Origin: Solidesulfovibrio sp.
GTDB taxonomy: Bacteria; Desulfobacterota; Desulfovibrionia; Desulfovibrionales; Desulfovibrionaceae
NCBI RefSeq assembly: GCF_029978005.1
Contig: NZ_JARKOZ010000083.1
Coordinates: 1 to 36,182, forward strand
DNA: 36,182 nucleotides
Direction: 5' to 3'
This document shows positions 1 through 36,182 of the stretch, in pieces (positions within the stretch are counted from its first letter, which is position 1; each line of letters starts with the position of its first letter). The position numbers and the translations under genes were made by a program. The notes below the pieces were generated by a model. The model worked only from the letters and a program-made list of their open reading frames with translations, was not told the origin of the DNA and made no database searches.

Positions 1-129
1 GGCGGGGAGCTGACCGCCCTGGACGGCGCGCCTTTCCTCTACAACAAGCCCGACCTGCGAAACGGTCCCTTTGTCGCGCGTTCGTTCCCCGGCGCGACGA
101 TCGACGGCGTCTCCATCCTCGATGTCTAG
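1..129 (+). CDS. cysQ: 3'(2'),5'-bisphosphate nucleotidase, CysQ-like (3' end only)
   Basis: This open frame enters from the left edge and ends at a TAG at 127-129, giving 42 C-terminal residues. The tail contains GGELTALDGAPFLYNKPDLR and then NGPFVAR. It resembles the C-terminus of CysQ-type inositol-monophosphatase-fold enzymes, where a GG..T.LDG.P stretch is followed by a Y.K.....N..F motif. CysQ hydrolyses adenosine 3',5'-bisphosphate to AMP. No catalytic residues are in view, so another inositol-phosphatase-family member is possible. It converges on the agmatine deiminase gene with only 16 bases between the stop codons. Confidence 0.5.
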   Translation, partial: GGELTALDGAPFLYNKPDLRNGPFVARSFPGATIDGVSILDV

Positions 130-145
130 CTGCGGGAACGCAGTC

Positions 146-1189
146 TTACGCCGCCGGCTCCTCGTGGCTCAGGCAATGCACCGTGCCGAGGCCCCAGACG
201 AGGTCCACGGCGTGCACGCCGACCACTTCGCGCCCGGGGAAGGCCTCGGCCAGGATGCCGAGCGCCAGCCGGTCCCGGGGATCGTTGAAGGTGGGCACGA
301 GCACGACCCGGCCGGCGATGAGGAAATTGGCGTAGCTGGCCGGCAGGCGCTGGCCCCGGAAGAAAAGCGGCCGGGGCATGGGCAGGTCGATGACCGTCAC
401 GCTGCCGCCGTCCGCCAGGCGCGCGCCCTGGAGCCGTTCGCGGTTCTCGGCCAGGGGCCGGTGGTTGGCGTCGGCCGGGTCGTCCTCGCGGCACAGCACC
501 GCCGTGTCCGGGGAGACGAACCGGCACAGGTCGTCCACATGCCCGTGGGTGTCGTCGCCGGCGATGCCTTTCCCCAGCCAGAGGACGTTTTTCGTGCCGA
601 GGTGGTCCCGGAAGAAGGCCTCGTAGTCCCCGCGCGAAAAGCCGGGGTTTCGCACCTGTACCTCCGGGTCCAGCAGGCATTCCTCGGTGGTGAGCACGTC
701 CCCCGCGCCGTTGCCGTCCATGGCCCCGCCTTCCAGGACCACGCGGCGGCCCTTGTGCGTGCCCGGCACGACCTCGATGCCGAGCTCCCGGCACACGGCC
801 GGCCCCACGGCGTCGTCCAGGGCGTGGTCCGGGTACTTGGCCCAGCCCGTGAAGGCGCAGTCCACGGCCACGACCCGGCCCCTATCGCGCACGAAAAAAG
901 GCATGAAGTCCCGTGTCCAACCCCGATCCATGGGCTGGCGAAAAAAATCGACCAGCGAGGCGTCCGCGCCGACGTCGCCCAGCACGCGTCGGGCCGCGGC
1001 CTCCTGGCGCGCGTCGCGCACGAGCAGCCTCACCCGCTCGCCGGCCAGGGTCAGCGCCCGCAGCATCTCGCCGTACACCCAGGCGATAGGCGCGAACTTG
1101 CCCGGCCAGTCCGAGGCGTTGCCCGGCCAGGCCAGCCACACCGCCGCATGCCGGTCCCACTCCGCCGGCCAGAGGAAATCGCGATTCAT
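146..1189 (-). CDS. aguA: Agmatine deiminase / peptidylarginine-deiminase-family protein
   Basis: The 347-residue protein matches the guanidino-group-modifying (pentein) fold in both length and motifs. It opens with MNRDFLWPAEWDRHAAVWLAWP, of which the WPAEW...WLAWP part is typical. EGGAMDGNGAGDVLTTEECL and GDDTHGHVDDLCRF match the conserved EGG...LTTEECLL and D..GHVD motifs. A near-C-terminal GLGTVHCLSHEEP carries the expected catalytic cysteine (GGGNIHC in relatives). Agmatine deiminase converts agmatine to N-carbamoylputrescine plus ammonia, a cytoplasmic step to putrescine. No AguB amidohydrolase lies next to it, so the follow-on step must be elsewhere. It is transcribed away from a hairpin repeat at 1227-1297 that separates it from the upstream operon. 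Confidence 0.9.
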   Translation of the reverse strand: MNRDFLWPAEWDRHAAVWLAWPGNASDWPGKFAPIAWVYGEMLRALTLAGERVRLLVRDARQEAAARRVLGDVGADASLVDFFRQPMDRGWTRDFMPFFVRDRGRVVAVDCAFTGWAKYPDHALDDAVGPAVCRELGIEVVPGTHKGRRVVLEGGAMDGNGAGDVLTTEECLLDPEVQVRNPGFSRGDYEAFFRDHLGTKNVLWLGKGIAGDDTHGHVDDLCRFVSPDTAVLCREDDPADANHRPLAENRERLQGARLADGGSVTVIDLPMPRPLFFRGQRLPASYANFLIAGRVVLVPTFNDPRDRLALGILAEAFPGREVVGVHAVDLVWGLGTVHCLSHEEPAA

Positions 1190-1226
1190 GGCGTCCTTTT
1201 GCGGGGGGGTGGGGAGTCCGGGGGGT

Positions 1227-1297
1227 GGGGACCCGTTTTTGAAAAATGGGGTCCCCTCCCCCGAGCCCCCTCCCTCCCCAAAAACTTTTCAAGGGGG
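1227..1297 (-). repeat. Intergenic hairpin repeat, copy A (terminator-like)
   Basis: A G/C-rich inverted repeat at 1227-1255 (GGGGACCC paired with GGGTCCCC around a T5/A5 centre) is followed on the plus strand by a C-rich stretch and CTTTTCAAGGGGG at 1285-1297. The same arrangement recurs at 29664-29737. Both copies lie just behind the stop codon of a minus-strand gene, here the transporter ending at 1354. They look like members of one dispersed family that works as a transcription terminator. Confidence 0.65.
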
Positions 1298-1353
1298 AGA
1301 CGTCCTGCCCTGCGGCAGGAGTAGGGCAGGCGGGCGACGAGGGCAAGGGGGAA

Positions 1354-2304
1354 TCAGACTTGCCGGCAGACGTAGAGCACGAGCCCGACCACGGCCAGGG
1401 CGATGCCGGCCGCGCCCATGATCCCGGGCCAGGGGGCGGCCAGGAGCAGGGTTTCGCCCAGCAGCGAAAACACCACCTCCAGGGACTGGGTGGCGTCGGT
1501 GGCGGCCAGTTCGTAGGCGGTCTTCGCCCGGCTCCTGGCCCGCAGGAACAGCGTGGTGGCGATCACGCCCGAAAAAAGCGCCACCAGGGCCGTGCGCGCC
1601 ACCTGGCCGGCCGAGGGCGGCGGCGGCTGGGTCGCGGCCACGAGGCAAAGCCAGAAAGGGATCGAGCCGATGGTGAGCAGCAGCGTGGGCGCGCGGCCGG
1701 CGTCCAGGGCGGGTTGCGCGATGTGTGGAATGCGCGAGAGCAGGCCCGTCCTGCCGCCGCCACCGTGGCGGGCCTCCCAGACCAGCTGGTTGCCCAGGGG
1801 ATAGGCGAAGGCGGCCACGAGCACGGCGGCCACGCCCCAAAGGCTCCCCAGGTCGGCCGCCTGCCCGGCCTGCTCCACGTTGACCAGCACGATGCCGGCG
1901 AAGATGAGCGCCGTGAACAAAAGCCCCTTGGCCGGCACCTTGCGCCCGAGCAGGGCCAGCACCACGGGTGTGGCCAGGATCGTGGACTGCCAGGTGGTGG
2001 CCACCACCCAGCCCGGGGAGAAGACCGAGGCCAGGGTCACCCCGGCGTAGAACACGCCGAAGCCCACGGACCCGGCCAGGGTCCAGAACACGGGATGCTC
2101 GGCGAAAAGACGCAGCGTCGCCCCCAGGGCGCGCGGCCCGCCGGACGCCAGGGTCCAGACCGCGAGGATGGGCAGCATGAAGGCGTAGCGCAGCCCGGCC
2201 GACCAGACCCACGGCCCGCCTTCCAGGCTCATGGCCCGGTTGAGCACGAAGGTGCTGGAGAAAAAAAGGGCGGCCATGGCCCCCAGAAGCAGCAGACGGG
2301 CCAC
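1354..2304 (-). CDS. EmrE-like drug/metabolite transporter superfamily protein
   Basis: The 316-residue protein is almost entirely hydrophobic, with about ten predicted membrane segments, the size usual for ten-helix DMT exporters. The N-terminal GAMAALFFSSTFVLNRAMSL and the internal SPGWVVATTWQSTILATPVV resemble the multidrug-resistance efflux branch related to EmrE rather than the commonest EamA proteins. The C-terminal half repeats the fold and ends in a glycine-rich hydrophobic helix. The substrate cannot be read from sequence. Its start lies 9 bases after the stop of the HD-domain gene, so the two are probably cotranscribed. The copy A hairpin follows its stop. Confidence 0.75.
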   Translation of the reverse strand: MARLLLLGAMAALFFSSTFVLNRAMSLEGGPWVWSAGLRYAFMLPILAVWTLASGGPRALGATLRLFAEHPVFWTLAGSVGFGVFYAGVTLASVFSPGWVVATTWQSTILATPVVLALLGRKVPAKGLLFTALIFAGIVLVNVEQAGQAADLGSLWGVAAVLVAAFAYPLGNQLVWEARHGGGGRTGLLSRIPHIAQPALDAGRAPTLLLTIGSIPFWLCLVAATQPPPPSAGQVARTALVALFSGVIATTLFLRARSRAKTAYELAATDATQSLEVVFSLLGETLLLAAPWPGIMGAAGIALAVVGLVLYVCRQV

Positions 2305-2313
2305 GGACGCCGC

Positions 2314-2871
2314 TCAGGCCAGCCCGGTCTCGGCGGCCACGCCGGCCATGGCCGCGATGGCCACGGTCAAAAACTCGTCCAGGGGCAGCCCGGCCTTCTC
2401 GCACTCCAGGATGTTGGCCCGGCGGACGTTCGCGGCGAAGGCCTTGTCCTTCATCTTCTTCTTGATGCTCTTGGGGGCCATGCCTTCCATGCGGTCCGGC
2501 CGCACCAAGGCGGCGGCGCTGATGATGCCCGTGACGGATTCGGCGGCGCGCAGGGCGAAGTCGAAGGCGCTTTGGGGCGCGACGCCGGTGTGCTCGTCGT
2601 TGTGGGCGGCGATGGCGCAAAGCGCCTCCTCGGGCAGCGCCCCCTCGGGCAACGCCTCGCGCAGGGCGAGGCCGTGGCGGGCCGGGTCGGCGGCGGTGCG
2701 CGGATAGTCCAGGTCGTGGACCAGGCCGGTCAACCCCCACAGCTCGGGGTCGTGTCCCAAGCGCTCGGCCAGGGCCCGCATGACGGCCTCGGTCTGGCGG
2801 CCGTGGGCCACCAGGCCGGGGTTGGGGTTCTCGGCCAGGACCAGGGCCAGGGCGGATTGACGATCGATCAT
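2314..2871 (-). CDS. HD-domain (HDIG-like) hydrolase
   Basis: This 185-residue protein has the HD metal-dependent phosphohydrolase pattern. An early histidine sits in LVAHGRQTEAVMRALAERLG, the HD pair in WGLTGLVHDLDYPR, a later histidine in AIAAHNDEHTG, and an aspartate-containing helix near ESVTGIISAAALVRPD. HDIG-like proteins of this size hydrolyse nucleotides or related phosphate esters; the substrate is unknown here. The start ATG at 2871 follows an AAGGA ribosome site that overlaps the stop codon of the upstream small gene, so the two are translationally close. A lysine-rich stretch (SIKKKMKDKAF) is typical of this subfamily. Confidence 0.75.
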   Translation of the reverse strand: MIDRQSALALVLAENPNPGLVAHGRQTEAVMRALAERLGHDPELWGLTGLVHDLDYPRTAADPARHGLALREALPEGALPEEALCAIAAHNDEHTGVAPQSAFDFALRAAESVTGIISAAALVRPDRMEGMAPKSIKKKMKDKAFAANVRRANILECEKAGLPLDEFLTVAIAAMAGVAAETGLA

Positions 2872-2880
2872 GAGGCGTCC

Positions 2881-3129
2881 TTATTCGGCGGCGGGAGGAT
2901 TGAGTGCGTCGACGTCGGCCTGGATGTCCCGCAGCACGCGCGCGGCAAAGGCCACGGCCACGCGCTTGGCGTCGTCGAGGTTGGGAATCTTGTCCTTGAG
3001 GGAGCGCTTGCCGACCTGGATCTTCCAGCCCGGCGAGCCCATCTTTTCGTTTATGACCGTAACGAGAAGGGCTCGGCCGAGATTGATGTAATGCGTGCTG
3101 TCGTCGTGTCGCGTCCATTCGAGAGCCAT
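2881..3129 (-). CDS. Small conserved-type hypothetical protein, 82 aa
   Basis: The protein begins MALEWTRHDDSTHYINLG and is mostly polar, without signal peptide or membrane segment. Its lysine-rich middle (KMGSPGWKIQVGKRSLKDKI) and the helix NLDDAKRVAVAFAARVLRDIQ suggest a compact soluble domain. I do not recognise a family. It is the first gene of a three-gene minus-strand unit with the HD protein and the transporter, with 9-base gaps. An 84-base spacer separates it from the kinase gene upstream, enough for its own promoter. Codon use matches its neighbours. Confidence 0.7.
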   Translation of the reverse strand: MALEWTRHDDSTHYINLGRALLVTVINEKMGSPGWKIQVGKRSLKDKIPNLDDAKRVAVAFAARVLRDIQADVDALNPPAAE

Positions 3130-3213
3130 GTCGCCTCCAGGGGAAACGGGCCGTATGTCGGCAGAATAGCACGATGCGCCGCCGGGGCAAAGAGGCGCGC
3201 CGACCGCCGGACG

Positions 3214-5325
3214 CTATTTGGGAAAACGCAGGGTAAAGACGGCCCCTTCGTCGTCGTTGGCGGCCGTCGCCTCGCCCCCGAGCTGGCGGGACAGGTTGGC
3301 CACAAGCTGCATGCCGAGCGTCGGCGTCTCGTCGATCCGGAAATCCTCTGGCAGGCCCGGCCCGTCGTCGCCGACCACGATGGTCACGGTCTGGTCCTGC
3401 TCCTCCAGGCGCAGGCGCAGGATGCCCGAGGGCCGTTCCTGGAAGGCGTGCTTGTAGGCGTTGGTCAGCAGCTCGTTGAGCACGAGGCCGGCCGGCACGG
3501 CCTTTTCGATGGGCACGTCCACCGGGGCGAGGCGGCAGTCGAAGGCCAGCTCCGGCGTCTTCCGGTCGTGGCCGAACAGGCGCGGCAACAGATCCCGGAT
3601 GTATTCGTCGAGGCGGATGCGCGAGAGGCTGGTGGAGCGGTAGAGTTCCTCATGGACCAGGGCCATGGAGGCGATGCGGTGCCGGCTTTCGCGAAAGCTC
3701 TCCAGGGCCGCCGGGTCGCGGACCTTCTCCTCCTGGAGGTAGAGCAGGCCGGAGATGATCTGCAGATTGTTCTTCACCCGGTGGTGGATTTCCTTGAGCA
3801 GGATCTCCTTTTCCGCCAGGGAGTCGCGCAGCTCTTTTTCGGCGCGCACCCTGGCCGTGACGTCCCTGTCCACCCCGCGATACCCCTTGAAGGCGCCGGT
3901 CTCGTCGTGCCAGGGCACGGCGCTCGTCAGGACGCAGCATTTCCTGCCGTCGCTGTTCACGCGCCACACGGTCAGGTCGCGAAGGGGCGACCGGGCGGCC
4001 TTGGCCTGGGCGAAGGCCGTCCGGAAGGCCTCCTCCTCGCCCGGGGCCAGGAAGTCGAAGGGCGTCCTGCCCAGAAGCGTGGCCGGGTCGTAGCCCAGGG
4101 TCCGGCTGACTTTCTGGCTCACATAGACGTAGCGGTCCTCCTCGTCGGTCTCCCAGATCCAGTCGGCCATGCTCATGGCGATGTGGGCCATGCGTTCCTG
4201 GCTCTGGCGCAGGGCGGACAGGGCCTGCTCCCGGGCGGCTTCGTGGGCGGCCAAGAGCTGCGCCATGGCGTCGATGGTCCGGGCCACCTTGCCGATGTCG
4301 GCTTCGCCGTGGGGCAGGCCCGTGCGGGCGGCAAGGTCGCCCCGGCCGATGCTGTCGGCGGTTTCGGCGATGCGGTCGAGCCGCCTGGCGATGGCCGCGC
4401 CGCCGAACAACCAGGCCACGAAAAAGGCCAGCAGGGCGGCGACCGCCAGGAAGAGCAGGTTGCCGACCAGGGCCTGGCGCGCCGGCCCCAGGACGTTGGC
4501 TTCGGGCAGCCCCACCACGAAATACATGTAGGGCGATCGGCCCGGGGCGAGGGACAGCTTCTCGAAGGCGTAGAAGCGCCGGCGGCCGTCGGAGCCGGTG
4601 AAACGCACCACGCCCTGGTCCTGCGGGCTGGCGGACATGGCCCGCCAGACCTCCTCCCGGATGGGCGCGCCCGTGGGGTTCGTGGGCGACTTGGGGCGGT
4701 AGTAGAGGCGCACGCCCCGATGGTCGGTGACGCCGAGGACCGCGCCCTCGGGCATGAGCAGCCGTTCGAAGCCTTCGTCGAGATTCGACAACCTGATGGA
4801 GGCGATGAGCAGACCGGCCACGCGTCCCGCGTCGTCCCGGAAGGGCAGGGAGAAGGGGAAGGCGGGATCGTAGCCCGTGCGGCTGAGGATGTACTCGCCG
4901 GCGCTGAAGCCTTCCGTGGCCATGGCCTCGACGAAGTGCTTGCGGTCGGCCAGGTTCACCTGGCCCGCGGGAAGGCCGGAGGCGACGACGTCTCCGTGGC
5001 CGTCCACGGCCACGATGTTGATGTAAATGGGATTGTCGTGCAGCAGGGAGGCGAACAGCGCATCGCAGGCGGCCACGTCCATGCGCCTGACCTCGGGCAT
5101 GGCGGCCAGGGTGGTCAGGAGCAGGCGCGTGCTTTCGGTGACGCGGATCTGGACCTGGGCCATGGCGGCGGCGGCGCGGTGGGCCTCCATGGTGGCCTCG
5201 GCCACGAGGTGGTCGCGGCGGGCGATACCGTCGTAGACCTGCAGGGCCAGGGCCGGCAGCACCGCCAGGAGCGTCATCAGCACGAGCCCCGCCCGAATGG
5301 AGAGCGTGAGGGGAAAGCGTTTCAC
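3214..5325 (-). CDS. Membrane sensor histidine kinase: Cache-HAMP-PAS-HisKA_2
   Basis: This 703-residue kinase has a membrane helix at about 11-30, then an extracytoplasmic region of about 250 residues with the look of a double Cache domain (for example NPIYINIVAVDGHGDVVASG). A second membrane helix lies at about 287-308, a HAMP-type linker at about 310-365, and a PAS domain at about 375-495. The kinase core is of the HisKA_2/HWE-related type: EIHHRVKNNLQII holds the phosphoacceptor His (514), and the ATP-binding domain has NELLTNAYKHAF and GDDGPGLP. Such kinases sense small molecules outside the cell and phosphorylate separate response regulators. No regulator is adjacent. It starts 34 bases after the YqjK-like gene and may be read from that operon. 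Confidence 0.9.
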   Translation of the reverse strand: MKRFPLTLSIRAGLVLMTLLAVLPALALQVYDGIARRDHLVAEATMEAHRAAAAMAQVQIRVTESTRLLLTTLAAMPEVRRMDVAACDALFASLLHDNPIYINIVAVDGHGDVVASGLPAGQVNLADRKHFVEAMATEGFSAGEYILSRTGYDPAFPFSLPFRDDAGRVAGLLIASIRLSNLDEGFERLLMPEGAVLGVTDHRGVRLYYRPKSPTNPTGAPIREEVWRAMSASPQDQGVVRFTGSDGRRRFYAFEKLSLAPGRSPYMYFVVGLPEANVLGPARQALVGNLLFLAVAALLAFFVAWLFGGAAIARRLDRIAETADSIGRGDLAARTGLPHGEADIGKVARTIDAMAQLLAAHEAAREQALSALRQSQERMAHIAMSMADWIWETDEEDRYVYVSQKVSRTLGYDPATLLGRTPFDFLAPGEEEAFRTAFAQAKAARSPLRDLTVWRVNSDGRKCCVLTSAVPWHDETGAFKGYRGVDRDVTARVRAEKELRDSLAEKEILLKEIHHRVKNNLQIISGLLYLQEEKVRDPAALESFRESRHRIASMALVHEELYRSTSLSRIRLDEYIRDLLPRLFGHDRKTPELAFDCRLAPVDVPIEKAVPAGLVLNELLTNAYKHAFQERPSGILRLRLEEQDQTVTIVVGDDGPGLPEDFRIDETPTLGMQLVANLSRQLGGEATAANDDEGAVFTLRFPK

Positions 5326-5359
5326 ATGCTTCTCCCGCCTGGGCCGCGCCCGGGCCGCC

Positions 5360-5551
5360 TCAGCGTCGGCGCGCCAGACCGAGCAGCCGGCTGACGAGGT
5401 CGACGCCTTCGGCCAGGCGCGTCCATTGGCGGGCCGCGCCGGCCCGGAAAAGTCCCCATTCGAGACCGAGCAACCGGCGATGCAGCGCGCTTCGCGCGAG
5501 CAGGCGCTTTTTTTCGTTCTCCAGGGCCCGCAGCCGGCGGTCTAGAAACAT
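5360..5551 (-). CDS. YqjK-like small basic protein
   Basis: The 63-residue product starts MFLDRRLRALENEKKRLLA. Its ATG at 5549-5551 overlaps the last codons of the YqjE-like gene (GAATGTTTCTAG), so translation is probably coupled. A longer open frame upstream has arginine/glycine-rich nonsense and covers the neighbouring gene, so this start is preferred. The protein is a basic, Leu/Arg-rich amphipathic helix without a clear membrane segment. Position and composition fit YqjK, third gene of the E. coli yqjD-yqjE-yqjK set. The match rests on context and pattern only. Confidence 0.6.
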   Translation of the reverse strand: MFLDRRLRALENEKKRLLARSALHRRLLGLEWGLFRAGAARQWTRLAEGVDLVSRLLGLARRR

Positions 5552-5919
5552 TCCCTGTCCTTTTGGAATTCCTGGAGGCTTTCCGTGAAAAGCCGCGGCG
5601 CATGGGCCAGGCGAGCCCGCACGCGGGCCAGGAACAACGCGCCCGCGCCGAGGGTCAGGGCCGCTCCCGCGGCCGCGGTCAGGGCCCGGTAGGGCGGCGG
5701 CACGAAAAGCACGGCGGCCAGCAGCGCCAAGCCCACGCCCACGGCCAGCAGCCCGCAACCGAGGCAGGCCAGGATCACGACCTGCGCCAGGCGCACGGCC
5801 GCTTCCCTGGCCTCGATGCCGGCCAGCTCCAGGCGCGCCGCCGCGAGGTCGGCCAGCACGGCGGCGATGGTCCCGCCGGCATCAAGCAGGTCGGCCAGGG
5901 GACCGGACTTGGCGGGCAT
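5542..5919 (-). CDS. YqjE-like / holin superfamily III membrane protein
   Basis: This 125-residue protein has an amphipathic N-terminal helix (LADLAAARLELAGIEAREAA) followed by two hydrophobic segments, VVILACLGCGLLAVGVGLALL and ALTAAAGAALTLGAGALFLA, and a charged C-terminus. That is the layout of the YqjE / Actinobacterial-Holin-X family. These are small inner-membrane proteins encoded beside DUF883 proteins; despite the name they are not phage lysis proteins. The ATG at 5917-5919 is one base after the stop of the DUF883 gene. Confidence 0.75.
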   Translation of the reverse strand: MPAKSGPLADLLDAGGTIAAVLADLAAARLELAGIEAREAAVRLAQVVILACLGCGLLAVGVGLALLAAVLFVPPPYRALTAAAGAALTLGAGALFLARVRARLAHAPRLFTESLQEFQKDRECF

Positions 5920-5920
5920 G

Positions 5921-6226
5921 CTATCGCCTGCTCATGAACCAGCCAAGGAGCAGCCCGCCGAGGAAGGCGCCGCCGATGACGTGGTAGGGCTTGTCGCGCA
6001 CCATGCGGTCGGCCGCTGCCGCGGCGTCGTCGAGGGTGGTGTCGAGGATGCCGCCCAGTTCGTCGTACTTGCCTCTGGCCGCGGCCAAGCGGTCCTCGAG
6101 CTGGGCCCGGGCCTTCTTGATCCGGTCGTCGGCCTCGCCGGCCGTGGCGTCGAGCAGCGCCCCGGCGTGGCGCACGATCTCGCGCAGCTCCTTGGCCGCC
6201 TCTTCGGAATACGTCCGTCTGGCCAT
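5921..6226 (-). CDS. DUF883 (ElaB/YqjD) family protein
   Basis: The product has a soluble helical part rich in Ala, Asp, Lys and Arg (YSEEAAKELREIVRHAGALL...ADDRIKKARAQLEDRL) and a single C-terminal membrane helix ending GGAFLGGLLLGWFMSRR. This is the hallmark of ElaB/YqjD, tail-anchored proteins that in E. coli bind ribosomes and are made in stationary phase. I chose the ATG at 6224-6226, since a GGAGG site lies 7 bases upstream. The preceding ATG at 6229 is also possible, and a further upstream ATG at 6277 would add an unlikely polar extension overlapping the next gene's stop. It heads a tight three-gene unit. Confidence 0.85.
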   Translation of the reverse strand: MARRTYSEEAAKELREIVRHAGALLDATAGEADDRIKKARAQLEDRLAAARGKYDELGGILDTTLDDAAAAADRMVRDKPYHVIGGAFLGGLLLGWFMSRR

Positions 6227-6269
6227 CATGCTGCCTCCGGGATGAGGTTTTCGGTTGTCTTTGTCAGAG

Positions 6270-8075
6270 TTAACCATTTGCGGCTTCCCTGTCCATGGGG
6301 CCCGCGGGTGGGGCGGGGGACGCCTCGCCCGGCAGGATCGCCGGCAGGGTCAGGGTGAAGACGCTGCCTTGCCCGGGCGTGCTGGAAAGCCGCATCCGGC
6401 CGCCCATGCCGGCGGCCAGCAGGGCGCACAGGGTGAGCCCCAGGCCGGTGCCGCGAAAGGGCCGGGTGGTCGAGCCGTCGCCCTGGGCGAAGGGCTCGAA
6501 GATCCGGGCGTGTTTTTCCGGGGGGATGCCGATGCCGGTGTCGGTCACGGCAAAGACCAGCCGGCCGGCCTCGGCCGGGTCGCGCCCCGGGCCCACCGCC
6601 AGGCGCACCTCGCCTGCTCCGGTGAACTTCACGGCGTTGTCGAGAAGGTTGTCGAGGATCTGGCGCACCCGGGCCGGGTCGCCCACGGCGGTCGCCGGCG
6701 CGTCCGGAGCCGGGGAGAAGACCAGGGCCAGGCCTTTGGCGGCGGCCCGCTCGGCCTGGCCGGCCAGGGCCTGGCGGGCCAGCTCGCGGGGGTCGAAGGC
6801 CTCGCGGGAGAGCTTGAGCCGGCCGGATTGGATGCGGGAGACGTCGAGGATGTCGTTAAGGAGGGCCATGAGCCCCTCGCCGGCCTGCTCCAGGGCGGTG
6901 AGGAACTCCTCCTGGCGGGGGGAAAGCCCGGAGTCGCGCAGGAGGTCCACCATGCCGAGGATGGTGTTCATGGGCGTGCGGACCTCGTGGCTCATGAGCG
7001 ACAGGAAACGCAGCTGGGTCTGGCTGGCCGCCTCGGCCGCCTCCTTGGCCAGGACCAGGGCCTGCTCGATGGCCTTTCGGGCGGTGATGTCCACCGCCAC
7101 GGACAGCAGGCAGGTCTGGCCGAAGGCCTCCAGGGGGATGCCGGAATACAGGACCGTGCCGCGACGCCCTTGCTTGAAGCGGTAGTCGAGTTCGAGGTTC
7201 TGGATCAGGCCCTCCCTGTCCACGGTGTCGAAGATGCGTACGCGGTCGTCGGGGGCGATGGAGAAGCCGAGTTCCTCCGGCGTGCGGCCGATGATCTCGT
7301 GGCGGGAGAGGTCGATCCCGGCGAGGAAGGCTTCGTTGACCTCGAGGTAGCGGTTCTCCGGCAGGCTGGCGATGGCGATGGCGGCCGGGGTGAGGCGCAG
7401 GATCTTGGCCAGGCGGTCCCGGCTTTCGGCCAGCATCTGGCGGCTGGCCAGCTGGCGCGTGACGTCGCGGGCGTAGACGGCCAGCCGCCGGCCGCCGTCC
7501 GGTCCGGGCGGCAGGGGGGAAAGGATGTTGTCCAGGGCGCGGCCTTCGCGCACGTCGCTGAAGGCGACGGGGCGCCCCGTGTCCAAGGCCTGGCGGTAGC
7601 GCTCGCGCCGGGCTTCCACGATGGCCGGATCGGTCAGGGCGAGGATGTCGCGGCCGATGAAGTCGTCGAAGGCGCAGCCGAAGCGGGCGGCGGCGGTGCG
7701 GTTGGCCGAGACGACGCGGAAATCCTCGTCGAGGACCAGGATGGCGTCGCTCGTGGCTTCGAACACGGCTTCGAGCAGGTCGCGCTTGGCGGCGAGTTCG
7801 CGCTGGGCCTCCAGGCGGCGACGCGTCTCGGCCGCCACGCGCCGGGAACGCCGCCAAAGCACGGCCAGGGCCGCCGCCAGGGGCAGGCCGACGAGAAGGC
7901 CGGGAAGCGGGTGGCCGACGAATTCCTGCCAGCACTGGCCGGACAGGGAGGCCCTGTCGGCCGCGCCCGCAACGACCGGGACGAGAAGGGCGGCCAGGGT
8001 CAGGGCGAAGAAAAGGCCGACGGCCCGCGCGCCTTGGCGAGAGGCGGCGGGCGGCCGGCGCGGCGCGGCGGCTAC
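6270..8075 (-). CDS. Membrane PAS-PAS sensor histidine kinase (start codon unresolved)
   Basis: Reading from about 8075, two hydrophobic segments (near GLFFALTLAALLVPVVAGAA and GLLVGLPLAAALAVLW) precede two PAS domains (around LLEAVFEATSDAILVLDEDF and ILRLTPAAIAIASLPENRYL). A HisKA domain with the phosphoacceptor in SLMSHEVRTPMNTILG follows, then an ATPase domain with ILDNLLDNAVKF, DTGIGIP and GTGLGL. There is no receiver domain. The open frame continues upstream through the Nif11 gene, where its residues are arginine/proline-rich and not protein-like. No ATG, GTG or TTG occurs in frame between the Nif11 stop and the first hydrophobic segment. The nearest are a GTG at 8172-8174 and an ATG at 8232-8234, inside the Nif11 gene and without good ribosome sites. 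The true start is therefore open. Cotranscription with the Nif11 gene is likely. Confidence 0.85.
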   Translation of the reverse strand, partial: VAAAPRRPPAASRQGARAVGLFFALTLAALLVPVVAGAADRASLSGQCWQEFVGHPLPGLLVGLPLAAALAVLWRRSRRVAAETRRRLEAQRELAAKRDLLEAVFEATSDAILVLDEDFRVVSANRTAAARFGCAFDDFIGRDILALTDPAIVEARRERYRQALDTGRPVAFSDVREGRALDNILSPLPPGPDGGRRLAVYARDVTRQLASRQMLAESRDRLAKILRLTPAAIAIASLPENRYLEVNEAFLAGIDLSRHEIIGRTPEELGFSIAPDDRVRIFDTVDREGLIQNLELDYRFKQGRRGTVLYSGIPLEAFGQTCLLSVAVDITARKAIEQALVLAKEAAEAASQTQLRFLSLMSHEVRTPMNTILGMVDLLRDSGLSPRQEEFLTALEQAGEGLMALLNDILDVSRIQSGRLKLSREAFDPRELARQALAGQAERAAAKGLALVFSPAPDAPATAVGDPARVRQILDNLLDNAVKFTGAGEVRLAVGPGRDPAEAGRLVFAVTDTGIGIPPEKHARIFEPFAQGDGSTTRPFRGTGLGLTLCALLAAGMGGRMRLSSTPGQGSVFTLTLPAILPGEASPAPPAGPMDREAANG

Positions 8076-8320
8076 ATGAAGGCGTAGGATCCGTGGCCGT
8101 GGTTCTGGCGGCGCACCCGTTCGATCACCGCCGTACGGTCGTCGGAGACGTCTCCGCCGGGGCTGGTGGCGCACACGAGCTCGGCCGGGCTGAACCGGTA
8201 GCCCTCGGTGATGACGAAGCGGCGGCGCTCCCATTTGTTGCGGCACTCTCCAAGGGCCCAGCGGAAAGCCTGATCCTCGCGGAGCCGGTTGACGAATTCC
8301 ATGGCGCTTTGCAGAGACAT
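8072..8320 (-). CDS. Nif11-domain small protein
   Basis: The 82-residue product starts MSLQSAMEFVNRLREDQAFR and continues to GYRFSPAEL. This matches the Nif11 pattern: a helix with A..F...L..D...R, then G..F...EL. Nif11 domains occur as small proteins near nitrogen-fixation genes and as leader regions of some modified peptides. A GG pair at residues 55-56 follows the domain, ahead of a 26-residue tail with HGHG. The ATG at 8318-8320 is preceded by GGGAGG at 8328-8333 with good spacing. An upstream ATG at 8428 would add a hydrophobic, Cys-containing stretch and is less likely. Expression appears to come from the sigma-54 promoter at 8353-8368. Confidence 0.75.
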   Translation of the reverse strand: MSLQSAMEFVNRLREDQAFRWALGECRNKWERRRFVITEGYRFSPAELVCATSPGGDVSDDRTAVIERVRRQNHGHGSYAFM

Positions 8321-8352
8321 GACGCTTCCTCCCAAGAAGTACTTCTTGTGAA

Positions 8353-8368
8353 AGCAAAAATCATGCCA
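8353..8368 (-). promoter_or_regulatory. Sigma-54 (-24/-12) promoter for the Nif11-kinase unit
   Basis: The minus strand reads TGGCATGATTTTTGCT. It matches the consensus TGGCACG-N4-TTGCW with one change and has GG and GC exactly ten bases apart. Transcription would start near 8342, leaving a leader of about 22 bases that holds the GGGAGG site of the Nif11 gene. A 16-base perfect palindrome, CAAGAAGTACTTCTTG (8333-8348), spans the predicted start point. Sigma-54 promoters need an enhancer-bound activator; candidate palindromes lie upstream at 8464-8480 and 8432-8449. Confidence 0.7.
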
Positions 8369-8431
8369 TGCGCAACAAGACGTGGCCGAGACTAGAAACA
8401 CAGGAAATACGGCGTATTGCCAAGACATGGC

Positions 8432-8449
8432 CGGCCGGATGTCCGGCCG
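8432..8449. promoter_or_regulatory. GC-rich palindrome upstream of the Nif11 promoter
   Basis: CGGCCGGA and TCCGGCCG face each other across TG, an 18-base near-perfect inverted repeat centred about 100 bases upstream of the predicted Nif11 start. It could be a protein site or part of a weak terminator for the lipoprotein gene. There is no T-run next to it. Confidence 0.3.
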
Positions 8450-8463
8450 ACGCGGGCCGGGCC

Positions 8464-8480
8464 GTTTGACTCGGTCAAAC
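8464..8480. promoter_or_regulatory. Candidate enhancer-binding palindrome GTTTGAC-N3-GTCAAAC
   Basis: A perfect seven-base inverted repeat, GTTTGACTCGGTCAAAC, is centred about 130 bases upstream of the predicted Nif11 transcription start. That is the usual distance for a sigma-54 activator site. It lies 42 bases beyond the stop of the lipoprotein gene, so a hairpin role for that transcript is the alternative, though no T-run follows. Confidence 0.4.
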
Positions 8481-8521
8481 CGGCCGGGGGCCGCGTGCGA
8501 AACCGTGAAACGCCGCCCGGA

Positions 8522-8851
8522 TCACTGGGGGTAGTTCGTGTTGCAGTACTTGACGCACCAGTTGTAGGCCGTCAGCACGGTGGAGCCGCAGCCGATGAAC
8601 TCGCTTGGCACGTACTGACGGTTGTACACGTTCTCGCAGCCCCGGGCGCAGTCGGCCCTGGAGGCGTGCTCGACCGAGAGCACGTCCGAATCGTATTCGT
8701 TGCACAGCTCGATGGTGTCGCAGGAGACCTTGCGGCCGATATTGGTATAGCAGAATCCCCGGAATTCCGAATCCGTGAGGGGCCTGCTCGCGGCGCAGCC
8801 GGCAAGGCCGGCGAGCAGGACGACAAGGATCAGCAACGACAGCGGCTTCAT
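8522..8851 (-). CDS. Cysteine-rich lipoprotein, 109 aa
   Basis: The N-terminus is a lipoprotein signal, MKPLSLLILVVLLAGLAGCA, with the lipobox LAGC giving a lipidated Cys. The mature part has eight further cysteines (in GFCYT, VSCDT, ELCNE, ADCAR, RGCEN, IGCGS, NWCVK, KYCNT), spaced as if forming several disulfides, and many Tyr/Asn residues. There are no CXXCH haem motifs. I do not recognise the family. It is likely membrane-anchored and faces the periplasm or cell surface. It is transcribed away from the two palindromes at 8992-9053, which could also affect its expression. Confidence 0.75.
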   Translation of the reverse strand: MKPLSLLILVVLLAGLAGCAASRPLTDSEFRGFCYTNIGRKVSCDTIELCNEYDSDVLSVEHASRADCARGCENVYNRQYVPSEFIGCGSTVLTAYNWCVKYCNTNYPQ

Positions 8852-8991
8852 GAATGGTCCCTCCCAGGCGCGGCCGGGCGGCGGCGCGTTGGGCGCGGCC
8901 CGGTCTTTTCATACCGTCACGATATACCGCCTTGGCGCGCCTTGGAAGTCCCCTGCCGGTTTTTCCGGCCGCCGGCCGGCGGGAACGGGTC

Positions 8992-9009
8992 GGTACAAGG
9001 GCTTGTACC
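8992..9009. promoter_or_regulatory. Palindromic site 1, GGTACAAG-GG-CTTGTACC
   Basis: This is a perfect 8+8 inverted repeat with a two-base centre. It shares the half-site GGTACA(A/G)G with the palindrome at 9032-9053. The two centres are 42 bases apart, four helical turns, so two dimers would bind the same face. The centre lies about 175 bases upstream of the predicted sigma-54 start at 9176, a typical activator position. Confidence 0.65.
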
Positions 9010-9031
9010 ATGCTCCGGCCCCTTGGCTCGT

Positions 9032-9053
9032 CCGGTACAGGATCCTGTACCGG
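9032..9053. promoter_or_regulatory. Palindromic site 2, core GGTACAGGATCCTGTACC
   Basis: A perfect 22-base palindrome (the core plus CC and GG outside) is centred about 133 bases upstream of the predicted sigma-54 start. It has the same half-site as site 1. The regulator cannot be named from the motif. Between this site and the promoter lies a markedly A/T-rich stretch (9083-9133) that could bend or bind IHF. Confidence 0.65.
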
Positions 9054-9149
9054 AAATCCGGCCCCGAGCCCGATAAAGGAGCAAGTTTTATTCTTATATC
9101 ATATTGAAAACAAATGATAAAATAAGAGTTTTCCTTGACCTGCCCCGTT

Positions 9150-9165
9150 TGGCCCGCTCCTTGCT
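9150..9165 (+). promoter_or_regulatory. Sigma-54 (-24/-12) promoter on the plus strand
   Basis: The sequence TGGCCCGCTCCTTGCT matches TGGCACG-N4-TTGCW with a single change, and GG and GC are ten bases apart. The predicted start is near 9176. No plus-strand protein gene follows before 12046; glnS lies on the opposite strand. The only element downstream is the hairpin at 9203-9243. Confidence 0.7.
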
Positions 9166-9175
9166 ATAGAAGAAA

Positions 9176-9250
9176 CATCCTTCCTCCAAGAACTCAAATT
9201 TAGGAAAAGGACTCCAGGGATGGCGACCCAGGAGTCCTTTTCCGCTTTTG
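9176..9250 (+). ncRNA. Candidate sigma-54-dependent small RNA
   Basis: Between the predicted sigma-54 start and the end of the hairpin terminator lie about 70 bases with no credible protein gene. An ATG sits in the terminator loop at 9220, but the frame after it is Arg-rich and unlike its neighbours. The transcript would have a short single-stranded A/C-rich 5' part and a long 3' hairpin. The loop contains CAGGGATG, close to the CAGGATG repeat of CsrB-type RNAs, but a single copy is weak evidence. This is inference from promoter plus terminator. Confidence 0.45.
9203..9243 (+). terminator. Intrinsic terminator hairpin
   Basis: GGAAAAGGACTCC (9203-9215) and GGAGTCCTTTTCC (9231-9243) form a perfect 13-base-pair stem around a 15-base loop. 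On the plus strand the distal arm has a T4 run and a second T4 run follows shortly after. The stem is nearly symmetrical, so it could also work for minus-strand transcription coming from glnS. Confidence 0.7.
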
Positions 9251-9465
9251 GGCGTTCCCGTTTTTCGGCCCGGGCGGCGCGGGGCCTGACCTGGCGGGCC
9301 TTGGGCCGAGGCCCGGCGACAGCTTCGTCCCAAGGCCGGCCCGAGGCCCGGCGCCCGGTCCGGCGCGGCGGGCGGCGCAATGGCCGGGCCCAGTCGCGGG
9401 CCGGAAACGGCCGCCCACGGCCGTATTACGCGCCATCCGCGCGCGCTTCCCCGCTCCCCAAAGCG
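9251..9465. other. GC-rich spacer without a gene
   Basis: This stretch is very G/C-rich, with many overlapping GGCC-type inverted repeats and a 12-base direct repeat, CGAGGCCCGGCG, at 9307-9318 and 9342-9353. Open frames here are Arg/Pro/Gly-rich and have no ribosome sites. I see no gene. Confidence 0.6.
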
Positions 9466-9502
9466 ACGCGCCCGCAAGGAGGCTTTCTCCCTGCGGGCGC
9501 GT
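9466..9502 (-). terminator. Hairpin terminator behind glnS
   Basis: ACGCGCCCGCA and TGCGGGCGCGT form a perfect 11-base-pair stem 31 bases after the glnS stop. In the glnS direction it is followed by CGCTTTGGGG, so the T-run is weak, but the stem is strong. Confidence 0.6.
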
Positions 9503-9532
9503 ACAAAACCTTTGACCGGCGACGTCGCGGCG

Positions 9533-11239
<1,707 letters not shown>

Positions 11240-11341
11240 GGCTGGACCTCGTGGGTGGAAAAGTGGCGGCGGCCAAAGGGCCGCGAGAAACCGAAAAAAT
11301 AGGCCAAATCCGCCGAAGGGTCAAATGAGGCGGGGGGCGAA

Positions 11342-11378
11342 ACAAAGGCCGGCCGGCGCGCGCGGCGACCGACCGGCC
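11342..11378 (-). terminator. Intrinsic terminator behind the SH3-like gene
   Basis: On the minus strand GGCCGGTCGG pairs with CCGGCCGGCC (one G-U pair), with a 12-base loop, followed by TTTGTTT. It lies 19 bases after the stop at 11398 and separates this gene from glnS. Confidence 0.65.
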
Positions 11379-11397
11379 CTCGGGAGCGTGTCGCGGA

Positions 11398-11745
11398 TCA
11401 GTAGATGTTGTTGGTGTTGACCCAGCCGTAGAGGTTGAGGCTCGGCACGTGCGCCAGGGCCCAGCCCTCGCGGTCGTCGACGAGAATGTCGATCTGGGCG
11501 CCCATGGGCATCTCGGCCAGCTTGCCGCAGTAGATGCCCTCGCAGTTGCGAAGCGGCAGGCCGGTGAAGCCGGCCTTGGCCGTGCGCTGGGGAGTCAAGG
11601 TCCAGGTCTCGGCCAGGATGGCCTTTTGCTGCGAACTCTTGACCGCGGCCTCGGGCGTCTGGGCCTGGGCAACGGTGGCGAAGGCAAGGAACAGAACAGA
11701 GAAGAAAGCGAAGGCAAGCATCGGAATGATGCGTCGGGTTTTCAT
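11398..11745 (-). CDS. Secreted SH3-like (SH3b) domain protein, 115 aa
   Basis: A signal peptide (about residues 1-28, hydrophobic core MLAFAFFSVLFLAFATVAQA) precedes a short linker and a bacterial SH3-like fold. That fold shows LPLRNCEGIYCGKLAEMPMG, QIDILVDDREGWALAHV and a final GWVNTNNIY, the W-V end typical of SH3b domains. Two cysteines (NCEGIYC) may form a disulfide. Such domains bind peptidoglycan or partner proteins in the periplasm. It has its own sigma-70-type promoter and terminator, so it is a single-gene unit. Confidence 0.8.
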   Translation of the reverse strand: MKTRRIIPMLAFAFFSVLFLAFATVAQAQTPEAAVKSSQQKAILAETWTLTPQRTAKAGFTGLPLRNCEGIYCGKLAEMPMGAQIDILVDDREGWALAHVPSLNLYGWVNTNNIY

Positions 11746-11827
11746 ACGGCCTCCTTTCTGTTTCGCCGCGCCGAATCGAACGCGGCAGAGAGCCTGCTCC
11801 CGAGGGAGCAGATTCCCGATCGTTTCT

Positions 11828-11855
11828 ACTATATTCCCTGGTTTTCATCCGTCAA
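11828..11855 (-). promoter_or_regulatory. Sigma-70-type promoter for the SH3-like gene
   Basis: On the minus strand TTGACG (11850-11855) and TATAGT (11828-11833) are separated by 16 bases. Each box has five of six consensus bases. The gene start is 82 bases further on. Confidence 0.6.
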
Positions 11856-12045
11856 CGGCGTTCTCCCGCTTTTCCGGCCCGCGGCGTTTCCGGTCAGGGA
11901 CGGGGAGGCCAACTCGCCGCCATTGCTGACAAAAACGTAACATTGTTGCGAAATTTTGTTATTTACTCATTTATTACAATAGGTTGACAATCTTGCGCGC
12001 ATGCTGCAAAAACACCGGACATCTTTCCCTGAGGCGACAGTACGT

Positions 12046-14541
12046 ATGGTCATGCATTCCCAGGCGACCTTTTCCGAAGTTCCGGACGACGCCTTCCGTC
12101 GCGTGTTTCTCCACTCCCCCAACGCCGCCGTGCTGCGCGACGCCGACGGACGCGTGCTGGCCGTCAACGCCGCCTTCGAGGCGCTTTTCGGCGTGGAGGC
12201 CTCGGAGGTGCTGGGCGCGGACCTGCGCGAGGTGGTGCGGCCCGAGGAGAGCCGCGTGGGCGAGGACGGCGAGGTCTGGAGCCTTTCGGGAGCGGCCTTT
12301 TTGCGTCAGACCCGCTGGAGCGCCGCCGAGGGCGAGGCCGTGGACGTGAGCGTCTCCCAGTTCGTGGTGGGGGCCTGGGCCGGCCGTCCCGTCACCTGCA
12401 TGCTCTTTCGCGACATTTCCGGCCGCCGCCGCGCCGAACAGCAGCTGCGCGCCGCCGAGCGCAAGTACCGCTCCATTTTCGAGAACGCCGTGGAGGGCAT
12501 CTTCCAGACCACGCCCGAGGGCCGCTACCTGGAGGTCAACGGCACCCTGGCCCGCATCTACGGCTTCGACTCCGTGCCCGAGATGACCGAGCACTTCCGC
12601 GACATCAAAAACCAGCTCTACGTCGATCCCGCCCGCCGCGACGACTTCGTGCGGGAGCTGGCCGCGAACGACCAGGTGCGCGACTTCGAGTCCGAGATCC
12701 GCAAGAAGGACGGCACGGTCATCTGGATCTCGGAAAACGCCCGGGTGGTGCGTGACGCCGCCGGCCGGCCCCTCTACTACGAAGGCACGGTGGTGGACGT
12801 CACCGACCGCAGGCGGGCCGAGGAGGCCCTGGCCGCCCAGCGCGCCTACTTCACCCAGCTTTTCGCCAATTCGCCCCAGGCCATTTCGCTCATCGACATG
12901 CACCGCAACATCGTGGACGCCAACGCCGCCTTCGAGAGCCTGTTCGGCTTTCGGGCGGCGGACATCAAGGGTTTCGGCATGCGCGCCTTCATCGTGCCCG
13001 ACCACCTGCTCACGGAATGCGAGAACGTGCGCGGGGCCATCCTTTCGGGCAAGTCCGTGGTGCGCGAGACCGTGCGCCGCCACAAGGACGGCCGCCTCAT
13101 CCCCGTGTCCATGATCGGCTTCCCCATCGTCATCAAGGGGGAGATCCAGGGCATCGTCTACATCTATCAGGACATTTCCGAGCGCAAGGCCTTCGAGGAG
13201 CAGATCACCCACCAGGCCTTCCACGACGCCCTGACCGGCCTGCCCAACCGCAGCCTCTTCGCCGACCGCCTGGAACGGGCGCTGACGCGCGCCGCCAGGC
13301 GCAGCGACTACCAGTACGCCGTGCTCATGATCGACCTCAACAAGTTCAAGGGCATAAACGACACCCTGGGCCACCAGGCCGGGGACGCGCTGCTGGTGGA
13401 AGTGGCGGGCCGGCTCGTGCGCTGCGTGCGGGGCATGGACACCGTGGCCAGGCTCGGCGGGGACGAATTCGCCATTATCCTCGAGGAGCTCAAGTCCAAA
13501 AAAGAGGTCATGGCCGTGGTGGAGCGCATCGGCGCGGTCCTGGCCCAGCCGTTTCCCCTGTGCGGCTCCACCGTCACGCCCGGGGCGAGCGTGGGCATCG
13601 TGCTGCGCACCCGCGACTACGCCTCGGCCGAGGACATCCTGCGCGACGCGGACATCGCCATGTACCGGGCCAAGGAGCAGGGCCGGCCGTCCATGGTCTT
13701 CGACCGCAAGATGCACCAGGAGATCCTCGAGGCCGTGAGCCTCGAGGCCGACCTGCGCCAGGCCCTGGAGGCCGGGGAGCTTTTGCTCCACTACCAGCCC
13801 ATCGTGGACGTGCAAAACGGCCGCATCGAGGGCTTCGAGGCCCTGGTGCGCTGGGACCACCCGACCCGTGGCCTGGTGCCGCCGGGACAGTTCATTCCCC
13901 TGGCCGAGGAGACCGGGCTCATCCTGCCTCTCGGGCGTTTCGTCATCGCCGAGGCCTGCCGGCAACTGCGCCAGTGGCAGGCGGAAATGCCCGGGACGCA
14001 GGCGCTCTCGGTCAGCGTCAACGTGTCCTGCCGCCAGTTCGTCAAGGACGGCCTTGTGGATCACGTGGCCCAGGTGCTCTCCGAAACCGGGGTGTCGCCG
14101 GAGTGCCTCAAGCTCGAGATCACCGAATCCGTGCTGATGCACGACGCCCGCCACACGGCCAAGGAGCTTTCGCGGCTCAAGGCCCTGGGAGTCAAGATCG
14201 CCATCGACGACTTCGGCACGGGCTATTCCTCCCTGTCCTACCTGCGCCAGTTGCCCATCGACCACCTGAAGATCGACCGCTCGTTCATCAGCGGCGCGGA
14301 CTGCGACGGCGAGAGCCAGGAGATCGTCAAGTCCATCATCTCCCTGGCCAGGAGCCTGGGGCTCACGGTCATCGCCGAGGGCGTGGAGCGCGAGGAGCAG
14401 CTCGACCGCCTGCGCCGGGCCGCCTGCGACAAGGCGCAAGGGTTCATGTTCTCGCGCCCTCTGGACAAGGAGGCCGCCGGCCGTCTCCTGGGCGGCTCCG
14501 GCGGCTGCGCCTGCCCCGGGGCGGGGGCGACGCCTTTCTAG
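12046..14541 (+). CDS. PAS-PAS-PAS-GGDEF-EAL cyclic-di-GMP protein
   Basis: The cytoplasmic protein (831 residues from this start) has three PAS domains (near AFRRVFLHSPNAAVLRDADG, YRSIFENAVEGIFQTTPEG and YFTQLFANSPQAISLIDMHR), then a diguanylate cyclase domain and a phosphodiesterase domain. The cyclase signature RLGGDEF (around residue 471) is intact, and RGMD, five residues before it, is an intact inhibitory I-site. The EAL domain has EALVRW (around 598), LEITES and DDFGTGYSSL, so it too looks active. It could make or break c-di-GMP depending on the PAS signals. A GAGG site lies 11 bases before the ATG at 12046; an in-frame ATG at 12001 has no ribosome site and overlaps the likely promoter region (TTGACA at 11984). 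Confidence 0.93.
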   Translation: MVMHSQATFSEVPDDAFRRVFLHSPNAAVLRDADGRVLAVNAAFEALFGVEASEVLGADLREVVRPEESRVGEDGEVWSLSGAAFLRQTRWSAAEGEAVDVSVSQFVVGAWAGRPVTCMLFRDISGRRRAEQQLRAAERKYRSIFENAVEGIFQTTPEGRYLEVNGTLARIYGFDSVPEMTEHFRDIKNQLYVDPARRDDFVRELAANDQVRDFESEIRKKDGTVIWISENARVVRDAAGRPLYYEGTVVDVTDRRRAEEALAAQRAYFTQLFANSPQAISLIDMHRNIVDANAAFESLFGFRAADIKGFGMRAFIVPDHLLTECENVRGAILSGKSVVRETVRRHKDGRLIPVSMIGFPIVIKGEIQGIVYIYQDISERKAFEEQITHQAFHDALTGLPNRSLFADRLERALTRAARRSDYQYAVLMIDLNKFKGINDTLGHQAGDALLVEVAGRLVRCVRGMDTVARLGGDEFAIILEELKSKKEVMAVVERIGAVLAQPFPLCGSTVTPGASVGIVLRTRDYASAEDILRDADIAMYRAKEQGRPSMVFDRKMHQEILEAVSLEADLRQALEAGELLLHYQPIVDVQNGRIEGFEALVRWDHPTRGLVPPGQFIPLAEETGLILPLGRFVIAEACRQLRQWQAEMPGTQALSVSVNVSCRQFVKDGLVDHVAQVLSETGVSPECLKLEITESVLMHDARHTAKELSRLKALGVKIAIDDFGTGYSSLSYLRQLPIDHLKIDRSFISGADCDGESQEIVKSIISLARSLGLTVIAEGVEREEQLDRLRRAACDKAQGFMFSRPLDKEAAGRLLGGSGGCACPGAGATPF

Positions 14542-14568
14542 CGCCGCGTCCGCGCAAGGCGCGCACGG

Positions 14569-14587
14569 GACGACATGTGTTGTCGTC
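14569..14587 (+). terminator. Possible hairpin terminator behind the GGDEF-EAL gene
   Basis: GACGACA and TGTCGTC form a seven-base-pair stem around TGTGT, 28 bases after the stop. AATGTTGTTCTG follows, which is T-rich but not a clean T-run. Confidence 0.4.
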
Positions 14588-14870
14588 AATGTTGTTCTGA
14601 AAAACGCGGTCGTGCTTCTCCGGGGAGGCGACACGGGCCATTCGTCGGGAAGCGCATGGCGACGCGTCGCCCCCGCAATGCTTCCCCAGGGCGAGGCCCT
14701 GGCCCGGGCCGGCTTCGAAGCGGAGCCGGCGGCGGAAGCGGGAAGTCCTGGAAGCGCCAGGAGCGCCGCCGTTCCCGAATCGCGGTTCCCGGTGAAGCCG
14801 ACACGTCAAGACGCCGCGCGGCAAGGCCACGCGCCTGGCGCGCGAAGAGCCTCTTGTCGCGACAGCGCGG
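14588..14870. other. Spacer between convergent genes, nothing recognised
   Basis: About 280 GC-rich bases lie between the c-di-GMP gene and the lipoprotein gene. Small hairpins occur (for example CAGGGC-GAG-GCCCTG at 14688-14702). Open frames are Arg-rich and lack ribosome sites. It may be decayed coding sequence; I see no gene. Confidence 0.5.
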
Positions 14871-15326
14871 CTATCTCAGGTCAGGAAAACGGATCTCCCG
14901 GCGGTCCGGGGAAAGCGTGATGCGTTCGAAGGCATTCGAATCGCTGTTGTCGAGGGGATTCCGTATTTTGTCATGGGAGAATTGCCAGTAGATGAAGTAG
15001 CTGCCGGACGGAACCTGCTTGAAGGTGTATTTGTTCCCCGGCCCGATGGAAGTGGAAATTGTCCCGGGCAAGCCGGTCAAGAGCTTCTCATCTATGTAGT
15101 AGTCGTCCTTGTGCCGGTCGAAGAAATCCTTTGAAGCCGTGGTCAGCGGCACGAGATAGATGCTGTCTCCGGTCAAGGAGGCTTCGTTTTTCCAAATCGT
15201 CTGCACGAAGCCCTCTCCGGAGACGGCAGGGACGGGGACGGTGCTGTTGTTGGCGGCGGCGCAGGCGGAAAGCAGGCAGAGAAGGCAAGCCACGCTCAAG
15301 CGAAGGAAGATGGAACGTTGCGGCAT
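14871..15326 (-). CDS. Hypothetical lipoprotein, 151 aa
   Basis: The N-terminus is a lipoprotein signal (RLSVACLLCLLSACAAANN) with lipobox LSAC at residue 22. The mature protein has alternating hydrophobic stretches (SIYLVPLTTASKDFF, KYTFKQVPSGSYFIYWQF) that suggest a beta-rich carboxypeptidase-regulatory-like or transthyretin-like fold. The phrase VPSGSYFIYW resembles the LP.G.Y.V turn of such domains. I do not recognise a named family. It is a single gene with spacers on both sides, probably envelope-bound. Confidence 0.7.
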   Translation of the reverse strand: MPQRSIFLRLSVACLLCLLSACAAANNSTVPVPAVSGEGFVQTIWKNEASLTGDSIYLVPLTTASKDFFDRHKDDYYIDEKLLTGLPGTISTSIGPGNKYTFKQVPSGSYFIYWQFSHDKIRNPLDNSDSNAFERITLSPDRREIRFPDLR

Positions 15327-16114
15327 GTGAGGCCCCGGGTGGAGTCAGTGTCGGTTCGATGTCGCCCGCGCCTGGGCGGGGCAGCCTTTGCCAAGCGTGT
15401 TCTCTCGTGGCAGCCTGCTTTGCGGGAGTCAACTTTACAAAATGTCATAAAATTGGACGCATGGCTCGGTTGCTGCGTCCTTGAGCCGGAAATGCACGGG
15501 GCGGCGTCGCCGGCCGTCCCCGCCCGGACGCTCGCCCGCTTCAGGCGAAAACGGCACGTCCGCGGCGGCCTGCCCGAAAGGGGGACGCTTTTCGGGGCGC
15601 CGCCCGCGTCCGTTGCGGCATGAGCTTTCGCGGTGCCCCCGCCTGTTCTTCGCGGCTAGGCCAGCGCCGCATCCCTGCGCGTTGTCGCGAGGTTCCGGTG
15701 CGTTCTTCGCGCGCGGCAGACGCCTTCCACCGGCATCGGCCGGGGGGGCCCTTGGCCGCAGTGGCGTCCTCTGCCGTCTGACTTCCTGAAATCCTTGGTT
15801 AACGCGGCCAGGTCCTTTCGCCCCCCTCCTTTTCCGGCGTCGTGGACGCATCTTTTCTCGGCGCTTCGGAAAATGAACGCGCGCGTCGACTGTTCTTTCC
15901 GTGTAACCGGGACGGGTTTTTTACGTCTGCTCAAGGAGGGCTTCTGCTCGTCGCGGGAGAGGAAGGGGTTTCACTTCAGCACCTGGAAAATTGCATGATT
16001 TTGCGGTACGAATCCGGATGATCTTCTGGGCGTTGCGTGGTTGGACGAGCGGATTTTTTTTCGGATACAGTGTCGATGCGAGAAAATAAAAAAATATTAT
16101 TATAGAAACTACCC
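15327..16114. other. Long spacer, no gene recognised
   Basis: Nearly 800 bases lie between the divergent lipoprotein and Ser-rich genes. The first part is GC-rich; the last 250 bases become steadily A/T-rich, ending in AAAATAAAAAAATATTATTATAG-type sequence just before the sigma-28-like promoter. Frames here have mixed, unconvincing composition and no good ribosome sites. The A/T-rich end may act as an upstream promoter element. Confidence 0.5.
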
Positions 16115-16141
16115 TAAATATTCGTGAGGGAGCTCCGATAG
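16115..16141 (+). promoter_or_regulatory. Sigma-28 (FliA)-like promoter
   Basis: TAAA (16115-16118), a 15-base spacer and TCCGATAG (16134-16141) match the flagellar consensus TAAA-N15-GCCGATAA in ten of twelve defined bases. The predicted start near 16148 leaves a leader of about 18 bases holding the AAGGAGG site of the next gene. Confidence 0.6.
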
Positions 16142-16165
16142 GAGGCAAAACACAAGGAGGTTGCC

Positions 16166-16816
16166 ATGGCAGCCATCAGCGGCCTTTCCCTCTATGCCGA
16201 TACGACCTCGACCCTGGGTTCCTTCAGCGTGTCCTCGACAAGTGCGACCAGTTCCTCCAGCGCGTCGAGCGCGTCGACCTCGGGCGACACCGTGACCATT
16301 TCCGACGAGGCCAAAAGCCTCTACGCCCTGTCGGCCTCCTCGACGTCCGGCACGGCCAGCAACGCCAACGCCGCCGCCACCTCGGCTCTGTCCTCCACGG
16401 ATACGACCGACGGCGACACCGATTCCACGACGTCCGGCGACGACACGTCGAGCGAAACTTCCGGCACGACCACGGCGTCCTCCGAGACGTCCCAGGCGTC
16501 CTCGACCCAGGGCATGTCCGCCGGCAGCGCCTCGGGCGGTTCCTCCAGCTCGTCGAGCGACGACAGCAGCAATTCCGAGACCACGTCCGACAAGCTCAAG
16601 GAGCAGATCCAGCAGGTGCAGCAGCAGATCGAGAAGCTCGAAAGCCAGAGCCTGCCCGAGGAAGAGAAGAAGGCCCAGAAGATGCAGCTCGAGTCCGAAC
16701 TGGCCCAGTTGCAGACCGAGTACGCCCAGGCCCTGGAAGACGAGAATTCGTCCTCCTCGAGCGCCAGCGGCACCGGCGGCAACACCGCCTCCACCACCTA
16801 CGGCGCGGCGGGCTGA
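16166..16816 (+). CDS. Ser/Thr-rich coiled-coil protein, candidate flagellar-class gene
   Basis: The 216-residue protein begins MAAISGLSLYADTTSTLGSF, has a Ser/Thr/Asp/Ala-rich low-complexity middle and a coiled coil near 145-190 (KLKEQIQQVQQQIEKLESQ, then KMQLESELAQLQTEYAQAL), and ends in another Ser/Gly tail. It has no Cys, Trp or classical signal peptide. GDTVTISDEAKSLYAL near residue 40 resembles the D.V.IS.EA motif common in proteins of flagellar regulons (FlgM and hook-associated proteins), but no family is certain. AAGGAGG at 16154-16160 sets the start. The sigma-28-like promoter suggests late flagellar expression and perhaps export through the flagellar apparatus. A hairpin follows at 16868-16923. 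Confidence 0.75.
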   Translation: MAAISGLSLYADTTSTLGSFSVSSTSATSSSSASSASTSGDTVTISDEAKSLYALSASSTSGTASNANAAATSALSSTDTTDGDTDSTTSGDDTSSETSGTTTASSETSQASSTQGMSAGSASGGSSSSSSDDSSNSETTSDKLKEQIQQVQQQIEKLESQSLPEEEKKAQKMQLESELAQLQTEYAQALEDENSSSSSASGTGGNTASTTYGAAG

Positions 16817-16867
16817 TTTCGGGCCGGCTCCGGCCGTCGTCGCGTCCGCCGCCGCTTCCGGCTTCTC

Positions 16868-16923
16868 GCGCCTCTTTTCCCGTCCCGTCCGGCAGCCGCC
16901 GGGCGGCGCGGAAAAAGAGGCGC
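16868..16923 (+). terminator. Long imperfect hairpin, likely terminator of the Ser-rich gene
   Basis: GCGCCTCTTTTCC (16868-16880) pairs with GGAAAAAGAGGCGC (16910-16923) with one bulged base. The loop holds a GC-rich inner hairpin, GCCGCC-G-GGCGGC. It is 52 bases after the stop, followed by TCGCCTTTGTTG. Confidence 0.5.
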
Positions 16924-17038
16924 TCGCCTTTGTTGGGGCTCCCGGCATCGGGAGGGGGCGCGGTGCGGCCCGTCCGGTTGACAACGACGGCGCAGGGGCT
17001 TACAGCCGAACCACCACGAAAACCCTTTAGAGGAAACA

Positions 17039-17101
17039 ATGGACGATCCGTACAGTAGTTGTCGCAATAACCAAGTGTTCTTGCAGATTCTCTTGAGATA
17101 G
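17039..17101 (+). CDS. Possible 20-aa leader peptide
   Basis: The frame reads MDDPYSSCRNNQVFLQILLR and has AGAGG five bases before the ATG. It lies in a local low-GC patch, unlike the surroundings. The N-terminal MDDP recalls the acidic/proline starts of magnesium-sensing leader peptides such as MgtL, and the downstream genes look like a metal transporter unit. This is a weak candidate; the function is inference. Confidence 0.3.
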   Translation: MDDPYSSCRNNQVFLQILLR

Positions 17102-17205
17102 CGCCCCTGCCCCAAGGCCTGCGCCGACGTCCCCCCTCCGCCACGCGGAGCCGGGCCGCCTCCGCCAGCCCGCCGGTCAGGCGGCGGCTGAAAAGGAGGC
17201 GCCCG

Positions 17206-17373
17206 ATGAACACGCCCTTCATCCGGTCCAAAAGCTTCGCCTCGCGACTCCATCCCGAAGACTGCCGCGCCCATGCGGCGGCCGCCCTTTTGCCGTGTCC
17301 GCGCCGGTACCGCTGCGCGCGCACGGCCCACGCCCCCGAGCCTCCCTCATCGCGAACAACGCCCTCCGCTTAA
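17206..17373 (+). CDS. Possible 55-aa small protein
   Basis: The frame starts MNTPFIRSKSFASRLHPEDC and has an excellent AAAAGGAGG ribosome site six bases before the ATG. The second half is Ala/Pro/Arg-rich and less protein-like. I recognise no family. It ends 151 bases before the CBS protein start. Either a real small protein or a regulatory leader ORF is possible; the ribosome site is the main support. Confidence 0.3.
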   Translation: MNTPFIRSKSFASRLHPEDCRAHAAAALLPCPRRYRCARTAHAPEPPSSRTTPSA

Positions 17374-17524
17374 GGGGGGCATCCAGGCGGCGAGCGCCGC
17401 CTGACCCGCGTTTTCCCGTTTGATCCATGCGCGTCCGTCGCCCGGCGACGGCGCAAGCCGGCATGGACGTCCGGCGCGGCCCCTTGCGGCCCGCCTGGGC
17501 GTCCGTTTCCGGGGAGGTTTGGCC

Positions 17525-18784
17525 ATGAGCGAACTCTACGTCAGCGCCGTGCTGGGGCGTCCCGTCATCGATCCGTCCGGCGCGGCCCTGGGCCGGCTGG
17601 ACGACCTGCGCCTGGTCCCGGGCGAGACCCTGCCCGTGGTGTCCGGGCTTTTCATCCGCGCCGCCGGGGAGCGGCGCTTCATTCCCTGGCGGGCGGTCAA
17701 CCTGTTCACCCCGGTCGTGGTCTCGGCCGACCCCGGCGCCGTGGGCCGGGCCGAGGAGCAGGCCGGGGACGCGCCGGACATCAGGCTTCGCCGCGACATC
17801 CTGGACCGGCAGATCGTGGACGTGGACGGGGCCAAGGTGGTGCGCGTCAACGACCTCAAGCTGGCCACGCGCGGGGCGAGCCTCCTCGTGGCCGCGGCCG
17901 ACGTGGGCCTTCGCGGCATGGCCCGCCGGCTCGGGCAACTGCGCTTCTGGAACTGGCTGGCCGGCCTTTTCGGCGCGAAGCTGCCCTCCCGGGAGATCGA
18001 CTGGCGCTTCGTGGCCCAGCTCGACCCCAACGCCGACCGCCTGACCCTGACCGTGGCCCGGGAGCGCCTCACGGACATGCACCCGGCGGACATCGCCGAG
18101 ATCCTGGCCCAGCTGCCCCACAAGGAGGCCGGCACCGTGCTCGGCTCCCTTGACCCCGAGACGTTGGGCGAGACCATGGGCGAACTGGACACCGAACTCG
18201 GCGTCAAGGTCATAAGCCGGCTGGGCAGCGAGCAGGCCTCGGACATCCTGGAGGAGATGGAGCCCCACGACGCGGCCGACCTCCTCGGCGACCTGCCCGA
18301 GGAAAAGGCCCAGGAGCTGCTCGGCCTCATGGACGCCGAGGACGCCGAGATGGTCCAGGAGCTCCTCGAACACGAGGAGGACACCGCCGGCGGTCTCATG
18401 AACAACCTCTTCGCCTTCGTGCCCCCGGCCATGACCGCCGAGGAGGCCATCAACTACATCCGCCTGGTCGGGGCCGAGATCGACAACGTCTACTACGTCT
18501 ACGTCATCCGCGGCGACGAGACGCCCCTTGGCGTGGTCACGCTCAAGCGCCTGCTGCTCGCCCCGCCCAAGACCCCGGTGGCCGAGATCATGACCGTGGG
18601 GCTCAAGTCCGTGCCCGTGGACGCCACGCCCTCGGAGGTCATGGAGCTCATCGCCAAGTACAACCTGCTCGCCGTGCCGGTGGTGGACGACGCCGGGCAC
18701 ATGGCCGGCATCGTGCCGGCCGACGACGTGCTGGAGATGTTTTTGCCCGAATCCGTCACCAAGAAGCGTTTCGCCGCCATGTAG
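17525..18784 (+). CDS. PRC-barrel / MgtE-N / CBS-pair protein without a channel domain
   Basis: The 419-residue protein starts at an ATG with GGGGAGG seven bases upstream; an in-frame ATG at 17420 would add an Arg-rich extension. The N-terminal third holds PRC-barrel-like repeats (GRPVIDPSGAALGRLDDLRL and ILDRQIVDVDGAKVVRVNDL). Next come MgtE N-domain helical repeats (MHPADIAEILAQLPHKEAG, MEPHDAADLLGDLPEEKAQ), and then two CBS motifs (near TAEEAINYIRLVG and VPVDATPSEVMELIAKYNLL). In MgtE these parts sense cytosolic Mg2+ and gate the channel, but the membrane domain is missing here. The Nramp gene follows after 27 bases, so this is probably a cytoplasmic regulator of that transporter. Confidence 0.88.
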   Translation: MSELYVSAVLGRPVIDPSGAALGRLDDLRLVPGETLPVVSGLFIRAAGERRFIPWRAVNLFTPVVVSADPGAVGRAEEQAGDAPDIRLRRDILDRQIVDVDGAKVVRVNDLKLATRGASLLVAAADVGLRGMARRLGQLRFWNWLAGLFGAKLPSREIDWRFVAQLDPNADRLTLTVARERLTDMHPADIAEILAQLPHKEAGTVLGSLDPETLGETMGELDTELGVKVISRLGSEQASDILEEMEPHDAADLLGDLPEEKAQELLGLMDAEDAEMVQELLEHEEDTAGGLMNNLFAFVPPAMTAEEAINYIRLVGAEIDNVYYVYVIRGDETPLGVVTLKRLLLAPPKTPVAEIMTVGLKSVPVDATPSEVMELIAKYNLLAVPVVDDAGHMAGIVPADDVLEMFLPESVTKKRFAAM

Positions 18785-18811
18785 GCCGGCGTTCCCATAC
18801 GAGGTTCCGAC

Positions 18812-20101
18812 ATGACCGCCGCCGCCGCGCCGCAGAGGAAATCCTGGCGCAAGAACTTCTTCATGTTCCTGGCCCTGCTCGGGCCGGGCATCATCACCGC
18901 CAACGTCGACAACGACGCCGGCGGCATCACCACCTATTCCCTGGCCGGAGCCCAGTACGGCTACTCGCTTTTGTGGATGCTCATCCCCACCACCGTCTCC
19001 CTGGTGGTGGTCCAGGAGATGTGCGCACGCATGGGCGCGGTCACGGGCAAGGGCCTGTCGGACCTCATCCGCGAGTCCTTCGGCCTTCGCACCACCTTCT
19101 ACATCATGGTGGCGCTTTTTCTGACCAACCTCGGCAACACCATCTCGGAATTCGCCGGCATCGCCGCCGGCATGGAGATCTTCGGCGTCTCCAAGTTCGT
19201 GTCCGTGCCCCTGGCCGCGCTGCTCGTGTGGCTGCTCATCGTCAAGGGCTCGTACCGCATCGTGGAGCGGGTGTTCCTGGTCGCCTGCGTGATCTACCTG
19301 GCCTATCCCCTGGCGGCCATCACCGCGGACGTGCCCTGGCTCGAGGTGGCCAAGGCGTCGGTGACGCCCACGTTTCGGGCTGACGGCCCCTACGTGGCCA
19401 TGATGATCGGCCTGGTCGGCACGACCATCGCGCCCTGGATGCAGTTCTACCAGCAGGCGGCCGTGGTGGAGAAGGGAATCACGGCCGACAAGTACGGCTA
19501 CACGCGGGTGGACGTGGTGGTGGGCTGCTTTCTGGCCGTGGCCGTGGCGCTTTTCATCGTGGTGGCCTGCGCCGCCTCCATCCACCGCCAGGGGCTCAGC
19601 GTCGAGACCGCGGCCGACGCGGCCAGAGCCCTGGAGCCCCTGGTCGGGGCCTACGCCACCTGGCTTTTCGCCGTGGGCCTGGTCAACGCCTCGCTCTTCG
19701 CCGCCGGGGTGCTGCCGCTGTCCACGGCCTACTACATCTGCGAGGCCATGGGCTGGGAGCTCGGCATCGACAAGGATTTCCGCAAGGCCCCGGAGTTCTT
19801 CTGGCTTTTCACCCTCAGCATCGCCGTCGGGGCGCTGACCATCCTGGTGCCGGGCATGCCGCTTCTGGCCGTCATGTACGTGTCCCAGGTCGTCAACGGC
19901 GTGGTGCTGCCCTTCGTGCTCATCCTCATGCTGCTGCTCGTCAACGACAAGCGGCTCATGGGGACCTACGTCAACGGCCCGGTCTTCAACGCCGTGGCCT
20001 GGGCCACGGTGGCCGGGCTCATCGGGCTGACCGGCCTCATGACCCTGGACACGGTCTGGCCCGGAGCCATCGATCGGCTGGTGGGGCTTTTCGGGGCGTA
20101 A
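18812..20101 (+). CDS. Nramp-family divalent metal transporter with altered metal site
   Basis: The 429-residue protein has about eleven membrane helices and Nramp landmarks: GPGIITANVDNDAGG with AGAQYG in helix 1, and IGLVGTTIAPWMQF in helix 6. In ordinary Mn/Fe Nramps helix 1 carries DPGN and helix 6 carries A..MPH. Here the Asp aligned with DPGN is kept (D35), but the motif reads DAGG, and the soft-ligand Met of helix 6 is Ala, followed by PW instead of PH. That Met favours Mn2+/Fe2+ over Mg2+/Ca2+ in studied Nramps, so a different ion such as Mg2+ is likely. The neighbouring MgtE-N/CBS gene supports this. The exact ion is inference. A GAGG site precedes the ATG. Confidence 0.88.
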   Translation: MTAAAAPQRKSWRKNFFMFLALLGPGIITANVDNDAGGITTYSLAGAQYGYSLLWMLIPTTVSLVVVQEMCARMGAVTGKGLSDLIRESFGLRTTFYIMVALFLTNLGNTISEFAGIAAGMEIFGVSKFVSVPLAALLVWLLIVKGSYRIVERVFLVACVIYLAYPLAAITADVPWLEVAKASVTPTFRADGPYVAMMIGLVGTTIAPWMQFYQQAAVVEKGITADKYGYTRVDVVVGCFLAVAVALFIVVACAASIHRQGLSVETAADAARALEPLVGAYATWLFAVGLVNASLFAAGVLPLSTAYYICEAMGWELGIDKDFRKAPEFFWLFTLSIAVGALTILVPGMPLLAVMYVSQVVNGVVLPFVLILMLLLVNDKRLMGTYVNGPVFNAVAWATVAGLIGLTGLMTLDTVWPGAIDRLVGLFGA

Positions 20102-20127
20102 GGACGCGAGAGCGCCGTCTGCGGGCT

Positions 20128-20146
20128 CGGCCGGGAAGTCCGGCCG
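20128..20146. terminator. Hairpin between convergent Nramp and cheC genes
   Basis: GGCCGG and CCGGCC, plus an outer C-G pair, form a seven-base-pair stem around GAAGT in the 51-base gap between two convergent stop codons. It can serve both directions; no clear T-run is present. Confidence 0.4.
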
Positions 20147-20152
20147 GCGGCC

Positions 20153-20743
20153 CTACGAGCCGGCCAGGGCGTCGATGGCGGCGAGCAGGGAGTCGAAGGA
20201 GGAAAGGCTGAAGATGATGAGCACCTCGCCTTCGATGAGGTGGTCCTTCATGCTGAACTGGGTGCGGGCGACGAGGATCATGCCCGTGTCCTGCCCGATG
20301 ATGCCGGCGATGTCGGCTTCGATGAAGTCCGGGGGCGTGTAGCGCAGGGGTTCGCGCAGGATGTTGGCGATGGACCCCATGACGCCGTTGAGCACGATGT
20401 TGCCCACTTCCTGGAGGGTGCCCCGGCGCATGCCCTCGTCGTCGGCCAGGTCCCCGTCCTTGCCCAGCACCACGGCCACGAGCTTGGAGGCGGACTCCGG
20501 CGGGAAGATCAGGGCGCTTATGCCGGCGAATTCGCCGGTAAATCCCAACTGCACCGCGGAAAAGACCGAATGGGGCCGGCCGGCGTAGAGCTCGGCCAGC
20601 TCGGACTGGTTGAGCACCCGCAATACCGGCACCTGGAGCTGGATGTGGGTGTTGACCATCTGGTTGAGCATGCCGGCGGCACGGCCCACGCCGATGTTGA
20701 TGAGCTCCTGCAGGATGTCGAGTTGCAGCGGGGAAAGGGGCAT
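20153..20743 (-). CDS. cheC: CheC-family CheY-P phosphatase
   Basis: The 196-residue protein shows the two CheC active-site helices: LDILQELINIGVGRAAGMLN, with E and N three residues apart, and TLQEVGNIVLNGVMG, with the same E-x-x-N. Both signatures are intact, so phosphatase activity on phosphorylated CheY-type receivers is expected. It follows a CheY-like gene by 24 bases in the same operon, which supplies an obvious substrate. The acidic C-terminal helix and GEVLIIFSLSSFDSLL tail are typical. CheC proteins act in the cytoplasm in chemotaxis and related phosphorelays. Confidence 0.88.
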   Translation of the reverse strand: MPLSPLQLDILQELINIGVGRAAGMLNQMVNTHIQLQVPVLRVLNQSELAELYAGRPHSVFSAVQLGFTGEFAGISALIFPPESASKLVAVVLGKDGDLADDEGMRRGTLQEVGNIVLNGVMGSIANILREPLRYTPPDFIEADIAGIIGQDTGMILVARTQFSMKDHLIEGEVLIIFSLSSFDSLLAAIDALAGS

Positions 20744-20767
20744 GTCTTTATTCGCGACGGCGCAAGC

Positions 20768-21124
20768 CTAACGGCAGAAGGGTTCCAGGGCCTCGCGCAG
20801 GGAGGGGGAGTCCACGGGCTTGTTCAGGAAGCAGGCCGCGCCGAGTTCCAGGCAGCGGCGGCGGGTGGACTCCTGGATATCGGCCGTCACCACCACCACG
20901 GCGATGCCCGGCATCTCCCGGGAAAGCGTTTCCATGACGGCCAGTCCGCCCGGATCCGGCATGTTGAGGTCGAGCAGCACGACCCGGGGGGCGTGCTCCC
21001 TGGCCAGGTGCAGGCATTCCTGGCCGTCCTTGGCCTCGATGACGTCGAAACCCGCCTCCTTGGCCACCTTGGCCGCCTGGAAGCGCTGGAACATCGAGTC
21101 GTCGGCGATGAGCAGTAAGGGCAT
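20768..21124 (-). CDS. Single-domain CheY-like response regulator
   Basis: The 118-residue receiver has all key residues: the acidic pair in LLIADDS, the phospho-acceptor Asp in VVLLDLNMPD, the Thr in VVVVTAD and the Lys in CFLNKPV. There is no output domain, so it signals by protein contact. It sits between an XRE-headed hybrid kinase (45-base gap) and cheC, which suggests the phosphoryl group flows from the kinase Hpt domain to this protein and is removed by CheC. A flagellar or other target cannot be seen in the window. Confidence 0.9.
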   Translation of the reverse strand: MPLLLIADDSMFQRFQAAKVAKEAGFDVIEAKDGQECLHLAREHAPRVVLLDLNMPDPGGLAVMETLSREMPGIAVVVVTADIQESTRRRCLELGAACFLNKPVDSPSLREALEPFCR

Positions 21125-21169
21125 GGTCTGTCGTCCTGTGCCGCCGTTCTGACCGGCGCGGCGTGGAGG

Positions 21170-24760
<3,591 letters not shown>

Positions 24761-24800
24761 GGGGCCCCGGGACCGCCATCACATCCGCGAATGTATAAAA

Positions 24801-24821
24801 ACACGTAACACCATTACGTGT
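24801..24821. promoter_or_regulatory. Palindrome ACACGTAA-N5-TTACGTGT
   Basis: This perfect 8+8 inverted repeat lies 41 bases upstream of the hybrid kinase start, where it overlaps a possible minus-strand -35 box (TTTACA). It lies 136 bases upstream of the tupA-like start. Size and symmetry suit an XRE-type dimer, so it may be bound by the kinase's own helix-turn-helix. The binding partner is inference. Confidence 0.5.
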
Positions 24822-24956
24822 AAAGGGCGTTTCCCGGTGTTTCCTTTGGTGCTAGTTTTGACATAACAGTATGATATTACGGTATTTTGATGGTCACTCC
24901 TGGATAAAAATCGCGATTGCCGATACGGTAACCCAAAATTACCCCAGGAGGTTCCC

Positions 24957-25811
24957 ATGACCATCGTCCGCATGCTCGTTGTTGCCGCCCTCTTGACCTG
25001 CGCGCCCGTCTCGGCCATGGCCGGTCCCAAGGTGGAAGCTTCCTACGGCAACGGTCCCGACACGTTCTCCCTGGCCACCGGCAGTCCCGGCGAGCTGGGG
25101 CTGCTGGCCGTGCTCGGCGAGGCCTACTGCGCCAAGGCCGGCTGCCGGCTGGACTGGGTCAAGGCCGGCTCGGGCCAGTCCCTGGACATGCTCAAGTCCG
25201 GCGAGGTGGACATGATCATGGTCCACGCCCCGGCGGCCGAGAAAAAGGCCCTGGCCGAGGGCTGGGCCGGCTGCCCCACGCTCATCGGCTCCAACGAGTT
25301 CTTCATCGTCGGCCCGGCGGCCGATCCGGCCGGCATCGCCAAGGCCGCCACCGCCGCCGACGCCTACCGGGCCATCGCCGCCGCCCAGGCGAAGTTCTTC
25401 TCCCGGGGCGACAATTCCGGCACGCATAAAAAGGAAATGGACACCTGGAAGGACGCCGGCGTCGCGCCGGCCGGCGACTGGTACGTGGCGACCAAGGACT
25501 TCATGACCGCGACACTCAGGCGCGCCAACGACGAGGGCGGCTACTTCATGACCGACAGCAGCACCTGGGCCGCCGAGGGTAAGGGCCTGCCGCAGCTTAC
25601 GGTGCTCTTTTCCGGCGACAAGAAGCTCGTCAACACCTACCATGCCCTGTGCGGCCAGAAGGACGGCAAGCCGGCCTCCAAGGCGGCCGTGGGGTTCATC
25701 GCCTTCGTGGCCTCGCCCGAGGGACAGGGGATCATCCGCGCCTTCGGCAGGGACAAGCACGGCGAGGCCTTGTACAACGACGCCGCCTACGCCAAGAAGT
25801 ACGTGGACTGA
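24957..25811 (+). CDS. TupA-like tungstate/molybdate-type substrate-binding protein
   Basis: The 284-residue protein has a Sec signal peptide (MTIVRMLVVAALLTCAPVSA, cleavage near AMA-GPK) and a periplasmic-binding fold. Family marks are TGSPGELGLLAVLGEAYCAK, the SRGDNSGTHKKEMDTW stretch and TDSSTWAAEGK, all close to TupA proteins of ABC tungstate importers. TupA binds tungstate for delivery to TupBC. In many sulfate reducers tungsten feeds formate dehydrogenases. No permease or ATPase gene is adjacent, which is odd; murB follows after 59 bases. CAGGAGG at 24945-24951 sets the start. Relatives that bind other oxyanions cannot be excluded. Confidence 0.8.
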   Translation: MTIVRMLVVAALLTCAPVSAMAGPKVEASYGNGPDTFSLATGSPGELGLLAVLGEAYCAKAGCRLDWVKAGSGQSLDMLKSGEVDMIMVHAPAAEKKALAEGWAGCPTLIGSNEFFIVGPAADPAGIAKAATAADAYRAIAAAQAKFFSRGDNSGTHKKEMDTWKDAGVAPAGDWYVATKDFMTATLRRANDEGGYFMTDSSTWAAEGKGLPQLTVLFSGDKKLVNTYHALCGQKDGKPASKAAVGFIAFVASPEGQGIIRAFGRDKHGEALYNDAAYAKKYVD

Positions 25812-25870
25812 GGCGGCCCGACCGGGCGCCGACGCGGGCGGCCGGGGCCGCGACACGGGAGGAGGGGGCG

Positions 25871-26719
25871 TTGTTCGATCTCACGGAGCTCAATTCCTAC
25901 CGTGTCGCGGCCACGGCCGCCTGGTGTCTTTTCCCGCGCGACCTGGACGCGCTGCGCGCCGCCATGCGGCCGGCCCCCGGCCAGGTCGTGCATCTGCTCG
26001 GGCACGGCTGCAACGTGATCCTGGCCCGGAGCCATTACGACGCCTCGCACCGGTTCGTGTGCACGCGGGAGCTGGAAACGGGTCTCGACGTGGCCGGCGG
26101 CGAGGTGCGGGCCGGGGCCGGGGCGCGGCTGCGCGACCTGTGCCGCCTGGCCGCCCGGGCGGGGCTCGCCGGCCTGGAGCGCCTGTGGGACATTCCGGGC
26201 AGCGTCGGCGGCGCGGCGTTCATGAACGCCGGGGCCTACGGCGCGTCGTTTTACGACGTCGTGGCCGATGTCACGGTCTACGAGCCGGCGACGGACACGG
26301 TGCGCGCGCTTTCGCGCGAGGCCTGCCGCCCGGCCTATCGGCGCACGGTCTTCCAGGGCACGGACGCGGTGATCCTCGGGGCGCGCCTGCGGCTGCCGCC
26401 CGGCGACCCGTCGGCCATCCTGGCCGAGATGGGCCGCATCGGGAAGCTGCGCCGCTCCAGGCTCCCCTATGATTTCCCCAGCGCCGGCAGCGTCTTTCGC
26501 CGCCCCGAGGGCGCGCCCCCTGTGGGCGTCATCATGGAGGAGGCGGGCCTCAAGGGCTTTCGCATCGGCGGCGCGCAAATCTCCCCCCGCCACGCCGGCA
26601 TCATCGTCAACGCCGGCGGCGCGACCGGCACGGATATCCTGGCCGTGGTGGAGGTCATGAAACAGGCGGCGCGGGAGCGGTATGGGGTGGAGCTGGTGTT
26701 GGAGCAGGTGGTGGTATGA
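25871..26719 (+). CDS. murB: UDP-N-acetylenolpyruvoylglucosamine reductase (TTG start)
   Basis: This 282-residue FAD enzyme reduces UDP-GlcNAc-enolpyruvate to UDP-MurNAc in cell-wall synthesis. IPGSVGGAAFMNAGAYG is the FAD-binding signature, AGSVFRRP contains the catalytic Ser that protonates the intermediate, and the tail ISPRHAGIIVNAGGATGTDI matches the C-terminal domain. I chose a TTG start at 25871, preceded by GGAGGAGGGG. The frame is open further upstream, but that part is Arg-rich and overlaps the tupA-like gene. The protein starts LFDLTELNSYRVAA, as short MurBs do. Being away from the division cluster and behind tupA is unusual. Confidence 0.87.
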   Translation: MFDLTELNSYRVAATAAWCLFPRDLDALRAAMRPAPGQVVHLLGHGCNVILARSHYDASHRFVCTRELETGLDVAGGEVRAGAGARLRDLCRLAARAGLAGLERLWDIPGSVGGAAFMNAGAYGASFYDVVADVTVYEPATDTVRALSREACRPAYRRTVFQGTDAVILGARLRLPPGDPSAILAEMGRIGKLRRSRLPYDFPSAGSVFRRPEGAPPVGVIMEEAGLKGFRIGGAQISPRHAGIIVNAGGATGTDILAVVEVMKQAARERYGVELVLEQVVV

Positions 26720-28310
26720 CGCTTGATTTTTATTAGTTAGCGCATTATTCGAAAGTCTTTCACTCTTCGCGGCAGCATTGCAGGGACACCTTTCTTTATG
26801 GGGAACCCGTGCCTATCACCTCTCGGTTGTTGTTGCCATATTTTCAAATTTCAAAAAAATAAAACAGAAGGGCGATTGGTTGCAAGTTTCAGTGCAAGGA
26901 TGCCGATATGACATCTACTAAGCCTGATGAATGTCTGCAACTTGATACACATCGCGTAGTCAATGCTGTTATTACGCAGATTGGTTTTGTAGTTTTGTTT
27001 TATTTTTTTACGGAAGAGCTCTTTCAGTTGGAAAAAATGTATCCATTTAGCTATTCGTGGACGGAGTTTCTTATAAATTATCAAACTGGCTTCATTCGGA
27101 GAGGGCTTATTGGAGAAATATCTTATAGGACTGCATGGCTTGTCAATCCAAAATTGTTCTGGTTAACAATTACTTTTGGATGTAACCTCTTTATACTTCG
27201 CTGGTATATAGATATAGCGTGTTCGTTCAATTTTATTACTGTTTTATTTGCAATTTTTACGCCAACATTGATTATTTTTCCAGTCTATGCCCCTGAAGCC
27301 TTCGGGAGAAAAGACGTCCTTGTCCTATTTGCAACTCTTCTGATCACAAAGCATGCACTCGCAGTTCTGCAAAAAAAAGCGACACAACTGACAGTAAATG
27401 TAACATATGCGACGATATCGCTATTATATGTTATTATTTTTCTTACAAATGAAATATTATTATTCTTTATTCCATTGCAACTCTGTATCCTTGGTGTTGT
27501 ATTTCGTCGAAAAAAACAAGGAAGAATTGCTATTGCTTGGTCAGTATTTATATGTACTATGATTTTGTTTGCAAGTTTTTATATATATAATGTCCAGACC
27601 TTTCCCGCTCGCGCACAAGATGTCTGTAGGTCGTGGCGGGCTGTTATCCCCTCTTTCCCGTGGGAGATATTGCGTTCGCAGAAAAACGCCTTTTATTATC
27701 TTGGGCTTGCGCCAAAAGACCTCGCCGCGCTTGTTTCTGAATTGGTGAAGTCCTCGCCAACAATGGGAATGTACCTTGAAGCCATCCTTCTGGCCTATGT
27801 CCCCGTTGTTTATCTTGTTATAAAATACAAGAAGACATTGTGCCGTGCCGGAAATGAGAGAATTATATTAGAAAATATAGTGTCATTCTTTGCTTTAATA
27901 ATACCATATGCCCTATTTTTATCTGGACAAGACTACGGACGGTGGATTTACTTAATTACATTTCATTGGTTTGTGTTTGCAATGTTTATTATTTCAGTAA
28001 GAAACTACGTAATAAAGTCGTCCTTCGTCATTGAGGACGATTTCGCAAACTACACGCAGTATTACAACAAACATCAAAACAAAGCTGTCCTTTACCTGCT
28101 TCTCCTTGTTATCTATTTTACTTTCTGGCGCCTCACGCACTGGGTGCCGCCTGGTGCTTGCCCACTCAGCGGAGTTATACTCAGTGTGCAAAAAATATTT
28201 ATTTTCTAGAGACATCATGTCAATGAGACGCAATAAACCACTTGATCAAAGAGCAGAAGGCTCGCTCTGACGGTACCATAGCTCCACAATTGCCATGGCT
28301 CCGTCGTGGT
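26720..28310. other. Low-GC island
   Basis: From just after the murB stop to just before the trmFO stop the DNA is A/T-rich, roughly 35-40% G+C by eye against about two thirds on either side. It uses A/T-ending codons freely. Edges coincide with gene ends. No transposase, integrase, tRNA or flanking repeat was found. Confidence 0.75.
26908..28209 (+). CDS. Polytopic membrane protein, GFIRRGLIGE type
   Basis: The 433-residue protein has about ten hydrophobic segments. Near the N-terminus, SYSWTEFLINYQTGFIRRGL places Y..GFIRRGL-G after a first membrane helix, a motif shared by uncharacterised polytopic proteins often found near surface-polysaccharide genes. A larger loop (FPARAQDVCRSWRAVIPSF) lies mid-protein and GQDYGRWIYLI is near the end. 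It may act in glycan or lipid-linked sugar transfer, but no catalytic motif is clear. AAGGA at 26896-26900 fits the ATG at 26908. Codon use is strikingly A/T-biased compared with every other gene here, so recent transfer is likely. Confidence 0.7.
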   Translation: MTSTKPDECLQLDTHRVVNAVITQIGFVVLFYFFTEELFQLEKMYPFSYSWTEFLINYQTGFIRRGLIGEISYRTAWLVNPKLFWLTITFGCNLFILRWYIDIACSFNFITVLFAIFTPTLIIFPVYAPEAFGRKDVLVLFATLLITKHALAVLQKKATQLTVNVTYATISLLYVIIFLTNEILLFFIPLQLCILGVVFRRKKQGRIAIAWSVFICTMILFASFYIYNVQTFPARAQDVCRSWRAVIPSFPWEILRSQKNAFYYLGLAPKDLAALVSELVKSSPTMGMYLEAILLAYVPVVYLVIKYKKTLCRAGNERIILENIVSFFALIIPYALFLSGQDYGRWIYLITFHWFVFAMFIISVRNYVIKSSFVIEDDFANYTQYYNKHQNKAVLYLLLLVIYFTFWRLTHWVPPGACPLSGVILSVQKIFIF

Positions 28311-29645
28311 TCAGCAAACGACAGAAGCCAGAGCGAATTTGGTGTCCCACTCCCCCCACGCCTTGCGCGCCCTCTCCGGATACGCCAGCTTCCGGTTCGC
28401 CTTCCGCATGCGCTCCTCCAACGGAGGCGTCAGGCCGAAGTTGACGTTGCTCGGCTGGAACTTCTTGGCCGGGGTGCGCAGGTGGTTAAGCAGCGCGCCG
28501 AGCGCCGTCACCTGCGGGGGCGGCGAAAGCTCCACGCCCCGGGCGAGGCGCGCGCCGAGCTGCACCCCGAGCCACAGGCCGCAGGCCGCCGACTCCACGT
28601 AGCCCTCCACGCCCGTGATCTGGCCGGCCAGATACACGCCCGGACGGGCAAGAAGCTCCAGGCGGTCGCTTAGCACCTTGGGCGCGTTGACGAAGGTGTT
28701 GCGGTGGATGCTGCCCAGGCGCGTGAACTCCGCCGCGTGCAGGGCCGGGATCATCCGAAACACCCGCTCCTGCTCGCCGTAGGCCAGCTTGGTCTGGAAA
28801 CCCACCAGGTTCAGGGTTGAACGCGCGGCGTTTTCCGGGCGCAACTGCACCACGGCGTAGGGCCGCCGGCCCGTGCGCGGATCGGTCAGGCCCACGGGCT
28901 TCATGGGGCCGAAGGCCAGCGTGCGCTCGCCGCGCTCGGCCATGGCCTCGATGGGCAGGCAGCCCTCGAAATGCAGCTCCTGCTCGAACTCGCGGCTGGG
29001 CACCTTGCGCGCCGTGAGCAACTCCGCCACGAACGCCTTGTACTGCGCCTCGTCCAGGGGGCAATTAAGGTAGTCGCCCTCGCCCTCCTGCCAGCGCGAC
29101 GCCCAGAAGGCCTGCGCCATGTCCACGGAATCCGTGGTCACGATGGGCGCGATGGCGTCGTAGAAATACAGGCTCTCCCCGCCCACCGCCTCGCGCAGGC
29201 TCGACGCCAGCCGGTCGCTGGCCAGCGGCCCGGCTGCCACGACCACGGCCTCGAACCCGGCCAGGGCCGGATCGGACAGCCCCATGATCTCGCGGCGCAC
29301 GAGCGTGACGAGGGGCTCGGCCTCGATGCGCGCCGTCATGGCGGCGGAAAAAAGCTCGCGGTCCACGGCCAGCGCCTTGCCCGCCGGCACGGCCGCCTCC
29401 CGGGCCGCGGCGATGACAGCGCTGCCGAGCTCGGCCATCTCGACCTTGAGCAGCCCCACCGCCGTGACCGGCTCGTCGGAGCGCAGCGAGTTGGAACAGA
29501 CCAGCTCGGCCAGCCCGGGACTGACATGGGCCGGGGAGTAGAGCGCCGGCTTGCACTCGAAGAGCGTGGAGGCCACGCCCGCCCGGGCCAGGGCCAAGGC
29601 GCACTCGCACCCGGCCAATCCGCCGCCGATGATCGCTATGGACAT
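28311..29645 (-). CDS. trmFO: Folate-dependent tRNA uridine-54 methyltransferase
   Basis: The 444-residue flavoprotein makes 5-methyluridine at tRNA position 54, using methylenetetrahydrofolate as carbon source and [28 protein letters not shown] is the FAD-binding start. The two functional cysteines are present, Cys50 in [10 protein letters not shown] and Cys229 in [12 protein letters not shown]. The [20 protein letters not shown] and [20 protein letters not shown] stretches are diagnostic. The length matches the family. The gene lies downstream of the ABC exporter, separated from it by the repeat hairpin at 29664-29705, so it probably has its own expression. Confidence 0.95.
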
Positions 29646-29663
29646 GATGAGGACTCCGGGAAT

Positions 29664-29737
29664 GCGGGGAGGGAACCCCCTTTGAAAAGGGGGTTCCCTC
29701 CCCGCGCCCCTCCTTCCCCGAAACTTTTCAATGGGGG
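29664..29737 (-). repeat. Intergenic hairpin repeat, copy B (terminator-like)
   Basis: A perfect 20-base inverted repeat (left arm 29664-29683, right arm 29686-29705, centre GA) is followed on the plus strand by a C-rich stretch and CTTTTCAATGGGGG (29724-29737). Layout and sequence match copy A at 1227-1297. It lies between the ABC exporter stop (29739) and the trmFO start. The outer element can also pair with CCCCCTTTGAAAAG inside the hairpin (29676-29689) with 13 of 14 matches, so two alternative folds exist. Confidence 0.75.
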
Positions 29738-29738
29738 G

Positions 29739-32294
29739 TCAGGGGAGTTTATGCGTTTTGGCCGGCGTCGGGTTCACGACGTGCCGGTTCTGGCTGTTCC
29801 AGAGGTCGCGGTAGACCGCGCAGCGGGCCAGCAGCTCGCCGTGGGTTCCATAATCGGCCACGCGGCCGGCGTCGAGCACCAGGATGGCGTCCGCGCCGGC
29901 CAGCATGGACAGGCGGTGGCTGATGACGATGGTGGTGCGCTCCCGGCCGATGCGCGCCATGTTGTCCTGCACGATGGCTTCGGATTCCGCGTCCAGGGCG
30001 CTGGTCGCCTCGTCCAGGATCAGGATGCGCGGGTTGGTCAGCAGCGCCCGGGCGATGGCCAGGCGCTGGCGCTGGCCGCCGGACAGGTTGGAGCCGTTTT
30101 CCTCCAGCTCCGTGTCGTAGCCGCGCGGCAGCCGCCGGATGAATTCCTCGGCCCCGGACAGCCGCGCCGCCCAGACCACCTCGTCCATGGACGCGCCCGG
30201 CCGGGCCATGCTGATGTTCTCCCGCACCGTGCCGGAAAAAAGGAAGCTGTCCTGGAGCACCACCCCGATCTGGCGGCGCACGTGGGCCATGTCGCACTCG
30301 CGCATGTCGTGGCCGTCCAGGCGCAGGCTGCCTTCGCTGGGGACGTAAAGCCCCTGGATGAGCCGGGCCAGCGTGGATTTGCCCGAGCCGCTACGGCCGG
30401 CCACGCCGATCATCTTCCCGGCCGGAAAGCGGATCGTCACCCCGGACAGCGCGGCCGGCGAGGCGGCGTCCGGGGCATAGCGGAAGGTTATCGCATCGAA
30501 GACGACCTCGCCGGCCAGGCGCGGCCGCACGCCCTCGCCCGTGCCGGCCCGCTCCGGCGGCTCGTTCATGATGGCGGCCAGCATTTTCACGGCCAGCCCT
30601 TTCTCCTGGTACTCCTGCACCAGGGAGACGATCTGCACCAAGGGCTGGGTCACCCGGCCGGCCAGCATCTGGAAGGCGATGAGCGCGCCGACCGTGAGCC
30701 CGCCGTCGAAGACGAGGTACACGCCGATCCAGGGGATGCACAGGGTCATGACCTTTTCCAGGAATCCCACCGCCGCCGAGGCCGCGTTGCCGATGCGCCC
30801 CACGCCGAAGCGCAGGGACACGGCCCGGGCGGCGGCGTCCTCGAAGCCCCGCCGGCGCGACGGTTCGAGGGAGAGCGCCTTGACCGTCTCCATGCCCCGG
30901 ATGGTCTCCACGAGATAGGACTGCCGCTGGCCCTCGGCCTTGTACAGGGCCAGGAGCCGGCCGCGCAGCACCGGCACGATCACGGCCAGAAAGACGCCGA
31001 GCCCGACGCTGAGTCCCAGGACCAGGAAGGTCAGGGGCACGCTGTAGAAGAACAGCACCGGGATGAAGACCACCAGCGCCAGGCCGTCGAGGAGGGTGAA
31101 GAAGAGCTTGCCGCTTAAAAATTCCCGGATCTTGTCGGCCTGCTGCATGTGCTGGATGAGCACGCCCACCCGGCTTTGGCCGAAAAACCGCAGCGGCAGG
31201 GAGGTGAGCCTGGCGAAGGTGCGCCCGGCCACGCGCATGTCGATGCGCGAGGCGGCGTGCAGCACCAGGATGCCCCGCAGGTAGGTGAAGCCGGCCTCGA
31301 AGGCCAGGGCGGCCAGCATGCCGCAACTGAGGACCTGCAAGGTGGAAAGCCCCTTGTGGGTGAGCACCTTGTCGATGACGATCTGGAAGTAGATCGGCAT
31401 GGCCAGGGCCAGCACGTAGAGCATGACCGCGGCCACGGCCGCGTCGACGAATTCCTTGCGGTGGCGCAGGATCTCCGGGACGAACCAGCGCAGGCCGAAG
31501 GGCTGGTTCTCGTCGGTGAGTTTGTAGGCCCGGCGCAAAAGGATGGCCCGGCCGTCCCAGTCCTTGGCCAAGGCCGACAGGGGCAGGGTCTCCCGCGCGG
31601 GCGGCAGGCGGGCGGGATCGACCACGTCCACGCTGGTCCCGTCCCCGTCCTGGCGGCAGCCGGCCAGGATGGCGGCCTCGCCGTCGCGGCGCAGGATCAG
31701 CACCGGATACGCGCCGCCAAGCGCCAGCAGGTCGTCCGGGGAAAGGGTGCGCATCTCGGCCTTGAGCCCTTCCTTGACGGCCATGGCCGCCAGTTCCTCG
31801 GGCGCGGGCTCGCGGCCGTCGCAGCCGTGGGCGTGGGCCAGGGCGTCGTGGGAAAGGGGCAGGCCGTGGTGGCGGCCGATCATGGCCAGGGCGCGAAGCC
31901 CCGAACGGGTGAGGCTCGGCTGGGCCAGGAGCACGTCCCCGGCATGGCTTCGGGCGAAGCTCTCCTCGTCCACCTCGAAGGAGCCGGGCGTCGCGGCCAG
32001 GGGGTCGCCGACGCGCACGCGCAGGCCGTCCGCGTCCTCGCGCACGCCGAGCACCACCACGCTGTTGCCGTTGGAGAGCCGGGCGATGAGGGGAAAACGG
32101 CCGCTTGCCGCCATGTCCCGGACGTCCAGGACGGCGGGCGTGGCGCGCAGGCCGAGGGAGGCGGCCATGGCGAGCAGCGTGTCGGCGTCGGGTTCGCCGC
32201 CGGCCAGGCCGAAGCGGTCGGCCAGCGAGGCGACGTCGCAGGGCAGGCCGTGGGCCTCGGCCACGGCCTTGAGGCAGGTCAGGGCCGTGGACAT
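29739..32294 (-). CDS. Type I secretion-type ABC transporter with two degenerate C39-like domains
   Basis: The 851-residue protein fuses two N-terminal C39-like regions (about 1-125 and 126-265), a membrane domain (about 280-560) and an ATPase. The first region starts STALTCLKAVAEAHG, where Ser replaces the peptidase Cys. The second starts GLRALAMIGRHHG with no Cys. The His sites are also lost, so neither should cut peptides. The ATPase is complete: GRSGSGKST, LSGGQRQR, ILILDEATSALD and VISHRL. HlyB-type transporters use one such dead domain to hold unfolded RTX substrates; two in tandem is unusual. No HlyD, TolC or RTX gene is adjacent. An ATG at 32292-32294 follows the spacer upstream. Confidence 0.88.
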   Translation of the reverse strand: MSTALTCLKAVAEAHGLPCDVASLADRFGLAGGEPDADTLLAMAASLGLRATPAVLDVRDMAASGRFPLIARLSNGNSVVVLGVREDADGLRVRVGDPLAATPGSFEVDEESFARSHAGDVLLAQPSLTRSGLRALAMIGRHHGLPLSHDALAHAHGCDGREPAPEELAAMAVKEGLKAEMRTLSPDDLLALGGAYPVLILRRDGEAAILAGCRQDGDGTSVDVVDPARLPPARETLPLSALAKDWDGRAILLRRAYKLTDENQPFGLRWFVPEILRHRKEFVDAAVAAVMLYVLALAMPIYFQIVIDKVLTHKGLSTLQVLSCGMLAALAFEAGFTYLRGILVLHAASRIDMRVAGRTFARLTSLPLRFFGQSRVGVLIQHMQQADKIREFLSGKLFFTLLDGLALVVFIPVLFFYSVPLTFLVLGLSVGLGVFLAVIVPVLRGRLLALYKAEGQRQSYLVETIRGMETVKALSLEPSRRRGFEDAAARAVSLRFGVGRIGNAASAAVGFLEKVMTLCIPWIGVYLVFDGGLTVGALIAFQMLAGRVTQPLVQIVSLVQEYQEKGLAVKMLAAIMNEPPERAGTGEGVRPRLAGEVVFDAITFRYAPDAASPAALSGVTIRFPAGKMIGVAGRSGSGKSTLARLIQGLYVPSEGSLRLDGHDMRECDMAHVRRQIGVVLQDSFLFSGTVRENISMARPGASMDEVVWAARLSGAEEFIRRLPRGYDTELEENGSNLSGGQRQRLAIARALLTNPRILILDEATSALDAESEAIVQDNMARIGRERTTIVISHRLSMLAGADAILVLDAGRVADYGTHGELLARCAVYRDLWNSQNRHVVNPTPAKTHKLP

Positions 32295-32410
32295 GGCGCG
32301 CCCCTGTCGAACCCTTCCGGGGCGTGGGATGCAATTCCCGGAAATTTCTCCATGTTTACCTGCCTGGCTGGGGATTTTCCGCTTTCTGGATTAGGGCAAA
32401 TCCCCCGGCC

Positions 32411-32432
32411 GGGCAAGCCGGACGCCTTGCCC
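32411..32432. promoter_or_regulatory. Inverted repeat GGGCAAG-N8-CTTGCCC
   Basis: A perfect seven-base inverted repeat whose right arm covers the likely -35 box of wrbA. A further AGGGCAAAT lies just upstream at about 32394. Together they look like an operator. Confidence 0.4.
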
Positions 32433-32455
32433 TTTGTCAACGGGAAGCGTAGAAA
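32427..32455 (+). promoter_or_regulatory. Likely promoter of wrbA
   Basis: TTGCCC (32427-32432) and TAGAAA (32450-32455) are 17 bases apart, each with four of six consensus bases. The predicted start near 32462 gives a leader of about 30 bases. Confidence 0.45.
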
Positions 32456-32491
32456 ATGGAGCGTCGCCAACTTCCTACCGGAGCACATGTC

Positions 32492-33103
32492 ATGAACGTG
32501 CTGATCGTCTACTATTCGTTGTACGGCCATGTGGCCGCCATGGCCCAGGCCGTGGCCGAGGGCGTGCATCAGGTGCCGGGCGTGACCGCGACGCTGCGCC
32601 GCGTTCCGGAGACGCTTCCGGCCGAGGTCATCGAAAAAATGCATGCGGCCGAGGCGCAAAAGACCTTGTCCACGGTGCCGGTGTGCACCCTGGAGGAGCT
32701 TGAAGACGCCGACGCCATCATCTTCGGCACGCCCACCCGGTTCGGCAACATGTGCGGCCAGATGCGCCAGTTCCTCGACGCCACCGGCCAGATCTGGATG
32801 CGCGGCGGGCTCGTCGGCAAGCCCGGGGGCGTGTTCTGCTCCACGGCCACCCAGCACGGCGGCCAGGAAACCACGCTCATGTCCTTTATCCAGACTCTGC
32901 TCCACCAGGGCATGGTCGTGGTCGGCCTGCCTTACGCCTACGCCCCCCAGATGCGCATCGACGAGATCACCGGAGGCACGCCCTACGGCGCGACCACCAT
33001 CGCCGGCGGCGACGGCTCGCGCATGCCGACCGAAAGCGAACTCGAAGGCGCGCGCTTCCAGGGTCGCCACATCGCCGAGATCACGAAAAAACTGCGCGGC
33101 TAG
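32492..33103 (+). CDS. wrbA: WrbA-type NAD(P)H:quinone oxidoreductase
   Basis: The 203-residue flavodoxin-fold protein uses FMN to reduce quinones by two electrons and so avoids semiquinone radicals. [20 protein letters not shown] binds the FMN phosphate, [16 protein letters not shown] and [18 protein letters not shown] are WrbA signatures, and [20 protein letters not shown] is the typical C-terminal loop. A GGAG site lies upstream of the chosen ATG; an earlier in-frame ATG at 32456 would put the start on the -10 box. The gene stands alone behind an operator-like repeat. A role in oxygen or redox stress of an anaerobe is likely. Confidence 0.93.
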
Positions 33104-33144
33104 CCCCAAGCCGCCGCCCTACGCCATCCCCCCATCGGGGAGGT

Positions 33145-33169
33145 CCAGGAGGGGATCATCCCCTCCTGG
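33145..33169. terminator. Bidirectional hairpin between wrbA and the nucleotidase
   Basis: CCAGGAGGGGA and TCCCCTCCTGG form a perfect 11-base-pair stem around TCA in the 98-base gap between two convergent genes. There is no T-run, as for the other hairpins in this genome. Confidence 0.6.
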
Positions 33170-33201
33170 CCGCCGGAGGCGTTCGCCTTTCCTCTCCCCT
33201 C

Positions 33202-34815
33202 TCACTGCACGCCCGAGGCCGTGATGCGTCCGTCGAGCACGAGTGTCAGCGGCGAGTGGGCCTTGATCCAGGCCGCGGCCAGCTCCGAGGCGGGATCGCC
33301 GTCCCCCTCCACGTCCCTGGCCTTTTTGCCGAAGGTCTCGTAGCCGTCCCCGCCCCGGAACATGAAGTCCGTGAGCGCCAGCCGGTAGTCGGCCTGGGGG
33401 TCGAGCAGGGCGAAGCGGCCCGAGGCGTCGGCCACCTCCACCGAGGTCACACGCTTGCCCACGGGCCGCGAGAGGTCGTAGGCGAAGCGGATGCCCGCCA
33501 CCTGGGGAAACCGGCCGCTGCCCTCGTGCAGGCCCACGGCCGAGACGCCGTGTTCGAGCACCGTCTGCAGGTCGGCCCCGGAAAGGGTCGCCACCACCAG
33601 GGTGTTGGGGAAGGGGTAGGCCGTGAGCACGTCGCCCAGGGTGACGTCCCCGGGCGCGATGCCGGCCCGCACGCCCCCGCCGTTGTAGAGGCCGGCCACC
33701 GCCCCCAGCCGGCGGCCGCCGGCCAGCAGGGCCTCGGCCATGAGGTCGCCGCCGGCGCATTCCTCCTGGCGGCACATGGCCGCGCCCACGGCCTCCTCGG
33801 CCCGGCCCACCACCGTTTTGCGGTAGGCGGCCAGGGGCGCGGCGAAGCGTTCCACCTCGGCCAGGGTGGCCGGGTCCTCGGGCATGGCCGCGGAAAGCGC
33901 CACCGGGTTGCCCTCGGCCCTGGCCACGTGGCCGGAGGCGTCGAAATCCACGTGCAGCACGCCGAGATACCGGCCCCAGTAGCCGGCCGTGACGATGTAC
34001 GTCTTGCCGCCGTCCGGGCCGTCCACCACCAGCGGGCAGGGCCCCACGGCCTCGGGGTAGCCGTTGCCTAAAAGCACATGGCTGTGCCCGCCGACGATGA
34101 CGTCGATACCGGGCACGGAGGCGGCCAGCTTCTTGTCGCCGCCGAGGCCGGCGTGGCTGACGACGATGACGATATCTACGCCCTGGGCCGTCAGCGACTC
34201 CACGGCTTTTCTCAGCGACGGCAGGAAGGCCGGGAAGCCGACGTTGGGCCCGGGGCTGGAGATGCGGTCGGCCTTGGGCTGGGTCGCGCCCACGATGCCC
34301 ACCTTGCGGCCGTTTATTTCCCGAACGATGTACGGCGCGACAAGGCCCTTGAGTTCCGGGGAATGGTCCACGTCCACATTGGCCGCCAGCAGCGGAAACT
34401 TGATGGACCGAATAAAATTCGCCAGAGTGCCCGGGCCGTCGTCGAACTCATGGTTGCCCAGGGCCATGGCGTCGTAACCCAGGCGGTTCATGAAGAAGGC
34501 GCAGGCCTCGCCCTTGTACTTGGTGAAAAAAAGCGTGCCCTGGAACTGGTCCCCGGCGTCCAGCAGCAGGAAATCGCCGCCCCGGGCGCGCTCCCGGGCC
34601 ACGGCCGTGGCCAGCCGGGCCGCGCCGCCCAGGCACTTGCCGGCAGCTTCCTTTTCCTTGGAGCACAAGGCCCCGAGCTCGTCGAAGGAGGCCCGATGGG
34701 CGTGGAGGTCGTTGGTGTGCAGGATGGTCAGGGAGAAATCCCCGCCGGCCAGGGCCGTCCCCGCCGCCAGGAGCACCAGGAGGAGCGTCGCCGCAAGCTG
34801 TCGTAACCGCGCCAT
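33202..34815 (-). CDS. Periplasmic 5'-nucleotidase / UshA-type metallophosphatase
   Basis: The 537-residue protein has a signal peptide (about 1-23, LAATLLLVLLAAGTALA). An N-terminal metallophosphatase domain shows all metal ligands: LHTNDLHAH, LLDAGDQFQG, ALGNHEFDDG, VVSHAGLGGD and VGGHSHV. The C-terminal 5'-nucleotidase domain includes GGGVRAGIAPGDVTLGD and FMFRGGDGYETF, the substrate-stacking region. Such enzymes release phosphate from extracellular nucleotides or UDP-sugars. A TATA-poor spacer of 107 bases separates it from the divergent lrp gene. Substrate choice among 5'-AMP, UDP-sugar and NAD is not decided by sequence. Confidence 0.9.
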   Translation of the reverse strand: MARLRQLAATLLLVLLAAGTALAGGDFSLTILHTNDLHAHRASFDELGALCSKEKEAAGKCLGGAARLATAVARERARGGDFLLLDAGDQFQGTLFFTKYKGEACAFFMNRLGYDAMALGNHEFDDGPGTLANFIRSIKFPLLAANVDVDHSPELKGLVAPYIVREINGRKVGIVGATQPKADRISSPGPNVGFPAFLPSLRKAVESLTAQGVDIVIVVSHAGLGGDKKLAASVPGIDVIVGGHSHVLLGNGYPEAVGPCPLVVDGPDGGKTYIVTAGYWGRYLGVLHVDFDASGHVARAEGNPVALSAAMPEDPATLAEVERFAAPLAAYRKTVVGRAEEAVGAAMCRQEECAGGDLMAEALLAGGRRLGAVAGLYNGGGVRAGIAPGDVTLGDVLTAYPFPNTLVVATLSGADLQTVLEHGVSAVGLHEGSGRFPQVAGIRFAYDLSRPVGKRVTSVEVADASGRFALLDPQADYRLALTDFMFRGGDGYETFGKKARDVEGDGDPASELAAAWIKAHSPLTLVLDGRITASGVQ

Positions 34816-34869
34816 GTTCTTGCCTTCCGTGTTTTTGCGTCCATTGGCGGACCGAACCGAAGAAACCCC

Positions 34870-34899
34870 TTGACAACCGCAGCTGAATCGAATTTTTAA
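34870..34899 (+). promoter_or_regulatory. Likely promoter of the lrp-putA unit
   Basis: TTGACA (34870-34875) is a perfect -35 box; TTTTAA (34894-34899) lies 18 bases away as a weak -10. Such a promoter with a poor -10 is typical of genes needing an activator. AGGAG at 34908-34912 is the ribosome site of the next gene. Confidence 0.5.
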
Positions 34900-34922
34900 C
34901 TCAACATCAGGAGAAAAAAAGA

Positions 34923-35399
34923 ATGATCGACGAAATCGACCGTCGTATTCTGATGATCCTTCAGGACAACGCCCGCACCTCCAACGCCGACATCGCCCGG
35001 GCCGTGTCCATGGCCCCCTCGGCCGTGCTCGAGCGCGTGCGCAAGCTCGAACGCAAGGGCGTCATCACGGGCTACGAGGCCCGCATCGACCCGTCGGCCG
35101 TGGAACTTGACCTCACGGCCTTCACCTTCGTCAAGACCGAGGAACCCGTGGGCGCCATCGACACCGGGGAGCAGCTGGCTTCCGTGCCGGGCGTCCAGGA
35201 AGTGCACTACGTGGCCGGCTCGGCCGCCTACCTCATCAAGGTGCGCGTGCCCGACACCCGGTCCCTGGCCGAACTGCTCAAGGTCATCGGGCGGCTTTCC
35301 ACCGTGCGCGACACCAATACCACGGTGGTGCTGCAAACCGTCAAGGAAACTGGGGCCCTGCCCCTCGGCGTTTCACCAGAACCCGGAGAGGAAAAATGA
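34923..35399 (+). CDS. Lrp/AsnC-family transcriptional regulator
   Basis: The 158-residue protein has the Lrp layout: a helix-turn-helix at about 5-55 (IDRRILMILQDNARTSNADI, then SAVLERVRKLERKGVITGY) and a ligand-binding RAM domain (about 68-145, with VPGVQEVHYVAGSAAYLIKV). Lrp proteins sense amino acids and form octamers. Its stop overlaps the ATG of the putA-like gene (ATGA), so both are made together. By analogy with PutR-type Lrp proteins it is likely a proline-responsive activator of putA, but here it is in the same operon rather than divergent. That role is inference. Confidence 0.9.
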   Translation: MIDEIDRRILMILQDNARTSNADIARAVSMAPSAVLERVRKLERKGVITGYEARIDPSAVELDLTAFTFVKTEEPVGAIDTGEQLASVPGVQEVHYVAGSAAYLIKVRVPDTRSLAELLKVIGRLSTVRDTNTTVVLQTVKETGALPLGVSPEPGEEK

Positions 35400-36182
35400 A
35401 TCAGGCGCTCGACGAGGCCATCCGCCAGCGGGGCAAGGCCTTCTTCGCCAGCATCCGCGGCGAGTCCCCGTCCATTTTCAACAAGGGCTTCTGGACCGGC
35501 AAGGTCATGGACTGGGCCATGCAGAACGAGGCCTTCAAGGTCCAGCTGTTTCGGTTCGTGGACGTGTTGCCCTACCTGACCACCTCCGACAACCTGTCGC
35601 GCCACATCGAGGAGTACTTCACCGGCGGCGACGCCGGCGACATCCCGGCCGTGCTCAAGTGGGGCGCGGAGAAATCCGGCATGTTCGGGGGCGTGGCCGC
35701 CAAGCTCATGGGCAAGGCCATCCGCTCCAACATCGAGGGCATGGCGCGGCAGTTCATCGTGGGCGAGCAGACCAAGGAAGCTGTCAAAAATTTAAGCAAA
35801 ATCCGCAAGGACGGCTTCGCCTTCACCGTGGACCTGCTCGGCGAGGCCACGGTGTCCGAGATCGAGTCCGACGCCTACCGCGACGGCTACCTGGAAGTCC
35901 TTGGCGCCATCGAGGCCGAGCAAAAGTCCTGGAAGCCCTTCGGCGCGGGCGAGGGCGGCCTCGACTGGGGCAGCGCGCCCAGGGTCAACGCCTCCATCAA
36001 GCCCTCGGCCCTCTTCTCCCAGGCCAGGCCCATGGATTTCGAGGGTTCCGTCGAAGGCATCCTCGCGCGCATGCGCCCGGTCTACCGCAAGATCAGGGCC
36101 ATGGGCGGGGCGCTTTGCATCGACATGGAGCAGCTCAAGTACAAGGACATCACCATCGAGCTGTTCAAGCGCTTGCGCAGCG
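35396..36182 (+). CDS. putA: Proline dehydrogenase / P5C dehydrogenase, PutA-type (5' part)
   Basis: 262 codons are visible before the window ends. The N-terminal part is MNQALDEAIRQRGKAFFASI, then FNKGFWTGKVMDWAMQNEAF, LFRFVDVLPYLTTSDNLSRH, and later FTVDLLGEATVSEIESDAY. These match the start of the PutA proline-dehydrogenase domain (FRFVDVLP and LLGEA). PutA oxidises proline to P5C at FAD, passes electrons to quinone, then oxidises P5C to glutamate with NAD. The dehydrogenase domain and C-terminus are not in view, so a monofunctional form is possible. GGAGAGG lies upstream of the ATG at 35396, which overlaps the Lrp stop. Confidence 0.88.
   Translation, partial: MNQALDEAIRQRGKAFFASIRGESPSIFNKGFWTGKVMDWAMQNEAFKVQLFRFVDVLPYLTTSDNLSRHIEEYFTGGDAGDIPAVLKWGAEKSGMFGGVAAKLMGKAIRSNIEGMARQFIVGEQTKEAVKNLSKIRKDGFAFTVDLLGEATVSEIESDAYRDGYLEVLGAIEAEQKSWKPFGAGEGGLDWGSAPRVNASIKPSALFSQARPMDFEGSVEGILARMRPVYRKIRAMGGALCIDMEQLKYKDITIELFKRLRS

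Follow-up and report, generated by a model that had tools for sequence, protein, structure and literature searches.

The window analysed here is the whole 36,182-nucleotide contig NZ_JARKOZ010000083.1 of Solidesulfovibrio sp. (assembly GCF_029978005.1), part of a 4.8-Mb draft genome that we call G000. Between a small ORF on the minus strand (8522-8851) and glnS, which lies downstream on the opposite strand, we found two palindromes, an A/T-rich stretch, a -24/-12 promoter and a hairpin. The preliminary description had placed these elements at the same positions, and direct reading of the sequence confirms it. The ORF at 8522-8851 has no Pfam or NCBIfam match and by eye appears cysteine-rich and lipoprotein-like; a similar-looking ORF lies downstream of a second copy of the unit on contig C40, and another seems to hold a GTACA palindrome (C182:4085). 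The minus-strand ORF at 8072-8428 contains a Nif11 domain (PF07862, E 3.4e-7).

Control region and hairpin of the locus

The distal palindrome GGTACAAGGGCTTGTACC occupies 8992-9009 and has two 8-bp arms around a 2-bp centre (GGTACAAG-GG-CTTGTACC), whereas the proximal one, CCGGTACAGGATCCTGTACCGG, is a perfect 22-mer at 9032-9053. They lie 42 bp apart from centre to centre and have the features of paired enhancer sites (UAS). This motif is not common: GTACA-N6-TGTAC occurs at only four places in the draft genome, two of which are these, against 13 for a reversed-pattern control, and the only two others look like coding sequence by eye. The A/T-rich spacer at about 9083-9133 may contain an IHF bending site, although the match here is weak (2 mismatches). 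It is followed on the plus strand by the sigma-54 promoter TGGCCCG-N4-TTGCT at 9150-9165. If transcription starts 12 bases after the promoter's C at 9164, the RNA begins at C9176, where cross-species conservation resumes after the promoter.

The inferred RNA (9176-9247, plus strand) carries a pyrimidine-rich 5' end predicted to be single-stranded, CAUCCUUCCUCC (9176-9187), and a terminator hairpin at 9203-9243. The hairpin consists of 13 bp plus an inner 3-bp stem and is significantly stable (-28.4 kcal/mol, z = -3.4, with 0 of 200 shuffles as stable). An ATG lies in its loop (ATGGCGACC), which raises the possibility of a short peptide or of a leader of a downstream gene. We consider this very unlikely, although without a formal coding test, because the hairpin evolves by compensatory changes, the ATG is missing in copies of the type-C stem/loop (GGGTGGCTCCC), copies lie in different surroundings by eye, and the downstream glnS is on the opposite strand. 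The GGGAUGG of the loop, a potential CsrA site, is likewise missing in type-C copies, and a 13-base match between the hairpin and the glnS 3' end is, by eye, not kept in the hairpins of relatives. Because glnS converges on the hairpin, the latter could also be only a terminator of the glnS region, with the palindromes and promoter being coincidental. This is most improbable, since the module recurs at many loci with similar geometry and a separate GC-rich inverted repeat lies nearer the glnS end (about 9468-9501, by eye).

A multi-copy RNA family in Solidesulfovibrio and related genera

A DNA search of 40 relatives found the unit in all 14 genomes examined of the genus and, in several of them, a second copy with a different stem. 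We aligned 24 copies over the RNA; these were collected by DNA similarity but located by ATCCTTCCTC, making this 10-mer invariant by construction, and copies found later vary in it (for example ACCTTCCTC). RNAalifold predicts a single hairpin in which 9 of 15 consensus pairs have compensatory changes, although part of this reflects two clades and the independent events are fewer. A covariance model built from these 24 copies (R1) recovered 49 full-length copies with E at most 7.4e-4 in the 14 genomes, 2-5 in each, and one further full-length match with only E 0.07 in the genome G013. The copy studied here, itself part of the model, matched at 9176-9247 with E 5.3e-16. G000 holds three copies: this one, C40:53222-53291 and C217:8766-8835. 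Three stem/loop types exist in total. No small-RNA family was detected with Rfam, either in the window (0 matches at gathering score) or in eight relative loci (three matches, all riboswitches).

The geometry of the control region is also recurrent. We examined 69 copies, comprising 45 of the 49 genus copies and 24 from other genera that had been found with the UAS pattern and are therefore biased. Taking the best GTACA-N6-TGTAC-like site and the best second site within 36-58 bp of it, the spacing is 40-42 bp in 46 copies and 52 bp in 17, corresponding to four or five helical turns; second sites are often imperfect. The centre of the proximal site lies 105-108 bp before the -24 GG in 53 of the 69. 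An IHF-like site with at most one mismatch is present in 22 of 69 copies against 14% of simple shuffles, a modest excess; IHF has been reported as required at D. vulgaris sigma-54-dependent operons (PMC3897727). In a second alignment of 24 copies from seven genus groups, TGGC..G and TGC of the promoter are invariant, although these copies had been cut out by their promoters.

Intriguingly, a pattern combining the proximal site, 78-108 bp and a sigma-54 promoter, written after seeing the copies, occurs at 30 places in the 14 genus genomes and nowhere in the reversed control. Of these, 29 are among the 49 RNA genes, and the last is a copy cut off by a contig end that shows the expected 5' tail. 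At this stringency, the enhancer motif thus serves only the RNA family in the genus.

The same pattern hit 38 of 288 genomes of the family (14 from the genus and 24 others), while the reversed control hit 3; one of three places in the genome G204 looks like coding sequence. By eye, the 24 non-genus loci show a short transcript with a pyrimidine-rich 5' end, often CUUCYUYC...UUUUGC, followed in nearly all by an evident hairpin terminator (the locus L126 is the least clear). Outside the genus, R1 matched 18 further genomes of 297 at E at most 0.01, of which by eye 7 are real copies (genus groups g25, g26 and g34) and 11 look like chance terminators. A second model including the promoter (R2) matched 246 of 288 genomes at E at most 0.01 and, by hand count, 114 at 1e-10 or better in 18 of 44 genus groups. 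Many of the weak hits may be ordinary promoters: in 800 kb of the 1.41 Mb of G137, a genome of group g24, R2 gave only two weak matches (E 0.02 and 0.57), the better of which was promoter plus T-run only. We therefore rely on the groups inspected by eye, in which copies were seen in g1, g5, g8, g25, g26, g27, g34, g41, g47 and g58, with equivalent units in nine genera beyond Solidesulfovibrio. In a set of 20 regions, filtering showed the RNA in 14. Tandem copies occur in several groups, and two or three copies lie within about 1 kb of each other at G159:C3, G162:C1, G171:C1, G091:C1 and G059:C77, suggesting local duplication.

Taken together, compensatory hairpin changes, recurrent geometry, multi-copy conservation and a dedicated enhancer-promoter pattern strongly support the preliminary description, which had proposed a ~70-base small RNA switched on from a sigma-54 promoter by an unknown enhancer-binding protein (EBP). 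The lack of conservation in close relatives that would have spoken against it was not observed. In the absence of RNA data, we conclude that the locus is very probably a sigma-54-dependent small-RNA gene. What was not apparent from the single locus is that the RNA has two siblings in this genome, that the family spans many genera, and that its 5' end matches porin ribosome-binding sites.

Complementarity to porin ribosome-binding sites

The 5' end CAUCCUUCCUCC is the reverse complement of GGAGGAAGGAUG, a Shine-Dalgarno sequence with a start codon. Searching three genus genomes (G003, G004 and G006) for GGAGGAAGG-N0-8-ATG gave 53 rows against 7 for the reversed control, although the rows include duplicates and RNA genes read backwards. 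Among them were clusters of tandem genes that proved to be large outer-membrane porins: five in a row and two more in G004, and two each in G003 and G006. The two porins tested belong to NF033939 (DESULF_POR1). We then used the porin of G000 as query in 16 genomes and read out the starts, leaving aside two start-less fragments of G000. In five genus genomes, 23 of 53 porin homologues carry GAGGAAGG within 22 nt of the start (G000 4 of 13, G003 3 of 10, G004 8 of 14, G006 4 of 8 and G010 4 of 8), and in g25 it is 6 of 11. The other 30 genus homologues lack it, one of them (G003_C20) only because its upstream sequence is cut short at 11 bases, and the more distant paralogues tend to lack it. In G004, 6 of 14 porins are among 20 distinct sites, giving a hypergeometric p of about 1.5e-11 with an assumed 4200 genes; for G000 the value is 4.5e-5 with an assumed 4300.

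The seed is partly a generic anti-Shine-Dalgarno, with CCUUCCUC as its core, and the RNA could be a general regulator of this kind or mainly control other genes such as respiratory proteins. Indeed, GAGGAAGG-N0-8-ATG occurs at 61 distinct places in G000 (reversed control 12), of which 4 are porin starts and 3 are the RNA genes themselves read backwards. Other genes carry the seed complement just before the start in two or three genus genomes and are possible further targets: an outer-membrane barrel protein (loci L215, L235 and L243, a weak PF13505 match below its cut-off), a membrane cytochrome-like protein (L232, L233) and a ribonucleotide-reductase-like protein (L201, L225), the last two identified by eye. 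We nevertheless regard this reading as unlikely, because porins are over-represented and because in other genera the complementarity extends beyond the Shine-Dalgarno into GCAAAA/UUUUGC and changes with it.

Of special interest is that where the 5' end of the RNA differs between genera, the porin ribosome-binding site differs in step. The RNA and porin sequences are CAUCUUCCUUUUUUUGC and GCAAAAAAAGGAAGA in G112, CCUUCUUUCUUUUGC and GCAAAAGAAAGAAGG in G181, and AUUCUUUUGCUGA and TCAGCAAAAGAA in G182, with 15-nt perfect runs in G112 and G181. G098 has the same RNA as G181 but for UUUUAC, and its porin GTAAAAGAAGGAAGG shows GTAAAA where its relatives have GCAAAA opposite UUUUGC. In 11 genomes, none of 200,000 permutations reached the observed total, although for the two groups with many porins (g1 and g25) we had picked a porin with the site. 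We subsequently examined 18 porins from 17 more RNA-bearing genomes, and all had an 8-16 nt perfect run to their own RNA, including in G289 the 15-mer TGCAAAAAGAAGAAG, which is unlike that of its genus-mates. Three comparison genomes in which the UAS pattern had found nothing (11 porins read) later proved to have R2 hits and are not clean negatives.

With 26 genomes together, each represented by one RNA and one porin, 0 of 100,000 free permutations reached the observed energy or run length (p of 1e-5). Because related sequences are not independent, this overstates significance: permuting only within genera gives p = 0.05 for energy and 0.11 for run length, and in g5 several RNAs match a relative's porin better than their own (G340: 8 nt own, up to 17 elsewhere). 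The matching is thus established between lineages and not species by species. Own runs are 12 nt or longer in 13 of the 26 genomes but only 8-10 nt in 8, and many are A/U-rich. Compared with about 2,500-3,070 windows of neighbouring DNA in 18 genomes, runs as long as the porin's occur in 0-21 windows. In the g24 genome G042, the porin ribosome-binding site GCAAAAGAAAGGAAGGAT (locus L351) predicts an RNA with a 5' tail near AUCCUUCCUUUCUUUUGC, and an R2 hit exists in that genome (E 6.2e-7).

Proposed regulation and related systems

These indications suggest that an EBP binds the two palindromes, four helical turns apart, and contacts the promoter about 106 bp downstream by DNA looping, possibly helped by IHF, thereby starting a roughly 72-nt RNA at 9176. 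The 5' tail would pair with the Shine-Dalgarno region of the mRNAs of outer-membrane homotrimeric porins (GGAGGAAGG just before AUG) and probably block their translation, with several sibling copies acting additively under the same enhancer signal. We hold this explanation with good confidence, although transcription, repression and additivity are inferred from sequence alone. It is also conceivable that pairing activates porin synthesis, or that porin mRNAs act as sponges titrating the RNA, as multi-copy RNAs and multi-copy porins are compatible with titration and the direction of regulation cannot be read from sequence. However, pairing covers the Shine-Dalgarno itself just before the start codon, which normally blocks initiation, making these alternatives improbable. 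We could not name the activator from the neighbourhoods of the RNA genes: an EBP signature lay about 4-7 kb from a copy in five neighbourhoods (L090 and L107, which are close relatives, L159, L401 and L403) and was not seen in the others examined, and none of the 51 EBP hits of the genome is on the three contigs with copies.

The proposed role resembles that of the sigma-E-dependent sRNAs RybB, MicA and VrrA. VrrA represses ompA translation by pairing with the 5' region and needs sigma-E (PMC2628432), and RybB and MicA appear to act similarly on porin or OMP mRNAs. Here, in contrast, the promoter is sigma-54 with distant enhancer sites, although sigma-E motifs were not scanned for separately. 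NcS25 of Burkholderia cenocepacia is an sRNA conserved across genera that pairs with the start region of a porin mRNA, and no sigma-54-like motif is reported upstream of it (PMC10117139). The Qrr sRNAs of Vibrio also seem to be sibling sigma-54-driven RNAs under one motif, but LuxO appears to recognize TTGCA-N3-TGCAA rather than GTACA-N6-TGTAC, and Qrr targets are probably quorum-sensing mRNAs. GlmY/GlmZ, CrcZ and NrsZ likewise seem to lie behind sigma-54 promoters, probably with different regulators, lengths and targets.

In Desulfovibrio vulgaris Hildenborough, four predicted sigma-54-dependent ncRNAs are listed as targets of the EBPs DVU0653, DVU0679, DVU1419 and DVU2359 (PMC4641369, PMC3333781), and part of the present family may already be listed there; R2 hits exist in many unnamed genus groups, one of which may hold D. 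vulgaris. The ncRNA Dv_sRNA2 (DVU0679) is expressed and of unknown function, and porins are not mentioned in the main text of that study (PMC3333781). In a partial literature search that left out most subscription journals and bioRxiv preprints, we found no report of a porin-targeting sRNA in these bacteria or of a sigma-54-driven porin sRNA (PMC4641369, PMC3333781, PMC11124144, PMC10117139). Porin-targeting sRNAs and sigma-54-driven sRNAs are each known; their combination, with a dedicated enhancer motif, sibling copies and seed-target co-variation between genera, was not found in print in this search. It suggests that porin repression by sRNAs, best known with sigma-E, can be wired to sigma-54, and the enhancer motif offers a direct handle on the sensor protein.

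The inducing signal may be envelope stress, a guess based on analogy with sigma-E systems and on the DVU1419 regulon, which is labelled envelope stress response and includes an ncRNA (PMC4641369). It is about as likely as not that, across Desulfovibrionaceae and possibly further in Desulfobacterota, control of porins has been handed to this RNA family and one dedicated activator, forming a counterpart of the RybB/MicA envelope response that runs without sigma-E. In this view, the EBP itself would be the envelope or porin sensor, and seed and porin ribosome-binding sites would have co-evolved since the family's ancestor. Of one set of 24 stretches, 20 are from Desulfovibrionaceae and 3 (Rubrivivax and two Phycisphaerae) look like chance. 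The remaining one, from a single Desulfobulbaceae MAG (L177, CALZIH010000115.1, minus strand, pattern start at 4301 of the reversed locus), shows a GTAAAAAATATTGTAC site, a sigma-54 promoter, a pyrimidine-rich 5' tail (GATCTTCATCTCTTCTCTCC) and a strong terminator hairpin, suggesting that the module may extend to Desulfobulbaceae.
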